Below the pieces are notes generated by a model. It was not told the DNA's origin, did not search any database, and saw nothing but the letters and a program-made list of their open reading frames with translations. A DNA stretch of 60,572 nt. It comes from Candidatus Eisenbacteria bacterium (lineage in GTDB: Bacteria > Eisenbacteria > RBG-16-71-46). The stretch lies in contig JABFRW010000019.1 of assembly GCA_013140805.1 (NCBI GenBank), forward strand, positions 1-60,572. The letters run 5' to 3'. Shown here piece by piece: positions 1-60,572 of the stretch. The stretch's first letter is position 1. Every line of letters starts with the position of its first letter. The translations under genes were made by a program, and so were the position numbers.

Positions 1-73
1 ATCGCCGCCGCTGCGCCTTCGCCACCACCTCGGTCTGCGCCGCCATCCGCGGGGCCGCCAGGCTCGTCGACAT
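1..73 (-). CDS. Possible 5' end of a leftward gene
   Basis: An ATG at 73 on the minus strand opens a frame of 24 codons that runs off the left edge without a stop. The visible residues are alanine- and arginine-rich and I do not recognise them. It would be divergent to the outer-membrane protein gene starting at 322. There is no strong Shine-Dalgarno site (only a purine-rich stretch just upstream), so this is a weak call. Confidence 0.25.
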   Translation of the reverse strand, partial: MSTSLAAPRMAAQTEVVAKAQRRR

Positions 74-321
74 CTCTGTTTCCCGACTCGCCCTCTACAC
101 TAATCTTCCAGGGGTTCGGTGTCTCATCCACGTTGGCAGAGAGGGCCAAGCGCGAAGGGCTCGGTGATCATCAAGGCGGAGGCACAGAAGAAGCGCGCGC
201 TCCGCGCGAGCAAGGCAGCGCGACCGGCCTCTGTAGGTCGGACGGCGAAGGCCCGTCGCTGACTCGCTGGGGCAGTGCCGCTGCCGGCCGCCGCCCTCAT
301 GGCTGCGCGCCTGGAGGCAGT

Positions 322-1449
322 GTGTCGCGAATCTCTGTGTTCCTTGTGATGGCCGGCGTCGCCTTCGGCGGGTCGCTCGTGGTGCCGGCGCTCGCCGCGT
401 CCATCTTCCCGACCGAATCGATCGTCGCACCCGTGCTCGGCTTCGACCCCTCGACGCGGTCGATCGGTATGGGCGGCGCGTCCACTGCCGTCTTCTGGGC
501 AAGTCCCAATTCATGGGCGAACCCCGCGCTGATCGCCACGACGCGGGGCGTCCGCTTCGAGCACGACGATGCCGACTTCGACCTCGCGCATCTCCACGCG
601 AGCCGCTTTGTGCTCGGCGGCGGGGGCCTCGGCTTCGCCACCAGCGGACGGCCGCTCCGCGGTCTGGGACAGCTGAGCCTCGACGGACCGAGCCTCGATT
701 TGGGCGGTGGCGAATCGATCTCCCTTTCCGAGGGCGTTCGGTCGTGGAGCCTCGCCGGGAGCCTCGCCGGGCTGTGGTCGGCATGGTCGCGTCGCGGCGG
801 CCACGAAAGCCCGCGCCTCACGCGCGTCCTGGACGTCGCCGCGGGATACAGCGAGAACGCCGTGGAGGAGAGATTGTCGGACGACCTGATGGGCAGTGGG
901 GTCGTGCACGACTGGGGAGTGCTGGGGCGCGCCGGCGGCACGGTGTGGAATGGCGGTGAGGCCCGGCTCCACCTCAAGGTCGCGACCGCCTACGCCGTGC
1001 GCAATGCCGGTCGTGATGCCATCGATGAGTTCGGTTCTCCCACTTCAACACCCCGTCAGGAGCGCGTCGGTTTGGCCGCGCGCGCCACGCTCGATCGGCC
1101 GTGGGACTCGCGACTGCCCGCGTGGCTCTCGGAAGGCTGGCATCCCATCGTGTCGCTCGGCGTCGTGTACGATCCGGTACGCGCATCCTCACCCTCGAGC
1201 CGTTTCGATGCGTGGGGCGCCGAGCTCGCGCTGGCAGGGCTGATGGTTGGCCGCCTCGGACACAGCGGGTCGGGAGACGTCGTGAAGCACTCGTGGGGAC
1301 TCGGCGTGGCGCTACCGCTTGGCCACTTCGGTGGCGCCTCGTACGACTATGCGCGCACGGAGCAGACCGATGGTCTGATCGACCACGTCACGCGCAGCAG
1401 CTTCGGCGTGTGGCTCGATCCGCTCGCGATCTGGCGCGCGCGGCGCTGA
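322..1449 (+). CDS. Secreted PorV/UPF0164-like outer-membrane protein
   Basis: A predicted exported beta-barrel protein of about 375 aa. I chose the GTG at 322 because GGAGG lies 4 nt upstream and the next residues form a good signal peptide (VSRISVFLVMAGVAF, with an ALA-A cleavage site near residue 26). The frame stays open upstream to 133, but that part reads like non-coding sequence. After the signal comes a segment GMGGASTAVFWASPNSWANPAL, which resembles the conserved N-terminal block of PorV/UPF0164 and related barrels (MGGA...NPA). The rest alternates glycine-rich and hydrophobic stretches typical of beta strands. PorV-type proteins help T9SS substrates reach the surface in Bacteroidetes; a similar role here is only a guess. 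It has no operon partner. Confidence 0.6.
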   Translation: MSRISVFLVMAGVAFGGSLVVPALAASIFPTESIVAPVLGFDPSTRSIGMGGASTAVFWASPNSWANPALIATTRGVRFEHDDADFDLAHLHASRFVLGGGGLGFATSGRPLRGLGQLSLDGPSLDLGGGESISLSEGVRSWSLAGSLAGLWSAWSRRGGHESPRLTRVLDVAAGYSENAVEERLSDDLMGSGVVHDWGVLGRAGGTVWNGGEARLHLKVATAYAVRNAGRDAIDEFGSPTSTPRQERVGLAARATLDRPWDSRLPAWLSEGWHPIVSLGVVYDPVRASSPSSRFDAWGAELALAGLMVGRLGHSGSGDVVKHSWGLGVALPLGHFGGASYDYARTEQTDGLIDHVTRSSFGVWLDPLAIWRARR

Positions 1450-1638
1450 CCGTCGCTGGCCTCGCCTCCACCTCACTCGCCACGGTGCCTGCTGCGTCCT
1501 CCCGCGGCCTCCACAACGCCGAGGACTTCGAATCTCAAGTCCACCGTCCCGGGGTCCGATAACGCCCCAGCCGTGACGCCAGGGATCGGCGCGTGCTTTC
1601 CACGGACGGATTCGCGGCGCGAGGACGAGAGGAGCCCC

Positions 1639-2271
1639 ATGGACTACGAGACCCAAGTCGTATTCATCATGACCGCGATGGGAGTCGCGTTCGTCGTGGG
1701 GATCGCGGTGATGCTCGTCATTCGCATCCCGGAGATACTCGAGGACAAGAGTCGGCTCAACGTGACGGACGATTGGACGCCCGGCCCCGAACACCAGCAG
1801 AAGACGCCCACCATGACGTGCCTGACGCCCTACGACCTTCGAATCATCACGTCGCACCTCGAAGCGGGTGAAACGATCGAGGGCTTCGGGCGGGCATTCT
1901 TCCTTCCGCATCGCGCGAAGGATTGGAGATTCGGTACCGCGCTCGAGAAGGTGCCCCTGATGGTCGCCGCCACCTCGCGACGGATTCTGCTGTTCGAAGT
2001 CACGCTCCTGACCGTGCACCGGTACCGCTTCATCCCCTATGACGAAGTCGAGTATCTGCAGCCGCCGAAGCCGGCCTTCATCGGAATGTCGGGCCGAATG
2101 AGGTTCGGCCTCAGGTCCGGGCGCGAGTATCAGTTCGGCTTTTACGGGCCCCTCTTCAATGACGAAGGCATGCGGCAGGAACAGAGCATGGCGGCGCACT
2201 TTCGCCGAATCGCACCGCAATTCGCGTCGTCGCCGGTACCCCGCACCTCCGCACCGCGGGCCGCGGCGTAA
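1639..2271 (+). CDS. Membrane-anchored PH-like domain protein
   Basis: A protein of about 210 aa. The ATG at 1639 is preferred over the upstream start at 1573 because GGAG sits 4 nt before it and the N-terminus then forms one transmembrane helix (residues about 5-30, FIMTAMGVAFVVGIAVMLVI). The soluble part, about residues 60-190, resembles a bacterial PH-like domain: predicted strands around LMVAATSRRILLFEV and the YRFIPYDEVEYL segment are typical of that fold. The C-terminus is alanine- and proline-rich. Its function is unknown. It converges on the MATE gene, with an 18-nt gap. Confidence 0.55.
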   Translation: MDYETQVVFIMTAMGVAFVVGIAVMLVIRIPEILEDKSRLNVTDDWTPGPEHQQKTPTMTCLTPYDLRIITSHLEAGETIEGFGRAFFLPHRAKDWRFGTALEKVPLMVAATSRRILLFEVTLLTVHRYRFIPYDEVEYLQPPKPAFIGMSGRMRFGLRSGREYQFGFYGPLFNDEGMRQEQSMAAHFRRIAPQFASSPVPRTSAPRAAA

Positions 2272-2289
2272 AGGACTTCGGCGGCGACC

Positions 2290-3783
2290 TCACACCTGCG
2301 CACTCTTCCACTTCCCACGCGTGAACAGCCAGAGCGTGAAGAGTCCGACCGATGTCTCGGAGACGAACACGCCCCAGAACACGCCCGAGTGGCCCCAGCC
2401 GAGCTTCAGCGCGAGCAGCCATGACAGCGGAAGCTGGATCAGCCAGAAGAACACGACATTGATCCAGGTCGGCGTGGTCGTGTCACCCGCTCCGTTGAAC
2501 GCCTGAACCGACACCATCCACCAGCCGTAGACGAACAGCGAGTACGACAGGATCCTGAGCCACTCGGCGCCGATGGCGATCACCGCGGGATCGGTGGCGA
2601 AGATGCCCATCAGCTCGCACGGCCAGGTGAAGAACACAACCGCAACCGCGAGCAGGTACACCATGTTGTACGCGCCGATGCGCCACACCGAGGCCGCGGC
2701 GCGATCGGGCTGCCGGGCACCGAGGTTCTGGCCCACCAGCGTCGCCGCCGCGTTCGACATGCCCCATGCCGGCATCATCGTGAACATCATGACGCGGATC
2801 GCGATCGTGGCGCCGGCCACGGCCTCGCTGCCGATGCCTGCGAGGATCCGCATCAGCAGGATCCACGACGTCATCGCGACGATCATCTGGCCGATGCCTC
2901 CGAACGACGTTCGCACGATGTTCCAGAGGATCGCCCCGTGCCACACGATCTGCGATCGGAGCACGCGCAGATGCTGTCCGCCGCGGAACAGGATCCACAG
3001 CTGCAGCAGCACGCCGGCGCCTCGGCCGACCGTCGTCGCGATCGCGGCGCCCACGACTCCGAACGCGGGGATCGGACCGAATCCGAAGATCAGGATCGGA
3101 TCGAGCACGATGTTGAGCGCGTTCGCGAACCACAGCACACGCATGGCCGAGGCCGCATCGCCGGCGCCGCGGAAGACCGCGTTGATCGTGAACAACAGCA
3201 GGATCACCGCGTTGCCGCCGAGCGCCACCTGCATGTAAGGGTAGCCGTGCTCGAGCGTCCAGGCGTCGGCCCCCATCAGCTGCAACAGGTCCCGAGCGAA
3301 CACGATGCCGACGATGGCGAAAGGTATCGACACGAGCAGGGCGATCCAGATCACCTGGACCGCCGTGACCGCCGCCACCTCGCGCTTGCCTTCGCCGATG
3401 CGGCGCGCCACCACCGCCGTCACCGCCATCGCCAGGCCCATGCCGATCGAGTAGAGCAGAAACAGCATCGTCTCGGTCAGGCCGACCGTCGCGATGGCGG
3501 ACGAGCCGAGCTTGGCGACGAAGAAGATGTCGACGACCGCGAAGGTCGACTCGAGCACGAGCTCAAGCACCATCGGCACCGCGAGCAGGAACACCGCCCG
3601 AGGAAGCGGGATTTTCGTGTAGTCGGCGCTGCTGCCGCGGATCGCCTCGCGCAGCTCCGCCCAGACGGAACGCCGGACGTCGCCGCTGGATTGGGGCACG
3701 CGTGAGGAGGGCGCGTCAGTCTGGTTCATCGGGGTCGCGTCCGAGACGAGGCACCGGTGGTGGATCGCATCGCGGCCGATCAT
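2290..3783 (-). CDS. MATE family efflux transporter
   Basis: An integral membrane antiporter of about 497 aa, normal length for MATE proteins plus a hydrophilic N-terminal extension of about 60 residues. Twelve hydrophobic segments are visible, beginning at LPRAVFLLAVPMVLELVLES, which contains the usual P-M-x-E/L pattern of helix 1. The second half repeats the pattern of the first, as expected for the two six-helix bundles. MATE proteins export cationic drugs or small metabolites using H+ or Na+. The start is uncertain: the ATG at 3783 has a weak GGTGAG upstream, and an internal ATG at 3729 has none. The SRPBCC gene lies upstream on the same strand, 49 nt away, so the two may be co-transcribed. 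Confidence 0.85.
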   Translation of the reverse strand: MIGRDAIHHRCLVSDATPMNQTDAPSSRVPQSSGDVRRSVWAELREAIRGSSADYTKIPLPRAVFLLAVPMVLELVLESTFAVVDIFFVAKLGSSAIATVGLTETMLFLLYSIGMGLAMAVTAVVARRIGEGKREVAAVTAVQVIWIALLVSIPFAIVGIVFARDLLQLMGADAWTLEHGYPYMQVALGGNAVILLLFTINAVFRGAGDAASAMRVLWFANALNIVLDPILIFGFGPIPAFGVVGAAIATTVGRGAGVLLQLWILFRGGQHLRVLRSQIVWHGAILWNIVRTSFGGIGQMIVAMTSWILLMRILAGIGSEAVAGATIAIRVMMFTMMPAWGMSNAAATLVGQNLGARQPDRAAASVWRIGAYNMVYLLAVAVVFFTWPCELMGIFATDPAVIAIGAEWLRILSYSLFVYGWWMVSVQAFNGAGDTTTPTWINVVFFWLIQLPLSWLLALKLGWGHSGVFWGVFVSETSVGLFTLWLFTRGKWKSAQV

Positions 3784-3832
3784 GCCTCACCGCGGAAGGA
3801 GTTCCCAAGCAGGCCCCGAGGATCCCCTGCCC

Positions 3833-4381
3833 CTACGACTTGCCCTCGGCGACGGTTTTCAGCTGGGCGAGCCCCTTCTCGATGTCGGAGCCGAGCATCT
3901 TGTCCATGTCCATGAACATGCCGATGGCTTTGCCCAGAAAATTGTGGTTCCCATCCATCGACCACGTCACGAACGAACCGGTCGGCGTACTCGCGAGGGT
4001 GAGCGTACAGTTTGCCGTGGACTTCATTGGCTCCACAAACTCGAGCTTCATGCCCACCTTCTGGCCTGGGACGCTCTCTTCGATCGTCAGCTTTCCCTTG
4101 CCGACTTCCTTGTTGCCGCTCCACGCAAACGACTGACCGACGCCCGCCGCAGGACCTTCGAAGGTCTTCTGCAGGTTGGGATCGCTCTTCTCCAACGGCG
4201 ACCCGAACAGGACCAGGGCACCCGCAAACTGATGGAGGTCGTTGAGAACACCGAACGCGACATGGGGTGGAGCAGCGACCTCGAGCTTGCGCTCGACGTG
4301 ATAGACCGACGGCCGGGTGGCCACCACCACGAAGAAGAGGACCAGGACACCCGCAACTCCGATGAGAATTTTCACGAGCAT
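3833..4381 (-). CDS. Membrane-anchored SRPBCC (polyketide cyclase/START-like) protein
   Basis: A protein of about 182 aa with one N-terminal transmembrane helix (about residues 3-22) followed by a SRPBCC domain. The typical opening strand VERKLEVAAPPHVAFGVLNDLHQF appears at about residues 28-52, and the closing helix carries MDKMLGSDIEKGLAQLK. The start at 4381 is supported by GAGGAGGG 5 nt upstream; the longer frame to 4462 is not. Proteins of this family bind hydrophobic ligands, and this one probably acts at the membrane. Its ligand cannot be inferred. Confidence 0.8.
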   Translation of the reverse strand: MLVKILIGVAGVLVLFFVVVATRPSVYHVERKLEVAAPPHVAFGVLNDLHQFAGALVLFGSPLEKSDPNLQKTFEGPAAGVGQSFAWSGNKEVGKGKLTIEESVPGQKVGMKLEFVEPMKSTANCTLTLASTPTGSFVTWSMDGNHNFLGKAIGMFMDMDKMLGSDIEKGLAQLKTVAEGKS

Positions 4382-4473
4382 TGAAGCCCTCCTCAATTGG
4401 CTCAGTGAGTGAGGCAGACGGGACGCAGCCAACCTACCACCGAGTTCCAACTCGCGACGCACGGTCCGTCACC

Positions 4474-4662
4474 GGCGGGACGCAGACCGGAGCGAACCAG
4501 ATCGCGGCGACTGTTCCGATCGACGACGGGCTCTTCAACGCACTCGTCGACACGTGCGACGAGTTCGGCGCTCAGGCATTCAACGGCGAGGCGCGCTGGC
4601 TGCAGATCGAGGTGTGTACGGACGGTACGTGTGCCTCGACGACGGTGCTCGTGCTGCGGTAG
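4474..4662 (+). pseudogene. Fragment of a secreted tail-fibre-like protein
   Basis: About 60 codons encode a segment with the pattern VPIDDGLFNALVD...FNGEARWLQIEVC. I recognise this as the conserved middle block (DGLF...F.G.ARWLEI) of large secreted proteins common in this kind of bacterium, often with a tail-fibre or collagen-like context. There is no signal peptide or credible start, and a TAG at 4660 cuts the frame soon after the block. It points toward the SBBP fragment on the other strand, with 58 nt between them. The best reading is a leftover of a deleted gene. Confidence 0.5.
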
Positions 4663-4720
4663 GCGGCTGCCCCGGAACTGTCGTCGTCTTGCGTCGAGGC
4701 CCGATCGCTCTCGTCGCCGT

Positions 4721-5020
4721 ACACACCAGGTTGGTCCCGAGTTTCGCGAGGAACATGTCGGTGGAGCCGAACGCGGCTTCCAGCGGGCCGCCGCCAAAGT
4801 CCGCCGTGCCTTTGAACTCTCCCGCGACCAGGACGTCACCCACCGCGTCCACAGCGACCGCGTGGCCGACATCGAAGCTCCCGCGCCCGAAGCGCCGACT
4901 CCACTCGTGCACGCCGCCCGCGGTGTACTTCGCGACGAAGATGCCCGTGTCGCCCGCGCCCGTGAGTGCCCCACCGCCGAGGTTCGTGGAGTCGATGAAG
5001 GACCCCGTCAGACCGATGCG
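4721..5020 (-). pseudogene. Fragment of an SBBP beta-propeller repeat protein
   Basis: An open frame with no start begins directly after the stop of the neighbouring secreted protein (stop at 5022-5024). It encodes about 100 residues with two SBBP-type repeats: G-x-F...LGGGALTG...D-IFVAKY, then HEWSRRFG...AVAVDAVGDVLVAGEF, then G-ADFGGG...D-MFLAKLG. Intact SBBP proteins are exported and usually carry many such blade repeats. Both ends of this one are missing. The homology stops near 4721, where unrelated sequence begins. Confidence 0.65.
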
Positions 5021-5021
5021 C

Positions 5022-5978
5022 TCACCGCGTCACCGCAAGGCGGCGCACGATGTGCCGGCCCTCGGCCTCGAGCCGCGCGAAATAGACACCGGCCTTCACG
5101 GGCCGCCCCGCGTCGTTGCTCAGATCCCACCGCGCCTGGTGCTCCCCCGGTGGGCGCAAGGCGGACTCCAGCGTCCGAACTCGACGGCCCGCGACATCGA
5201 AGATCGTCAACTCGAGCCACGCCTCTCGCTGCAGCGCGAACCGAAGCAGGACCTCCGCGGACGCCGGATTCGGAGACGGACTCTCGAGGGCGATCGTCGT
5301 TCCGAAGGCGACGTCCTCAACGCCCACCTGAGCCTGGCAAGGACTCGCGGCGCCGTTGTGTTTGAAGTAGGTCCACTCGGTCGTGCTGGAGCCGGACGAA
5401 CCCCCGTCGCCGAAATAGACATACGGGGTCGCGCCGAAGAGTGGATTCGAGATCGACGCACCGGTCAGAACGAGCTGCCCGTCCTGATACACCCGAATCG
5501 TTCCGAGCACCTCGACTTCGACTCGGTAGTCGTGCACCCGATCCGTGGTCGGGATCGCCACCAGGGGTCCTTCGACACCGAACCCGCCCCACAGCATGAT
5601 CTGGCCCACTCCCAGCAGCAGCACATTGCCGACTCCCGCTGAGCGGGCAAAGCCGATCGTGGCACCCCAACGGGGCCCGGGATCGTGCGACTCGGCCACC
5701 ACTCTCAAACCCGTTTCCATCACCCACAGGGCGGGCACACTCAGCAACGGCCCGCTCTGCTCGAAGTACAAGACCTCCGCCCGAATGTTCGTCGCCAGGG
5801 TCATCTTGCCGGCTGCGAGCACGGGATCACTGAGCGGAGCGGTGTCGAATCGCGTCCAACAGGCCGAGTCGGGCAGGGCTCCGAGCGCGGCGTCCCACAC
5901 CGAGTTCGCGGCGGCTTCCGCGCTTGCAGCGACAAACACGGCGCTCAGGACCAGCGGGACGGCGATCTTGAACCGCAT
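5022..5978 (-). CDS. Secreted LamG-like protein with FlgD/T9SS-type C-terminal domain
   Basis: An exported protein of about 318 aa. The ATG at 5978 has GGAGGT 5 nt upstream and is followed by a clean signal peptide (MRFKIAVPLVLSAVFVAASAEA). Residues about 25-215 look like a concanavalin/LamG-like beta sandwich (WTRFDTAPLSDPVL, later DYRVEVEVLGTIRVYQDGQLVLTG). The last 90 residues are a FlgD-Ig/T9SS type A-like sorting domain: SPNPAS near its start, LTIFDVAGRRVRTL in the middle and GVYFARLEAEGRHIVRRLAV at the end. It is probably surface-displayed or released; what it binds is unknown. Confidence 0.7.
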   Translation of the reverse strand: MRFKIAVPLVLSAVFVAASAEAAANSVWDAALGALPDSACWTRFDTAPLSDPVLAAGKMTLATNIRAEVLYFEQSGPLLSVPALWVMETGLRVVAESHDPGPRWGATIGFARSAGVGNVLLLGVGQIMLWGGFGVEGPLVAIPTTDRVHDYRVEVEVLGTIRVYQDGQLVLTGASISNPLFGATPYVYFGDGGSSGSSTTEWTYFKHNGAASPCQAQVGVEDVAFGTTIALESPSPNPASAEVLLRFALQREAWLELTIFDVAGRRVRTLESALRPPGEHQARWDLSNDAGRPVKAGVYFARLEAEGRHIVRRLAVTR

Positions 5979-6069
5979 GGCCACCTCCAGACACGTGCTC
6001 GTGAGCGACGCCATCAGATCCGGCGAGGCGTGCCCCTCCCGTCACTGAGATCGTCGGAGGCTCATGGAA

Positions 6070-7593
6070 TCACACGCGATCTCCGAATTCTCGACGACGC
6101 AACACCGAGAGCACCGCCTCGCTGGCCTCGAGCTTCGGTTCGAGCTTCGGCGCCCGAGCGCCCGCATCGAGCAGCAGCTCCAGCACGCCGGCGTAGTCGC
6201 CGCTCTGGGCGTGCCATCCGTGCAGCGAGCCGTAGATCGTCCAGCCCAGCGCGGTCATGCCGAAGTCCTTCTCCTTGGCCTCCAGTGCCGGGCGAAACTT
6301 CAGGATCTCGCGCGCCACTTCCGCGTTGCCGTGGAAGCCGGCCCAGTGAAGTGCCGTGGCTCCGTGTTGCGCGGTCGTATCCGGTGGCCAGCCCGCCGTC
6401 AGCATGCGCCGCACCGCTTGCACGTTGCCCTGCTGTGCCGCGATCGGCAGCATGCGCAACTCCTCCGCTCCGAGGGTCCGGGGCAGATCGGGCCGGGCTT
6501 CGAGCAGCGCCGCCAACGTCGCCTCGTCTCCGAGCTCGCATGCCACTGCAAGCTTCAGCGTGTCGGGAGTGTGTTGCATGAGCAGCTCGTAGACCGCGTC
6601 GTGACCGAACTCACGCGCGACGGCGTGTGCGGTCTTCGCCTGCCCGAGGGTCCAGATGTAAATGCACCCGCCGGAGTGCGGATTGCGCCTGGGGAAATAT
6701 TGGTCGGACACGAGGGTCCGAATGGACGCCGGATCGGCTTCGAGAAAGCCGCGCACCCGCGCCAGATCGCCCAGCGCCGCCGACATCAGGATGTCGGTCT
6801 TCGCTCCGCGCGCGACCAGGAACTTCGCCACATCGGTGTGCGATCGCACCAGGTATTGAGCCGGCGTGGATTCGTGATCGACGTCGCGTGCGTCGATCTC
6901 GGCGCCGCGATCGAGCAGAAAGTCAGCCACCGCCACGGTCGGTGCCACGTGCAAGGGCGTCTGGCCGTCACCGCCTCTCTGGTGCACGGCCGAGGGATCG
7001 GCGGTCACGATCGTTCGCAGGTCCTCGAGTCGACCCAGTTGCGCCGCCGATTTGGCATCGAGTGTGGCCCCGCGCGCGATGAGGAAATCCGCCAGGCCGT
7101 GATCGTCTTCCAGCACGTGAAAGCCGCCCGCCCACCAGTGACTGCGTTGATTGATGTCGGCGCCGCCGGCGAGCAACAAATCCACCAGTTCGCGATCGGC
7201 GCGCTGAACGGCGGTGATCAGCGCCGTGGCACCGAACGAACCGCCCGCCATCGGCCCATCGAGGCGCGACTTGAGCGAGGGGAACCGCGCCAGTACCTCG
7301 CGGACGGCGGTGAGCTCACCGGACTTCATCGCGGCCGCCAGTGACTCGACCGGGTCGGTCGTCGCAAGTGATTCGACGTGCGCCTTCAGCTTGGGCCAAC
7401 TCGCGAATCCGTACTCGCGCGCCAATGCGTGCTGGCAATCAGCGAGCTTCGGTGGGTCGGACGCGACCTCGGGTCCACCGGCACGCAGCCGATCGAGTGC
7501 GATGGCGTCGCCGGCCTTCGCGTCCCTCAGGAAGTCCTTCGCCTGCTTGGTGAGAAACTCGAGACTGGCCCGTTCGGGCAATGCGCTGGACAT
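6070..7593 (-). CDS. Ankyrin repeat protein
   Basis: A cytoplasmic protein of about 507 aa. The N-terminal 80 residues match the opening seen in many bacterial ankyrin proteins (LEFLTKQAKDFLRDAKAGD, then LADCQHALAREYGFASWPKLKAHV). From about residue 105 to the end there are at least eight ankyrin-type repeats, with pieces such as GATALITAVQRADRELVDLL and GQTPLHVAPTVAVADFLLDRG. Two adjacent ATGs exist; the second (7593) is better spaced from AAGGAGG. Ankyrin repeats mediate protein-protein contacts; no partner is evident from the neighbours. Confidence 0.85.
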   Translation of the reverse strand: MSSALPERASLEFLTKQAKDFLRDAKAGDAIALDRLRAGGPEVASDPPKLADCQHALAREYGFASWPKLKAHVESLATTDPVESLAAAMKSGELTAVREVLARFPSLKSRLDGPMAGGSFGATALITAVQRADRELVDLLLAGGADINQRSHWWAGGFHVLEDDHGLADFLIARGATLDAKSAAQLGRLEDLRTIVTADPSAVHQRGGDGQTPLHVAPTVAVADFLLDRGAEIDARDVDHESTPAQYLVRSHTDVAKFLVARGAKTDILMSAALGDLARVRGFLEADPASIRTLVSDQYFPRRNPHSGGCIYIWTLGQAKTAHAVAREFGHDAVYELLMQHTPDTLKLAVACELGDEATLAALLEARPDLPRTLGAEELRMLPIAAQQGNVQAVRRMLTAGWPPDTTAQHGATALHWAGFHGNAEVAREILKFRPALEAKEKDFGMTALGWTIYGSLHGWHAQSGDYAGVLELLLDAGARAPKLEPKLEASEAVLSVLRRREFGDRV

Positions 7594-7787
7594 CATGCCT
7601 CCTTCGTGTCGCCCGCGATCCGCCGTCGATGGGCTGGAAGAGAGGTGATGTCGGCTGTGCTTCGGTGCTACCCAGGTGGGATCGTCCCTGCCCGCGGATC
7701 GGGTGCGCCCTGTCGCGCACGCGCGAACCGCAAGCAGCGCTCATCGTGCTGTCAATCGACGCGAGACGCGCACGCCAGTCGTCGACG

Positions 7788-8228
7788 TTAGCGGAGAACA
7801 CCCCGCGCGGCCATGAACCCTGAGTACCAGCTGAAGAAAATCAGCAGCGCCGCAATGATGCCGCTCGTGATCGCCATCTGCGGACCCATGACGGCGCCGC
7901 CGTTCGTGAACACATAGGTGTAGAGGAGGCTCACGAGAAATGCCACCAGCGAGACAACAAAGGTGGGCATCGCCAGCTTTCTGCGCAGCAACAAGAGGAT
8001 CGAAGCCAAGAACGCCCCAAAGACGCCGACCGCCCACACGACCGTCATCCAACTCGGCATCTCTTGATAGTGAGCGATCTGATCCGGCGTCATGCCTGCG
8101 CCCGCCATGTAGCTCGCGCCCTGCGCCATGCTCATCACGAAGTCGAATACGCCAATGGAGTTGAACAGAACGGCGACGACGCCGACCAGCCAAACATGCC
8201 AGGGTGTTTTCGTGAGCGCGTTGGTCAT
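7788..8228 (-). CDS. Four-helix integral membrane protein (often labelled sugar transporter)
   Basis: A 146-aa protein with four transmembrane helices. The start at 8228 has GGAGG 5 nt upstream; the long frame extending to 8885 is antisense to the neighbouring gene and is ignored. The opening TPWHVWLVGVVAVLFNSIGVFDFVM and the MPSWMTVVWAVGVFGA segment match a widespread family of small membrane proteins annotated loosely as sugar transporter. I know of no proven substrate. It is divergent to the next membrane protein at 8388, with 159 nt between. Confidence 0.75.
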   Translation of the reverse strand: MTNALTKTPWHVWLVGVVAVLFNSIGVFDFVMSMAQGASYMAGAGMTPDQIAHYQEMPSWMTVVWAVGVFGAFLASILLLLRRKLAMPTFVVSLVAFLVSLLYTYVFTNGGAVMGPQMAITSGIIAALLIFFSWYSGFMAARGVLR

Positions 8229-8387
8229 GGATCCTCCCGGAAAGCCCGAACTTCCCTGGGGCAAGCTATCGCATGACTCTGTGCTGCTGCAATGCTTATG
8301 GCTTTGTCCAGTGTCGCGCTGCAAGCTGCGGGTGAGGATCGAGCCACGACCCGCCGATGACTCGGGGCGTATGCGGAGCCGCACTTC

Positions 8388-8912
8388 ATGAGTCGCGCGA
8401 AGCAGGTTGCCCTGGTGTTCGCGGGCTACCTGCTGGCGTTCGTCGCCAGCGGGCTCTCGGCTTTCTTCTACGACCGGAGCTTCTCCCCCGCCGACAGTCA
8501 GGCGATGAGCGGCATGATCGCCGGCGGCACCATGTTTCTCGCCGGCGGCGTGTTCTGTCTGATCTCGATCGTTCCGACCGGGCTGGCGCTGTGGTTCCTG
8601 CGCGAGAGCCGCAGGTTCTGGGCGGCGTTCTCGTTCGCCGGGCTCCTGTTCGCGATCGTCGGTCTGGCCCTGTCCATCGCGGCGGTGACGACGCGAGGAG
8701 GGATGTCCCGGGAGCCGCTGTTTGCGCTCGTCAGCTTCCTGGGCATCGTGCAGATGTTCGGTTCGCCACTCTGGATCGGGGGCTTCCTGCTGTTCGCGCT
8801 GCTCGCGCCCGCGCGCGACCTGCGCCGCCGCATGCTGGTCGCCGCGGCGATCGAGGTCGGCATCGCGGCCTGCGGACTGCTGCACTTCTTCGCCCCGGTC
8901 GCGCCGATCTGA
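8388..8912 (+). CDS. Hypothetical membrane protein
   Basis: A 174-aa protein with four or five hydrophobic helices (about residues 7-28, 43-70, 78-100, 112-135 and 148-168) and short loops. I do not recognise a family. The ATG at 8388 gives a typical inside-positive N-terminus (MSRAKQ). A small hairpin follows the stop directly (TCCGGT at 8913 and ACCGGA at 8924) and may mark the transcript end. Confidence 0.6.
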   Translation: MSRAKQVALVFAGYLLAFVASGLSAFFYDRSFSPADSQAMSGMIAGGTMFLAGGVFCLISIVPTGLALWFLRESRRFWAAFSFAGLLFAIVGLALSIAAVTTRGGMSREPLFALVSFLGIVQMFGSPLWIGGFLLFALLAPARDLRRRMLVAAAIEVGIAACGLLHFFAPVAPI

Positions 8913-9153
8913 TCCGGTTCCTCACCGGATACTTCCCTGCGCTATTCCTCTTGTTCCGAGTGTGGGCCCTCGGCATAATCCCGCCCACTTCGTGAGGCCG
9001 TGCTTCACCCCCCTTGAGCCGGCTTCGTCTTCTGTACGCGTCTCGACCGCCTGGCCGCGGCGAGATCTGGCAGCCGATCCGATTCGGCTGCCGCATTCGA
9101 TCCCAAGCCTTCGCGCGCCGACCGCCAGGGCCGTGCGAATGGGAGACGCTGCC
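8913..9153. other. Intergenic region upstream of the GEVED protein
   Basis: There is no convincing coding sequence here. A 6-bp hairpin without a T-tract sits just after the previous stop (8913-8929). A CATAAT hexamer near 8975 could be a -10 element for the large gene starting at 9154, but no clear -35 element is seen. Confidence 0.3.
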
Positions 9154-12100
9154 ATGCCGCGCTCACGACTGCTTCGCCTGTTTCTCATTTCGCTTTGTAC
9201 GTTCGCGGTCGTCGCCACTCCGAAACGCGGCGCCGCCAACGATGTCGACGGCGCGGGCGACTGCGTGCGAAGTGGTCTCGATTTTGGAGACGCGCCCGAA
9301 GGCTTCGACGCCTACCCCGGTACGCTCGGTCGATTCCCGACCTGCCTGTCCTCGGTGATCACACCCGGCGGCCAGGAGCTGCTGGGTTGCGGCCCGTTCT
9401 CGACAGTGCCCGGCGCAAGCAGCGGCTACGTTCGCCACGCACTCAGCCCGTCCGGAATCTGGCTCGGGTGCACGTCTGGAATCGATCGCGGCATCGACAT
9501 CGAGATCGACGCGAAGACGAGCCTCGGCTCTCCGAACTCGTTCTGCGCTCCGCTGTCCGTGGATTGCCAGCAGCTCGCGTTCGGCTCCGCTTTCGGCCAG
9601 GACGAGTGCTACGGCGACAACGACGCCGGACTCGTCGGACCGGTGAGCTTCGTGGCGTGCGGCACGTCGCAGGTCACCTACCGCCTCAACAATTGCGGCG
9701 GTCCTCGGCCAATGTTTCTGAACGTACTCATCGACTTCAATCACGACGGCGATTGGAACGACGCGGAACTCTGCCAGCCGAGCGGCACCTGCGCGCCCGA
9801 ATGGGCCCTGAAGAACCGTCCATTCGTCGCAGGGCCCGGCTGCGCTCAGCGCGTCTCGCCGACGTTCATCGTCGGCACCTCAGTGGGTGCCGCGTGGATG
9901 CGGATCACGATCAGCGACCAGGCGGTCCCCGACGATTACCCGTGGGCGGGCACTGCCAACATGGCGGGCGGGGAACTCGCCGCGGGTGAGACCGAGGACT
10001 ATCCGGTCCACATCGTGACGTCGAGCAACTGTCCGCCCTACATCGACTATGGCGATGCGCCCGAGGGCCAGCCCGCGTACTCAAATGGCATCGTCGGCCA
10101 CTTCCCGACCTGTCTGTTCCCGACCGGAGCCGGAACCCTCGACGTCAGCGCCGGGTGCCCCGCCAACTCGACCGTTCCGGGTACAACCGGGTTCGTACGT
10201 CACGTGTCGACGGCGAACAACCCCGATCAGTTCTGGCTCGGATGCCCGGTTCCCGGTGGCAATCCGGCGGACGGCGTGGATGCCGAGAACAACGGCAAGG
10301 TGAACAATCTCGGCGGAGGAACTCCGAGCGACTGCGATCCGGCCGTAATCACCGACTGCACGGCGACCCTGCCAACGATCAACTTCGGACAGGACGAGTG
10401 TTACGGCGACGATGATGCGGGTGTCGCCCAGGCCTTCACGTTCGATGCGTGCCAGCTGGGTGCGGTCAACTTCGAGGCGTACAGCTGCGCACAGCACGAC
10501 CAGATCGTTTACGTCAACGTGCTCGTGGATTGGAATCAGGACGGCGATTGGAACGACAACCTGCAATGCTCGACCGGACCGTGCGCCGCCGAGTGGGCGA
10601 TCAAGAATGCCCAGCAGCTGCTCGCGCCCGGTTGCAATAACGTCGGGATGACGCCGATTCGAGTCGGACCGCTGGCTGGTGAAGGGTGGTTGCGCATCAC
10701 GCTCACGCGTCAGCCGGTTCCCGACGACTTTCCGTGGAACGGCTCGGTGGGGGTTCCGGGACAAACGTTCGACGGCGGCGAGACCGAGGATTATCCGTTC
10801 GTCGTCGACACTCAGATCGGCGATCCAGGTCCCTACAACGATCGCGGGGACGCTCCGGAAGGCTTCCTGCGATATCCGACCGGGATCGGTTCGGAGGGGA
10901 ACTATCCGACCTGCACGCTTGCCGCACCGCCCAGCACTCAGACCATGGCGGGCGGTTGCCTTCCATTGAGCACCCCGCCGGGTCCGGCGGGTTATGTGAA
11001 TCACTTCCACCCGGGACCTCCCGCGATCGCGGCGTGGCTCGGATGTGGAAATCCCGGAGTCGACTCGGAACCCGACGGCAAGACGAATGTCTCGAGTCTG
11101 TCAGGACAAATCAGCTCCTGCGACCAGACGACTCTCGTCGACTGCATCGACAACACGATCCCCGTCGGCTACGGAGCGGACGAGTGTCCCGGCGACGGCG
11201 ACGCGGGCATCTCGAGTCCGTTCACATTCCCGCGCTGCAAGCCGACCTCGTTCACGTATCAGGCCAGCAACGCTTCGGCCGGCGCCATCGAAATGTACCT
11301 GAACGTTCTCGTCGATTGGACCGACGACGGCGACTGGAATGATGTCGACAATTGCGCATATCAGGGCGGCTGCGCACCGGAGTGGGCGGTGAAGAACCAC
11401 CCGATCACACTCGCTCCGGGCTGCAATACGCTGGCGACGCCGTCGTTCCGGGCCGGACGCGGACTTCCGACTCCCGGCAGTGGCGGGCGGCCGACTTGGA
11501 TGCGAGTGACGATCACGTTCCAGCCCGTCACCGACGACTTCCCGTGGGCCGGCTCGGAGCTGCTCCCGGGCAATTCGTTCCAGGGCGGCGAGACGGAGGA
11601 CTACGTCTTCTACCAGGATGCCGAGGAGACGCCGTGCCTCGACTACTACCAGGACTTTGGAGACGCGCCCGAGAACCTGACCGCGTATCCGAACGGCGTC
11701 ATCGGGAAGTTCCCGACCTGCGACATCTCGGGACTTGCCTCCACGCAGACGTTCCCCGCCGGTTGCCCGCCCTCAAGCACTTCACCCTTCGCGTCCGGCT
11801 ACGTGATTCACCTCAATCAACTCAGTTTCCCGCCGTTCTGGCTGGGTTGCTCGGCGCCGCCGGCGTTCGCCGTGGACACCGAGCTGCGTGCGAAGGTGAA
11901 TCTCACCGGTGCTTCGCTTCCGAGCGCTTGTCCCTCCGCAACCGGTACGAGCACGGACTGCCAGGCTCTGCTTCCTCCGCTTACCTTCGGACAGGATGAG
12001 TGTTACGGCGACCTCGATGCCGGACTCTCGATCACTCATGTCTTCCCGGGTTGCGGCACGAGCACGTTCAATTACAAAGCGGAGCTGTGTGCGGATCAAC

Positions 12101-12726
12101 AGTTCAACGCCTATCTCAACGTGCTGGTGGATTGGAACCACGACGGCGACTGGAACGACGTGGAACGCTGCAGCCCGAGCCAGCCCTGTGCGCCCGAGTG
12201 GGCCGTGAAGAATCACATCGTCGTGCTCTCGCCGGGTTGCGGGCTGTATACGACGCCATCGATTCAGTCGGGAGGTCCCGATGGCCCGGCGTGGATGCGC
12301 GTGACCCTGAGCCCCACACCGGCGAGCGACGACTTCCCGTGGGCAGGAACTCAGTTCTCGGCGCTGGGCTTCTTCGATGGCGGCGAGACCGAGGACTACC
12401 TCGTGACCACTCAGGGATCACCGGTGGACGTTCAGACCATCGCGATCCACGAGCTGCAATTCAGTCCGGCACTTCCCAACCCGGCCGCCGGACTCACCAC
12501 GACTCGCTTCGCACTCCCACGGGCGGGCGCGGTCAGGCTCTCGGTGTTCGATGCGGCGGGACGTCTCGTACGCACGCTCGTGAACGAGACACGATCGGCC
12601 GGCGAGCATGTCGTGACGTGGGATTACCGCGACGGCGGTGGCGCCCGGCTGGCCGCCGGCGTTTATCTGATGCACCTGCAATTCGAAGGCAGCGTCATGA
12701 CGCAACGCGTCGTTCACCTGCCCTGA
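9154..12726 (+). CDS. Large secreted protein with four GEVED-type repeats and FlgD/T9SS-type tail
   Basis: An exported protein of about 1190 aa. The ATG at 9154 has GGAG 8 nt upstream and is followed by a signal peptide (RLLRLFLISLCTFAVVATP); the frame open back to 8722 is antisense-like. Four repeats of about 250-265 residues follow, each starting with a D-x-GDAPE motif and containing DECYGD or DECPGD, NVLVDWNxDGDWND, CAPEW or CAAEW, PDDYPWAG-like and GETEDY motifs. This matches the GEVED domain found in surface proteins. Acidic DGD/DND stretches suggest calcium binding, and many cysteines are conserved between repeats. The last 100 residues are a FlgD-like sorting domain (VFDAAGRLVRTL ... 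GVYLMHLQFEG). It is likely a cell-surface or sheath protein. Confidence 0.8.
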   Translation: MPRSRLLRLFLISLCTFAVVATPKRGAANDVDGAGDCVRSGLDFGDAPEGFDAYPGTLGRFPTCLSSVITPGGQELLGCGPFSTVPGASSGYVRHALSPSGIWLGCTSGIDRGIDIEIDAKTSLGSPNSFCAPLSVDCQQLAFGSAFGQDECYGDNDAGLVGPVSFVACGTSQVTYRLNNCGGPRPMFLNVLIDFNHDGDWNDAELCQPSGTCAPEWALKNRPFVAGPGCAQRVSPTFIVGTSVGAAWMRITISDQAVPDDYPWAGTANMAGGELAAGETEDYPVHIVTSSNCPPYIDYGDAPEGQPAYSNGIVGHFPTCLFPTGAGTLDVSAGCPANSTVPGTTGFVRHVSTANNPDQFWLGCPVPGGNPADGVDAENNGKVNNLGGGTPSDCDPAVITDCTATLPTINFGQDECYGDDDAGVAQAFTFDACQLGAVNFEAYSCAQHDQIVYVNVLVDWNQDGDWNDNLQCSTGPCAAEWAIKNAQQLLAPGCNNVGMTPIRVGPLAGEGWLRITLTRQPVPDDFPWNGSVGVPGQTFDGGETEDYPFVVDTQIGDPGPYNDRGDAPEGFLRYPTGIGSEGNYPTCTLAAPPSTQTMAGGCLPLSTPPGPAGYVNHFHPGPPAIAAWLGCGNPGVDSEPDGKTNVSSLSGQISSCDQTTLVDCIDNTIPVGYGADECPGDGDAGISSPFTFPRCKPTSFTYQASNASAGAIEMYLNVLVDWTDDGDWNDVDNCAYQGGCAPEWAVKNHPITLAPGCNTLATPSFRAGRGLPTPGSGGRPTWMRVTITFQPVTDDFPWAGSELLPGNSFQGGETEDYVFYQDAEETPCLDYYQDFGDAPENLTAYPNGVIGKFPTCDISGLASTQTFPAGCPPSSTSPFASGYVIHLNQLSFPPFWLGCSAPPAFAVDTELRAKVNLTGASLPSACPSATGTSTDCQALLPPLTFGQDECYGDLDAGLSITHVFPGCGTSTFNYKAELCADQQFNAYLNVLVDWNHDGDWNDVERCSPSQPCAPEWAVKNHIVVLSPGCGLYTTPSIQSGGPDGPAWMRVTLSPTPASDDFPWAGTQFSALGFFDGGETEDYLVTTQGSPVDVQTIAIHELQFSPALPNPAAGLTTTRFALPRAGAVRLSVFDAAGRLVRTLVNETRSAGEHVVTWDYRDGGGARLAAGVYLMHLQFEGSVMTQRVVHLP
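9277..12410 (+). repeat. Four tandem GEVED-domain repeats in one gene
   Basis: Approximate unit starts are 9277, 10039, 10837 and 11650, giving units of roughly 760-810 bp. Units are clearly related at the protein level but well diverged at the DNA level, so the duplication is old and not an assembly artefact. Unit 1 has FNHDGDWND, unit 2 WNQDGDWND, unit 3 WTDDGDWND and unit 4 WNHDGDWND at matching places. Confidence 0.8.
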
Positions 12727-12743
12727 GCGAATTCGAAGTGCGA

Positions 12744-12771
12744 GGGCCCCGGGAGAGTTTCCTCGGGGCCC
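12744..12771 (+). terminator. Hairpin after the GEVED gene
   Basis: GGGCCCCG at 12744-12751 pairs perfectly with CGGGGCCC at 12764-12771 across a 12-nt loop that can itself pair a little further. It lies 18 nt after the stop and before the next gene. There is no T-tract, so it is either a weak intrinsic terminator or an mRNA-stabilising hairpin. Confidence 0.5.
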
Positions 12772-12818
12772 CCCGCACGACTTCGCCGCAACCGTCCTCG
12801 ATTCATGGAAGCAGGACG

Positions 12819-13754
12819 ATGCCCAAGCCTCGTCGCATCCTGGATGGCATCGGCAACACCCCGATGGTCGAGCTTCGGCGCATCGTGACTCCCGGTTGTG
12901 CTCGGGTCGTGGCGAAGCTCGAGTCCACCAACCCGACCGGCAGCATGAAGGATCGGCTGGCGCGCGCGATCGTCGAGCGCGCGGCCGCGGACGGGCGCCT
13001 CGCGCCGGGCGGGACGGTCGTCGACTACACCGCGGGCACGACCGGGATCTCGATCTCCTTCGTCTGTTCGGCGCTCGGCTATCGATCACACTTCGTGTTC
13101 TCGGATGCCTTCAGCGACGAAAAGCGCCTCACCATGCGCGCCTACGGGGCCAGCATCACGGACGTCCCCAGTGACAACGGCAGGATCGACGGGCCCTTGA
13201 TCAAGCGGATGATCGCAACGGCGGGCGAAATCAGTCAGCAACCGGGTCACTGGTGGTCGGATCAGCTCAACAATGGCGATGGCGAGTCGGGCTACCACGC
13301 GCTCGGCGACGAGATCTGGACGCAGACGGGCGGCCGCGTGGATGCCTTCGTGCAAGCCGTCAGCACATCCCATGCGATTCACGGTACGGCGCGATCGCTC
13401 CGCCGCCATCGCCCGGAAGTCCGCGTGGTCGCGGTCGAACCCTCCGAATCCGCCGTATTGTCCGGCCGACCCGCGGGCGCTCACAGGATCGAAGGCATCG
13501 GGATCGGGTTCGTTCCACCGCTCTGGAAGCCGGACGAAGTGGACGAGATCCTGACCGTCTCCACGGAAGAAGCTAAAGCAATGGCCCGGAGACTCGCGCA
13601 CGACGAAGCGATCTTCGCGGGATCCTCGACCGGAGCCAATGTCGTCGCTGCGTTGCGCGTCGCAGCACGCCTCGGCCCCGAGGCGACGGTGGTCACCCTC
13701 ATCGTCGACTCGGGGCTTCGGTACCTGAGCACGGACGTGTTCCGCGAGGGCTGA
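12819..13754 (+). CDS. Cysteine synthase-family PLP enzyme
   Basis: A fold-type II PLP enzyme of 311 aa, the usual length for CysK-like proteins. The PLP lysine is K44 in NPTGSMKDR. A glycine-rich phosphate-binding loop GSSTGANV lies near residue 268, and the C-terminus has the familiar DSGLRYLSTDVF. The expected reaction is replacement of an activated serine (O-acetylserine) by sulfide, or a related beta-replacement or beta-elimination. The asparagine of the usual SGNTG loop is threonine here (AGTTGIS, residues 72-78), so substrate or reaction may differ. The ATG at 12819 follows GCAGGACG, a modest ribosome binding site. It converges on the beta-lactamase-fold gene. Confidence 0.85.
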   Translation: MPKPRRILDGIGNTPMVELRRIVTPGCARVVAKLESTNPTGSMKDRLARAIVERAAADGRLAPGGTVVDYTAGTTGISISFVCSALGYRSHFVFSDAFSDEKRLTMRAYGASITDVPSDNGRIDGPLIKRMIATAGEISQQPGHWWSDQLNNGDGESGYHALGDEIWTQTGGRVDAFVQAVSTSHAIHGTARSLRRHRPEVRVVAVEPSESAVLSGRPAGAHRIEGIGIGFVPPLWKPDEVDEILTVSTEEAKAMARRLAHDEAIFAGSSTGANVVAALRVAARLGPEATVVTLIVDSGLRYLSTDVFREG

Positions 13755-13805
13755 GCGGTGCCCTGAAGGCCGGCAAGCCGCGCCGTGAGCCCGCCCCCGA
13801 TTCGA

Positions 13806-15329
13806 CTAGCGCTTTGGCCCTCCGATGCGGCCCTGGCGTCTGCCGTCGGTGTCGTCGCGCGCGTCGCCGCGCACGGCACGCGCGATCATGTGCCCCACCG
13901 TTTCCGCGAATGCCTCGGCGACCGGCGGATCCTGATTGGCGAGAATCACGAGCGTGTACGGGCCTTTCAGCTCGAGCAACGCGTTCTTTCCGGGTGCGCC
14001 GCCCGCGACTCCGAGACCGATCCCGGGTCCCATCAGGTCGTCCGATGCTTCGCGTCCCAGCAGGGTGCCGGCGCGCAGCGCGCGCGCGTAGCGAATCAGA
14101 TCACCGGCCGTCGAGTGGTTGCCACCGGCGGCGCTCGCGCGACCGAAGCCCTCGGTGATGAAGCGAGGCGTGTGATCGTCCCCGGCGCCCGCGCGCCCCG
14201 GACCGTGCGCTTCGGAGTCGCGGGTGTAGCCCAGCGCCACATCGGCAGGCAGCTGATCCGCGAGATGGCTGTCGGTGCGAGTCATTCCGGCCGGCGCATA
14301 GACGTGGCGACGGAGGTACGCGTAGTAGTCCTCGCCCGAAACGCGTTCGATCACCATGCCGAGCACGACAAAGCCGCCGTTCGAGTAGCGCTGGCGGGTT
14401 CCCGGCTTGAATCCGAGCGGCCGGTCACGCACCAAGGCGTACCAGTCTTCCGCGGTCCGCGCTCGTTCGGGGTGCTCCCAGAGCTCCTTCGAATCGAAGA
14501 CATCGGGGACACCGGCCCGATGCTCGAGAAGCATCGCGATCGTGATGCTGTCGGCGTTCGCAACCCGATAGTCCTTCAGATGCCGGGTCACGGGATCGCT
14601 CAGCGACAGCTTTCCGGCGGCGGCGAGCTGACGAATTGCGACTGCGGTGAACTGTTTTCCGATCGATGCGATGTTGAAGCGCGTCTCCATCGTGATCGGG
14701 CGCTTCGCCTCGCGCGAGGCGAGTCCGTAGGCCTTCGCAAACAAGGTCTGCCCGTCCTTGTCGAGCATCGCGACGCCGGAGAAACGGTCGAGTCGAAACA
14801 ACGAGTCGAGCGCCGAGGAGAGTCGGGCGACGATCGCGGCGTCGCTCGGTGGTGGCCCCGTATCGTCTGTCGGAGGCGTTCGTGATCTTCCTCCATCCTC
14901 CGTGGCCTCGATCTGCACCCCGACCAGCGTGTGAGGCGGAACGTCACGGCACTCGAAGATCATCAGGATCGTGCCCGACTTCTCGGACTCAACGTTCACG
15001 CTCAGACGCGTCGGCTCGGACGCCGACACCGACCGCGGCGTGAGCGCTCCGAATCGGTCACGCATTTCGCTCCAGCGTGCAAGCCGTGCCTCGATCGGCC
15101 GCTCGGCGAGATCCTCTTTCGAAACGTGAGCCGTGAAGAACGACCGCATCTCGGCCTCACCCGCGCCGAAGGAGTCGAAGTACGCGCGTGCCACCCGACC
15201 GGAAGGCGTGTCGGGGAACCCGGGTGGTTCTGCGGCGTCGGCGCCGCGCGTGAGCGACCCGAGCGCAATCAGCGCCACCAGCAGGTGTCTCGCAATCGAA
15301 TGAAACCGGCGGTACAGCATCGAGTCCAT
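13806..15329 (-). CDS. Secreted serine hydrolase of the class C beta-lactamase/PBP fold
   Basis: A protein of about 507 aa, exported (signal MDSMLYRRFHSIARHLLVALIALGSLTRGADA). Residues about 40-145 form an extra N-terminal domain; the beta-lactamase-related domain starts near 165. The catalytic S-x-x-K is S222-I-G-K225, the Y-x-N motif is Y315-S-N317, and the third motif region is around NHSTAG (H405). Such proteins are usually esterases or D-aminopeptidases rather than antibiotic-resistance enzymes. The start at 15329 has GGAGG upstream; the frame open to 15794 is antisense to the kinase gene. It lies 98 nt downstream of the kinase gene and is probably in the same transcript. Confidence 0.85.
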   Translation of the reverse strand: MDSMLYRRFHSIARHLLVALIALGSLTRGADAAEPPGFPDTPSGRVARAYFDSFGAGEAEMRSFFTAHVSKEDLAERPIEARLARWSEMRDRFGALTPRSVSASEPTRLSVNVESEKSGTILMIFECRDVPPHTLVGVQIEATEDGGRSRTPPTDDTGPPPSDAAIVARLSSALDSLFRLDRFSGVAMLDKDGQTLFAKAYGLASREAKRPITMETRFNIASIGKQFTAVAIRQLAAAGKLSLSDPVTRHLKDYRVANADSITIAMLLEHRAGVPDVFDSKELWEHPERARTAEDWYALVRDRPLGFKPGTRQRYSNGGFVVLGMVIERVSGEDYYAYLRRHVYAPAGMTRTDSHLADQLPADVALGYTRDSEAHGPGRAGAGDDHTPRFITEGFGRASAAGGNHSTAGDLIRYARALRAGTLLGREASDDLMGPGIGLGVAGGAPGKNALLELKGPYTLVILANQDPPVAEAFAETVGHMIARAVRGDARDDTDGRRQGRIGGPKR

Positions 15330-15427
15330 GAGTGGATCCTCCGTGGCGGCCGGACCGTCCGTCCGCACACGCCAGGGAATCTGACGCACCGACATGAAGA
15401 ACTGGTGAAGCTTGTGCAGGATCGCGA

Positions 15428-16840
15428 TCAGGCCTGCGTACGCGGTGCAGCCGGCAGTTCGATCGTGAAGCGGGCCCCGCGTTGCGGTTCGCTGGCCACG
15501 CTCACGACGCCGCCCTGCGCCTCGATCAGATGCTTCACGATCGCGAGCCCAAGCCCGGTGCCACCGCTCGCCCTCGCCCTCGCCGAGTCGGTGCGATAGA
15601 AACGCTCGAATACGTGCGACACGTGTTCGGCTGAGATGCCATCGCCACTGTCGGCGACCTGAATCGCCACCCGATCGGCCTCCCGAAGCGCGGTCAGCCG
15701 GATCTGCCCTCCGGGCGGCGTATGCGCGAGTGCATTGGCGATCAGGTTGCGCAGGACCTGGCCGAGTCGAAGGGGATCCGCTCGAACGACACACTCGTCC
15801 GCCCCGTCTGCTTCCAATGTGACTCCGGCCGTCGCCGCCGCGGCCGCGAACGAGGCGGCGGCGGACTCGAGCGCTTCGCGTACCGGCACATCCGAAAGCT
15901 CGAGTCGCAGCGAGCCGTCCTCCGCGCCGGCCAGTCGATCGAGGTCTTCGATGAGTTGCGACATCCGCGCCACCTCCTCACGCAACGATCGCAGCGTCGC
16001 CGGGTTGGGCGGTAGCAATCCGTCCTCGACTGCTTCCAGTTGACCGCGCAGCGCGGTGAGAGGCGTGCGGAGTTCGTGCGCCACGTCTCGTGTCAGCCGG
16101 CGACGCGAGGCTTGCGCCGCCGCGAGCGCCTCGGCCATCGCGTTGAAGCTCGCAGCGAGCCCCGACACTTCGTCGCGACCCCGAGGCGTGACGCGCGGCG
16201 AGAGATCCCCCGCCGCCATGCGCCGCGCAGCCGCCGTGAGGGCCTCGATCGGTCCGAGCACCTGAGCTGACAATACCCAGACGAGCAGCACGCCCAGCGC
16301 GATGGCAACCAGCGCACCTGTCAGCAGCCCGCGCTCGACCACGCGGATCGAAGGGCGCGGGGGCTCGACCGAGGATTCCGGAGTGGGCAGCGCCAGCAGA
16401 CGCGCGCCCGAATCCACACCCGCGAGCGCCAGTCGCGGCGGCGAGTGCAACTCGAGCATGAGCGCGGATCCGGCGCCCTCGAGGCTCCTTCCGTGTTCGA
16501 CGCGATACACGTCTCCGGGCTCCTCCAGCACGCGGGCGCCGCGCAGCGGAGCAGCGGACGACGCGAGCACCGTGCCGTCAGGAGCCACCACGACCAGCGC
16601 GCGCCCGAGGCGTCGGCCGTGCCCGGCGAGCAACGACTCGACCGCGGCCCACTCGTCACCACTTGAGCGCATCGCGGATACCGCGCGCGCGACCGGCTCC
16701 AGCGGCACGGGTTCGGCGAGCCGCTCCAGACGTCGGAACTCGGTGTTGACCACCTGCCGTGTATGGAGCGCAACGACCGTCACCGCGACCACGGCAACCA
16801 GGATCGTGACGCCGATCAGGCGCGCGCGCAGGCTACTCAT
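15428..16840 (-). CDS. Sensor histidine kinase
   Basis: A membrane histidine kinase of 470 aa. Transmembrane helices lie at about 8-26 and 172-192 and flank a periplasmic sensor domain. A HAMP domain follows (about 193-245, LGPIEALTAAARRMAAGDLS). The phosphoacceptor is H255 in DVAHELRTPL, and the ATPase domain ends with the G-boxes GDGISAEHV and GTGLGLAIVKHLIEAQGG. The order and motifs match BaeS/EnvZ-type kinases. The start overlaps the end of the response regulator gene by 8 nt, so the pair is translationally coupled. The signal is unknown; a secreted hydrolase downstream hints at envelope sensing. Confidence 0.9.
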   Translation of the reverse strand: MSSLRARLIGVTILVAVVAVTVVALHTRQVVNTEFRRLERLAEPVPLEPVARAVSAMRSSGDEWAAVESLLAGHGRRLGRALVVVAPDGTVLASSAAPLRGARVLEEPGDVYRVEHGRSLEGAGSALMLELHSPPRLALAGVDSGARLLALPTPESSVEPPRPSIRVVERGLLTGALVAIALGVLLVWVLSAQVLGPIEALTAAARRMAAGDLSPRVTPRGRDEVSGLAASFNAMAEALAAAQASRRRLTRDVAHELRTPLTALRGQLEAVEDGLLPPNPATLRSLREEVARMSQLIEDLDRLAGAEDGSLRLELSDVPVREALESAAASFAAAAATAGVTLEADGADECVVRADPLRLGQVLRNLIANALAHTPPGGQIRLTALREADRVAIQVADSGDGISAEHVSHVFERFYRTDSARARASGGTGLGLAIVKHLIEAQGGVVSVASEPQRGARFTIELPAAPRTQA

Positions 16841-17528
16841 CGCGTGAGCTGAATCGGTAACCCACTCCAGGCACCGTCTCGATCAGCCTTGGAACGGCGG
16901 GATCGGGCTCGATCTTGCGACGCAGATTGCGCACGTGGACGTCGATGGTGCGATCGAGTCCTTCGAATTCGTCGCCGAGTGCTCGTTCGATCAGCTCGGC
17001 GCGTGTGAAGACGCGACCGGGCGTGCGCATCAGCGCGAGCAGCAGCGCGAACTCTCGAGGAGTGAGGGCGGTCACGTCGCCGCGCACGGTCGCTTCGTGT
17101 CGCAGGGGATCGAGACGCACCCCGGCGCGTTCGACCGCGGGTCCGGACGCCGGCGTTCGAGGCGCACGGCGCAGGATGGCGCGTACGCGCGCCACCAGCT
17201 CGCGCGGGCTGAAGGGCTTGATCAGATAGTCGTCGGCGCCGCCGTCGAGCCCCGCGAGCCGGTCCTCCTCGGCGCCGCGAGCGGTCACCAGGAGGACCGG
17301 AACGTCGGAGGTCGCGCGAAGCCTCCGGCACACCTCGAAACCGTCGACGCGCGGCAACATGAGGTCCAGAACCACCAGCTGAAACACCGGCTCCCGGGTG
17401 AGCCGCTCGAGCGCCGTCTGCCCATCCCGCACCTCCTCGACCGAATAGCCGGAGCTTTCCAGATAGAGGCGGATCACCTCGGAGATCTTCGCGTCATCCT
17501 CGACGACCAGGATCCGAGTCGTTGCCAT
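16833..17528 (-). CDS. OmpR-family response regulator
   Basis: A 231-aa regulator with a receiver domain (acidic pocket E10-D11-D12, phospho-acceptor D55 in VVLDLMLPRVDG, lysine in LIKPFSPREL) and a winged-helix DNA-binding domain (LTPREFALLLALMRTPGRVFTR ... DVHVRNLRRKIEPD ... GVGYRF). The ATG at 17528 is preceded by GGAGAA. It partners the histidine kinase whose gene it overlaps, and it likely controls this locus. It is divergent to yceH, with about 160 nt between that may hold both promoters. Confidence 0.92.
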   Translation of the reverse strand: MATTRILVVEDDAKISEVIRLYLESSGYSVEEVRDGQTALERLTREPVFQLVVLDLMLPRVDGFEVCRRLRATSDVPVLLVTARGAEEDRLAGLDGGADDYLIKPFSPRELVARVRAILRRAPRTPASGPAVERAGVRLDPLRHEATVRGDVTALTPREFALLLALMRTPGRVFTRAELIERALGDEFEGLDRTIDVHVRNLRRKIEPDPAVPRLIETVPGVGYRFSSRDE

Positions 17529-17686
17529 AACGTTCTCCGGGCCGGGAGGTTCGGTCAGCGGCAGGCGAGCATGGTGCCACGCGATGAAGAAGCGATGAAG
17601 GAGGCGCAGCGGCCAGCGAATGTGATAGTAACGGCCTGACGAGTCCTCTCGGAGCCCCCGAATCGAACTCGCCGCCCGGAGAGCCC

Positions 17687-18436
17687 ATGACCTCGCCACC
17701 TCCCAATGCTCCGCGCCCGCTTCCCGCATGGAAGCCGCTCGATGCACCGCAACGCCGAGTGCTCGGGGTGCTGATCGAGAAGGCCAAGACCACGCCGGCC
17801 GGCTACCCGATGACCCTCAATGCGATCGTGACGGGCTGCAATCAGAAGAACAATCGGGACCCCATCACGGCGTACGACGACATCGATGTCGGGAATACGC
17901 TGGGCGAACTGGCCACGCTCGGAGTCGTGAGCGAGATCGACTGGCTGGGCCGCACCGCCAAGTACAAGCACAACAGTTACGAGTGGCTGGGCGTGAGCAA
18001 GCCCGAACTGGCGGTGCTGACCGAGTTGCTGCTCCGCGGCGCACAGGCCATCGGCGACCTGCGGGTTCGGGCCGCACGGATGGAGCCGATCGCCGATCTC
18101 GCTGCGCTCAAGCCGATCGTCGATGGGCTGATCGCACGCCGTCTCATGATCGAGCTCAGTCCGGCAGGGCGTGGCCAGATCGTGAGCCACAATCTGTACA
18201 CCGCGCACGAACTGGCGGAGCTCAAGTCCCGCTTCGCTGGCCAGATTTCGCGCAGCGAGCCGGTCCAACTCCGTGAGACCGGCACGGCAGAGCGCCGCGA
18301 GGCCGCACCTGCGGGGCCCCGCGAGACCGAAGTCGCGGAGCCCTCCGCTCAGATCGCCGCGTTGCGAGCGGAAGTCGTTCGTCTTGCCGAACGCGTACGG
18401 ATCCTCGAGGTCCGGATTCAAAACGTGCGGGAATGA
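17687..18436 (+). CDS. yceH: YceH (DUF480) family protein
   Basis: A 249-aa protein, slightly longer than the E. coli homologue of about 215 aa. It contains the diagnostic segments RRVLGVLIEKAKTTPAGYPMTLNAIVTGCNQKNNRDP and SVxE-like helices of two winged-helix domains, then a C-terminal coiled coil (about 215-249, IAALRAEVVRLAERVRILEVRI). The cellular role of YceH is not established. A TGTGATAGT element near 17620 resembles an extended -10 promoter upstream of it. Confidence 0.88.
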   Translation: MTSPPPNAPRPLPAWKPLDAPQRRVLGVLIEKAKTTPAGYPMTLNAIVTGCNQKNNRDPITAYDDIDVGNTLGELATLGVVSEIDWLGRTAKYKHNSYEWLGVSKPELAVLTELLLRGAQAIGDLRVRAARMEPIADLAALKPIVDGLIARRLMIELSPAGRGQIVSHNLYTAHELAELKSRFAGQISRSEPVQLRETGTAERREAAPAGPRETEVAEPSAQIAALRAEVVRLAERVRILEVRIQNVRE

Positions 18437-18500
18437 CTCCCTCGCGATATCGGGGAGCCCTCGCAGGATCGTGCGAGCGGCGCCCAAGGAGAGCCTGTCC

Positions 18501-19928
18501 ATGTCGAACGCGACGAACACCGAGGTGAGAGGAATGGCCAGCTCGTTGACTCCGGATCTTTACGCCACGCTTCGTGCCGCGGTTCGTGGCGCGGTGTGCC
18601 TCCCCGGAGAGCCCGGCTACGACCAGGCGCGCACGATCTGGAACGCGATGATCGATCGACACCCCGCCGTCATCGTGCGGGCGAGCGGCGCCGCCGACGT
18701 CATCCAGGCGGTGAACTTCGCCCGCGAGCATTCGCTGCGACTCGCGGTCCGCGGCGGCGGACACAACATCGCCGGGAATGCGGTCTGCGAAGGTGGGCTG
18801 ATGATCGACCTCACGCCGATGAAGTCGGTGCGCGTCGACCCGGTTGCGCGCACCGCACGCGTCGAGCCCGGCGTCACGCTCGGAGAATTCGATCGCGAAA
18901 CGCAGGCGTTCGGACTCGCGACTCCGGTCGGCATCAACTCGACGACCGGCATCGCCGGACTCACTCTGGGCGGCGGCTTCGGGTGGCTGAGTCGCAAGTA
19001 CGGTCTGACGATCGACAATCTGCTGTCGGTCGACCTCGTCACCGCCCGCGGCGAACTGGTGCATGCGAGCGAGAAGGACAACCCCGAGCTGTTCTGGGCG
19101 GTGCGCGGGGGCGGCGGCAACTTCGGCGTCGTCACGTCGTTCGAATTCAAGCTGCACCAGGTCGGGCCGCAGGTGCTGTCGGGCCTGATCGTGCACCCGT
19201 TCGCGAACGCCAAGGAGCTGCTGCAGGCGTATCGAAAAATCGTCGCGAGCGCGCCCGATGAACTCACCTGCTGGGCGGTCATGCGCAAGGCACCGCCGTT
19301 GCCGTTCCTGCCTGCCGAGGTTCACGGCACCGAGGTCCTGGTGTTCGCGCTGTGCTTCTGCGGAGACCCGGAGGCAGGTCGCAAGGCCATCGCGCCGCTG
19401 CAAGCACTTGGCAAGCCGATCGCCGACGTGGTGGGTCTCAATCCGCTCGCCGGCTGGCAGACCGCGTTCGACCCGCTGCTGACGCCTGGCGTGCGTAACT
19501 ATTGGAAGTCCCACGACTTCCGGGAACTCTCGGATGCAGCGCTCGAAGTGGTGCTCGGCGCGATTCGCCGCCTGCCCTCACCCGACTGCGAGGTGTTCAT
19601 CGGCCACCTGGACGGCGCGGTCAATCGCGTGCCGGTTACGGCAACCGCCTATCCGCACCGCGACGTGGCGTTCGTGCTCAACGTCCACACGCGCTGGAAC
19701 GAACGCGCTCAGGACGACGCCTGCATCGCATGGGCCCGCGAGTTGTTCGATCAGATGACGCCGCACGCGACCGGCGGCGTGTACGTGAACTTCATGCCCG
19801 AAGACGAAGCCGCGCGGGTCAAGACCGGCGCGTACGGACCGAACTTCGAGAAGCTCGCTCGGGTGAAGGCGAAGTTCGACCCCTCCAACCTGTTTCGTGG
19901 GAATCAGAACATCGCGCCGGCCTCCTAG
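18501..19928 (+). CDS. FAD-binding oxidoreductase of the BBE/PCMH family
   Basis: A flavoprotein of about 475 aa. The FAD-binding PCMH domain spans about residues 50-230. It includes RGGGHNIAG with H88, the histidine that carries FAD covalently in this family, and GGGFGWLSRKYGLTIDNLLS. The C-terminal berberine-bridge-enzyme domain ends in YGPNFEKLARVKAKFDPSNLFRGNQNI. These enzymes oxidise alcohols, sugars or alkaloid-like compounds with oxygen as acceptor; the substrate here is unknown. The ATG at 18501 has AAGGAGAG about 9 nt upstream. The frame open to 18273 overlaps yceH and is not used. Confidence 0.88.
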   Translation: MSNATNTEVRGMASSLTPDLYATLRAAVRGAVCLPGEPGYDQARTIWNAMIDRHPAVIVRASGAADVIQAVNFAREHSLRLAVRGGGHNIAGNAVCEGGLMIDLTPMKSVRVDPVARTARVEPGVTLGEFDRETQAFGLATPVGINSTTGIAGLTLGGGFGWLSRKYGLTIDNLLSVDLVTARGELVHASEKDNPELFWAVRGGGGNFGVVTSFEFKLHQVGPQVLSGLIVHPFANAKELLQAYRKIVASAPDELTCWAVMRKAPPLPFLPAEVHGTEVLVFALCFCGDPEAGRKAIAPLQALGKPIADVVGLNPLAGWQTAFDPLLTPGVRNYWKSHDFRELSDAALEVVLGAIRRLPSPDCEVFIGHLDGAVNRVPVTATAYPHRDVAFVLNVHTRWNERAQDDACIAWARELFDQMTPHATGGVYVNFMPEDEAARVKTGAYGPNFEKLARVKAKFDPSNLFRGNQNIAPAS

Positions 19929-20043
19929 CGCGCGACCGCTGGCCTGAGAACATTCGCAGCTCCACCCGCGCACGCGAGGCGTCACATGCGCTTCGCGTGT
20001 GCGACGAGCAGCTCGAGCGCCGGCGCGCGAGCCGGTCCTCGGG

Positions 20044-20105
20044 CACGCTCAGGTGCTGGACGAACGAAGGCAGGGCCGCTTCGAACGGCCCCGCGAGATC
20101 AATAC
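20044..20105 (-). pseudogene. Short remnant of an ArsR-family regulator
   Basis: Reading leftward from the stop of the TPR pseudogene, about 20 codons spell DLAGPFEAALPSFVQHLSV. This matches the recognition-helix region of a common ArsR/SmtB subgroup (DLA-PF-MALPSFVQHL-VLE). The expected residues before and after are missing and the frame then turns into arginine/serine-rich nonsense. It is too short for a firm call, but the match is specific. Confidence 0.45.
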
Positions 20106-21291
20106 CTAGGTTAGTCCCGAGCCGAGCAACCGCTCGCCGCCGCCGTTTCGAAACGCCACCAGCGCTTCGTGCCGTCCGGCGATGGAAGCCGTCAGCAGAT
20201 CGCGAAACACCCGCTCGTCCTGCAGCGGCGCGAATTGCGGACGGCTCGCGAGCGTCGGCGCGACGAAGTAGCCATTCGCGACCGCTTGCTGCAGCAGTTC
20301 GAGCCCGCGTGCATGTCCGCAGGCCGGCGTTCGAGCCACGCCAGCAGGAAGTCCGTCCAGTGCTGGAAGGCGGAGATGCGCGCACCTCGTTGCAGGTCGA
20401 GCAGTGCACGTCGCGACTCGTCCCGGCCGCCAGCAGCCGCTCCAGATCGCCCGTCATCAACAGCGTCTGCTCGAGGCTCGTGGGCACGTTCGGATCGAGA
20501 CGCCGCGCCTCGTGATGCGCAGCGATCGACTGCTCGAAGAGTCCGCAGTATCGACACGCATGCACCAGGCCCGCGAACAGCTCGGCATCGTTGCCGTGGC
20601 GCTCGACCGCTCCGAGCAGACGCACCAGCGCGTTCGTCGCATGTCCGGTGTCGGCCTCGAGGTTCGCGAGGTACTTGTGCGCGATCGCAAGCCGTGGACT
20701 CAGCTCGAGCGCGCGACGAAACGCGTCCCGCGCGAAGTTCGGATCCAGATCGACGCAGCGCTGGTACAGCTCGCGCGCCTGCGGGAGCTGCTCGTACTCG
20801 CGCGCCAGTTCGTTGGCGCGCAGGTAGAGCCCGTAAGCCTGAGCGTTGTGGGGCGCATCGGGCGTGAGCGAGACGCCGCCGCCGGTCAGCATCAACGACA
20901 GGGCCTCGACCACACGCCGTGCGATGTCGCCCTGGAGACGAAACAGATCTCCCAGAGACGACAGCACGGTATGGGACGTGAGCAGCGTTCCGCCGGGCGC
21001 TTCGATGAGTTGCGCGATGGCCTGCAGCTGACCGCCGGAACTCATCAGCGTACCCATCACCACGCGATCGACGCCGGCTTCGACCGCGAGCGCTTTCAAG
21101 TCCGGCAGCTCGCCGCCGAAGCGCGCAGCGGTGGCGCTCGAACGCACCACCACCGAACCGAACCGCGACAAGGACGAAGCGATCGCGTCCGGCAGGCTGA
21201 ATGCCAGGAAGTCGATCTCGGGATCGGCGCGCAGCACGCGAAACGGCAGCACCACGAGTCGCGTCAGCGCGTGCGCGAGCGCCGGGCGGAA
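20106..21291 (-). pseudogene. Broken TPR/adenylate-cyclase-like regulator lacking its N-terminus
   Basis: The minus strand encodes the C-terminal half of a type of protein usually fused to a Ser/Thr kinase or other signalling domain. It opens with FRPALAHALTRLVVLPFRVLR and LAFSLPDAIASSLSRFGSVVVRSSAT (a cyclase-associated TPR family segment), followed by TPR-like helices. The frame breaks twice: near 20420 (LERLLAAG passes to DESRRALLDLQRGARIS) and near 20306 (RRPADMHA passes to RGLELLQQAVANGYFVAP). It ends at a TAG at 20106. The N-terminal signalling domain is absent because the sequence joins a hydrolase gene at about 21291. Confidence 0.7.
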
Positions 21292-21989
21292 ACCTCGAAC
21301 GGCACGATTCGGTCAGCATCTCCATGAGCGATCAGCGTCGGAATCTTGATCTTCTTCAGGTCGTCGCGGAAGTCCGTGGTGCCGAATGCCACGCTGCACC
21401 GCTGAGTGACGAGCGGCGATGCCCCCCAGGCAATCCACTTGCTGAACGCAATCAGGTCGGCGCCGACGTGTTTCGCTCCCGGCTCTGCGTTGTAGAAATT
21501 CGAAAAGAACTGATCGAGGAATCCGAGCCGGTCCTGCTTCACCGCCGCCAGCATGCCGTCGAACACGCTCGGGTCGACACCTTCGGGGTTGTCGGCGGTC
21601 TTGAGGAGGAACGGCGGCACCGCGCCGAGCAGCATCGCCTTCGAGACGCGGCTCGAGCCGTAGCGCCCCAGGTAGCTCGCCACCTCACCGCCGCCCATCG
21701 AGAATCCGGCCAGCACCGAATCGTGAAGGTCTAGCTGGGTCACGAGGTCGTTCAGGTCGGAGGCGAAAGTGTCGTAGTCGTAGCCGCCGGAGGGTCGTCC
21801 CGATTGCCCGAAGCCGCGCCGGTCGTAGGCGATGCAGCGATACCCCGACTCGGCAAGTGTATTGATCTGCGATTCCCACATGCGGTGACTGAGTGGCCAG
21901 CCATGGATCAGGACGACGGGTTGGCCGGTTCCGAGATCGACGTAGTAGAGCTCGGTCGCCGGCGCGGCGGTTGTCCTCACCTACGGCAT
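21264..21989 (-). pseudogene. Truncated alpha/beta hydrolase (non-haem haloperoxidase-like) with an amber codon 3
   Basis: The frame encodes an alpha/beta hydrolase: TELYYVDLGTGQPVVLIHGWPLSHRMW, YDRRGFGQSGRP, the nucleophile elbow GFSMGGGEVASYLGRYG and the acid-bearing HGDADRIVPFEV. The ATG at 21989 has a perfect AGGAGG at the right distance, but the third codon is TAG (21981-21983), where homologues usually have tyrosine (MPYV). Translation could only restart at the GTG at 21980. The protein stops right after IVPFEV, so about 40 C-terminal residues including the catalytic histidine are lost. It joins the TPR gene fragment at about 21291. Confidence 0.75.
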
Positions 21990-22133
21990 GCGTTCCTCCT
22001 GCGTTCGAAGAAATCGCGAGTCGAGTCGCGGCGTGGCACCGCCTGTGCCGCGGCCCGACTCGCACGACTCACGCCCGGGAGAATCGCAGGCGCCGAGGAG
22101 TCGCGTCCAGAAGCGCGCTGAGGGGTGCTGCGG

Positions 22134-22961
22134 CTACCTGCCCCGAACCACCGCGATGCGCCCGTTTTCCGTGACGCACTCGATCGTTCCGCGTGGCGCG
22201 CCGAAGCTCCAGCGAGCGGTGCGCGCGGGCGAACCCTCGAGCCCGCCGGACAACTCGCTCGTGATCGCTCCGTTCTCGGTGCGGGCGGTGATGGTGGCGT
22301 CGAAGTCCTTCGGGACTTCGATCCGGAGCTGGCCGTTGATGCTCTCGACGCTCAGATGCGCACCGGGAAGCATGCGCCCGAGCTGCAGCCGAATGTCACC
22401 ACTCAGCGTGCGCACGCGGCCCCCACGGCTGGTCTCGACTCGGCAACGCCCCTGATCGGTGGAGGCGTCGACGGTTGCGGAGATCCCGCGGATGTCGATG
22501 TCGCCGTAGATCGTGCGCGCGACCAGCGGACTCCCCACCGGCAGCTCGACGCGGAAATCCACATCGGTGTCGCGATCGAGCGTGTGCTCGCGACCCTCTC
22601 CCGGCTCGCATGCGTCGTGGCGGCCTGGGTAGACGGTGCAGACGGTGATGCCATCGCGATCGTTGGCGACGCGGATCTGCACTTCGCTCGGATCCTGGAG
22701 CCGGCCGGCCTTGCGCGCGGTGACGCGCAAGGTTGAGTTGAGGGTCGGCACGACCACGATGTCACCGTAGAGTCCGCTCACGGTGACTCGATGCCCGGCC
22801 GGAACGCGATCGCTCCAGCTCCAGTTCTCGACCTTGAGTGAGGGCGTCACCCGGGCGGCCCAGGAAGTCGCGCTCGCGGCGACGAGCAGGCTCGCGAGGA
22901 CCATCGCGAGCCGGACGCGGGCGAGTCGTATGCGGGCGAAGGCGAGTCGGGGTGACGGCAT
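22134..22961 (-). CDS. DUF4097-type secreted beta-strand repeat protein
   Basis: A protein of about 275 aa with a signal peptide (VRLAMVLASLLVAASATSWA). The start at 22961 has AGGAG 7 nt upstream; the extension to 23213 is not supported. The body is a chain of short strands such as VSGLYGDIVVVPTLNSTLRVTARK, GDIDIRGISATVDASTDQG and LSVESINGQLRIEVPKDFDATITARTENG, the pattern of DUF4097/DUF4098 adhesin-like proteins. It is probably periplasmic or surface-exposed. Its role is unknown. Confidence 0.75.
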   Translation of the reverse strand: MPSPRLAFARIRLARVRLAMVLASLLVAASATSWAARVTPSLKVENWSWSDRVPAGHRVTVSGLYGDIVVVPTLNSTLRVTARKAGRLQDPSEVQIRVANDRDGITVCTVYPGRHDACEPGEGREHTLDRDTDVDFRVELPVGSPLVARTIYGDIDIRGISATVDASTDQGRCRVETSRGGRVRTLSGDIRLQLGRMLPGAHLSVESINGQLRIEVPKDFDATITARTENGAITSELSGGLEGSPARTARWSFGAPRGTIECVTENGRIAVVRGR

Positions 22962-23151
22962 CGAAGTCTCCTGGTGGTGCGACGGAAGCCTGACCATGCA
23001 GTAGAGGAACTCGCACTCCGTGTGCCAATCGCGATCGGCTTGAGCAGCACTCCTGCATGCACTTGAGGCCGCTCGCCGTCCGGTCGCGAGGATCAAGTGT
23101 CCGGATGTGGGAAGCGCCGTCCCGGAAGCGGTCACGCCGCGCGGACGGGTC

Positions 23152-24102
23152 TCACCTCGCGCGGCGCGTGCGCAACCGTTGTATCCGCACCTGCGCGTCC
23201 CGGTAGAGCCCACGGGTGCGCAGGTCGGCGGCTCGCTCCAGACCCGCGATCATGCGGTCGCTCGTCGAATCCGACGGCGTATTCGCCGCGCGCAACAACG
23301 GGAGCCGTCCGGCGGTCTGGGCATCGAGAAAGGCCTCGTAGGCGGCCAGAGCGGCGGTCGTGTCCGCCTGCAGCTCGCGAATGCGACCGATGTGGTAGGG
23401 CGCCATGCGCCGGTCCGGAGCATGCGATCGAGCGACTCGAGCGAAGTCCGCCAGCGCCGAGTCGAGTTGGCCCGCCGCGCTCCATGCGCAGGCTCGTGCG
23501 TAGCGCGCCCGCGTCCACTCGGAACCCCCGAGCGCCGCGTCGTACTCGCGGCGCGCTCGATCCGGCTTCCGTTCGAGCTCCCACGCCAGCCCTGAACTGT
23601 AGCGGGAGAGGCGCAACTTCTCCTGGCGTGCTTCGGGGTAGGCTTCGAGCCACGGCCCTGTCACGCGATCGAATGCCTCTCGAGCTCCCGAATATTCGCC
23701 CCTCGATGCGAGCGAGGCTCCCAGTCCGACATACGCATCTGCCCGTCCCCGCACCGTTCCATAGCTCGCAGTCGTGAGAGGAGGCAGAGAACGGGCCTGG
23801 GTCTCGAAGCCATCCACCGATCGTGCGTAGCAGATTTCCGCCGAGTCGCGGTGCCCCATCGCAAGGTGGAAGCCTCCCATGGAAAGCAGCACGCTCGCGT
23901 CGCCGTCGTCACCGGCGAGCATCGCGCGTGCGTGCTCGAGCCCGAGCTCGAGCTGCTTCGGTTTCAGGTGGCGATAGTCCGGCGCGAGCTGAAAGTCGGC
24001 AACCGTTCGCTCGACCACATAGCGCGGACGCTCAGCGCAGCCGGCAACCATGAACGCCAGCGCCGCGAGGGCCGAGCGCGTCCAGACTTTCGAGGAGGAC
24101 AT
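23152..24102 (-). CDS. TPR-containing lipoprotein
   Basis: A protein of about 316 aa with a lipoprotein signal peptide (ALAALAFMVAGC, lipobox cysteine at residue 22). TPR-like helix pairs cover the mature part, for example ADAYVGLGASLASRGEYSGAREAFDRV and ARYARACAWSAAGQLDSALADFARVA. The start at 24102 was chosen for the signal peptide; no good ribosome binding site is seen. It is divergent to the aminotransferase gene with a 54-nt gap that must hold both promoters. Confidence 0.7.
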   Translation of the reverse strand: MSSSKVWTRSALAALAFMVAGCAERPRYVVERTVADFQLAPDYRHLKPKQLELGLEHARAMLAGDDGDASVLLSMGGFHLAMGHRDSAEICYARSVDGFETQARSLPPLTTASYGTVRGRADAYVGLGASLASRGEYSGAREAFDRVTGPWLEAYPEARQEKLRLSRYSSGLAWELERKPDRARREYDAALGGSEWTRARYARACAWSAAGQLDSALADFARVARSHAPDRRMAPYHIGRIRELQADTTAALAAYEAFLDAQTAGRLPLLRAANTPSDSTSDRMIAGLERAADLRTRGLYRDAQVRIQRLRTRRAR

Positions 24103-24156
24103 GGCGGGATAGTACCGCGACATACGCGCTTTTCTCCCGACCGCCCCTCCCCTAAC

Positions 24157-25530
24157 ATGCGTGACATGACCCAAATCGAATCGAACACCTCGCCCTATCT
24201 CGCTGCCGCCCACGCCAACGATCGCGCCCACGTCTTCCACTCCTGGTCGGCCCAGGGAGCGCTCAATCCCACCGTGATCGCCGGAGCCAAGGGCTCCCGC
24301 ATGTGGGACGACAAGGGCAACACTTGGCTCGACTTCTCGAGCCAGCTCGTCAACGTGAACATCGGGCACCAGCACCCGAGGCTCGTCGCCGCGATCCAGG
24401 AACAGGCCGCGCGCATGTGCACGATCGCGCCGTTCCACGCCAACGACATGCGCAGTGAGGCCGCACGGCTGATCGCCGAGCTCGCCCCCGGTGATCTCGA
24501 CATGGTGTTCTTCACCAATGGAGGCACCGAAGCGATCGAGAACGCGGTGCGACTCGCGCGCGGACACACCGGACGCCACAAGCTCCTGTCGGCCTACCGG
24601 AGTTATCACGGCGCGACCGGCAACTCGATCATGCTGACCGGCGATCCGCGCCGCTGGGGCAATGAGCCGGGCGCCGCCGGGACCGTCAAGTTCTGGGGCC
24701 CGTATCTCTATCGCTCCGCGTTCCACGCCACGACGCCCGCGGAGGAATGCGATCGCGCACTCGAACACCTCGCGAACGTGCTGATGGTCGAGGGCGCCCA
24801 CACGGTGGCGGCGATCGTGCTCGAGAGCGTGGTCGGCACCAACGGCATTCTGGTTCCTCCCGATGGATATCTCGCCGGGGTGCGCGCGCTTTGCGATCAG
24901 CACGGCATCGTGATGATCTGCGATGAGGTCATGGCGGGCTTCGGACGCTGCGGCGAGTGGTTCGCAGTCGATCGCTGGAAGGTGACACCGGACCTCATCA
25001 CGTTCGCCAAGGGCTCGAACTCAGGCTACCTGCCGGTGGGTGGAGTGATCATCAGCCGAAAGATCGCCGAGACCTACCGGGACCGCGTCTTCCCCGGCGG
25101 CCTCACCTACTCGGGGCATCCGCTCGCGTGCGCATCGATCGTCGCGAGCATCGGCATCTTCAAGGACGAGAAGATCGTCGACAATGCGCGCAGGCTCGGC
25201 ACCGACGTGATCGGCCCGGAACTCGCGAAGATCGCGGTCAAGCATCCGAGTGTCGGTGAGGTCCGCGGGCTCGGAGTCTTCTGGGCCATCGAATTGGTGC
25301 GCGACCGCAAGACCCGGGCACCGCTGGTGCCGTTCAATGCCAGTGGCGCAGAGGCCAAACCGATGGTCGAGCTGATGGCCGCCTGCAAGGCTGGTGGCGT
25401 GTGGCCGTTCGCACACTTCAACCGCCTTCAGGTCACGCCACCCTGCACCACGACCGCGGACGAGGTACGCGAAGGACTCGCGGCGATCGACGTGGCGCTT
25501 GCGGTGGCGGATCGATACGCCGGCGAGTGA
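24157..25530 (+). CDS. Class III PLP aminotransferase
   Basis: A protein of about 457 aa with a full-length class III aminotransferase fold. Seen are SWSAQGALNP near the N-terminus, FFTNGGTEAIENAVRLAR (PLP phosphate loop), SYHGATG, the aspartate in MICDEVMAGFGR and the PLP lysine in ITFAKGSNSGYLPVGGV near residue 285. It is closest in style to omega-amino acid or taurine:pyruvate aminotransferases; the amino donor cannot be deduced. Two ATGs at 24157 and 24166 are possible. It is followed by a hairpin and is probably transcribed apart from the peptide cassette. Confidence 0.88.
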   Translation: MRDMTQIESNTSPYLAAAHANDRAHVFHSWSAQGALNPTVIAGAKGSRMWDDKGNTWLDFSSQLVNVNIGHQHPRLVAAIQEQAARMCTIAPFHANDMRSEAARLIAELAPGDLDMVFFTNGGTEAIENAVRLARGHTGRHKLLSAYRSYHGATGNSIMLTGDPRRWGNEPGAAGTVKFWGPYLYRSAFHATTPAEECDRALEHLANVLMVEGAHTVAAIVLESVVGTNGILVPPDGYLAGVRALCDQHGIVMICDEVMAGFGRCGEWFAVDRWKVTPDLITFAKGSNSGYLPVGGVIISRKIAETYRDRVFPGGLTYSGHPLACASIVASIGIFKDEKIVDNARRLGTDVIGPELAKIAVKHPSVGEVRGLGVFWAIELVRDRKTRAPLVPFNASGAEAKPMVELMAACKAGGVWPFAHFNRLQVTPPCTTTADEVREGLAAIDVALAVADRYAGE

Positions 25531-25548
25531 CGACTAGAAAGCGTCACT
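25526..25548 (+). terminator. Hairpin overlapping the aminotransferase stop codon
   Basis: AGTGACG (25526-25532) pairs perfectly with CGTCACT (25542-25548) around a 9-nt loop. The stop codon lies inside the stem. There is no T-tract. It separates the aminotransferase from the peptide cassette, which begins about 210 nt further on. Confidence 0.4.
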
Positions 25549-25756
25549 GAATCGCGACCGACTCGCCGCGCGTCGTCGCGGCTTCGCCACCGAAATCCGC
25601 CGCCTGATCCCAATCGCATTGCCGCTCGCCGCCGTCCCCCTCACATTGGTCGAGCGTCGGAATTCGACGCGAGGACCGGAGGCGAAGGACAGCGCGGCGC
25701 GACGCAGGCTGGCACGAATCGCCGTGCACTCGGACCATGCCAGCGCGGAGATCCCC

Positions 25757-25828
25757 ATGTTGGTTCGTACCGGACTTCAGGCAGGTGCCGGAATTCAGAT
25801 CGACGGCAACGGCCAGCCCACCGGCTAG
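25757..25828 (+). CDS. 23-aa putative exported peptide precursor, copy 1
   Basis: A tiny ORF with GGAG 6 nt before its ATG. It encodes a 23-residue peptide beginning MLVRTGLQAG and continuing with GIQIDGNGQP near its end. It aligns without gaps with the next ORF: 12 of 23 positions are identical, including M1, V3, R4, G6, A9, G10, G12, I13, I15, D16, G19 and P21. The frame is open further upstream to a TTG at 25619, but alignment of the two copies favours the short form. Its position just before a C39-type exporter suggests a secreted peptide (bacteriocin or signal). A C39 cut after A9-G10 is conceivable but not proven. Confidence 0.6.
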   Translation: MLVRTGLQAGAGIQIDGNGQPTG

Positions 25829-25839
25829 AGGAGGAATCC

Positions 25840-25911
25840 ATGAAGGTTCGTTCAGGTGTCCGTGCCGGCTACGGCATTGCCATCGATCCCGATGGCGCGC
25901 CCGCCCGCTGA
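25840..25911 (+). CDS. 23-aa putative exported peptide precursor, copy 2
   Basis: The second tiny ORF, starting 11 nt after the stop of copy 1, has a consensus AGGAGG (25829-25834) 5 nt before its ATG. The peptide begins MKVRSGVRAG and includes GIAIDPDGAP. It has exactly the same length as copy 1 and shares 12 residues with it, while the variable positions are mostly conservative (T/S, L/V, Q/R, N/D). This pattern of constrained change supports real coding. No cysteine, serine/threonine cluster or double-glycine leader is present, so typical lanthipeptide or class II bacteriocin features are lacking. Confidence 0.65.
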   Translation: MKVRSGVRAGYGIAIDPDGAPAR

Positions 25912-26051
25912 CCCGCTGAAACCTCACCCGGCTCCCTGCAAGTGAGGGTCGACGAGGCACCAGGAGCGCGCGCGGTTCGAGTGTCTGAGCTGCGCGCGCT
26001 CTTCGTCGTCATGCGCCTTCCACCGTCGAGCCGCCTCCGAACTCGAGCCTC
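25912..26051. other. Spacer between peptide genes and exporter genes
   Basis: This 140-nt spacer has no credible ORF. CCTCAC (25922-25927) can pair with GTGAGG (25942-25947) to form a small hairpin 10 nt after the second peptide gene. Such a hairpin could act as a partial terminator that keeps exporter expression below peptide expression. The stem is only 6 bp and has no T-tract. Confidence 0.3.
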
Positions 26052-27227
26052 ATGCGCAGTGCGTTTCTTCAAACCCTGACCGCGCTCGACTCGGACCGCG
26101 GACGCTTCGCGGCGGCTCTCTTCGTGGCCGGCGCTGCAATTCTGGTCGGTTGGGTCTCGTGGGGCGTCTGGGGCGAGTTGCCGATTCAGGTCTTCTCACA
26201 GCGCGCACGCTTCGAGTCGAGCGACGGCGTCCAGGTGGTTCGCGCCGCGGCAGCGGGTCTGGTGGTGGAATCGCGCCTCACACCGTCCTCGCACTGGAAT
26301 CCCGGCGACACCCTCGTGCTGCTCGACGACTCCCCCGATCGAGAAGCGTGGGCGGCCGCTCGCACTCGGCTCGCGGCGCTGCAGCGCCGTCACGCCGCGA
26401 TCCGCCGTCAGTGTCAGGCCCTCCTCGCCAGCGCGACGTTCGCTCGATCGGTCGCGGTGAGCGACTCGACCGCGTCGCGCGCGCGTGGCAACGAGGCCGA
26501 AGTCATGGCGCGAAGCGCGGAGCGGGACGCCGGGCGCTCGGCGAGCCTGCTTCGCGAGGGCCTGGTCGCGACCGCCGCGCATGAGCACGCGATGCTCGAG
26601 GCCGAGCGTCTGCGCGCCGCCGCGCAGGCGGCACTGGCGGGTCATGCGCGGGGCATCGCCGAACAGCTTCGGGCCCGCGCGCTGGCCGAGGACGCCCTCG
26701 CGGGCGCGCAGGCGGATCTCGCCGAGCTGGAGGGCGAGCTGGCACAGGCGCAGGCGCTCGGCGCGGGAGCGCGCGCGCACCTGTCCCACCGTGCGATCCT
26801 GGCCTCGTGCCGTTGCCAGCCGGTGCGTGTCGCGGCACTTCACACCGGGAGCTACGTCTCGCAGGGCGATACGCTCGCGTGGCTCTCGACGGACGGACCG
26901 CCGAGCGCGCACGCCGACTTCGCGCCGACCGACGCCATCGGTCGGATCGCCATCGGTCAATCGGCGACGATTCGCGCGGCACACCTCGCGCGGTCCGGCG
27001 ATCGCAGCTGGCCCGCGCGAGTGCGCCACCTGGCTCCCGAGCCGCAGAACGGTTCGGTGCGTGTCGAGCTGTCGCTCGAAGCTTCACACCGTGCATCCCG
27101 TGAGTTTCCGTACGGACTACCCTTGATCGTCGAGGTCACGGTCGGAACCGGCTCACCGCTCGAGTTGCTTCTGCTCGGCGCGCGACAGCGGTCGCGGAGA
27201 GGCGGCGCGGGTCCGAGCACCCGGTGA
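26052..27227 (+). CDS. HlyD-type periplasmic adaptor for peptide export
   Basis: A membrane fusion protein of about 391 aa. It has one transmembrane helix near the N-terminus (residues about 20-40, AALFVAGAAILVGWVSWGVW), a biotinyl/lipoyl-like half motif (VVRAAAAGLVVESRL ... WNPGDTLVLLDD), a long alanine/arginine-rich alpha-helical hairpin (about 95-230), the second half motif (ILASCRCQPVRVAALHTGSYVSQGDTLAWLS) and a beta-barrel part (FAPTDAIGRIAIGQSATIR). It would link the inner-membrane ABC transporters to the outer membrane. Its stop overlaps the start of the next gene by 4 nt (GTGA), so they are coupled. Confidence 0.8.
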   Translation: MRSAFLQTLTALDSDRGRFAAALFVAGAAILVGWVSWGVWGELPIQVFSQRARFESSDGVQVVRAAAAGLVVESRLTPSSHWNPGDTLVLLDDSPDREAWAAARTRLAALQRRHAAIRRQCQALLASATFARSVAVSDSTASRARGNEAEVMARSAERDAGRSASLLREGLVATAAHEHAMLEAERLRAAAQAALAGHARGIAEQLRARALAEDALAGAQADLAELEGELAQAQALGAGARAHLSHRAILASCRCQPVRVAALHTGSYVSQGDTLAWLSTDGPPSAHADFAPTDAIGRIAIGQSATIRAAHLARSGDRSWPARVRHLAPEPQNGSVRVELSLEASHRASREFPYGLPLIVEVTVGTGSPLELLLLGARQRSRRGGAGPSTR

Positions 27228-29941
27228 CCCGCTCCGGAACGATCTCAACCGTGCCTCGACGTCGAATACGATCCGCACTGGCCGTCGAGGTGGTGCAGAC
27301 CTCGGCGATGGACTGCGGTCCCGCGGCGCTTCAGTGCCTGCTCGCAGGTCACGGGCTCCGGTCGAGCTATCACCGCCTGCGAGAGCAATGCCACACCGGC
27401 GTGGACGGCACCTCGATCGATGCGCTCGAAGTCATCGCCGTTCAAATGGGACTGGACGCAGAGCAGGTCATGGTGCCAACCGACCACCTGCTGCTGCGCT
27501 CGAGCCGCTGCCTCCCGGCGCTCGCCGTCACGCGACTGCACGGAGGCGCGACTCACTTCGTCGTCGTGTGGTCCGCGTTTGGCGACTGGGTTCAGGTCAT
27601 GGACCCGGCGATTGGTCGGCTGTGGATCCGCACCCGACGACTCCTCGCATCGCTCTACCAGCACGGGCACGAGGTCGACGCGAGCGCGTACCGCACCTGG
27701 TGCGGCGGCGAAGAGATGCAGTCCGCGCTCCGTGAACGCATGGAACACCTCGACGTCTCCCGTGCGGAGGCGAACCGACATCTGGAGACCGCGAGCGAAG
27801 ACTCCGGCTGGCGATCGTTCGCGCGTCTCGACGCCGGCCTGCGAGCGACCGCGTCGCTGGTGCGAGGCGGCGGCGCACGGCGAGGCTCCGAGGCCACCGC
27901 CGTCGCGCGCACACTGCTCGAATCACCCTCGCCGGGCGCGGCGTGGGACGCCCTCATACCACGCGAGTACTGGTCGGTTCGCCCGGCCGCGACGACGGAC
28001 TCCGACTCGCTCGTGCTGCGCGGCTGCGTGCTGCTCCGGACGCCGAACGGCCGGCGTTCCGTACAGGCCGAAACGGCACAGATCGCGGACGACGCGAACT
28101 CGACCACTTCGGCCGCGGGATTGCGAGGCGACACGCGTGACCCGTTCGCCCGCACACTCTTGAGCCTCATCCTCCCCACGCCCTTGCGCGTGACGGCACT
28201 GCTCGGCGCTTCGATCCTCCTCGCGACCCTCGGCACGCTCATGCTCGCGGTGGTTCTGCGAGCGCTCGCGGGCGTCGGCCCGGCATCTCCCGATGAGGGA
28301 GTTCGATTCGCCATGGTCCTCTCGCTGCTGGTTCTCGCCCTGGCACTCACGCTCCTCGAGGTGCCGCTCGGCCTCGAGGCTCATCGACTCGGCCGTCGCC
28401 TCGAGGCTCGCCTCCGGTGTTCGATCCTCGACCACCTGCCGTGGTCGCGCAGTCGCTATCTCTCGAGCCTGCCGAGCTCGGACATCGCCGAACGTGCGCA
28501 CGCACTCCACGCCCTGCATGCGATGCCTCCGATGTTCGTCGCGATGGTGCGAGCCGCCTGCGAGTGGATGGCGATGGCGATCGGCGCGGTCACGCTGGTT
28601 CCCGCGCTGCTGCCGGCGGTCGGCGTGTCGCTGGCCCTCTCGCTCCCCATCGCGCTGCTGTCGAGATCGATTCTCGCCGAGCAGGACATGCGGTCCCGGG
28701 TGTTCTCGGGAGCCCTGACGCGCCTGCACCTCGACGCGCTGCTCGGCGCGGTTCCGATTCGTGCCAACGGCGCCGCATCGACGCTTCGAAGGCAGCACTC
28801 CCGGCTGCTCGCCGAATGGGGTCGGGCAATGCTGGCGGCAGCGAGCAATGGCCTCGTGACCTCGCTGCTGCTGATGCTGATCGCGGTCGGGACGCTTGGG
28901 ATTCTCGGACTCCCCCGACTGACTGCCGACGCACCATCGGGTGCTGTGCTGCTCGCCGTGTTCTGGACTCTGCGGCTGCCCTGGCTGGCTCAACGCATCG
29001 ATTCGATCGGCCGCGACCTGCTCGCAAGACGCAACATCGCACAGCGAGCGATGGAGCTCGCAATCGTCGCCGACGATCCGCACGCGGGTGATCCGGCGGA
29101 CGCATCGGAGTCGATCGCCGAACCGGACGTCGGCGTCTCGTTTCGGGCGGAGGCAGCCGAGATCTCACGCGGTGGACGCATCGTCCTGCGCGATCTGAGC
29201 TTCGAGATCCCGGGCGGTTGTCGCGCGGCGATCGTCGGTCCGTCGGGCGGCGGAAAGTCCACGCTGGTTGCATGGATGCTGGGCTGGCACGCCACGACCG
29301 CCGGGCGATTGTGGGTCGACGGACGAGCGGCCCACCCCGAGTCTTTCCGCGGACTGCGGGCCCAAACGGCATGGGCAGAGTCGGAGACTCGCGTCTGGAG
29401 TGACTCGCTCGAGCAGAATCTGAACTATGGCCTCGAGCCCGGCGCGACCCCTCGCGCCCGTGAGTCTCTCGTTCCGAGCGAATTGGCTGAGCTCGCGCGT
29501 TCGCTTCCTTCCGGAATGCAGGCGGGACTCGGTGACGGCGGCGGCCGACTGTCGCACGGTGAGGCGCAACGAGTGCGGTTCGGCCGCGCGTATGGACGTC
29601 GCACGGCACGCGTGGTCATCCTCGACGAAGCGTTCTCCGGCCTCGATCGGGAGCAACGCCGCCGTCTGAGCGCAGTCGCTCGCGAGCGCTGGCCGAGCGC
29701 CACCGTGGTCTGCGTGACGCACGACCTCCTCGACGCACTCCACTTCGATCGGGTGATGGTGGTGGTCGACGGCACGATCGTCGAGAACGGTGAGCCGCCC
29801 GCACTCGCTGCATCTGAAGCGTCTCAGTTCGCGCGCCTGCTGGCGGAGGAGCGCTCCGCGCTCGAACTGCTGGACTCGAAGCGATGGCGCCGACTGGATC
29901 TCGACGCCGGACGACTGCATTCGCGTCACGACGCTCCATGA
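27224..29941 (+). CDS. Peptidase-containing ABC transporter (C39 PCAT)
   Basis: A 905-aa exporter starting with GTG. Residues 20-150 are a C39 peptidase with all expected residues: Q25 (oxyanion), C31 in SAMDCGPAAL, H111 in THFVVV and D127 in VMDPAIG. A long hydrophilic segment of about 150 residues separates it from the six-helix membrane domain (about 310-590). The ATPase domain has Walker A GPSGGGKST (about residue 671), a signature variant LSHGEAQR and Walker B VVILDEAFSGLD. The family cuts leader peptides and pumps the product out. It probably handles the two 23-residue peptides. It overlaps both neighbours by 4 nt. Confidence 0.88.
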   Translation: MTRSGTISTVPRRRIRSALAVEVVQTSAMDCGPAALQCLLAGHGLRSSYHRLREQCHTGVDGTSIDALEVIAVQMGLDAEQVMVPTDHLLLRSSRCLPALAVTRLHGGATHFVVVWSAFGDWVQVMDPAIGRLWIRTRRLLASLYQHGHEVDASAYRTWCGGEEMQSALRERMEHLDVSRAEANRHLETASEDSGWRSFARLDAGLRATASLVRGGGARRGSEATAVARTLLESPSPGAAWDALIPREYWSVRPAATTDSDSLVLRGCVLLRTPNGRRSVQAETAQIADDANSTTSAAGLRGDTRDPFARTLLSLILPTPLRVTALLGASILLATLGTLMLAVVLRALAGVGPASPDEGVRFAMVLSLLVLALALTLLEVPLGLEAHRLGRRLEARLRCSILDHLPWSRSRYLSSLPSSDIAERAHALHALHAMPPMFVAMVRAACEWMAMAIGAVTLVPALLPAVGVSLALSLPIALLSRSILAEQDMRSRVFSGALTRLHLDALLGAVPIRANGAASTLRRQHSRLLAEWGRAMLAAASNGLVTSLLLMLIAVGTLGILGLPRLTADAPSGAVLLAVFWTLRLPWLAQRIDSIGRDLLARRNIAQRAMELAIVADDPHAGDPADASESIAEPDVGVSFRAEAAEISRGGRIVLRDLSFEIPGGCRAAIVGPSGGGKSTLVAWMLGWHATTAGRLWVDGRAAHPESFRGLRAQTAWAESETRVWSDSLEQNLNYGLEPGATPRARESLVPSELAELARSLPSGMQAGLGDGGGRLSHGEAQRVRFGRAYGRRTARVVILDEAFSGLDREQRRRLSAVARERWPSATVVCVTHDLLDALHFDRVMVVVDGTIVENGEPPALAASEASQFARLLAEERSALELLDSKRWRRLDLDAGRLHSRHDAP

Positions 29942-32067
29942 CGCAGCCCCGCCTCGCTCCAACCGCATGGACGCCCGACAGGCTGTGCGGCGCATTGGAG
30001 CGGCTCGCCGGCTCGAGCGGCAACCGCGATCGAGTCGCAGCGCCGCAGCGAGAACTCCTGACCGCGGCGCTCTCGGGTTCGCTCGAGCTCGCGGACCGTG
30101 CGATCGCAAGTGAGTGCGCTCGACTCGGCCTCGAGTGCGAAACCGTCTCGATGACGCGGGAGGATCTCGAAACCCATCTGCACCATCACGCTCCGCTGAT
30201 CGTGCGTGTTCACGACGAAGCACCGCCGGGCTATGCAGTGATCGAAGGCGCTCGCTGGGGCCAGATTCGAGTGGCGTGCCCCGATGGCTCGACTCGAAGC
30301 GTGTCGATTCGCGATTGGATCGCGCGACTCCCGGTTCCGGACCGAGTGCGGCGCGAAGTCGACCAGCTGATCGAACGCTCGCGGATCGCCCCGCGTCGAC
30401 GCGCGATCGCTGCGGCTCAGCTCGAGAAGGAACGTCTGGCAGGACACCGATGTGCGACGGGCTGGAGCCTGCATCGACGCAGCGGCGCTCCGCTCACGAC
30501 CGCCCTGTCGGAGGATGGCGTCTTCGCGCATGCCCTCTGGAGTCTGGGATTCAGTCTGCTCGCGCGGGCCTTGTCGATCGGCGGATGGGTCGTGCTGTTC
30601 GATGCACTCACGGATCGCAACCTCACCGGCAGTGTGATGTTCGCGTGGGTGCTCCTGGTCGCGACCGGCGAGTTCGCGCAAATGACGGCGGGCTGGTTCC
30701 AGTCCCACGGATCCGTGCGCCTCGGAGCGTTGCTCCGGGATCGGATGCTGCTCGGCGCCACGCGTCTCGGACTGGATGCCGTTCGGATCCGTGGCGCGGG
30801 ACACTGGCTCGGCATCGTGCTCGAGTCGCACGGCTTCGAGAGCCACACGATCGGCGGCGTATTCGGTGGCGCGCTGACATCGGTCGAGCTCGCGGCTGCA
30901 ATCGCCGTGCTGCTGGCGGCCCCGCATACGACCGGGCTCGCGTGGCTGTTGATGGCGTGGTGCGTCGCCTCGATCGCACTGCATGTGTGGCGGCTCCCGC
31001 GCTGGCGAGCCTGGTTCCGAACGCGACAGCGACTCAGCCGGCGGATGGTGGAAGGCATGCTCGGCCACCGCACACGCGCGATGCAGGAGGCACCCGGGGC
31101 GCCCGATCACGAACTGGACGCTGCAGCGGAGCGACACCTTCGAGTGTCCGGCGAGTTGGACCGCTGGCAGGTGTGGATCGCGGTGCTCGCCCCACGCGGC
31201 TGGCTGGTGGCGGGATTCGCGCTTCTGCTCACCGACGCTTCGTGGCGCGAAACCGTGGCCGGAACTTCATGGATGACCGTCGCGGGTCTGTTGCTCGGCT
31301 ACGGCGCGCTGGAACGGCTGACGACTGCGTGTTCGAGCCTGTCGAATGCGGCCGCCGCCCTCGACTCGATCCGACCGCTGCTCCGCGCCGCGCGCCGCGC
31401 GAATCGAGCGACGCGACCCGAAGCGCCGATCGAACCGGAGTGGCTGCCGACCGGCGAGCCGGTCATCGAGTGTGTCGCGATCGGCTATCGCCACCGCGGC
31501 CGGCTGAACGAGGTGTTGCGCGGATGCAGTCTCGAGATCGGGCCCGGCGCGCGCGTGTCGATTGACGGTGCTTCGGCATGCGGTAAGTCAACCCTCGCCG
31601 GAATACTCGCCGGAATTCGTATCGCTCGTTCCGGCCAGGTGCGAATCGGGGGGCGTGACGCGCGTTCGATTCCGGAGCGGGATCGAGTGCGGCACCTGTC
31701 ACTGGCCCCTCAGCCGAGCGAAAACCACGTGTTCTCGGACACCCTCGCTTTCAACCTGTTGCTCGGACGCCCGTGGCCGCATCGAGCGGAGGACTACGAG
31801 GACGCGCGGCTCGTCTGCGAAGAGCTCGGCCTGGGCTCGCTGATTCGACGAATGCCCGCAGGGCTGCACCAGCAGGTCGGCGAGGTCGGATGGCAGCTCT
31901 CGCAGGGCGAGTCCCATCGGGTGTTCATCGCTCGCGCGATGCTGCAGCGCTCGCGGGTCGTGATCCTGGACGAGGGGCTCGGAGGCCTGGATCCCGCCAG
32001 CAGGTCCCGGTGCCTCGGCATGCTCGATCGCAGGCCCGAAGCGGTGGTGCTCACTTCGGTCCGCTAA
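29938..32067 (+). CDS. Second peptide-export ABC transporter with inactive C39-like domain
   Basis: A 709-aa permease/ATPase whose ATG overlaps the preceding stop (ATGA). The first 180 residues resemble a C39-like fold: ECARLGLECETVSMTREDLETHL, then LIVRVHDEAPPGYAVIEG, where the catalytic histidine position is tyrosine. The catalytic cysteine motif DCG is absent, so it should not cut peptides. A membrane domain spans about 190-480. The ATPase has Walker A GASACGKST (about residue 544), signature LSQGESHR and Walker B VVILDEGLGGLD. Pairing of a C39-active and a C39-dead ABC protein with HlyD is the layout of NHLM-type exporters. Confidence 0.82.
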   Translation: MTQPRLAPTAWTPDRLCGALERLAGSSGNRDRVAAPQRELLTAALSGSLELADRAIASECARLGLECETVSMTREDLETHLHHHAPLIVRVHDEAPPGYAVIEGARWGQIRVACPDGSTRSVSIRDWIARLPVPDRVRREVDQLIERSRIAPRRRAIAAAQLEKERLAGHRCATGWSLHRRSGAPLTTALSEDGVFAHALWSLGFSLLARALSIGGWVVLFDALTDRNLTGSVMFAWVLLVATGEFAQMTAGWFQSHGSVRLGALLRDRMLLGATRLGLDAVRIRGAGHWLGIVLESHGFESHTIGGVFGGALTSVELAAAIAVLLAAPHTTGLAWLLMAWCVASIALHVWRLPRWRAWFRTRQRLSRRMVEGMLGHRTRAMQEAPGAPDHELDAAAERHLRVSGELDRWQVWIAVLAPRGWLVAGFALLLTDASWRETVAGTSWMTVAGLLLGYGALERLTTACSSLSNAAAALDSIRPLLRAARRANRATRPEAPIEPEWLPTGEPVIECVAIGYRHRGRLNEVLRGCSLEIGPGARVSIDGASACGKSTLAGILAGIRIARSGQVRIGGRDARSIPERDRVRHLSLAPQPSENHVFSDTLAFNLLLGRPWPHRAEDYEDARLVCEELGLGSLIRRMPAGLHQQVGEVGWQLSQGESHRVFIARAMLQRSRVVILDEGLGGLDPASRSRCLGMLDRRPEAVVLTSVR

Positions 32068-33416
32068 CGCGGCGGAGCGACGGATCCCGAGTAGAACGCG
32101 TCGCACGCGCCGGCCGGCAGGAGCGCGCGTGTCTGCCGGTAGAGCTTGAGCAGCGGCCCCGAGATGGACGCGAGCAGGTGCGGCTTCTCGACGATCGGCG
32201 CTGCGAAGGTGCCGTGCACCGCCTGCCGAACCCGGGCGCAGCCGTTTGCGTCGACGACCGCGATCGTCACGTCCGCGAATCGCTCGTTCGCCAGATCGAG
32301 CCCGCCCGTCAAGGCAATGCGATTTCGGGACGTCGCCATCGCGACGTCCGTCGCGCGTGCAACGCCTCGCTCCACCTTCCAATCCGAGACCAGCGTGCGA
32401 ATGCTGCTGCGCCCGCCCGAGCCCCGAAACAGACTGGCGAGGTCGTAGCCCTTGGTGACCGCAAGACCGATCGGACCCGCCAGGAATACCGCACCCACAT
32501 CGACGAGGCTGAAACTCTGGCTCGATTCGAATCGCCCGATCTCACGGTCGAGATCGTTGCCGACCAGTTCGAGATTCTCGCCCCGCAGCGAGATCTCGCC
32601 GGTCAGGCTTTCGAGCAATGAACGATCGGGCTCGCCGTGCATGGACACGCTCGCAGTCAGATTCATCACGCCTTCGGCGGGCGGCTTCGAAGTCAGCGTC
32701 CCCAGGAACTGTTCGATGCGAAATCCCGCCAGCGCACCACGAACCTCGTAGGCAGGCCGAGCGCCCGAGAGATCGACTCGAATGCTTCCCTTCGCCTCGC
32801 CTCCGAACAATTTCATCGAAGCGGGGTCGACTTCGAATCGACCTCCACGCGGCGTGAGTGTGAATGCGATGTCGGTCGCCTCGAAGGAGCTTCCGGTTCG
32901 CCGATCCAGAAAGTGAACCGTTCCCCCGGAGATCGATGCCGTTCCCCTGTCGAGCGCCCCGAGCAGTGCGGCCGCCTGACGAAGTTGTGCGACGTTGAAG
33001 CGTCCGTCGGAGCTTCGCTCGATCTGAATCCGCGGCTGCACGAGGTCGAGCCGGCGGACCCTCACTGCCCCCCCCAGCAATGGGAGAAGCGAGATCCCGA
33101 CGCGGAGTCGCCTCACCGACGCGACCACCGCTCCAGCATCATCGAGAACCTGCGCATCCCGGGCGGTGAGCGCAATGGAAGGCAGCAGCGTGAGGCCCGC
33201 CCGACCGGCCATGCGCACAGGCATCCCGAGCGCGCGAGAGCCGGCCGACTCGAGGTACGGCCGGAAGCGATTCCAATCGATCCACTGAGGCACCAGCCAC
33301 GTGGCGAGCACCAGCAGCGCCAACGCGCTCCCGGCCACGAGGATCAGGCGCGGCGGCGAACGGCGGAGAGACGCGCTCACCGGGCTCGCGAGCGACCATC
33401 GCGGATGCGAGTTCAC
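32064..33416 (-). CDS. AsmA-family protein
   Basis: A protein of about 450 aa with one N-terminal transmembrane helix (about residues 24-45) followed directly by WIDWNRFRPYLESAGSRALGMPVRMAGRAGLTLLPSIALTARD, the hallmark opening of AsmA-like proteins. The rest is a beta-rich scaffold (VRRLDLVQPRIQIERSSDGRFNVAQL) typical of this group, thought to help lipid or outer-membrane traffic. Its stop codon overlaps the stop of the ABC transporter gene on the opposite strand by 4 nt, so transcripts converge here. Confidence 0.8.
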   Translation of the reverse strand: MNSHPRWSLASPVSASLRRSPPRLILVAGSALALLVLATWLVPQWIDWNRFRPYLESAGSRALGMPVRMAGRAGLTLLPSIALTARDAQVLDDAGAVVASVRRLRVGISLLPLLGGAVRVRRLDLVQPRIQIERSSDGRFNVAQLRQAAALLGALDRGTASISGGTVHFLDRRTGSSFEATDIAFTLTPRGGRFEVDPASMKLFGGEAKGSIRVDLSGARPAYEVRGALAGFRIEQFLGTLTSKPPAEGVMNLTASVSMHGEPDRSLLESLTGEISLRGENLELVGNDLDREIGRFESSQSFSLVDVGAVFLAGPIGLAVTKGYDLASLFRGSGGRSSIRTLVSDWKVERGVARATDVAMATSRNRIALTGGLDLANERFADVTIAVVDANGCARVRQAVHGTFAAPIVEKPHLLASISGPLLKLYRQTRALLPAGACDAFYSGSVAPPR

Positions 33417-33428
33417 CGGTCGCTCGAC

Positions 33429-34118
33429 TTAGTCCAGCGCCGAGCAGAAGCGCATCGCTTCGTCCGACAGGCTCGGGGCCGGGTACTGGAACAGCAGGTC
33501 CTGGAACGTCAGAGCCTCGCCGTAGTAGGCGGAATTCGCTTTCGTGTCGACGGCCAGCTGCGCCCGGCGGAACGAGCGCTCGGCAAATCGTCCGTTCGAC
33601 TTCGCGAAACAGTGAGTCTCGACGGCGACCGTGTCGCGGCACTCCAACTCGGCGTTGCGTCCAAAGGACCACGTGGATCCTCGCGTCACGCCACTCAGCG
33701 TGACTCGTCCGTTCGAACTCAGGGAACGCGCCCATGCGTCGCTGGTGGAGAACACCACGAGGTCGCTCGCTTCGGGCATCATCGACGGGGCCCAGCCACC
33801 GCTCGTGATGCCCACGAAGCTCGGCGGGCTCCAGGCCCCCCACGGGTTGCGGCAACTCAGCACGCCAGAACCGTGATGGCCCCCGAAGCCCTTCGCGGCC
33901 ATGCTCGCGCGCGGAATGACGACGACGCTCCGGCACTTCTCGAGCAGGCCCCTGGACATCGGCCCGGGGCGTGTCCCGAGCAGCTCGCGACACGCGGCTG
34001 CGGCGGCCCTCAATTGCTGATCCGGGGACTCGCTGCCCGTCGCGACGACCCTCGGGCTTCCCAGATCCACTGCAGCGAATCCGGTCATCAGCGCGACCAC
34101 GCTCTGAAGTGTGAGCAT
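33429..34118 (-). CDS. SYLF/Ysc84-domain lipid-binding protein
   Basis: A protein of about 229 aa with a short hydrophobic N-terminal segment. The ATG at 34118 has AGGAG 7 nt upstream; the frame open to 34487 overlaps the EVE-like gene. The SYLF domain is seen in LLEKCRSVVVIPRASMAAKGFGGHHGSGVLSCRNP, PSFVGITSGGWAPSMMPEASDLVVF and the closing AERSFRRAQLAVDTKANSAYYGEALTFQDLL. These proteins bind membrane lipids; the role in bacteria is poorly defined. The AsmA-like gene lies 12 nt downstream, so the two are likely co-transcribed. Confidence 0.8.
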   Translation of the reverse strand: MLTLQSVVALMTGFAAVDLGSPRVVATGSESPDQQLRAAAAACRELLGTRPGPMSRGLLEKCRSVVVIPRASMAAKGFGGHHGSGVLSCRNPWGAWSPPSFVGITSGGWAPSMMPEASDLVVFSTSDAWARSLSSNGRVTLSGVTRGSTWSFGRNAELECRDTVAVETHCFAKSNGRFAERSFRRAQLAVDTKANSAYYGEALTFQDLLFQYPAPSLSDEAMRFCSALD

Positions 34119-34171
34119 CTCGATTCTCCTCTGAGGATGAACGATGCGCGTGCCGGACGACGCCAGGTCGT

Positions 34172-34795
34172 TCAGGCCGCGACTTGTGTGCGAGCGGGAA
34201 CGAGGTGCCGACCCGCGCTTGCCGCGGGGCTGAACCACTCCATCTGATCGGCGACGCCCGCGAGTCCGGGAATGCGCTCGATCAAGATCGCCGGAAGCTT
34301 GAAGACGTGACCCGCCAGAACGAGTGTTTCGACGGGGCTGCAGATCGCGAACGGGTACTCGAGCGGCGCGCCCACCGCGTCTTCGAGCGCGCGTAGCGCT
34401 GGAAACAAGCCCCACTGCGCACGCGCGACCTGGTCGAGGGGGACCATCGGTTCGATCGGCGTCACGTGCCCCAGCGGCATCGTCCAACTCGGCTGCGCGC
34501 GAACCTCGTCACGACGGCCACCGGACTCGGAGGGGTCGATCGTCCAATCGAGCATTCGCCGCTCGAGTCGTCCTCGGGGTTGAGACCACGCGACGATCCC
34601 CTGACGCACTTCGTCGTAGTGGAAAACGACGTCACCCCGCCTGACGCGCCGGATCAGCTCGTGCGATCGGGTTCGCACGTGCCGACCGTCGAGTTGAGGC
34701 GTGGCCAGGTGCATGACGTCCCCCTCCACACTCGGGAGCCCGAGCCAGAATCGTTCGGCAGGAAACGGGTCCCACCATGCGGGGGCGTGACTCAC
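34172..34795 (-). CDS. EVE/PUA-like domain protein
   Basis: A 207-aa protein with the pattern ERFWLGLP at its start, a conserved RRGDVVFHYDEVRQGIVAWSQPRG segment near residues 50-75, then PLDQVARAQW and FAICSPVETLVLAGHVFKLPAILIE. I know this pattern from N-terminal domains of HNH nucleases and stand-alone EVE-like proteins thought to recognise modified bases. No nuclease domain is attached. It starts with GTG at 34795, overlapping by 4 nt the stop of a small membrane ORF, which suggests coupling. Confidence 0.6.
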   Translation of the reverse strand: MSHAPAWWDPFPAERFWLGLPSVEGDVMHLATPQLDGRHVRTRSHELIRRVRRGDVVFHYDEVRQGIVAWSQPRGRLERRMLDWTIDPSESGGRRDEVRAQPSWTMPLGHVTPIEPMVPLDQVARAQWGLFPALRALEDAVGAPLEYPFAICSPVETLVLAGHVFKLPAILIERIPGLAGVADQMEWFSPAASAGRHLVPARTQVAA

Positions 34796-34908
34796 GGGGA
34801 CTCTCCAAATCGAGGGGCAAGTCGGAGTGCTCCGAGGACGTAGAACAGCAGACCAAGCCCGATGACGACATTACAAACGAGCAGCGCGATTGAGATGACG
34901 AGCCTTCC
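34792..34908 (-). CDS. Small membrane ORF without a standard start codon
   Basis: Directly after the PA2779-like gene stop (TAA at 34909-34911) and in the same frame, 38 codons encode a membrane segment: ISIALLVCNVVIGLGLLFYVL, then GALRLAPRFGESP and TGA. The TGA overlaps the GTG start of the EVE-like gene (GTGA). A purine-rich AAGGAAGG lies 6 nt before an ATC codon, but the frame has no ATG, GTG or TTG. Either translation starts at ATC or CTC, or the ORF is a recent remnant. The coding-like composition and the 4-nt overlap are the reasons to list it. Confidence 0.4.
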   Translation of the reverse strand, partial: GRLVISIALLVCNVVIGLGLLFYVLGALRLAPRFGESP

Positions 34909-35310
34909 TTAGCGAATGACGACGTCGTGATGCATGAGCCGGATGACGACAATGACGAGGATGACGACGATCAACACACCGATGATGGCGCCGGTACCGT
35001 CGCCGCCGCTCGGAAGCCCCTTGGAGGCGCTGGCGAGGTGGTGCAGATCCTGGTCGGACATGCTGGCGAGCTTGAGCTGCGCCGCGTCCGCAGAGACGCC
35101 GTAGTCGCGAAGCTTCTGAGCGACGACCTTGTGCTCGAGGGCGCGCTGCGCCATCAGCATGTCCGCATCCCGCTCCGATGAGACCGAGGTCTCTCCCGAT
35201 CGCGTCGATGGCGCGAGCCCTGCCGTCGCGGTGCCGAGATTGAGCGCGGTCATGCTGAGGATCAATACCATCGCAGTCCAGATTCGAAGGGTGCCGTTGA
35301 ACCGATTCAT
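34909..35310 (-). CDS. PA2779-family protein
   Basis: An exported small protein of 133 aa. The ATG at 35310 follows GAGGTGA. A signal-like helix is present (WTAMVLILSMTALNLGTATAG). The middle has the family segment MAQRALEHKVVAQKLRDYGVSADAAQLKLASMSDQDLHHLA, followed by a glycine-rich stretch and a C-terminal transmembrane helix (GAIIGVLIVVILVIVVIRLMHH). In Pseudomonas this family sits next to a C39-like cysteine peptidase of the PA2778 family; the same neighbour occurs here at 36068-36613. Its function is unknown. Confidence 0.75.
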   Translation of the reverse strand: MNRFNGTLRIWTAMVLILSMTALNLGTATAGLAPSTRSGETSVSSERDADMLMAQRALEHKVVAQKLRDYGVSADAAQLKLASMSDQDLHHLASASKGLPSGGDGTGAIIGVLIVVILVIVVIRLMHHDVVIR

Positions 35311-35591
35311 GGAGTCACCTCTGCGGTCAGTGATTCGAGCGGAGGCGCGAAGCGCCTCGGATCCAGGTCGGATCACCGAGTTGAACCGCAGGAACGGTGC
35401 CAGTCGGGTCTCGAGCGGCGGGATCGGCCCGAATTGCTTGAGGACGTGGACGATGAAGGCTTTCGTGCCCGACCTGCCGGGCTCGGCGCGAGGCTCCGCT
35501 CGAGCGTCCGCGCAGGCGTGATTTACAACGCCGGAGAGATCTACAAGGCGGCGATCAGGGGTGAACTTCAGCGGCGAGCGACGCGGCTCTC
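35311..35591. other. Spacer between the PA2779-like and TPR lipoprotein genes
   Basis: There is no start-supported gene. A plus-strand frame ending at 35595 spells GVIYNAGEIYKAAIRGELQRRATRLS at its end, which reads like the tail of a real protein, but its upstream part has no credible start or family. It may be another gene remnant. Confidence 0.25.
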
Positions 35592-36071
35592 TTAAGGCCG
35601 CTTGCGCGCCGCAGCCGTCACGATCTCGTCGAGCGTCGCGCGATAGAGCGAGTCGCGTGTGCCCGCGCCGTTCAGCGCACGCTCGGCGAGGGACCGCGCC
35701 TCATCCAGATTGCGCCGCTGCCTGAGCAACGCAATGGCGAGATTGTTCATGGCGTCGGCATTGGTCGTCGAGTCTCGCAGCGCGCGACGATAGGCATTCT
35801 CGGCCCGTCGCCATCTCCCGCGTGCGGCCTCGACATTGCCAAGGTTCACCCGCGTTCTCGCATCGCCGGAATCCAATCGGAGCGCCCGATGGTACTCGCG
35901 CGCGGCCAGCTCCAGCTCGCCCTGCGTCTCATAGACCACTCCGAGATCGCTGTGCTCGCTCGCCGAGAGCGGATCGTGAAGGATCACGAAGTGCGCGCAA
36001 CCCGAGAGCGACGGAACCACGAGGAGCGTCGCGGCGAGGATTCCGAACCACGGCCCGCCGCCGCGCTTCAA
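35592..36071 (-). CDS. TPR lipoprotein, partner of the PA2778-like peptidase
   Basis: A protein of about 159 aa. A TTG at 36071 is a good start: GGAGG lies 5 nt upstream, and the N-terminus then forms a lipoprotein signal (ILAATLLVVPSLSGC). Three TPR units follow (SDLGVVYETQGELELAAREYHRALRLD, RVNLGNVEAARGRWRRAENAYRRALRD, MNNLAIALLRQRRNLDEARSLAERAL). The start overlaps the peptidase stop by 4 nt (TTGA). In Pseudomonas PA2778 a C39-like peptidase and TPRs are one chain; here they are two coupled genes. Confidence 0.65.
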   Translation of the reverse strand: MKRGGGPWFGILAATLLVVPSLSGCAHFVILHDPLSASEHSDLGVVYETQGELELAAREYHRALRLDSGDARTRVNLGNVEAARGRWRRAENAYRRALRDSTTNADAMNNLAIALLRQRRNLDEARSLAERALNGAGTRDSLYRATLDEIVTAAARKRP

Positions 36072-36613
36072 GGGAGCCTCCGGCGGACCAGCAGCGCTCG
36101 TGAACCCGCGGTCCGCCAGCGCTTCGTCAGCTCGTCGCGGCTCATGACGCGCGGAGTGGCGCGTCCGTCGTTGAGGGTGAATTCGTCGCGCGCAGCGTCC
36201 CAGCGCGTCACCACGCCGAAGTGCGGCACCGTCAGCGGCGCCCGGCCGTTCTGATAGAGCAGAATCGGCGGCACTCCGGCGACGAGTGCCGCGACCAGTG
36301 AATCCGCCGACAGTGCCACGACCTCCGCATCGAATCCGGCGCGCCGTGCGGCCGCGGCGAGGTCGGTGATGAGGGATCCGCGCAGAGTCGGATCGTAGGC
36401 GAGCTCGCCTTCGCGGAGCGCCGCCGAGGCGGCAGCGTAGTACCGCAGCACCATTTCGAGAGCAGCTTGCCCGCAACGCTCGCGCGTCTGTCGAACGAGC
36501 GGGACCGGGAGTTCGAGCGGCGGTGTCGTGATCGGCGGCACCGGTGACGCGATGCCGATCGGCACGGGGCCCAGCGAGAGCGCCATCGCGAGCACGACGG
36601 CCATCCGAGTCAT
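36068..36613 (-). CDS. PA2778-type C39-like cysteine peptidase
   Basis: A 181-aa exported protein with a signal peptide (VVLAMALSLGPVPIGIA). The C39-like residues are Q42 and C47 (RQTRERCGQAALEMVL), H131 (TVPHFGVVTRWD) and an aspartate or asparagine in EFTLNDGRATP, consistent with a functional cysteine peptidase of the PA2778 family. The ATG lies directly after the stop of the hybrid kinase gene (TAG then ATG), so it is likely translated by coupling from that mRNA. Its substrate is unknown. Confidence 0.75.
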   Translation of the reverse strand: MTRMAVVLAMALSLGPVPIGIASPVPPITTPPLELPVPLVRQTRERCGQAALEMVLRYYAAASAALREGELAYDPTLRGSLITDLAAAARRAGFDAEVVALSADSLVAALVAGVPPILLYQNGRAPLTVPHFGVVTRWDAARDEFTLNDGRATPRVMSRDELTKRWRTAGSRALLVRRRLP

Positions 36614-38497
36614 CTAGCTCACCAGCCGAGGCTCAGACAATCCACGCCGCTTCGTGAGACTGCTGACGACCGCGACCAGTTCGTTGGGATCGGCCGGCTT
36701 CGACAGATACATCTGGAATCCCGCCGCCAGAATGGTCACGCGATCCTCGATCTTCGCGTAAGCCGTGAGTGCCAGTGCCGGCACACTTCCGCCCCGGGCT
36801 TTGGAGCGTTGTCGAATCTTGCGAATCAGCGAATAGCCATCTTCTCCTGGCATGGCGATGTCGGAGACCAGCACGTCCGGCTGCCATTCCTCGAACAGCT
36901 CGAGCGCCTGGGCTGCCGAGCCCGCGACCCGGGCATCTGCTCCGCACGACTTGAAGAGCACGTGCAGCGCTTCACTGGCGCTCGGCTCGTCGTCGACGAG
37001 CAGCACGCGAACCCCGTCCAGGCGCCCGAGATCGACATCGGCAAGCGTGTCGCGGGCGATCGGGTGCCGCTGTGACAACTCGCCACCCTGTCCGGCGGTC
37101 GCCAGCAGCGGAAACTTGATCGTGAACTTCGAGCCACGGTCGGAGCCGCCGCTGAACGCGGTGATCTCGCCTCCGTGGAGCTCGACGATATGGCGCACGA
37201 TCGAAAGCCCAAGACCCAGCCCGCCGTGACGGCGCATCGATCCGACGGTCGCCTGACGGAAGGGCTCGAAGACGTGCGGCAGGAACTCGGAGTCGATGCC
37301 GAGACCATTGTCGCTGACGGTGACCTCGACGTGCGATTCCGCACGCTGCAGCACCACCTGCACGCGGCCGCCCTTGGGCGTGAACTTGATGGCATTCGAG
37401 ACCAGATTCGACATGACCTGCTGGAGTCGTTCGGAGTCTCCCGAGACGAATCCCGAGCGCTCATCCAGAACCACCTGCAGCCGGATCTGTTTGGCGTCGC
37501 TGGCCGGAATCTGCGCATCCACCGCCGCCTTGATGACCGGCATCAAGTCGATGGGTCGCACATCGAGTCGGAATTTGCCGGACACGACGCGCGAGACATC
37601 GACGAGGTCGTCGATCAGCTTGGCCTGCGAAGTGACGTTGCGCTCGATGACCTCCAGCGCCCGCTGCGTCTTTTCTGGGTCGAGCGTTCCGCTTCGCAGA
37701 AGCTGAGTCCAGGTGAGGATCGGAGCCAGCGGATTGCGAAGCTCGTGAGAAACCGTGGCCAGGAACTCGTCCTTCAACTGACTCGCCGCCTCGACCTCCG
37801 AAAGCGTCTCCCTGGCTTTCGACTGGTCGTGCTCAGCTGCCGTACGGGCGGTCGACTGCTGCCGGTAGCTCGTGTTGAGCGCACCGACCAGCAGAAGGCA
37901 CAGCAGTCCGAGCAACAGAATCGTGAGGATGGTGATCACGATCAACACCGCTTCCGCGCGATCGACCGCAATTCGCGCGGGTGCGAGGCTTCGAAGGTTC
38001 GCGGATTCGGTGAAGGCGACGAGTGCGGCAAGTGTCCGATCGAGCTCGGCGCCGAGCGACAGGACCAGCTCCGCATGGACGCCGGTCACCGGCGGCGGCG
38101 AGCCGTCGTTCGCCTTGAGTGCCCGAGCGAACGCATCCTGGTGGGCTCGCTCCGCCACCGCAACACGTTCGAGGAGCGCACGGAGCTCAGGATCCGTCGA
38201 TCGCGATCGCAGGCGATCGATCAGACCTTGCGCCTCGGTGCTTCCGGTCCGAGCCGACCGCGCGCAATCTCTGCCTCCGGTCAGCAGGCAGGCGTGGACA
38301 TCCCCAATGCTCTTGACGGCGACGAGTCGCAGCGCTTGAGCCTCGGCGAGATCACGGCCCTCCCCGGTGGCAACGCGTTCGGAGTTCGCAATCAGCACGC
38401 GAGAGGCGAACAGAGACGCGGCGCTGGTCAGAATCGCGAACAGACAGATCACGCCGACGCCGGTGATCAACTTGCGATTGAAAGACCATGCCGTCAC
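36614..38497 (-). CDS. Hybrid sensor histidine kinase
   Basis: A 627-aa hybrid kinase. Two transmembrane helices (about 10-32 and 184-206) flank a periplasmic helical sensor of about 150 residues. The phospho-acceptor is H251 in FLATVSHELRNPL. The ATPase domain has MSNLVSNAIKFTPKGG, DNGLGIDSEFL and GGLGLGLSIVRHIVELHGG. A C-terminal receiver (RVLLVDDEPSASEAL ... DVLVSDIAMPGEDGYSLIRKIR ... LSKPADPNELV) completes it. The start is GTG at 38497 with AGGAG 7 nt upstream. The sigma-54 regulator gene lies upstream on the same strand and is the likely partner. Confidence 0.9.
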   Translation of the reverse strand: MTAWSFNRKLITGVGVICLFAILTSAASLFASRVLIANSERVATGEGRDLAEAQALRLVAVKSIGDVHACLLTGGRDCARSARTGSTEAQGLIDRLRSRSTDPELRALLERVAVAERAHQDAFARALKANDGSPPPVTGVHAELVLSLGAELDRTLAALVAFTESANLRSLAPARIAVDRAEAVLIVITILTILLLGLLCLLLVGALNTSYRQQSTARTAAEHDQSKARETLSEVEAASQLKDEFLATVSHELRNPLAPILTWTQLLRSGTLDPEKTQRALEVIERNVTSQAKLIDDLVDVSRVVSGKFRLDVRPIDLMPVIKAAVDAQIPASDAKQIRLQVVLDERSGFVSGDSERLQQVMSNLVSNAIKFTPKGGRVQVVLQRAESHVEVTVSDNGLGIDSEFLPHVFEPFRQATVGSMRRHGGLGLGLSIVRHIVELHGGEITAFSGGSDRGSKFTIKFPLLATAGQGGELSQRHPIARDTLADVDLGRLDGVRVLLVDDEPSASEALHVLFKSCGADARVAGSAAQALELFEEWQPDVLVSDIAMPGEDGYSLIRKIRQRSKARGGSVPALALTAYAKIEDRVTILAAGFQMYLSKPADPNELVAVVSSLTKRRGLSEPRLVS

Positions 38498-38742
38498 GGT
38501 CGATCTCCTGGGGTCCTTCGAGACGCTTTCATCCCTCGGCTACCGAGCAGATCGGAACGCGAGCGCCGTGCCATCAGTCTCAGCCGAGGCCTCATTCGCC
38601 AACCCCTTGAGGCGAAACAACCTCGAGCGCAACCTTGCCACCGCCGACGCCCCGGAAACGCCGGCCTCCGTGGGCAATCCGGACGAATCTTCAAGGCCCG
38701 GACGAATCTACAATCGCCGCGGGCGGTTCGGATCGCGAAGCG

Positions 38743-40065
<1,323 letters not shown>

Positions 40066-40234
40066 TCGTGGAGCCCTCGGTTGAGGCTGAACGGCCGCCA
40101 CGAGTATCGCAGGGGGCAGTGCGGATTGAAAGAAGGTGAACTCCGCTCCGCCCGCAGACCGCCCTCCTCCTGAAGCCCGGTCTCGAAGCGGACTTCATTG
40201 TGGTTCGGAATCAAGCCATTCCTGGAGGTGACCG

Positions 40235-40460
40235 ATGTCTGACAAGAAGACGGAACTGCAGCACCCGATCATGGTTGGTACGTTCAGCGACCGCGAGTCT
40301 GCCGAACGCGCCTACGACGCGATCGCCGCTCGCGGATACAAGAGCGACGAAACCCACGTGCTCATGTCGGACGAGACTCGCAAGCGGCTGTTCGTCAAGG
40401 ACGGCCACGAGACCGCCATGGGCAACAAGGCTCTCTCCGTCTCGCTCAGCCTCGCGGTAG
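40235..40460 (+). pseudogene. 3'-truncated general-stress-protein-like gene
   Basis: The first 65-70 codons encode a known small domain: MVGTFSDRESAERAYDAIAARGYKSDETHVLMS, then DGHETAMGNKA. Intact homologues continue with a long glycine/alanine-rich membrane segment. Here the frame instead runs through the antisense of the ankyrin gene to a stop at 40573. The ribosome binding site (GGAGGTG before 40235) is excellent. The breakpoint lies between about 40432 and 40460. Confidence 0.65.
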
Positions 40461-41003
40461 GGATTCCAGATACTCGAGCACCGGTGCCGCCTGCGCGCCG
40501 CCGGCCTGAGCATGACGAATCAGCGAGATCCCGTGAGGTCCCTTGGACTGCGCGAGCGCGGGATACGCCGTGAGCGTCGCCTTCACCAGATCGAGTTGAC
40601 CGAGCATCGCGGCAACGAACAGGTCGAGGCGTGCGCCACGACCGATCAGCAGTTCCGCGATGTCGCGCCGGCCCATGTGCCCCGCTCCACCGATGGCAGT
40701 CTCGAAGTCGCCGGATTTCCAATCCCAGGTGGCATTGAGCAGACCCGGTTCGGCGTCGAGCATCTCGCGCGTCCTGTCGAGGTTCCCGTGTGCCGCTCCC
40801 ACGAACTCTCGTACCAGTGGCAAGGCGAGCGCGGGGGCTGCAGGAGCGACGCGCGCCGAGCTGTCGGCAGCCGGACTCGTGGGCCTGCCGGCCTCGGAGG
40901 CGGCGTGCACCGCGGAAGGAATCGCGAAGACCGACAGGGCCGCAAGCGACGTGGAGAGAAAGGACCGGCGTGGCATGAGTGAAGTGATCCGCGCTGAGTG
41001 CAT
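40446..41003 (-). CDS. Exported ankyrin-repeat protein, probably truncated at its end
   Basis: A protein of about 185 aa. The ATG at 41003 has CTGGAG 6 nt upstream and is followed by a Tat-like signal (MPRRSFLSTSLAALSVFAIPSAVHA). The mature part has ankyrin helices: LVREFVGAAHGNLDRTREMLDAEPGLLNATWDWKSGDFETAIGGAGHMGRRDIAELLIGRGARLD among them. Homologues I recall carry roughly 100 more residues after the VLEYLESL stretch, where this one stops. The stop lies within the run-on frame of the truncated stress-protein gene on the other strand, so both genes seem cut at the same point. Confidence 0.6.
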   Translation of the reverse strand: MHSARITSLMPRRSFLSTSLAALSVFAIPSAVHAASEAGRPTSPAADSSARVAPAAPALALPLVREFVGAAHGNLDRTREMLDAEPGLLNATWDWKSGDFETAIGGAGHMGRRDIAELLIGRGARLDLFVAAMLGQLDLVKATLTAYPALAQSKGPHGISLIRHAQAGGAQAAPVLEYLESLPRG

Positions 41004-41135
41004 GATGAACTCCAGGGTGTGAACCGTTCGACGGCGACCCGCGTGGCGAAGCGTCATCGGTACTCGACGCACGCACAAGTTCGATCCGACCGGCGCGGAG
41101 TTGACTCCCCTCACCGACGGGCCCAAGGTTCCGGC

Positions 41136-41369
41136 GTGAGCCTGCTCCTGCCCCAGACCCGCACCGGCACGGTGCGATCCGCGACGCCGCTGAGCATCCA
41201 CGGCGACCGTTACGTGGACCTCGTCGTCGAACTCGAGGGCGAGGCCGGACCGCCGATCGCCGGCAGACTGAGCGCACACGAGTGTCCGGACGCGCTGAAA
41301 CCCGGAGAACGAGTCAGCGCGCGTTTCACCATGGGCGTCATGATGAGTGTGGCGCGCGCGAGCCGATGA
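41136..41369 (+). CDS. Small hypothetical protein
   Basis: A 77-aa ORF with GTG start at 41136 and a modest AAGG upstream. The sequence (RTGTVRSATPLSIHGDRYVDLVVELEGE, later LKPGERVSARFTMGVMMSVARAS) looks like a small beta-barrel and has normal coding composition. I do not recognise a family. No neighbour on the same strand is close enough to suggest an operon. Confidence 0.45.
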   Translation: MSLLLPQTRTGTVRSATPLSIHGDRYVDLVVELEGEAGPPIAGRLSAHECPDALKPGERVSARFTMGVMMSVARASR

Positions 41370-41431
41370 CGCGAAGGGCTCAGCGACCGGTACGCGCCAG
41401 CGCGGTTTCGAATCACCGCCGCTGCGGCACA

Positions 41432-41440
41432 TGCTAGTAT
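41432..41440 (+). promoter_or_regulatory. Possible extended -10 promoter element
   Basis: TGCTAGTAT occurs 47 nt before the ATG at 41487 of a secreted protein gene. TAGTAT matches four of six consensus -10 bases and has a TGC extension just upstream. No good -35 element is seen. Confidence 0.3.
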
Positions 41441-41486
41441 TTCGCCCTTCGAGCCACCCCTTCCTGCACCGACACCGGAGGATTTC

Positions 41487-42245
41487 ATGCGGCCGCGTTC
41501 CCCCATCGCCTCGCCCATGCTGCTTGCGCTCGTGCTGTTCGCTTCGTTCACGCTCTCGATCGCTCCCTCCGCCCATGCGCAATTGTGCGGACCCGGCGTG
41601 TGTTCGGCGGTGTTTCGACTGATCGACTTCGAGAGCCTGACCACCGGCGCCTCGGTCGAGGGTCCGCTCGCGATCGACCCCGATCTCATCATCAACAGTG
41701 TGGCGTGGCCTTTCAGCCCGTCGTGCACGGTCGGCAGTGCCGCCGTCGTGGAGGAAGGAAATCCGGTCCCCTACGACGCATGGGGCGCCGGCGCGGGCAT
41801 CACGAACGGATGTCTGAACGGAATTCGTGGATTCGCGGACGATGCGCAGTGCGTACTCGACTACGACTTCACGTTTGCAACCGGTGTCACCGTGTCGTGC
41901 TTCTCGATCCGCATTCTCGACTATGGTGACTATTTCCCGTTCGGCGGCACCACGCACGAAGTCCTGCTCACCGCCTACGACGCGAGCAACACTCAGGTCG
42001 ACCAGGCGCTGCTGTCGACTGCGGGCGGCCCCGATCTGGCGGCTGGCGACGCCTGCATCACCCAGGCCGGTGCTGGAAACGTTCGACTTTCGGTGTCGGG
42101 AACCGCGATCGTGAAGGTCACCCTGAGGTACGACGCGTTTCCGGATCCCAATGTCGGCTACGACGACATCACGTTCTGTGAAACCGTCGAGCCGACCTCG
42201 GCGCGATCGCGCTCGTGGGGAACGCTCAAGTCGATCTATCGCTGA
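41487..42245 (+). CDS. Secreted protein of unknown function
   Basis: A 252-aa exported protein. GGAGG lies 5 nt before the ATG, and a signal peptide ends near SAHA-Q (residue 31). The mature part opens with VFRLIDFESLTTGASVEG, resembling beta-sandwich proteins with a F-E-S-L start seen in some exported adhesin-like families. Six cysteines suggest disulfides. It ends in SRSWGTLKSIYR, a short basic/aromatic tail that I have seen at the end of secreted proteins of related bacteria, perhaps a sorting tag. I cannot assign a function. Confidence 0.65.
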   Translation: MRPRSPIASPMLLALVLFASFTLSIAPSAHAQLCGPGVCSAVFRLIDFESLTTGASVEGPLAIDPDLIINSVAWPFSPSCTVGSAAVVEEGNPVPYDAWGAGAGITNGCLNGIRGFADDAQCVLDYDFTFATGVTVSCFSIRILDYGDYFPFGGTTHEVLLTAYDASNTQVDQALLSTAGGPDLAAGDACITQAGAGNVRLSVSGTAIVKVTLRYDAFPDPNVGYDDITFCETVEPTSARSRSWGTLKSIYR

Positions 42246-42287
42246 GCGACGCGCCAGGTTCGCGGCCAACGCTTTGCGCTCCGACGA

Positions 42288-43436
42288 TCAGAAGTGATCG
42301 TCGCGCCGGTGAGTCGACTTCTCCTGCGCGGCGATCGCTCGATCCCACGGCCCGCCGTGCCAATTGTCGCGGCCGGGCTGCGCGTGAATCCACGGCGGCA
42401 GCTCGAACAGCAGATGGAAGCCGAGCGCCTGAGCATAGGGTTCGTACAGTCGCCGCAGATCGGACAATCGATGCTCGAACTCCACGCCGGCAGGCACCTC
42501 GTGCGGCGTGCCCGCGAGCCGGTCCCGAAGCTGCTGGAGCGCCTCACCTGGCAATCGGTCCGGTGCGCCGGGCGTGAAGCGCGGCACGAACAGGTGCGAG
42601 ATGTCCACGAGCGCGTGCCGCGCCATCGCAAAGGTGAGCGACGTCTGACGGTTGGGTGGCGACTCGACGCGGGCGAGCATCAGCGCCGTCGAATCGAGAA
42701 TCGTGACGAGGGTTCCCAGCCACGACTGGTTGCTGTGCTGTGATCGGTAGTAGGCGAGCTGCGGATAAGAGATGTGGGCTTCCAGCAACTGCGCCGACCA
42801 GCGCTCCCATCCGCTGAGCAGCGCGTCGCTGAACGAATCCGCTCCCGACGCCGGCATGCGACTCAGGAATTCCGCCGCGGTCGGCGGTGAACCTGCACGC
42901 GCATCCATGAGCGAGATTTCGACCTCGCGCTGCGCGAACGCCGAGTAGATGGTCGGCAGGTAGCCGACCACGGTGCCCAGAAAGGCGAATCCGAGTCCGG
43001 ACTCGAGCACCGAGAGCGCACGGCCGAATCCGGTCGACGGGGTGAAATCACCGTAGCCGAGCGTGAAGAAGGTCTCGCCGCTCATGTAGAGGAGTAGCCC
43101 GAGCCGGCCGGGACTGACGCCGTCGCCGGCGGTGGCCGACAGATGCAGCAGCGTGAAAGCCACGATGAGCCCCGTTGCCCAGCAGATCAGAAGCAGGATC
43201 AAGGAGATCGGCCCGAAGAACCCGAGTAAAGCCTCGCGCCTCGAGGGTTTGCGGATCGACTGCGCCGCCGCTCGCCACACGCGCCACGACGCCATGTAGA
43301 AGTAGCGCGTGAGCCGAATGCGACGTCCGATGCGGCGCGGAACCAGCACGGTCTCGAAGGCATCCCACAGGATCGTCGCGATCAACGCCGCACCGGTGAG
43401 ACCGATCAGCACCGGCCCGACCGCGGTCGGCGTCAC
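42288..43436 (-). CDS. Two-pore-helix potassium channel-like protein
   Basis: A 382-aa protein with GTG start. The membrane part has hydrophobic helices at about 8-30, 75-100 and 138-165. The selectivity filter TLGYGDF is at residues 125-131 between the last two, as in Ion_trans_2/KcsA-type channels. The C-terminal 220 residues are soluble and mostly helical and may be a regulatory domain. The extra N-terminal helix is common in this bacterial subgroup. Confidence 0.82.
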   Translation of the reverse strand: MTPTAVGPVLIGLTGAALIATILWDAFETVLVPRRIGRRIRLTRYFYMASWRVWRAAAQSIRKPSRREALLGFFGPISLILLLICWATGLIVAFTLLHLSATAGDGVSPGRLGLLLYMSGETFFTLGYGDFTPSTGFGRALSVLESGLGFAFLGTVVGYLPTIYSAFAQREVEISLMDARAGSPPTAAEFLSRMPASGADSFSDALLSGWERWSAQLLEAHISYPQLAYYRSQHSNQSWLGTLVTILDSTALMLARVESPPNRQTSLTFAMARHALVDISHLFVPRFTPGAPDRLPGEALQQLRDRLAGTPHEVPAGVEFEHRLSDLRRLYEPYAQALGFHLLFELPPWIHAQPGRDNWHGGPWDRAIAAQEKSTHRRDDHF

Positions 43437-43633
43437 TTCGGGCGGCTACGACGCATGGGTCATCCTCACGGCGGTTTCGGGTTGCCGGGGTCGTTGCGAC
43501 GATGGCCAGGATATCAGGTGATGCGCGCTCACACCGGCCGCGCCCTGGGCCCGAGTGCTCCCCACCCCCTCAAGCCCGCCTTCATCCGACCGACACTTGC
43601 ACTGTCTCCATCCAGATCAGGGGCAAATCCGCC

Positions 43634-44497
43634 ATGGCTCAAATCGAGTCGAAGCCCGCCGCCGGGACCGGCGGAGACGCGCGCGCCCTGCTGCTCGAAC
43701 GCCTCAATTCGGGGCATCTGGTGCTGCCCGTCATTCCGACCGCCGCGACCCAGGTCCTGCAGGCTTCTCGCAACGAGAACACCGCGACCAGCAAGATCGC
43801 GGAGTCGCTGAGCTCCGACCCCGCGCTCGCCGCGCACGTACTGCGCGCCGCGAACTCGGCGGCCTACGCGGCCTCCGAGCCGATCGTCTCCCTGTCGCAG
43901 GCCGTGATTCGAATCGGACTCACCACCGTTTCGCAGATCGCACTTGCGGCGTGCATGAAAGCCAAGCTCTTTCAGGCCGGCGGCTACGTGGACCTGGTCT
44001 CACCGGTGTGGCCGCGCTCGGCGATGGCCGCAATCTGGGCACGCGAGATCGCACGCGTGAAGGACCGCGATGTTGAAGGCGCCTTTCTGCTCGGGCTTCT
44101 GCACGACATCGGACGCCCGGTCGTCATCCAGGCGTTGCTGGATCTCGAGAAGCGCAACAACGTCCGCTACGGCGAGGCCCAGGCGCGAGTCGCGATGGAC
44201 TACCTGCATCCGATGGTCGGCGCGGCGCTGATGCGGCAGTGGAAGATGCAGGACTGGATGGCCGACGCGATCGCCTGGCACGAGGATCCCATGTCGGCGC
44301 CACAGCATCGGGAAGAGGCGCTCACCGCATCGCTCGCCCAGCGGCTCGCGTATTGGACGCTCGAGGGCGACGCGAACGACGCATCGCAGCTGCGTGAAGA
44401 CGAAGTGCCACCGGCGCTCGGATTCGATTCCGAGGACCTCGAGAAGCTGCTGGAGCAGCGCGATCGAGTGTGTTCGAAAGCCGAGGCGCTGGTCTGA
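43634..44497 (+). CDS. HDOD domain signalling protein
   Basis: A protein of about 287 aa. The HDOD domain covers about residues 25-225: LPVIPTAATQVLQASRNENTATSKIAESLSSDPALAAHVLRAANSAAY, then SLSQAVIRIGLTTVSQIAL and FLLGLLHDIGRPVVIQ. The HD pair is present, but the rest of the metal site of true HD phosphohydrolases is only partly present. HDOD proteins act in regulation and stress signalling. The ATG at 43634 is preceded by AGGGG 9 nt upstream; the frame open to 43502 is not needed. Confidence 0.85.
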   Translation: MAQIESKPAAGTGGDARALLLERLNSGHLVLPVIPTAATQVLQASRNENTATSKIAESLSSDPALAAHVLRAANSAAYAASEPIVSLSQAVIRIGLTTVSQIALAACMKAKLFQAGGYVDLVSPVWPRSAMAAIWAREIARVKDRDVEGAFLLGLLHDIGRPVVIQALLDLEKRNNVRYGEAQARVAMDYLHPMVGAALMRQWKMQDWMADAIAWHEDPMSAPQHREEALTASLAQRLAYWTLEGDANDASQLREDEVPPALGFDSEDLEKLLEQRDRVCSKAEALV

Positions 44498-44718
44498 GGC
44501 GAGCGGCGATGGGAGGCTGAGCAACACCTCCCCACGCCTTCGACCGCTTCAGCTCAGCGGCGAATCCACCACAACAGATCGATGAAGAAGATCAAGCCGC
44601 CGATCTTCGACACGTTGCACCTCCGATTCCGAGGAACGCGTTCGTCGCGCGGTCAACCATCCGGATCGGCCGCCCGTGTGGTTGGCAGCGCGGGCGGGGA
44701 AAGCGACTTCCTGTCGCT

Positions 44719-47202
44719 TCACCTCAGGGCATCGGCCGGCTGCTCGCTCCACTTGAGCCCATCCTGCCGGGCGGACCGCCGGGCGCCGACCGCGCTCGCG
44801 ACCTGCTTCAGCACCACCACCGTCATGTCGTCGGGCGGCTCGTCTGTGAACTCGTGCACCGCCGAGAGCAGCGCCGCCACGATGTCGGCGGCCGGTCGCG
44901 CCGCATGGCTCGTGAGCACGCCGCGCAATCGATCGGTGCCGAACATCTCGTCGCCTCGGCGCGCCTCGGTGAGGCCATCCGTGTAGAGAAGCACGATGTC
45001 GCCGGCCGCCAGCTGGATCGCCACTTCCGGATACTCGGAGCGCGCCGCGACTCCCAGCAACACACCGCCCTCGGTGAATTCTTCAATCGAGCCGTCTCCA
45101 CGTCGCAGCAGCGGAGGCGTGAGTCCGGCGTTCGCGAGTCGCATCCGCCCCGCCGGTACATCGACGTGAGCGCACAGCAGCGCCACGAACGCGTCCGGCT
45201 GCTCGAGCGCGACCAGCTCGTGATTGAGCACCCCGAGGACTCTCGCCGGCCGGGAGCCGCGTCGCGCCTGATTGCGAAAACACGCCTGCACCCACGCGCC
45301 CATCAAAGCAGCCGGCACACCCTTGCCGGCCGCGTCCCCGACCGCCAGCGTGAACTGCCCCGCATGACCCTCGACGAAGTCGTAGTAGTCGCCACCCACC
45401 GCCTTCGACGACAGGGTACCCGCCGCGCAGTCGAGCGAGGCGTGGCGCGGCAGTCGCCGCGGCAGCAAGTGCGCCTGGATGGCGCCCGCGCGCGTCATTT
45501 CGCGATCCATCGCGCCGTGTGCACTGGCGGCCTGTCGCAGAGTCGCGTTCTCGATCAGTACCTCGAGCTGCTCGGCGAACAGCTGCAACTCGCGCTGCTC
45601 GGAAACCCCGAGCCATGCCCCGGCAAGGCGCCGGCCGAGCAACAGCACCGAACTCGCTCCGCGCCCGCCGAACGGCACCACCCAGCTCACGCCGGCCGCG
45701 TCCAGAACCCGTCGAAACTCCGCCAGCAAAGGCTCGTCGGCGACCGCGAGCACGCCCGCCCGCCCCTCGAGTCGGCTTGCGAACCCGGGGAGCAGCGCCG
45801 GGGTCGTCATCTCTCCCACACGTGCGCGCGGAACCGGCCCCGCAGTCGAGAATTCGACCACCGCGCAGCCATCGAGCTTGAGCCGCGTCGTCAGTCCCTC
45901 GCATGCCGCTTCGAGAATCGCGTCGAGCGAGCCGCGGCGCGCGGCCGGGCTGTGGACCAGCCACTCCGCCAGCGAGTCGGCCTCACGTTCCGGGACCATG
46001 CGACGCCCCACCTCGCGAATCACTCCGCGCGCCGGGCCCGCGACCGAGGCCACCAGTGCCAGCAGCGCCAGCGCGCCGCCGCCGATGCCGGCGCCGAGAT
46101 CGGCTCGCCACGCCGCAGACAGCCACTCGCCAAGGAAGAACACCGACGCGACCGACGCCGCGAGCAACGTCATTCCGATCGCCGCCCGCAATGCCACTCG
46201 GAACTCGAAGATGCGATGGACGACGGTCGCCCATGCGAAACCGCCCGGCACCAGCAGCGTGAGGACCACGGCCCAGCGCTCGGCGGGCAGCGAGGTTCCA
46301 GGCTGTAGATTGTGAATCGCGACCAGTGCCGCAAGCGGACCTGCCCCCAGTACCGTGCCGATTAGCGCGACGCGCAATCGGCGCCGCGCATCCGCGGTTC
46401 GAACCCGGCGATAGGAACGTACGAACAACACCAGAGCGATCAGCCAGCCCGCCGCGAACCACAGCCCCGCCACTCCCTGCAGCAGATCGGCGAACGGTGT
46501 CGCTCCGTTTCGCAGCGAGCCCACCAGGTGGAGCACCAGCGCAATCGTGAAGAGAGCCGTGGCGATTCCGTATCCGATCGAGCCCACACGGCCGCGGATC
46601 CCAGTCGGACGAAGCCCTTCGGGAAACATCGCGAAGAAGTGAATGAACAAGGCCGGCAGGAAGAGCGTGACGCCCGAGTACAGATCCTCGTAGAGAGCGC
46701 GCGCGACGTCGGTTTCGAAGCGCGGAAGTGGTGCGAGCAACCATGCGAAAGCCAGGCACGAAAGATAGAACGTGCGCGTGAGCAGGTCTCGGCGTTCGCT
46801 CCATACCCAGCCGCCGAGCACCACGAATCCGGACGCAACCGCCAGCAGCATCGCCATCATGCGACGCTCGCGATCGGGAAGTGGTGCCGCTAGGACCGCG
46901 ACTTCGACCAGCGCGCCGGCGCGTTCGCGCAGCAGTCGGAGCTCGTGTCCTGGCCGGGCAGAAGCCAGTGGATGATCGAGGTCTCCGCCACGGGGGCGAT
47001 CGGCAAGCGGAATCAGCCGATCACCGCGCGCCAGCCCGGCTCGCTCTCCGGGGCTCCCTGGATCGACCGCCGCCACCCAATCGCCGCGCAGCATCAGCCC
47101 GGTATACGGCTGACGCGCCAGCGTCAGTGCCGAAATCACGAGCACCGCGGAAACCGGCAGCAACATCCATGTGAGGAGGTGAGACGACGCGCCGCGATCC
47201 AT
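44719..47202 (-). CDS. Membrane PDZ-GAF-SpoIIE (RsbU-like) phosphatase
   Basis: An 827-aa signalling protein. An N-terminal helix is followed by a PDZ-like segment (VAAVDPGSPGERAGLARGDRLIPL, about residues 42-66), a block of about seven membrane helices (to about 400), a GAF-like domain (about 440-570) and a SpoIIE/PP2C phosphatase domain. The last contains KAVGGDYYDF, GDAAGKGVPAALMGAW and LLYTDGLTEAR, the metal-binding and core motifs. It would dephosphorylate an anti-anti-sigma factor; no such partner is nearby. The ATG at 47202 has GGAGGG 7 nt upstream. Confidence 0.85.
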   Translation of the reverse strand: MDRGASSHLLTWMLLPVSAVLVISALTLARQPYTGLMLRGDWVAAVDPGSPGERAGLARGDRLIPLADRPRGGDLDHPLASARPGHELRLLRERAGALVEVAVLAAPLPDRERRMMAMLLAVASGFVVLGGWVWSERRDLLTRTFYLSCLAFAWLLAPLPRFETDVARALYEDLYSGVTLFLPALFIHFFAMFPEGLRPTGIRGRVGSIGYGIATALFTIALVLHLVGSLRNGATPFADLLQGVAGLWFAAGWLIALVLFVRSYRRVRTADARRRLRVALIGTVLGAGPLAALVAIHNLQPGTSLPAERWAVVLTLLVPGGFAWATVVHRIFEFRVALRAAIGMTLLAASVASVFFLGEWLSAAWRADLGAGIGGGALALLALVASVAGPARGVIREVGRRMVPEREADSLAEWLVHSPAARRGSLDAILEAACEGLTTRLKLDGCAVVEFSTAGPVPRARVGEMTTPALLPGFASRLEGRAGVLAVADEPLLAEFRRVLDAAGVSWVVPFGGRGASSVLLLGRRLAGAWLGVSEQRELQLFAEQLEVLIENATLRQAASAHGAMDREMTRAGAIQAHLLPRRLPRHASLDCAAGTLSSKAVGGDYYDFVEGHAGQFTLAVGDAAGKGVPAALMGAWVQACFRNQARRGSRPARVLGVLNHELVALEQPDAFVALLCAHVDVPAGRMRLANAGLTPPLLRRGDGSIEEFTEGGVLLGVAARSEYPEVAIQLAAGDIVLLYTDGLTEARRGDEMFGTDRLRGVLTSHAARPAADIVAALLSAVHEFTDEPPDDMTVVVLKQVASAVGARRSARQDGLKWSEQPADALR

Positions 47203-47360
47203 GCGGGCCCTCCGTGAGTGACGAGTCGGGAGCCTAGCAGTGGCGTGCCGACTGTCAAGGCACGACGCCCGCGGAGTAGATCTCCGGCCGCTTCGGGCCG
47301 ATGATGCCCGCAAGACCCGCCAGGTGAAGCACCTCACCCCGACGACTGCGAGTTCCACAT

Positions 47361-48884
47361 GTGCCTCGGAGACTTCGCACCTTGAGCCCGAGCGACGCGC
47401 GGCTGAGTCCCTACCCGGTCGCGGCCGCGGCGCTGAGCGCCCTCGCAATTGCGGTGCTGCTGCTGCCCGGCGCGCCCGGCATGGGAGACTCGGCCGAGCT
47501 GACGATGGCACTGGCCCTCGCCGGCATCGCACATCCGACGGGCTATCCGCTCTACGTGATGGTCGGCCACCTGTTCGTCAACGCCGCCCACACGCTGGGC
47601 GCGTCGTGGGTGCTCGCCGCCAATCTGTGGAGCGCCGTCGGCGCAGCGGTCGCAGCCGGTGCATTCGCGCGCCTGGTGCAGCACGTCGCGGCGGCGTGCC
47701 AGGAAGAAACATCACGAAGCGGACGACCACCGCACTCGGCGGCGGCGTGCGCGGTGGCGATCGCGTTTCCCGTCGCGGCATTGATGCTCCATCCGGTGTG
47801 GATTCTGTCCGCGACTATCGCCGAGGTCTACAGCTGGAGCAACGCGTGCCTCCTTCTGGCCGCCGCGTTCCTGATCGGCCAGCTGCGTCAGCTCAGCGGC
47901 GCCCAGGCGTCGCACGACTGGATGAGTGCGCTGATCTGGGGTCTGCTGTGTGGGCTGTGCGGCACCCGGCACGCGACTTCGGTGCTGTTCATCGTTCCGA
48001 TGTCGGTCGCGCTGGTGATCGCCAGGGCGAGGGCGAGGCGCTCGCTCGCCGCATGGGCGATGGTGGTCGTGGCGGCCGCTCTCCTGCCGCTTGCGAGCTA
48101 CGGGTGGATCGCATGGCGGGCGGCCCATCCGGCGGCCTACCAGTGGCCGGTTTCACCGACGTTCGAGTCATTCCTGCTCCACGTGCGCGGCGCGAACTAC
48201 GCGGGGCTTCTCGGACACTTCGCCCCGGGTCGGGAGGAATGGAGCCTGATCCGTTCGACGCTGATGCCCTGGATCGTTCCCGGCCTGCTGCTCGGATCGA
48301 TTCTGACGACTCGGGTCACGGCAGGGCCCACTCGATGGGGCCTGCTCGCGTTGTTCGCCGGAGCGGTGCTGCAGCTGACTTTCATCTTCTCGTATGGCGT
48401 GCACGATTCGGGTCTCTATTTCCTTCCGGTGCTCATGGTCAGTCTGCTGGCGTCGACACCGCTGCTCCTGTGGCTCGCCCGCCGCGCCTCGATCGTGGCA
48501 GCAATCGCCGCGGCCTCGGCGGTGCTGGTCGTTCTGGCGACCACCTCGATACCCCGCGCGCTTCGCGAGCGCGAGGAGCTCACCCGACTCGATTTGGAAT
48601 TCCGCGGTGCGATGCAGAGCTTTCCTTTCGATGAGGGCATCGTGCTGTGGGCGGACGATCACTTCCATCGCTTCCTGGTGCTCCAACTTCTCGAAGGACA
48701 GCGCCGCGGCATCACCTTCGAGAATCCCGACATGCTGGTATGGCCGCCTCGCCGGGAGGAGTTTCGAAGGCGGTTCGGATTCGACCCTCTGGAGGGCCTT
48801 CGCTTCCGAAGCCCGGCCGACCTGGAGCGCATTTCCGATGTCATTCGTGCCCGGGCGCAGGTGCCGGTCAGCGTGATTCACTGA
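47361..48884 (+). CDS. DUF2723 family membrane protein (glycosyltransferase-like)
   Basis: A protein of about 507 aa with 10-12 transmembrane helices. The signature of DUF2723/protein O-mannosyltransferase-like proteins appears early: GMGDSAELTMALALAGIAHPTGYPLYVMVGHLF. This is followed by LHPVWILSATIAEVYSWSNACLLLAAAF and FFYGVHDSGLYFLP-like segments. The family is thought to glycosylate proteins or lipids using polyprenyl-linked sugar, with the catalytic aspartate in the GDSAE segment. A GTG start at 47361 is plausible; the real start may be a few codons further in. Confidence 0.8.
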   Translation: MPRRLRTLSPSDARLSPYPVAAAALSALAIAVLLLPGAPGMGDSAELTMALALAGIAHPTGYPLYVMVGHLFVNAAHTLGASWVLAANLWSAVGAAVAAGAFARLVQHVAAACQEETSRSGRPPHSAAACAVAIAFPVAALMLHPVWILSATIAEVYSWSNACLLLAAAFLIGQLRQLSGAQASHDWMSALIWGLLCGLCGTRHATSVLFIVPMSVALVIARARARRSLAAWAMVVVAAALLPLASYGWIAWRAAHPAAYQWPVSPTFESFLLHVRGANYAGLLGHFAPGREEWSLIRSTLMPWIVPGLLLGSILTTRVTAGPTRWGLLALFAGAVLQLTFIFSYGVHDSGLYFLPVLMVSLLASTPLLLWLARRASIVAAIAAASAVLVVLATTSIPRALREREELTRLDLEFRGAMQSFPFDEGIVLWADDHFHRFLVLQLLEGQRRGITFENPDMLVWPPRREEFRRRFGFDPLEGLRFRSPADLERISDVIRARAQVPVSVIH

Positions 48885-49005
48885 CAATCGGGGGCCGAAA
48901 AGGGGCTGCTCGTGGCCCGACAGCGGATGTATTATTCCAGCGACAAGTCGTGAGCCCCGTGATCCCCCCGTGGCTCTGGATGCGTGATCCCTCGGAGGCC
49001 GAATC

Positions 49006-50715
49006 ATGGACCGCTCTTCGATTTCTTCGCGCCCGAGCCGGTGGCCGCGACTCGCAACGCGCTTGGTCTTCGCGACGTTGCTCTCCGGAACCTCTTCGAC
49101 CCCGGCGGCTTCCGATGCAGTGAATGGCGCATGGTCGGTGCTCGGTGTTGCAACGGGCGATCCCGTGCCGCGACGCGAGTACGCCTCGATCTACGACAAA
49201 GAAAACAATCGCTACCTGATATTCGGAGGGCAGGGCTGGACCTACCCGGGTCCAAGCCAACTCTTCAACGAGGTCTGGCAGCTCACGCTCGGGGATTCCC
49301 CCACGTGGAGCCAGCTCGTCATCAGCGGACCGTCGCCCGGTGAACGTCACAGTCCACAGTGGGGCTATGACGAAGCGCGCGAACGCCTGCTCATCTTCGG
49401 CGGATACGGCCATCACACTCCGAGCGGTCCGGATCCTCAGGGGCAATACCTCAACGACGTCTGGCAGCTCGACCTTTCGGGCACGACGCCGACCTGGACC
49501 GAACTGATTCCGACCGGAACGCCGCCGGTCGGAAGGCTCGCCGGCGCCGCAGTGTACGACCCGCTCGGTCAACGATTCGTGGGCTTCGGCGGCACCAGCG
49601 GCTTGCCGTGTGACACCTGGGAGCTGGATCTGTCCGGAGCTCCTGCGTGGGTTCCGATCAACACTATCGAAACGCGACCCAGCGCGGGCTACGGAATGGC
49701 GTCGATCTACGACCCGGTGCGCAACCGCATGGTGATTTTCGGAGGATCGACGAGCGACGGCTACTTCGGCACCCACAATGAACTGTGGGCACTGAACCTG
49801 ACCGGCGATCCCCAGTGGGAGCGGCTCTACCCCGCCGCGCCGCCACCGTCGGGCCGTCGGACGCTGTCGGCGATCTACGATCCGCTCCGCGATCGCATGG
49901 TGCTGTACGGAGGCTGGGACGGAGGACCGAACATCGAGGCGTTTCTCGGCGAGACCTGGGCCTTGTCGCTCGCGGGCTTCGGCGAGTGGGCTCAACTGGC
50001 TCCCACCGGATCGACTCCGGTTCAGCGCGACGCGATGGCCGCGATCTACGATCCAGGCTCGGACCGCATGGTCGTGTTCGGCGGCTGGAGCGGTGAGCTG
50101 ATGCTCGGAGACACGCAGTTCCTCGAGTGGGGCGGCAGCGCAGTCGGCGCCAGCCTGACCGCGAGAGCGGGGGCCACTTCGAGTGCCGCGCAGCTCGAGT
50201 GGGACGTCGTGTCCGCGACCGGGCCGCACGCTGCGGTCTATCGCCGCCAGATCGGAACCCCGTGGTCGAGCATCGCCCCCGTGATCGCCGACGCGGGCGG
50301 CAATGTGCAGTACGTGGACCCGACCGTCACGCCCGGCGCCCGCTATGCCTACCGGCTCGTGGTGTCTTCTCAGCAGGGGCCGGTGTTCGGTGGCGAGGTC
50401 TGGGTCGATATTCCGAACCAGGTCACGGGCCTCGGTCCGGCTGCTCCGATCTCGCTTGCGCTGCGGCACCTCGGGGCGAACCCGGTGCGGGATCGACTCG
50501 TGGTGTCGTTCGCACTCCCGACCTCGGAGCCCGCGCGCATCGAAGTGCTCGATCTGGCCGGCAGGCGCGTCGTCTCACGCGAAGTGGGTGCACTGGGTGC
50601 TGGCGTTCATCAGCTCGAGCTGGGGTCGGCTGTAAACTTCGGCCGCGGCATCTACTTCATTCGACTCGCCCAGTCCGGGCGGACGCGATCGACGCGCGTG
50701 GTGATCGGCGACTAG
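49006..50715 (+). CDS. Secreted Kelch-repeat protein with FlgD/T9SS-type tail
   Basis: A 569-aa exported protein. GGAGG precedes the ATG at 49006, and a signal peptide follows. Six Kelch-type blades are visible (RREYASIYDKENNRYLIFGGQG, ERHSPQWGYDEARERLLIFGGYG, GRLAGAAVYDPLGQRFVGFGG, SAGYGMASIYDPVRNRMVIFGGS, GRRTLSAIYDPLRDRMVLYGGW, QRDAMAAIYDPGSDRMVVFGGW). These should form a beta-propeller. After a Fn3-like stretch, the last 90 residues are a FlgD-Ig/T9SS-like sorting domain (IEVLDLAGRRVVSREVG ... GIYFIRLAQSG). A possible -10 element (TATTAT near 48930) lies upstream. Confidence 0.85.
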   Translation: MDRSSISSRPSRWPRLATRLVFATLLSGTSSTPAASDAVNGAWSVLGVATGDPVPRREYASIYDKENNRYLIFGGQGWTYPGPSQLFNEVWQLTLGDSPTWSQLVISGPSPGERHSPQWGYDEARERLLIFGGYGHHTPSGPDPQGQYLNDVWQLDLSGTTPTWTELIPTGTPPVGRLAGAAVYDPLGQRFVGFGGTSGLPCDTWELDLSGAPAWVPINTIETRPSAGYGMASIYDPVRNRMVIFGGSTSDGYFGTHNELWALNLTGDPQWERLYPAAPPPSGRRTLSAIYDPLRDRMVLYGGWDGGPNIEAFLGETWALSLAGFGEWAQLAPTGSTPVQRDAMAAIYDPGSDRMVVFGGWSGELMLGDTQFLEWGGSAVGASLTARAGATSSAAQLEWDVVSATGPHAAVYRRQIGTPWSSIAPVIADAGGNVQYVDPTVTPGARYAYRLVVSSQQGPVFGGEVWVDIPNQVTGLGPAAPISLALRHLGANPVRDRLVVSFALPTSEPARIEVLDLAGRRVVSREVGALGAGVHQLELGSAVNFGRGIYFIRLAQSGRTRSTRVVIGD

Positions 50716-50748
50716 ACCCCGCGGACCCGCCCCGCGCTGAGACGCGAA

Positions 50749-50772
50749 GGGCGGCGCCTTTCGGCGCCGCCC
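50749..50772. terminator. Bidirectional terminator between Kelch and cold-shock genes
   Basis: GGGCGGCGCC (50749-50758) and GGCGCCGCCC (50763-50772) form a perfect 10-bp stem with a TTTC loop. It lies between the stop of the Kelch gene (+) at 50715 and the stop of the cold-shock gene (-) at 50800. No long T-tract is present on either side, but the stem is very strong. Confidence 0.65.
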
Positions 50773-50799
50773 CGCGACGTGAGGTGGTACCTCGGGCGA

Positions 50800-51000
50800 T
50801 TAAACCTTGCGAACGTTCGCCGCCTGCAGCCCCTTCGGACCACGGGTCACGTCGAACTCGATCTGCTCTCCCTCAGCGAGCGTCTTGAAACCCTCGCCCT
50901 GAATGGCGGAGAAATGCACGAACACGTCTTCGCCGCCTTCCTGAGAGATGAAACCGAAACCCTTCGCCTCGTTGAACCACTTCACCGTGCCACGAGCCAC
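50800..51000 (-). CDS. csp: Cold-shock domain protein
   Basis: A 66-aa protein, the usual length. RNP1 is KGFGFI and RNP2 is VFVHF, within the order [20 protein letters not shown] and [10 protein letters not shown]. It binds single-stranded RNA and DNA and acts as an RNA chaperone. It starts with GTG at 51000, with AAGGAG 7 nt upstream. The 5' leader seems to be about 100 nt long, ending upstream at the terminator at 51116-51144; such leaders often carry temperature-sensitive structure. Confidence 0.95.
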
Positions 51001-51322
51001 TTTGAAACTCCTTCACGACGGGACCCGTAGGCCCCTTGCTAATTGCCTCCATCGCGCGCGGAAGCGGCGCCCGGCCATGATGACCGCGACTTCGGTCTTG
51101 TGATGCGTTCGCAACAAAAAATCCGCCGAGGTTGCCCTGGCGGAATCAGAAGTTACTGCGCACCCCGATCAACCGAAGACGCTGGAAATATCGGCCATTC
51201 CGGATCGCCACGCAAGCCCATTTTGGAGGCCGGTTTCAGGGCCTCAACCGAGGCTCGGCCCACGTCATTGAGTCGCCCGTTTCGGCCGCGGACACTGCTG
51301 CGATCGATGAGCCAGCGGCGAC
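51001..51322. other. Intergenic region with csp leader and an intrinsic terminator
   Basis: No credible ORF lies here. On the minus strand the region downstream of the DUF2891 gene contains about 175 nt of unassigned sequence, then an intrinsic terminator (51116-51144), then the likely promoter and leader of the cold-shock gene. I saw no tRNA or known riboswitch. Confidence 0.4.
51116..51144 (-). terminator. Rho-independent terminator
   Basis: On the minus strand TCCGCC, an 11-nt loop and GGCGGA are followed directly by six T residues, a classic intrinsic terminator. It should end the TMEM220-like/DUF2891 transcript before the cold-shock gene. This is the clearest T-tract terminator in the window. 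Confidence 0.75.
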
Positions 51323-52345
51323 TCACGTGAGCCCTCGACGCGTCTCGAGATAGACCGCGAAGCTGCCGAGCCAGTGAGTACCCGCGTACTCCCCGCCCGC
51401 GAGCGCCTCGAGTCCGGTGGTTCGATGCGCGAGCGCAGCCTCTTCGAGCCGTGGCCGCGCGTGATGGCGCGCCGGAAGCGCCGACAGCACGCCCTCCAGC
51501 ATCCATGCGCGACTCAGATTGAGGCCGTCGAGGTGGGCGAGCTTTCCGTCCGAGGGATCGGCGACCACCGCAGGGGTCAGCCAACGCCTCGCGTCCTCGG
51601 AGTCGAGCATCGGCAACAGTCGATCGAGCCACGTCACGAACTCCGACGGCGGGAGCACCCGACGCATCAGGTCGGCCTCACCGAGAATCGGCGACAGGAA
51701 GTCGTAGGCCGAAGGTTCGTAGCGGATCGGCGCGTCTCGATCACCACTGTGGAACGCGAGCGCTCGCTCCTCGAGCAGCGAGCGGATCGGTGCGTGCCCC
51801 GCGATTCGCGCCCAGTCGTGCATGAGCCCCATCGAGAACGCACTCTGCGGGTGTTCACCGGAACGAAGCGGCGCGCGCAGCTTCGGAAGCCACGCGAGCA
51901 GTCGTTCGATCGCGAGCGACTCGAGCGGAGCGAGGCAGCCGGCCCACGCGCGCGCCTCGGCGTCGTCGGACCACTCGCGCAGCTCGCCGCACAATTGGAG
52001 CAGCCACGCGAGCCCATACGGCCGCTCCCACCCGGCGCGCTCGGGGCGTGCCGCGAACTCGCGCTCGGCTTCGATGCGGTCCGCGGTCAGATGGGCGCGC
52101 AATACCTCGCGGGCGGCGTCGCTCGACTCGAATGACTCCGGAGCCAGGCGCAGGAGCCGCACCAGGGACCAGTGCGCGTGCACCGCCGAATGCCAGTCGA
52201 AGCTGCCGTAGAACGCCGGCGTCAGCTGGCGCGGTGGGCGCAGGTCGGCGTCCGAGGTCGCGAGCAGCAGGAGGTGGTTCGGATACTCGCGCGTGACGTT
52301 GGCAAGCGCGAGCGCCGCGCAGCGCCTCAGCGCAGACAGACTCAC
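51323..52345 (-). CDS. DUF2891 family protein
   Basis: A 340-aa soluble protein. Diagnostic pieces are FYGSFDWHSAVHAHWSLVRLLR at about residues 45-65, YGLAWLLQL, YEPSAYDFLSPILGEADLMRRVL and THWLGSFAVYLE near the end. The helical-repeat pattern and conserved H and W residues match DUF2891, whose fold resembles alpha/alpha barrel sugar hydrolases; the activity is unknown. The start overlaps the preceding membrane-protein gene stop by 4 nt (ATGA). Confidence 0.88.
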   Translation of the reverse strand: MSLSALRRCAALALANVTREYPNHLLLLATSDADLRPPRQLTPAFYGSFDWHSAVHAHWSLVRLLRLAPESFESSDAAREVLRAHLTADRIEAEREFAARPERAGWERPYGLAWLLQLCGELREWSDDAEARAWAGCLAPLESLAIERLLAWLPKLRAPLRSGEHPQSAFSMGLMHDWARIAGHAPIRSLLEERALAFHSGDRDAPIRYEPSAYDFLSPILGEADLMRRVLPPSEFVTWLDRLLPMLDSEDARRWLTPAVVADPSDGKLAHLDGLNLSRAWMLEGVLSALPARHHARPRLEEAALAHRTTGLEALAGGEYAGTHWLGSFAVYLETRRGLT

Positions 52346-52704
52346 GCGCGATCGAGGCGGCGCGTCAGGACCGCCAGGGCCATCGTCGACGCCACGATCA
52401 GCAGGCCGTAGAACTCACGTCCGGCCTCGATCCGAGCGTTCTTCATCTCCCAGCTCGCCCACATCTCCCGCCAGCTCACCTGACCGACCACCTGCGGTGC
52501 GAGCGTTGCCGCCCAGCTGAGTGCCGCGAGCCCGACCAGGATCGGGAGCCAGCGCGGAGATCGTGGCGGATTCCAGGCCACCCAACCGGCCGCGATCGTC
52601 GACGCCAGGTAGAGACTCACCCACTGGAGCGGATCCGGATCGTTCAGGTTGAGATACGCGGCGAACGCGAACAGTGCGGCGAGCACACCCATGACCACGC
52701 GCAT
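52342..52704 (-). CDS. TMEM220-like membrane protein
   Basis: A 120-aa protein with four transmembrane helices. The opening MRVVMGVLAALFAFAAYLNLNDPDPLQWVSLYL and the closing MWASWEMKNARIEAGREFYGLLIV match the transmembrane 220 family. Its function is unknown. It is coupled to the DUF2891 gene by a 4-nt overlap. I see this pair as an operon ending at the terminator at 51116. Confidence 0.85.
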   Translation of the reverse strand: MRVVMGVLAALFAFAAYLNLNDPDPLQWVSLYLASTIAAGWVAWNPPRSPRWLPILVGLAALSWAATLAPQVVGQVSWREMWASWEMKNARIEAGREFYGLLIVASTMALAVLTRRLDRA

Positions 52705-52746
52705 GACGATGGCCTCGGAGTTGGAAAGCGGACTCTCGTGATTCGA

Positions 52747-53937
52747 TCAAGGATCGAAACGGTACACGATTCCGGCCGAGGTCAGCAGGTAGAGATCGCC
52801 ATCGGCGTCCTCGCCGAAGCTGTACGGAGAGCCGCTGAACGACACGGTCCACTGAGCCGACTGCGTCGCAGACGTTCCGTTCCAGCGGAAGCTGCGCAGG
52901 AACCGTCCCCCGGTGTCCGAGTAGAAGTAGAGGCCCTGCAACGCGGGCACGCGCGCCCCTCGATAGACGTAACCGCCGATGACGCAGTTGCCGTCGGTGT
53001 GCGAGTACTCGATCGCCGGCATGCGCAGCGAAGTCGTCACGCAGCCGCTCGCGGGCTCGAAGCAGTGGGTGCCTTCGACCACGTCCCAGCCGTAGTTCAC
53101 GCCGCGGCCACCGCCACCGGCCGCCGTCGACACGTCGATTTCCTCCCAATCCCCCTGGCCGACGTCTCCGATATACAGGTCACCGTTCGAGCGATCGAAC
53201 GAGAAGCGCCAGGGATTGCGGAGACCGTAGTCCCACAGTTCCCCGCGCATTCCGGCCGAGCCGACGAACGGATTGTCGGCGGGTATCGCGTAGGGTCCGG
53301 CGCCGCTCACATCGAGTCGCAGCGTCGAGCCGAGCAGATCGCCGCGATTCTGCGCTCGCTCGTCAGGGTCGCCACCCGAGCCGCCGTCGCCGAGTCCGAT
53401 GTACAGCATGCCGTCGTTGGGTCCGAACACGATCATGCCGCCGTTGTGGTTGGCGAACGGCTGATCGGCTGCGATCACCAGCGACTCGGTCGACTCGTCG
53501 GCGCTGTCCGGATTCGCGACGCTTGCCTCGTAACGCACCACGCGTGTATCGCCGGCGACATCGGTGTAGTAGACGAAGAAGCGCCGATTGGTCGCGTAGT
53601 TCGGATCGAAGGCGAGGCCTAGCAATCCCTGCTCGCTCGCGTTCGAGACCAGGTCGCTGACGTCCAGAAACGAAGCCGGCAGCTTGACGCCGCTCTTGAC
53701 GATCCGCACCCGGCCGGGCTTCTCGACCACGAACAGACGCGCGGTGTCACCGGGTGGCGCGGTCAGGAATACCGGTGCCGAGTAGCCACGGGCGACCTCT
53801 TGAAGCGTGATCGCTCCCCCGCCCGCGGGAGGCGGAGGCGCCATCGCCGAGCCGCCGCGGTCGGAGGCACATGCGAGACCCAGCACGGCGCCGGCGGCGA
53901 GCACTGCGATGAAACCGATCGGAACACCTCGTCGCAT
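52747..53937 (-). CDS. Sorbosone/glucose dehydrogenase-like (PQQ-dependent fold) lipoprotein
   Basis: A protein of about 396 aa with a lipoprotein signal (AVLAAGAVLGLAC). The six-bladed propeller of soluble glucose dehydrogenases is seen: VEKPGRVRIVKSG, QGLLGLAFDPNYATNRRFFVYYT, QPFANHNGGMIVFGPNDGMLYIGLGDGGSGGDP (with the key HNGG histidine), GLRNPWRFSFDRSNGDLYIGDVGQGDWEEID and NYGWDVVEGTHCF. These enzymes oxidise aldose sugars using PQQ; related proteins have other roles. The ATG at 53937 has GAGGAG about 9 nt upstream. It stands alone between leftward genes. Confidence 0.88.
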   Translation of the reverse strand: MRRGVPIGFIAVLAAGAVLGLACASDRGGSAMAPPPPAGGGAITLQEVARGYSAPVFLTAPPGDTARLFVVEKPGRVRIVKSGVKLPASFLDVSDLVSNASEQGLLGLAFDPNYATNRRFFVYYTDVAGDTRVVRYEASVANPDSADESTESLVIAADQPFANHNGGMIVFGPNDGMLYIGLGDGGSGGDPDERAQNRGDLLGSTLRLDVSGAGPYAIPADNPFVGSAGMRGELWDYGLRNPWRFSFDRSNGDLYIGDVGQGDWEEIDVSTAAGGGGRGVNYGWDVVEGTHCFEPASGCVTTSLRMPAIEYSHTDGNCVIGGYVYRGARVPALQGLYFYSDTGGRFLRSFRWNGTSATQSAQWTVSFSGSPYSFGEDADGDLYLLTSAGIVYRFDP

Positions 53938-54003
53938 GATGTCGACTCCTCGATGCAAGGACGGCTGGCGAGCCGCTTCTGTTATCGGCGGGGCGGTGCT
54001 TCT

Positions 54004-56334
54004 TCAGGAGCTCGCGGTCAGGGAGTCCTCGAGCGCGTCGTCGCTCGGACCCTCGAGGTCCCCGACCGGCGCGAGCACCCGCAACGCCATGAGGGTCATG
54101 TCGTCGAGCGCCTCATGCCCGTTGAGATGGCGCCGGACGTCGCCGAGAACTCGCTCGGTGATTTCGCGCGCGCTCAATTCGGCCGGCAGGGAGCGCAACA
54201 AGTCGTAGAGCCGCTCCTCGCCGTACATGTCGTGGTCGGGACCGGCGGCCTCGGTGATGCCATCGGTGTAGAGCAGGAGCCGATCGCCGCTCTCGAGCAC
54301 CATCGTGCCCTCGTCGAAGCGCACGCCCTCGAGGATTCCCAACACCGTGCCGCCGCGCTCCAGCGTTTCGTGCTGGCCGCCCTGGCGCAGCAGCACCGGG
54401 TAGTTGTGCCCGGCATTCGAGAACGTGATGCGTGGCCCGTCGCACCGAATGCGGGCAACGAACAGCGTCGCGAACTGGTGGACCGAGCCGCCTCGATAGA
54501 CGAGCGAGTTCAGGTTGCGCAGAATCTCGGCGCACGAGTGAATCGAGGGCGCCTGGGTCCGCAGCGAGGCCTGGAGCATCGAGGACATGAGCGCCGCGGG
54601 AACGCCCTTCCCGGCGACGTCCGCGATCGTGACCACGAACTCGTGCTCCCCGACCTGCACCAGATCGTAGAGATCGCCGCCGACTTCCTTCGACGGAATC
54701 GAGGTCGCATGCACCTCGAAGCGCGGCAGGATCGGAAACTCGGACATCAAGAACGAATGCTGGATCTGCCGGGCGACGCGCATCTCTTCACCGAGCCGGG
54801 CGGCCTGCTCGCGATCGCGCACCAGCAGCGCGTTCTGCAGCGACACCGCCATCTGTCCGGCCAGGGTGCCGAGCAGGTGCACGTCTTCCGAAGTGAATCC
54901 GGTGCCGGTCTCCTTGGGCCCCAGCAGCAGAGCACCCAACAGCTCGCCGTGCGCGCGCAGCGGCACGATCAGGGCGATGCCCTGGGCGTTCACCAGCCAG
55001 TCGCGTTCCGAGTCCTCGAGCCCTTGAGCGCCGTCCGCCACGCGCAGGGTTTCCTCTTCCTCGGGAAGTGCTGCGAGCAGTACTCGCAGTCGCGTCAGAT
55101 CCGCGGCCTCCGGCGCGCGGCCGGTGGTCGAGCGGAACAGCACCTGATCGCGCGCGAACGCCGCCAGCGCGGCGCGCCGCAACACCAGCGCATCGCCGAT
55201 AGTGCTGACCGAACGGGTCAGCAGCGTCTCGATCTCGAGCGTGCCCAGCAGCTCACGTCCGAGCTGGCGCAGCACGTTGCGGTGATCGGCCGGGTCGCCG
55301 AGGAACAGTCGGTCGAGCAGTTCCTCGAGCCGCCCGAGGATCGGCTGGAACACGATCAGCGCGACGATCAGGAACACCGGCTCGAGCACCGCGGTCGGCA
55401 CGTGCACGAACGCCGTGAGCAAGCGCCGCGCCTGCGTCACGATGCCGAGATAGGCGCCGATCACCAGCGCGGTCGCGAGGCCGTAGAGAATTCCGCGTCG
55501 CGCCAGCAGCCGCACGTCGAGGAACTTGTAGCGCACGATCGCATAGGCGATCGAGCCGGCCCCGACCAGCAGCGCACCGGCGGTGAGCGAGGCGCTCATC
55601 AGAGGTGACAGCGAGAGTCGCGAGAGTCCCGGGATTACGGCGCTCATGACGTAGAGCGCCAGGCACAGCGACAGGCCGATCGTGATGACGCCGAGCTGTT
55701 CGCGCACCCGCGGCGTGCGCGACTTCTGCCAGCTGTTCACCAGCAGTCCGATCGCGGCCAGTCCGAAGCCCAGGTTGACGACCGAGAACAGTGACTGATG
55801 AACGACCAGGAACAGGTCCGCGAACAGCGCGAACAGTCCCGCGAACGCATTGAGCGCGCGCAGCGCGTTGGTGGTCGGCATCGCGAGATTCGGAGCGATG
55901 AGTCCGAGCGCCAACAGCACCACGAAGTGAACGATGTGCGGCAACAGCACCAGAAGTTCGAACGGCGGCCACAGCAGCCAGCGCCGCGCGAAGTTGGGGC
56001 GGCGCGTGAAGCGACGCTCATGCGGGTACAGGCACGCGAACAGGAACAGCGTGGGGAAGAAGAACTCCCACAAGTAGGCGAGGCTCTGGACCGGGTTCAT
56101 GGCGGCGAGCGGCATCGCTCCCGCTCCGGTGTCGGCCGCCACCGCCAGGGTGCGCGTGCCGAGGAAGCCGACGCCCGCCAGGAACGAACCGAACCCGGCG
56201 AAGAACAGCATCGACGACACCACGCGGTTGAGTCGCTGGCGAGGGTTCTCGCGCAGGATCAGCAGCCCGAGCAGGAACGCCAGCCCGCCGAGGCTCAGAT
56301 TCAGGGTCGCGAGCACGATCAGCGAGCGGTCCAT
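54004..56334 (-). CDS. Membrane GAF-SpoIIE (RsbU-like) phosphatase
   Basis: A 776-aa protein. It has about 9 membrane helices (residues 5-320), a helical linker, a GAF domain (about 355-520) and a SpoIIE/PP2C domain. The SpoIIE motifs are KEVGGDLYDLV, ADVAGKGVPAALMSSML and LLLYTDGITEAAGPD. It resembles the phosphatase at 44719-47202 but lacks the PDZ-like segment and has a different membrane part. The likely role is control of a partner-switching sigma pathway; no anti-sigma gene is near. It is divergent to the HD-GYP regulator. Confidence 0.87.
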   Translation of the reverse strand: MDRSLIVLATLNLSLGGLAFLLGLLILRENPRQRLNRVVSSMLFFAGFGSFLAGVGFLGTRTLAVAADTGAGAMPLAAMNPVQSLAYLWEFFFPTLFLFACLYPHERRFTRRPNFARRWLLWPPFELLVLLPHIVHFVVLLALGLIAPNLAMPTTNALRALNAFAGLFALFADLFLVVHQSLFSVVNLGFGLAAIGLLVNSWQKSRTPRVREQLGVITIGLSLCLALYVMSAVIPGLSRLSLSPLMSASLTAGALLVGAGSIAYAIVRYKFLDVRLLARRGILYGLATALVIGAYLGIVTQARRLLTAFVHVPTAVLEPVFLIVALIVFQPILGRLEELLDRLFLGDPADHRNVLRQLGRELLGTLEIETLLTRSVSTIGDALVLRRAALAAFARDQVLFRSTTGRAPEAADLTRLRVLLAALPEEEETLRVADGAQGLEDSERDWLVNAQGIALIVPLRAHGELLGALLLGPKETGTGFTSEDVHLLGTLAGQMAVSLQNALLVRDREQAARLGEEMRVARQIQHSFLMSEFPILPRFEVHATSIPSKEVGGDLYDLVQVGEHEFVVTIADVAGKGVPAALMSSMLQASLRTQAPSIHSCAEILRNLNSLVYRGGSVHQFATLFVARIRCDGPRITFSNAGHNYPVLLRQGGQHETLERGGTVLGILEGVRFDEGTMVLESGDRLLLYTDGITEAAGPDHDMYGEERLYDLLRSLPAELSAREITERVLGDVRRHLNGHEALDDMTLMALRVLAPVGDLEGPSDDALEDSLTASS

Positions 56335-56609
56335 CAGGCTCCCGGGTGAGAGTCGGGGCGCCGACCGGTTCCCGGTTCGGCGTGCCCGCGTCGTCGACGG
56401 CGCATGTTATGACGTGCGCGGTTCGCCCACCAGCGACGCACCGGCCGATGTGGCGGACCAGCCCCGGTTTCGGCGTGACCAGCGCGGCACCGGCTCGAAC
56501 TGGCGCCCCGAGGTTCAGCACCGCTTCGAACGCGCCGATACTCCCATGCGCGGGGGCCCGGCACGATGCCCCGACTCTTCCCGGGACTCCAGGACGGAGC
56601 CTTCACCTC

Positions 56610-57680
56610 ATGGCCGATCGCATTCTGGTGGTCGAGGACGACGAGCGGCAGTTGCGCGTGCTGCAACGCTTCCTCGAGCACGAAGGCTACGAGTTCCTCG
56701 CCGCGACCGATGGCACCCAGGCGCTGGAGCGTGTGGCCGAGGCGCGTCCGGACCTGGTGCTGCTCGACGTTCGGCTGCCGGGTGCGCTGGATGGCTTCGC
56801 CGTGTGCCGCCGGCTCAAGGAGAACGAAGCGACGGCGCTGATTCCCGTCACCTTCCTGACCAGTGTCGAAGAGGTCGAGACGCGACGCCAGGGCCTCGAA
56901 GCCGGCGCCGACGACTTCATGCAGAAACCGTTCGACGCGGGACTCCTGCGGGCGCGGCTCAAAGCGCAGCTTCGAATCAAGCGCCTCACCGACCAGCTCG
57001 AGCGCACCGAGACCGTGATCTTTTCGATGGCGCGCTGGGTCGAAGTGAAGGATCCCTACACCGAGGGCCATCTGCGACGCATCGCCGGCTACGGCGAGTC
57101 GATCGCCTCGGCGCTCGGACTTTCGGCCGCGGAACGGCGCATCGTCCGCTTCGCCGGAATCCTTCATGACATCGGCAAGATCGGGGTGCGCGAGTCGATC
57201 CTCGGCAAGCCGGGGCCACTGACCCCCGACGAGATGACCGAGCTGCAGCGACACGCCGAGTACGGCGCATCGATCATCCGCCCGATGCGATTCGCGCCCG
57301 AGGTCGGGCCGATCATTCTGGCTCACCACGAGCACTGGGATGGTCGCGGCTATCCGCAGGGCCTGAGCGGAGAGGCGATTCCGATCGGCGCGCGCATCAT
57401 TGCGGTCGTCGATGCCTGGGACGCGATGACGACCGACCGACCCTACCGTCGACAGCTCGATCGCGCCGAGGCGATCCGCCGGCTGCGCGCAGGCGCCGGG
57501 ACACAGTGGGACCCGCGCGTGGTGGAGATGCTGCTGGTCGAACTGGCGGCCGGCCGGCTCAACCCCGCCGACCTGCCGGAGTCGGACCTCACCGGTGTCG
57601 AAGAACTCGGAGCCGAGCGTGTGGGCTTCGTCGAATCGGGCGAGCGCGAGGACGAACCGGGCGGGCGTCACGCCGCCTGA
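56610..57680 (+). CDS. HD-GYP response regulator (cyclic-di-GMP phosphodiesterase type)
   Basis: A 356-aa protein: a receiver domain (phospho-acceptor D53 in LVLLDVRLPG, lysine in MQKPFDAG), then an HD-GYP domain. The latter shows GHLRRIAGYGESIA, GILHDIGKIGVRESIL, HAEYGASIIRP, LAHHEHWDGRGYPQGLSGEAIPIGARIIAVVDAWDAM and RP. All metal and GYP motif residues are present, so it should hydrolyse c-di-GMP when phosphorylated. The cognate kinase is not adjacent. The ATG at 56610 is fixed by the receiver start; GGAG is 13 nt away, a loose spacing. Confidence 0.9.
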   Translation: MADRILVVEDDERQLRVLQRFLEHEGYEFLAATDGTQALERVAEARPDLVLLDVRLPGALDGFAVCRRLKENEATALIPVTFLTSVEEVETRRQGLEAGADDFMQKPFDAGLLRARLKAQLRIKRLTDQLERTETVIFSMARWVEVKDPYTEGHLRRIAGYGESIASALGLSAAERRIVRFAGILHDIGKIGVRESILGKPGPLTPDEMTELQRHAEYGASIIRPMRFAPEVGPIILAHHEHWDGRGYPQGLSGEAIPIGARIIAVVDAWDAMTTDRPYRRQLDRAEAIRRLRAGAGTQWDPRVVEMLLVELAAGRLNPADLPESDLTGVEELGAERVGFVESGEREDEPGGRHAA

Positions 57681-57686
57681 GCACGC

Positions 57687-58430
57687 TCAGCGCAGTTCGA
57701 AACTCACCGAGACCACGGCCGTGATGTCCTTGAGCAGCGAGGACGTGTCGTTGATGCCGTAGTCAGAGATCTGAGTCGAGAATGCGGGGGTGATCTGGAA
57801 CACGCCCATCCGCGCACCGCGCAATCGCCCGATCCGTGCGCCCGCGTTTCGCGCCATCTCTTCGGCGCGCGAGCGCGCGTCGCGCGTCGCGTCCGCCAGC
57901 ATCTCGACCTTCATCTCGGGCAGCTTGGTGTAGAGGTACTCGGGCGGATAGGACTCGAGCTCGATACCCTGCTGGATCAACTCGGTGGCCTGGCGAGCGA
58001 GCATCGTGATGCCGTCGACGTCGGTCGAGCGCACCTCGACGGTCTGGCTGAGCCGATAGGCACTCACCGCACCCGTCTCCATGCCGTTCGCGAGGCGCGC
58101 GCGAAAGGTGACGGTCTGGATCGCGCCGATCGATAGCATCGAATCCGGCACGCCCTTGCCGTGCAAGTAGCTCCTCACCCGGGCGTTGGCGCTCGCCAGT
58201 TCCGCGTACGACTGCTGCAGGCTCGGGCTCTGCGCCGCGAACGACGCACGCCACGTCACCAGGTCCGAGCGGATCTGGCGCCGCGCCGAACCGGTCACGG
58301 TGATAGTCGAGCGCGCATTGGCGATCTGGAGCGCGGTGCCCGCGACGATCCACGCCGCGATCACGATCGCGAGGGCCATCAAGAGCGAGGGTAGCGCGCT
58401 GCCGCGTCTCAGGTCCGCATTCGCGTTCAT
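57687..58430 (-). CDS. SIMPL (DUF541) domain protein
   Basis: A 247-aa exported protein with one N-terminal helix ([19 protein letters not shown]). The SIMPL domain shows [38 protein letters not shown] near the start, [32 protein letters not shown] in the middle and [28 protein letters not shown] near the end. These proteins are periplasmic, of unclear role. The start at 58430 has GGGAGG 7 nt upstream and overlaps the queF stop by 4 nt. Confidence 0.85.
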
Positions 58431-58882
58431 CGCCGGCCTCCCTTGCGTCTCGCGGGTGCACCCAATCGCGTCACCGCGAGTGCGACGCCGCGCCGAGCCG
58501 CACGCGGCTCGGCGGGCAATGCGTCGCGCGACGCATCGTAGCTTGCGACCGCGGTGCTCGAGATTCCCCCACGCACGTTGAAGCGTCCCACCACGGTCAT
58601 GCGACGCGGACGCGTGGCCCGCACCAGATCGTCGAGAATGCGATTGGTGACCGCCTCGAAGAAATGCCCCTCGTCGCGAAACGACCACAAGTAGAGCTTG
58701 AGCGACTTGAGTTCGACGCAGCGCCGATCGGGAACGTAGTGCACCGCGATGCAGCCGAAGTCGGGTTGACCGGTGACCGGACAGATGGCCGTGAACTCCG
58801 GACACTCATGACGAACCACGTAGTCGCGTTCGGGATTCGGATTCGGAAAGCTGTCGAGCTGCTTGCTGGGTCGGCTGGGCAT
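58427..58882 (-). CDS. queF: NADPH-dependent 7-cyano-7-deazaguanine reductase QueF
   Basis: A 151-aa type I QueF. It reduces preQ0 to preQ1 in queuosine synthesis. Catalytic residues are C34 and D41 in [13 protein letters not shown], followed by the NADPH/substrate motif [20 protein letters not shown]. The C-terminal 40 residues are arginine/alanine-rich and beyond the normal domain. The ATG at 58882 follows AAAGGA. It is coupled to the SIMPL gene and divergent to miaB, so two tRNA-modification genes share a promoter region. Confidence 0.93.
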
Positions 58883-58977
58883 GGGGTCCTTTCGCGCGGC
58901 GGCAGTGTGCGGAGCGCGCGCGCGCGCGGTCAAGCCGGTGGTCGGGGGTGCGCGGAGGTGCTACCGTTTCGGCCCTC

Positions 58978-60312
58978 ATGAAGCGCGTGTTCCTCGAAAC
59001 CTACGGCTGTCAGATGAACGTCGCCGACAGCGAAGTCATGGCGGGCGTGCTGGAGCGCGCGGGCATGACGCTGACCTCGACGCCCGACGACGCCGACGCG
59101 ATCCTGCTCAACACCTGCGCGATCCGCGAGCACGCGGAGCAGCGGGTGATTGGCCGCCTCGGCGAGTTCGCGCATATCAAGAAACGGCGCCCGGAAGTCG
59201 TTGTAGGCGTAGCGGGTTGCATGGCCCAACACCTGCGCGCGCGGCTGCTGGGAAAGTCGCGGGTCCTCGATCTGGTGGTGGGTCCTGACGGTTACCGCGA
59301 CCTGCCCAATCTGCTGCGGCGCGCGGCCGGAGAACCCACCGCACACGTGCGACTCGATCGAGACGAAACCTATGGCGACCTCGAGCCCAAGCGCGAGGCC
59401 GGAGTGCGAGCGTGGATCACGGCTCAGCGCGGCTGCGACAAGTTCTGCACCTACTGCGTGGTGCCCTTCACCCGCGGGCGCGAACGTTCGTTGCCGATGG
59501 AGGACCTGCTGCGGCAGGTGCGTACGGCGGTCGAACAGGGCTATCGAGAAGTCGTGTACCTCGGGCAGACCGTGAACTCGTATCACGACGGCACGCACGA
59601 CTTCGCCGATCTGCTGCGGGCCACCGACGCGGTCGAAGGACTGCTGCGCGTCCGCTACACCTCGCCTCATCCGAGCGACATGAGCGAGCGCGTGATCGCG
59701 GCCATGGCCGAGTGTCCGAAGGTCATGCCGCACGCCCACCTGCCGGTGCAGTCGGGCTCCGACACGATCCTGCGCGCCATGAATCGCACCTACACGCTCG
59801 ACGAGTATCGCGCGGTCGCTGCACGACTGCGCGAGGCGATTCCGAATCTTGCGGTCACCACCGACGTGATCGTCGGCTTTCCGGGCGAGACCGAGGACGA
59901 CTTCGAACGCACCTGCGACCTGATGCGCGAAATGCGATACGACAGTGCGTTCCTGTTCAAGTACTCGGCGCGGCCCGACACGCGCGCCTTTCAGTGGCCC
60001 GAGACCGTGAGCGAGGAACTCAAGAGCGAGCGGTTGAGCGGACTCATCGACCTTCAGCACTCGATCTCCGGAGCGATCAACGACGCGCTGATCGGACACG
60101 AGGTCGAGGTTCTGGTCGAGAGCAACGCGCGGCGCGATCCGTCCCAGCTCTACGGCAGGAGCGCGCAGTTCAAGACCGTGGTGTTCGGCGACGACGGCAG
60201 CGCGGTCGGATCGCTGAAGCGCGTGCGCATCCTGGGGGCCACCACGATGACTCTGATCGGCGAGTCGGTGTCGACGCCGCGGCGCGACCCCGAACTGGTG
60301 CAGCTGAGTTAG
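58978..60312 (+). CDS. miaB: tRNA-2-methylthio-N6-dimethylallyladenosine synthase MiaB
   Basis: A 444-aa radical-SAM methylthiotransferase. It adds a methylthio group to i6A37 of tRNA. The N-terminal UPF0004 cysteines are in YGCQMN, NTCAIRE and AGCMAQ. The radical-SAM cluster motif is RGCDKFCTYCVVPFTRGRERS. The TRAM domain lies in the last 70 residues. The NTCAIRE and CVVPFTRG motifs favour MiaB over MtaB or RimO. The ATG at 58978 is set by the conserved VFLETYGCQMN start; a GGAGG lies rather far upstream (20 nt). Confidence 0.93.
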   Translation: MKRVFLETYGCQMNVADSEVMAGVLERAGMTLTSTPDDADAILLNTCAIREHAEQRVIGRLGEFAHIKKRRPEVVVGVAGCMAQHLRARLLGKSRVLDLVVGPDGYRDLPNLLRRAAGEPTAHVRLDRDETYGDLEPKREAGVRAWITAQRGCDKFCTYCVVPFTRGRERSLPMEDLLRQVRTAVEQGYREVVYLGQTVNSYHDGTHDFADLLRATDAVEGLLRVRYTSPHPSDMSERVIAAMAECPKVMPHAHLPVQSGSDTILRAMNRTYTLDEYRAVAARLREAIPNLAVTTDVIVGFPGETEDDFERTCDLMREMRYDSAFLFKYSARPDTRAFQWPETVSEELKSERLSGLIDLQHSISGAINDALIGHEVEVLVESNARRDPSQLYGRSAQFKTVVFGDDGSAVGSLKRVRILGATTMTLIGESVSTPRRDPELVQLS

Positions 60313-60540
60313 CGCGACTCGGCGGCCCGCAGCGCCGCTCCGATCGCGCCCGCCCGTTCGCCGAGCGCTGCGCGCGCCAGTCGCAACGGGGCGCGATGGC
60401 TCGGCAACGCGTAGCATTCGAACGCGGCCCCGAGCGGCGTCATCAACGCCTCGCCCGCTTCCGAGAGGCCGCCCCCGATCAGCAGCACGTCCGGGTTGAG
60501 GATCGCGGTGACCGTCGCGAGCGTGGCGCCGAGGCGATCG
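60309..60540 (-). CDS. C-terminal part of a ROK-family protein (glucokinase-like)
   Basis: The minus strand encodes the end of a ROK protein: ADRLGATLATVTAILNPDVLLIGGG, then EAGEALMTPLGAAFE and a helical tail, with stop TAA at 60309-60311 overlapping the miaB stop. ROK proteins are sugar kinases or repressors; without the N-terminus the two cannot be told apart. The gene continues past the window, and sequence beyond about 60540 is suspect because of the palindrome. Confidence 0.8.
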
Positions 60541-60572
60541 GCGCCACGCTCGCGACGGTCACCGCGATCCTC
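60498..60572. repeat. Perfect terminal inverted repeat (33 bp arms, 9-nt loop)
   Basis: Positions 60498-60530 are the exact reverse complement of 60540-60572, with GAGGCGATC between. The left arm is the natural ROK coding sequence (ATVTAILNPD on the minus strand); the right arm reads as unrelated arginine-rich codons in that frame. This is what a snap-back at a contig end would look like. Confidence 0.9.

Follow-up and report, generated by a model that had tools for sequence, protein, structure and literature searches.

Exporters with a C39 peptidase domain bind their substrate by its leader, cleave behind a pair of small residues, and export the remainder (PMC6959990, PMC10885120). In PCAT1 and LahT, the C39 domain makes use of the hydrophobic leader residues L(-12)/L(-7), and the listed cleavage sites are GG, GA, and GS (PMC6959990, PMC10885120). 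The leader of MccV has 15 residues (PMC10231218) and is the shortest described in the papers cited here. NHLM/NHLP-type microcin loci combine HlyD, a C39-ABC protein, and an ABC protein without an active peptidase (PMC2887384).

We analyzed a window of 60,572 nucleotides from a Candidatus Eisenbacteria bacterium, one contig of a 3.8-Mb draft genome (67% G+C). An earlier note on this DNA had proposed a new peptide-export system with two tiny precursors. We found support for the peptide assignment; that the peptides are exported we infer, and the exporter is not exclusive to such peptides, as its relative in Piscinibacter indicates.

Exporter genes and candidate precursor pair in the window

The genes lie on the plus strand in the order pep1, pep2, the HlyD-like gene, ABC1, and ABC2 (Table 1). 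The earlier note described pep1 and pep2 as related 23-codon ORFs, and they are identical at 12 of 23 residues (11 of 22 without Met), the closest match among all adjacent short-ORF pairs in the window. In 40 simulated 60-kb sequences, the best adjacent short-ORF pair of each had 6 to 9 identities without Met, versus the 11 of pep1/pep2, a level never reached. The earlier observation holds with one correction, to the position of the second ORF, which is 25840-25911. The Shine-Dalgarno sequence of pep2 is AGGAGG, 5 nt 5' of the ATG; that of pep1, GGAG, is weaker. Neither peptide matched an NCBIfam model at E values up to 10. Between pep2 and the HlyD gene, the RNA is predicted to form a hairpin (-38.3 kcal/mol and z -5.2 for positions 25955-26012), for which an Rfam search gave no match. 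The hairpin is a possible attenuator or mRNA stabilizer and could give precursors and exporter separate expression levels.

Table 1. Positions of the features in the window and of the peptide ORFs in genomes G379 and G081
Feature	Position	Strand	Size	Remarks
Class III aminotransferase	24142-25530	+		Directly 5' of the peptides
pep1	25757..25828	+	23 codons + stop	Full peptide MLVRTGLQAGAGIQIDGNGQPTG; MLVRTGLQAG, proposed cleavage, AGIQIDGNGQPTG
pep2	25840..25911	+	23 codons + stop	Full peptide MKVRSGVRAGYGIAIDPDGAPAR; MKVRSGVRAG, proposed cleavage, YGIAIDPDGAPAR
RNA hairpin	25962..26003	+	18 bp	No U tract
HlyD-like membrane fusion (adaptor) protein	26052..27227	+	391 aa
ABC1, C39 peptidase-ABC exporter	27224..29941	+	905 aa
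ABC2, second ABC exporter	29938..32067	+	709 aa	Catalytically dead C39-like N-terminus
Second C39-family peptidase gene and TPR-protein ORF	36068-36613, 35592-36476	-		Peptidase without ABC domain; 37.6 bits
G379 ORF MVVKTGVKAGGNKPAKN	Between ABC1 and ABC2	Opposite	17 codons	AGGAG site; preceded by GAGGAGAGACAA
G379 ORFs MKVQTGIKAGLSGHLSGAPTSPPPSHGPSPH, MKVQTGIKAGEPGSTQGSRTVNPSTAPRH	Another contig, side by side		29-31 aa
G081 tandem array of six ORFs	L035:9360-10552 (G081:C170)		14-28 aa	MKVKTDVHAGRTHVKIA, MKVKTDVKAGFIKF, MKVKTDIRAGDLPWLR, MKVKTDVRAGDLPMF, MKVKTDVHAGRTHVKITSSSPYGPSSPY, MKVKTDVRAGMKLPT

The three large genes had been noted as HlyD, a C39-active ABC protein, and a C39-dead ABC protein, in that order and overlapping. 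This reading holds: the HlyD/ABC1 overlap is GTGA, and the ABC1/ABC2 overlap is ATGA. The HlyD-like protein scored 20.6 bits against Pfam HlyD_3, just under the cut-off of 22.2, and matched HlyD-type NCBIfam models below their cut-offs. It is 28.5% identical to a Piscinibacter HlyD (described below) that passes Pfam HlyD_3. The locus thus has the ABC protein and HlyD-type adaptor by which type I secretion is recognized. ABC1 matched Pfam Peptidase_C39 with 71.2 bits, has an ABC domain, and carries the triad Cys31/His111/Asp127, which is invariant in four orthologues. This is the PCAT make-up, in which a C39 peptidase with a Cys-His-Asp triad forms the N-terminus of an ABC exporter. About 150 residues between the C39 domain and the transmembrane part of ABC1 match no Pfam family.

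In the window's ABC2, we found no Pfam match to Peptidase_C39, and its N-terminus has no catalytic cysteine. In one orthologue of ABC2 (L018), part of C39 is matched at a score barely above threshold; the label "C39-dead" is accordingly right for ABC2. The C-terminus of ABC2 is the H-loop, and the window copy has no H-loop His (SVR versus AHR/AHP in three relatives). AlphaFold models made from three sequences were of low quality (pLDDT 39 for ABC1 and 54 for ABC2).

The gene set is that of an NHLM/NHLP-type microcin exporter, but we consider it hardly credible that the locus is one with a distant precursor. HlyD scored 31.9 against TIGR03794 (cut-off, 156.2), ABC1 116.6 against TIGR03796 (853.3), and ABC2 81.3 against TIGR03797 (709.4). 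The earlier note had set the locus apart from the NHLM type, and all three proteins miss the curated cut-offs by wide margins, as do the exporter orthologues. None of the peptides has an NHLP or Nif11 leader. A conventional leader-bearing precursor would have spoken against the peptide assignment of the earlier note; we found no conventional double-glycine ORF in the window.

No outer membrane channel gene was seen next to the window genes, and we recognized no gene for immunity, a receptor, or a regulator. The aminotransferase upstream of the peptides matched PRK06062 with 745.8 bits, far better than the daptide aminotransferase, and was rejected as a pathway member or daptide enzyme. The second C39-family peptidase gene has an apparent signal peptide and adjoins a TPR-protein ORF in another frame. 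It is probably unrelated to the exporter.

Relatives of the exporter

We found orthologues of ABC1 and ABC2 with 30 to 37% identity in three distant genomes, namely on a Piscinibacter plasmid and in two Gammaproteobacteria, G081 and G379; the alignments cover most or all of each protein. The plasmid, NZ_CP136338.1 of Piscinibacter gummiphilus, was found by tblastn of plasmids and has HlyD, ABC1, and ABC2 in the same order around the record start (L009/L011). Its ABC1 is 36% identical over 892 aa, and its ABC2 is 33% identical over 540 aa. G081 and G379 were the only exporter-positive genomes in a profile search of 369 gammaproteobacterial genomes. This set is the class of a betaproteobacterial locus, which we take to be Gammaproteobacteria in GTDB. 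In both genomes, ABC2 adjoins ABC1. In G379, an outer membrane efflux (OEP) gene adjoins the exporter, and the HlyD-like ORF, at 197 aa, is short and only weakly similar. In G081, no HlyD was seen on the exporter contig, which starts 396 bp before ABC1.

Among the 47 genomes of the window's phylum, the exporter was found in the window's genome and in none of the other 46. A genome-contig scan with ABC1 gave generic ABC matches only. At E 1e-80, there was no exporter in 338 genomes (the phylum of a Prosthecobacter locus) or 337 genomes (the class of a Sphingomonas locus), samples in which two candidates per genome were scored, no positive control gave a signal, and misses are possible.

The exporter on the Piscinibacter plasmid adjoins genes annotated as DUF692 (MNIO), TfuA-like, MoeB, MoaD/ThiS, and carbamoyltransferase. 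A 57-aa hypothetical ORF in this cluster ends LKAKVNVKLGPIPFIAGLSNKARQKPW, contains K-V-N-V-K-L-G, and is a candidate precursor. The locus looks like an undescribed modified-peptide cluster. We found no tiny leader-type ORF on the searched plasmid, which indicates that exporters of this family are not confined to the peptides described here.

This neighborhood could mean that the peptides are RiPP precursors modified by enzymes that are encoded elsewhere in the genome and that the exporter is a RiPP exporter. C39 exporters with many leader-sharing precursors are indeed known from RiPP clusters (PMC10885120). In agreement with the earlier note, however, no modifying enzyme was recognized among the neighboring window genes scanned with Pfam. 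The neighbors of the peptide arrays in G081 and G379 are ordinary genes (P-type ATPase, O-methyltransferase, FliF, and UDG), and the peptide tails are very short, with no Cys and no common modifiable residue. We therefore regard RiPP precursors as unlikely.

A peptide family with a fixed start and variable ends

The earlier note suggested looking for matching short ORFs in genomes with the same exporter pair, and we found them in two independent genomes with the motif V-(K/R/Q)-(T/S)-(G/D)-x-x-A-G. One ORF of G379 lies within its exporter locus. The side-by-side pair of G379 and the row of G081 were found with a profile of three peptides, run on the exporter-positive genomes. The nine ORFs of G081 and G379 read M-x-V-(K/Q)-T-(G/D)-(V/I)-(K/R/H)-A-G and continue in variable tails. 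With the window pair, the signal of the 11 members is M-x-V-(K/R/Q)-(T/S)-(G/D)-(V/I/L)-(K/R/H/Q)-A-G. The tails have 4 to 21 residues. This family of 14- to 31-residue peptides with a fixed ten-residue start and variable ends is previously undescribed, and we found no papers with its motif strings in the literature. Of the pattern that the earlier note had read from the window pair, the first ten residues are a feature of the family; I-D-x-x-G-x-P is common to pep1 and pep2 only and is probably part of the core. When the fetched loci were given a graded leader score, all 11 members had 10/10 and everything else had at most 8.

The array of G081 lies on a different contig from the exporter, with no genes between the copies. 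Both the upstream sequences and the intergenic elements (GCAGGTTACAAACCTGC) are repeated, which suggests expansion by duplication. The exporter contig of G081 ends ...AGGAGAACGAGTATGA, much like the start of a tiny ORF, and a further peptide copy may begin there.

The repeated sequence 5' of the ATG, seen in both G081 and G379, and the strong hairpin 3' of pep2 would also fit short ORFs that are regulatory upstream ORFs or noncoding repeats, with an exporter that carries another substrate. In contrast, each of the 11 peptide ORFs is preceded by a Shine-Dalgarno match of 4 nt or more, 5 to 7 nt from the ATG. Pairwise comparison of the six G081 copies over the ten codons that they share gave 54 codon differences, of which 38 are synonymous; the 16 nonsynonymous differences are confined to codons 7 and 8. 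This bias argues for translation and for selection on the protein; the peptide N-terminus is under purifying selection. The gene-free array of G081 and the restriction of the peptides to exporter-positive genomes (see below) also speak against upstream ORFs or repeats, which we judge to be very improbable.

Per-position entropy is 0 to 1.8 bits at positions 1 to 10, versus 2.6 to 3.1 bits at positions 11 to 14. With conservation at the first ten positions and an unconstrained tail, the decapeptide itself might be the active product and the tail a spacer or a part that is removed. We consider this very improbable. C39 substrates typically have such a layout of leader and core, with a conserved N-terminus that meets a variable tail at a pair of small residues, and the related tail pairs in G081 (RTHVKI twice and DLP twice) suggest that the tail is constrained. 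PlcR/PapR-like signaling, considered because of the DLP-containing tails, was rejected, as the likeness is superficial and no regulator was seen. A type I toxin was also rejected, since the peptides are not hydrophobic.

We examined linkage to the exporter with a degenerate DNA pattern of the leader over the same 369 gammaproteobacterial genomes. The pattern matched six times in G081, three times in G379, and once elsewhere; a reversed control pattern gave two matches. The single match elsewhere is an 11-codon ORF without a Shine-Dalgarno sequence, and the only genomes of the 369 with credible peptides are the two with the exporter. The pattern was built from exporter-positive genomes and is a fair test of exporter-negative ones only, and these match it at about the chance rate. 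In the window's phylum, it matched twice in the window and once in G027, where a long PPDK-like frame begins. Among 43 genomes of G081's order, it matched in G081 only. A match in the window's own genome (L003) falls among unrelated genes and was attributed to chance. When plasmids and phages were searched with the peptides, the matches were weak only, e.g., in Aeromonas at E 8, unannotated. On viral contig IMGVR_UViG_3300028388_004553, a 20-codon ORF (MKVRTNVKAGGMSRCFERLE; L050:9073-9135) overlaps the end of a phage tape-measure frame. Its leader motif fits, but we did not count it because we estimate that about one chance match is expected. Two further viral scans gave no match.

Peptide and exporter occur together in three genomes only, a small sample, and we consider it likely that they are linked. 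As the peptides are found only in exporter-positive genomes among those searched, they probably form a minimal peptide secretion system with the exporter.

Proposed mechanism and known systems

Three features fit the mode of C39 exporters: a constant peptide start that ends in Ala-Gly, variable tails, and the intact triad of ABC1. We propose, as a likely though not assured mechanism, that the locus encodes a compact type I module by which very short ribosomal peptides are secreted. The ten-residue N-terminal signal would be bound by the C39 domain of ABC1 and cut off after Ala-Gly, and ABC1 and ABC2, probably as a heterodimer, would export the 4- to 21-residue tail together with the HlyD adaptor. 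The cleavage site, the ABC1/ABC2 pairing, export, and a role of the tails as signals or inhibitors are what we infer from the genes and peptides. The locus can be explained without any peptide modification.

PCAT leaders are recognized by hydrophobic residues at -4, -7, and -12 and a GG, GA, or GS cut. The family leader fits at -4 (V/I/L), has K/R/Q at -7, is too short for -12, and ends in Ala-Gly. The C39 domain may read a different signal, perhaps helped by the dead C39 of ABC2 or the extra segment of ABC1; alternatively, cleavage might occur by other means.

We suggest tentatively, at somewhat less than even odds, that this is a Gram-negative system that exports diversified oligopeptides of about 4 to 20 residues as extracellular signals or inhibitors, from multigene minimal precursors (down to 14 codons) with a ten-residue signal, through a two-protein C39 exporter. 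If so, its secretion signal would be shorter than that of MccV, and C39 domains could read substrates without the helix contacts of known structures. Genes of 14 to 31 codons are easily missed by gene callers, and such peptides would go unannotated. The multicopy tails supply ready candidates for signals or inhibitors, and more such peptides could be sought with the exporter pair as a genomic marker.

Among known systems, NHLM/NHLP loci (TIGR03794, TIGR03796, and TIGR03797; PMC2887384) likewise place HlyD, a C39-ABC protein, and a peptidase-inactive ABC protein side by side and have several precursors with a common N-terminus. They differ in that the window proteins fall far below the family cut-offs, no modifying enzyme was recognized among the neighboring window genes scanned, and NHLM/NHLP leaders exceed 70 residues, whereas whole precursors here have 14 to 31. 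PCATs (PCAT1, ComA, LahT, and CvaB) share the N-terminal C39 with its triad on an ABC exporter, and the LahT cluster (PMC10885120) shares a conserved leader with diverse cores. PCATs have about 710 to 730 aa, whereas ABC1 has about 150 extra residues after the C39 domain and a partner, ABC2, and here the ten-residue leader has no hydrophobic -7/-12 residues. The MccV system (CvaA/CvaB/TolC) also has a C39-ABC protein and an HlyD-type adaptor, and its small peptide likewise carries an N-terminal signal that is short; an outer membrane efflux gene lies beside the exporter in G379. In contrast, MccV has a 15-residue leader on a 103-aa precursor and one ABC protein, whereas the family described here has a ten-residue leader, far smaller precursors, two ABC proteins, and no recognized immunity gene.

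What the first reader, a model, noticed from the sequence alone, without database searches (positions are those of the whole stretch)
25757..25911. Two 23-residue sister peptides with conserved spacing and strong ribosome sites
Both ORFs are exactly 23 codons long, 11 nt apart, each with its own Shine-Dalgarno site. Twelve positions are identical and most differences are conservative (T/S, L/V, Q/R, N/D). The shared pattern starts V-R-[ST]-G-[LV]-[QR]-A-G and continues with G-I-x-I-D-x-x-G-x-P. Chance ORFs would not align this way. If a C39 enzyme cuts after A9-G10 the products would be 13 residues, with a leader of only 10.
Basis: partly seen in the sequence, partly recalled or inferred. Interest (0 to 1): 0.82.

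Follow-up and report, generated by a model that had tools for sequence, protein, structure and literature searches.

The report
Tandem mini-peptides with shared export tag
Two tiny neighbouring genes encode sister 23-residue peptides that start with a short tag also found on very different peptides beside related exporters in other bacterial phyla, so they are probably cut and secreted by the export pump encoded next to them; what the released peptides do is unknown.

Summary
Two 23-codon ORFs (25757-25828, 25840-25911) lie 11 nt apart, each with a Shine-Dalgarno site; 12 of 23 residues are identical, and no other of 492 adjacent short-ORF pairs in the window scores close. They sit upstream of an operon HlyD / C39-peptidase ABC / second ABC (26052-32067), behind a strong hairpin.

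The decisive evidence is from elsewhere. Orthologous exporters occur in 24 of 579 genomes of two other phyla. Beside 14 of those 24 lie short ORFs with the same eight-residue element, about [VI]-[KR]-[ST]-x-[VIL]-[KR]-A-G: lone mini-peptides, sister ORFs, multi-core precursors, graspetide precursors beside ATP-grasp enzymes, and precursors beside radical-SAM enzymes. So residues 3-10 of the window peptides are most likely the recognition and cleavage tag of a C39 exporter family, and the 13 residues after A9-G10 the secreted cores. The tag does not fit the published C39 code (hydrophobic at -4, -7, -12). No Pfam or NCBIfam model covers the window peptides. Cleavage, secretion and activity are inferred. 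Verdict: real; a new variant of C39 peptide export.

The parts
25757..25828 (+). Peptide 1, 23 aa, MLVRTGLQAG|AGIQIDGNGQPTG (bar: predicted C39 cut)
25763..25786 (+). Export/cleavage tag VRTGLQAG of peptide 1 (residues 3-10)
25840..25911 (+). Peptide 2, 23 aa, MKVRSGVRAG|YGIAIDPDGAPAR
25846..25869 (+). Export/cleavage tag VRSGVRAG of peptide 2 (residues 3-10)
25962..26003 (+). 18-bp RNA hairpin between the peptide genes and the exporter operon (-44.8 kcal/mol for 25945-26025, z -3.5); likely transcription attenuator or mRNA stabiliser (inferred)
26052..27227 (+). HlyD-like periplasmic adaptor of the exporter
27224..29941 (+). C39 peptidase - permease - ATPase (catalytic C31, H111, D127; oxyanion Q25), the presumed processing exporter
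29884..32067 (+). Second ABC transporter without peptidase domain
24166..25530 (+). Upstream flank: class III aminotransferase, 83-90% identical in 8 family relatives that lack the cassette behind it; not part of the system

Best explanation
The two ORFs are minimal secreted-peptide precursors. Residues 3-10 (V-R-[ST]-G-[LV]-[QR]-A-G) are a compact export tag read by the C39 domain of the neighbouring HlyD/C39-ABC/ABC2 exporter; the C39 cysteine protease cuts after Gly10 and 13-residue cores (AGIQIDGNGQPTG and YGIAIDPDGAPAR) are exported through the envelope. Shown: the ORFs, their paralogy, the operon, an intact C39 active site, and the tag's association with this exporter family across phyla and peptide classes. 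Inferred: translation, cleavage position, export, and that the cores are unmodified (no RiPP enzyme among the window genes examined). Most likely role, weakly supported: a pair of short signalling or bacteriocin-like peptides.
For: Paralogous in-frame pair far above chance. Same-strand order peptides - hairpin - HlyD - C39-ABC - ABC2, repeated in L048, L052 and L054 with gaps of 89, 151 and 179 nt that also fold well (z -2.2, -4.7, -2.2). Orthologous exporters: 2 others in 385 relatives, 6 of 297 and 18 of 282 genomes of two other phyla, one plasmid. A DNA pattern shaped on peptide 2 (MKV[KR][ST]x[VIL][KR]AG) hits 5 of 579 genomes, 4 of them among the 24 exporter carriers (p = 1e-5); the fifth lacks the basic residues (MKVSSSLSAG). 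V[KR][ST]x[VIL][KRQ]AG in an ATG+SD ORF of at most 160 aa: 9 ORFs in 8 of 29 exporter loci, 0 in 20 same-genome control loci, 0 in shuffled loci. Position-matrix scan: 18 such ORFs in 14 genomes. C39 residues C31, H111 and D127 invariant in 25 of 25 family domains.
Against: No translation, cleavage or secretion data. 8 of 24 exporter genomes showed no matching peptide in what was fetched (G129, G293, G763, G870, G944, and G703, G747, G853, whose exporters lie at contig ends). The published C39 recognition code (hydrophobic -4, -7, -12; GG/GA/GS) is only partly met: -4 and a small -2/-1, but basic -7 and no residue at -12; LahT147 does not accept charged residues at -7 (PMC6363468). In multi-core precursors a cut after A-G alone would leave a core joined to the next tag, so a second cut would be needed. 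The matrix was seeded partly from the loci it then scored (circular), hence the pattern and regex tests.
Confidence: 0.78

Rival explanations
1. The tag is a docking element for the exporter but is not cleaved there: the peptides are exported whole, or the element itself is the active part (it is what repeats in the multi-core precursors).
For: The element is the only conserved part, and in L054 and L057 it is repeated in tandem, so a released repeat unit could contain it.
Against: It ends in a small A-G after a hydrophobic -4 residue, as double-glycine leaders do, and the exporter has an intact C39 protease; in graspetide precursors it sits between the PFFARFLE leader and the TMKYPSD core, where a leader cut is expected.
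Confidence: 0.12
2. They are RiPP precursors whose modifying enzyme lies elsewhere in the genome, so the product is a modified peptide.
For: Other loci of the same exporter family carry ATP-grasp (L062, L066, L067), radical SAM (L060, L069), LanB (L019, L058) or DUF692/MoeB (L013) genes.
Against: None of the 12 window genes scanned with Pfam outside the peptides and the exporter is such an enzyme; the mini-peptide loci L048, L051, L052, L053 also showed none among the genes scanned. The rest of the own genome was not searched for such enzymes.
Confidence: 0.2
3. Chance ORFs or a degenerated duplication with no peptide function.
For: Very short; absent from close relatives.
Against: Pair statistics, SD sites, operon position, and the tag recurring with the exporter in other phyla.
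Confidence: 0.03

Closest known systems
C39 peptidase-containing ABC transporters (PCAT/AMS; LahT, PCAT1, ComA) and double-glycine leaders
   Same: C39-permease-ATPase architecture; sequence match to PCAT1, LahT and ComA structures; small residues at -2/-1 and hydrophobic -4.
   Different: Tag is A-G rather than GG/GA/GS, basic at -3 and -7, no -12 residue in the window peptides; leader 10 residues long. Charged -7 blocks LahT147 (PMC6363468, passages read).
NHLM/NHLP export system (TIGR03794, TIGR03796, TIGR03797; PMC2887384, passages read)
   Same: Same trio and order: HlyD, peptidase-ABC, second ABC.
   Different: Far below the curated cut-offs (31.9 of 156.2; 116.6 of 853.3; 81.2 of 709.4 bits); no nitrile-hydratase or Nif11 leader.
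Microviridin-type graspetides (NF033738, PF12559)
   Same: Three loci of this exporter family carry them with the same tag between leader and core.
   Different: Window peptides have no PFFARFL leader, no TxKYPSD core, no ATP-grasp gene among the window genes scanned.
Class II microcins / two-peptide bacteriocins (recalled, not tested by a call)
   Same: Unmodified peptides exported by C39 ABC transporters; paired genes.
   Different: No long GG leader, no immunity gene recognised, cores only 13 residues.

Membership tests
C39 peptidase exporters (PCAT) | N-terminal C39 domain with Cys-His-Asp triad and oxyanion Gln, fused to permease and ATPase | tested here: met
   PF03412 71.2 bits, ABC_tran 60.7 bits; C31, H111, D127, Q25 aligned with PCAT1 and other C39 domains
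C39 peptidase exporters (PCAT) | Substrate with double-glycine motif and hydrophobic -4, -7, -12 | tested here: not met
   A-G instead of GG/GA/GS; -4 is met (V/L/I in 18 of 18 ORFs), -7 is K/R in 15 of 18; -12 does not exist in the window peptides
NHLM/NHLP export system | Equivalog scores for HlyD, ABC1, ABC2 | tested here: not met
NHLM/NHLP export system | Gene order HlyD - peptidase ABC - ABC | tested here: met
NHLM/NHLP export system | Nitrile-hydratase-like or Nif11 leader on the precursor | tested here: not met
   No NCBIfam or Pfam match for either peptide at E up to 1
Graspetide | ATP-grasp ligase and microviridin-type precursor | tested here: not met
   for the window genes scanned
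RiPP in general | Post-translational modification | not testable with these tools
   No modifying enzyme among the window genes scanned; needs mass spectrometry
Tagged peptides of this exporter family (the group defined here) | Tag in a short ORF in a genome with the orthologous exporter | tested here: met

The most novel reading that the evidence does not exclude
A secretion code that is independent of peptide class: an eight-residue basic tag, [VI]-[KR]-T-x-[VIL]-[KR]-A-G, by itself sends any C-terminal passenger (mini-peptide, graspetide, radical-SAM product, multi-core repeat) through a distinct C39 exporter family, recognised not by a hydrophobic helix groove but by family-specific acidic positions of the C39 domain (E22, D61, D66, E69); the window holds some of the smallest natural substrates of it.
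Probability: 0.5. Interest if true: 0.82.

Novelty: new variant of a known kind. Interest (0 to 1): 0.72.

Why it matters
Genes of 23 codons are easily missed by gene callers. The tag gives a searchable handle on secreted peptides in poorly studied phyla, ties together peptide classes that are normally mined one by one, and predicts a C39 recognition mode that departs from the helix-groove model seen in LahT. A ten-residue leader would also be a handy secretion or traceless-cleavage tag.

Tried and rejected
Close relatives gave no help, because the exporter is absent from them. The aminotransferase upstream is native to the family (83-90% identical in 8 relatives), and in the flanks fetched those relatives show neither HlyD nor the AsmA gene, so the cassette looks like an accessory insertion; the exact empty site was not resolved.

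Regex scans of the first relatives' loci (L013/L014, L018, L019) gave nothing convincing; the signal appeared only with the larger set. There, besides 8 convincing ORFs outside the window, four frames looked like chance (in L013, L018, L056, L067), and so did one on the minus strand of the window (52571). A matrix hit of 16.5 in L050 (inside a gene, no SD) and one of 16.7 in a control locus (no start codon) were not counted. The comparison by locus alone is modest (8 of 29 against 0 of 20, p = 0.015).

Burkholderiales: 0 of 260 genomes, although a Piscinibacter plasmid carries the exporter. A tree of 24 exporters is star-like (2 starred inner branches of 21) and says nothing about substrate type. 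A sigma-70 scan of 25500-26100 found no promoter-like site. Family models: none for the window peptides; of ten other precursors typed in, only the L062 one has a convincing match (microviridin); low-complexity hits of the L057 repeat, one of them just at its cut-off, were ignored. Neighbour genes: only the exporter trio is common to the loci; kinase-like genes occur near 10 loci but look generic. Papers: searches listed no paper describing the tag; I read only passages of PMC8939145, PMC10885120, PMC2887384 and PMC6363468, the rest as listings. I recall seeing hypothetical proteins with VKTNVKAG...NHNE-like sequence in databases; that comes from no call.

Full report
WHAT IS THERE. The two ORFs exist as described: 25757-25828 MLVRTGLQAGAGIQIDGNGQPTG and 25840-25911 MKVRSGVRAGYGIAIDPDGAPAR, 11 nt apart, each with an SD site. 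Twelve of 23 residues agree. Of all 492 adjacent same-strand pairs of 15-40-codon ORFs in the window this pair scores 57 and the next 29; 0 of 200,000 shuffles reach it, and the 13 residues after the shared element are themselves alike (41 of 200,000). The likeness is confined to this reading frame. In the own genome a loose DNA form of the element matches 16 times (reversed control: 5); of these only the two in the window have the basic residues together with an ATG+SD just upstream and a short frame after it.

SURROUNDINGS. 140 nt downstream, on the same strand, begins an operon: a HlyD-like adaptor (26052-27227), a C39 peptidase-permease-ATPase (27224-29941; PF03412 71 bits, ABC_tran 61 bits) and a second ABC transporter (29884-32067). 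The gap folds into an 18-bp hairpin (z -3.5 for 25945-26025). The order is that of NHLM export systems, but scores are far under those models' cut-offs. Neither peptide matches Pfam or NCBIfam at E up to 1. None of ten further window genes scanned is a peptide-modifying enzyme (FAD oxidase, TPR, hydrolase, DUF4097, Ysc84, TPR, histidine kinase, sigma-54 activator, one without family, beta-lactamase family), nor are the two flanking genes (aminotransferase, AsmA). The aminotransferase (PRK06062, 745 bits) is native to the bacterial family: 83-90% identical in 8 relatives that lack the cassette behind it.

RELATIVES. No other genome of the window's small phylum (47 genomes held) matches the peptide pattern, and none there has the exporter. 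With the C39-plus-membrane part as query, 2 genomes besides the own one match among 385 relatives (37% and 32% identity), both with the full trio. A profile of four exporters (A2) then finds 6 of 297 and 18 of 282 genomes in the phyla of those two. A Piscinibacter plasmid also carries the trio; 0 of 260 Burkholderiales genomes do. I fetched 25 regions besides L013/L014, L018 and L019.

THE TAG. A regex drawn from the window peptides alone picked out short ORFs beside these exporters. The fuller scan lists, besides the window pair, 18 ORFs with a start codon and SD in 14 of the 24 exporter genomes. Mini-peptides: MKVKTKVKAGLAPTCGCG... (L052), MKVETDVKAGGAIWVGDGRGNHNETIVG (L051), three sister ORFs MK[AV]KTNVKAG... 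of 24-30 residues (L053), MNSKKAKKLVVKTGLRAGVARPIVVC (L061), MKSATKIDKKSTGIAVRTAIKAGYRVRYGSCG... (L056). Two sister 42-mers ending INTNVKAG-GVVISD and -GVLISD (L048), just upstream of HlyD. Multi-core precursors: L054, three tags with NHN-type cores, directly upstream of HlyD; L057, seven tags scored and an eighth ending in AD seen by eye, with cores such as GSYNHS and AITENHG. Graspetide precursors in L062, L066 and L067 (two), PFF-type leader - tag - TMKYPSD core, with MvdD-type ATP-grasp genes nearby; the L062 peptide scores 52.8 in NF033738, cut-off 26. L059, L060 and L069 have longer leaders; L060 and L069 lie beside radical-SAM genes. LanB genes lie beside the exporters of L019 and L058, for which I found no tag. 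G446 has a tagged mini-peptide on another contig (L073); G541 has a GG variant, LKTAVRGG, behind its exporter (L050). The other eight of the 24 exporter genomes gave nothing; three of them have exporters at contig ends.

CONTROLS. The matrix used ten seeds, eight of them from these loci, so its count is partly circular. Two tests are less so. (1) A DNA pattern for MKV[KR][ST]x[VIL][KR]AG, shaped on peptide 2: 3 of 297 and 2 of 282 genomes match; four of the five are among the 24 exporter carriers, p = 1e-5; the fifth reads MKVSSSLSAG. The reversed control pattern hits one genome of the 579. (2) V[KR][ST]x[VIL][KRQ]AG with ATG+SD: 9 ORFs in 8 of 29 exporter loci (462,579 bp), 0 in 20 control loci of the same genomes (322,524 bp), 0 in triplet shuffles; p = 0.015 by locus. 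At matrix score 16 or more the controls gave one hit, without a start codon.

HOW IT WORKS. What follows the A-G differs wholly between unrelated loci; the tag does not. In the 18 ORFs: -8 V or I in 15, -7 K/R in 15, -6 T in 17 and S in 1, -4 V/L/I in 18, -3 K/R in 18, -2 A and -1 G in 18 (selection by the matrix favours this). That looks like a leader/core border, and the exporter has an intact C39 triad (C31, H111, D127 in 25 of 25 family domains). So I infer a cut after Gly10 and release of 13-mers. Published C39 recognition is an amphipathic helix with hydrophobic -4, -7, -12 before GG, GA or GS (PMC10885120, passages), and LahT147 does not accept charged residues at -4 or -7 (PMC6363468, passages). 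The tag keeps the small pair and the -4 residue, but is basic at -7 and -3 and, in the window, too short for -12. The C39 domains of this family share a signature around CQTDVDGTSIDxLE: E22 and D61 in 25 of 25, E69 in 22, D66 in 20; at D66 and E69 none of the 8 ordinary C39 domains compared is acidic, at D61 at least two are. Pairing of these acidic positions with the basic tag is my hypothesis.

Three other loci repeat the window's layout, peptide(s) - 89 to 179 nt - HlyD on one strand, and their gaps (of L054 150 of 179 nt) also fold better than shuffles. A hairpin there would let much more precursor than exporter be made (inference).

WHAT IT IS NOT. It is not an NHLM system by score, not a graspetide, and by its tag not a standard double-glycine substrate. 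It works like a C39 export system. Whether the cores are modified, and whether they signal or kill, is open.

NOVELTY. I found no paper with the tag (searches; open-access PubMed Central only), so it may be in print elsewhere. I rate it a new variant of a known kind.

Noticed in passing
L013 and L014 (NZ_CP136338.1, Piscinibacter gummiphilus plasmid): Orthologous exporter trio beside a MoaD/ThiS-family protein, a MoeB-type enzyme, a DUF692 iron protein and a carbamoyltransferase; the annotated 57-aa hypothetical between MoeB and DUF692 carries a weak form of the tag (AKVNVKLG). Looks like a DUF692-type RiPP cluster.
   Followed up: partly
L057:2627-3010 (-): Multi-core precursor with about eight tandem tag + NHG/NHS units, an unusual repeat architecture for a C39 substrate.
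   Followed up: partly
L059:6088-6285 and L060:12484-12690: Related precursors with a helical-looking leader, the tag, and a core of the form CKPWLCPMPxYGxPxPxEL; L060 has an adjacent radical-SAM maturase scoring 538 bits in TIGR04103 (cut-off 725).
   Followed up: partly
window 27224-29941, residues about 150-310: The C39 exporters of this family carry a poorly conserved stretch of roughly 150 residues between the C39 domain and the membrane part (alignment).
   Followed up: no
L050:1219-6806, L019:9187-10983 and others: Protein-kinase-like genes lie near 10 of the exporter loci; may be generic for these phyla.
   Followed up: no
window 25757-25911, cores: Both cores hold a short acidic turn (IDGNG, IDPDG) reminiscent of calcium-binding loops; a recalled resemblance, untested.
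   Followed up: no
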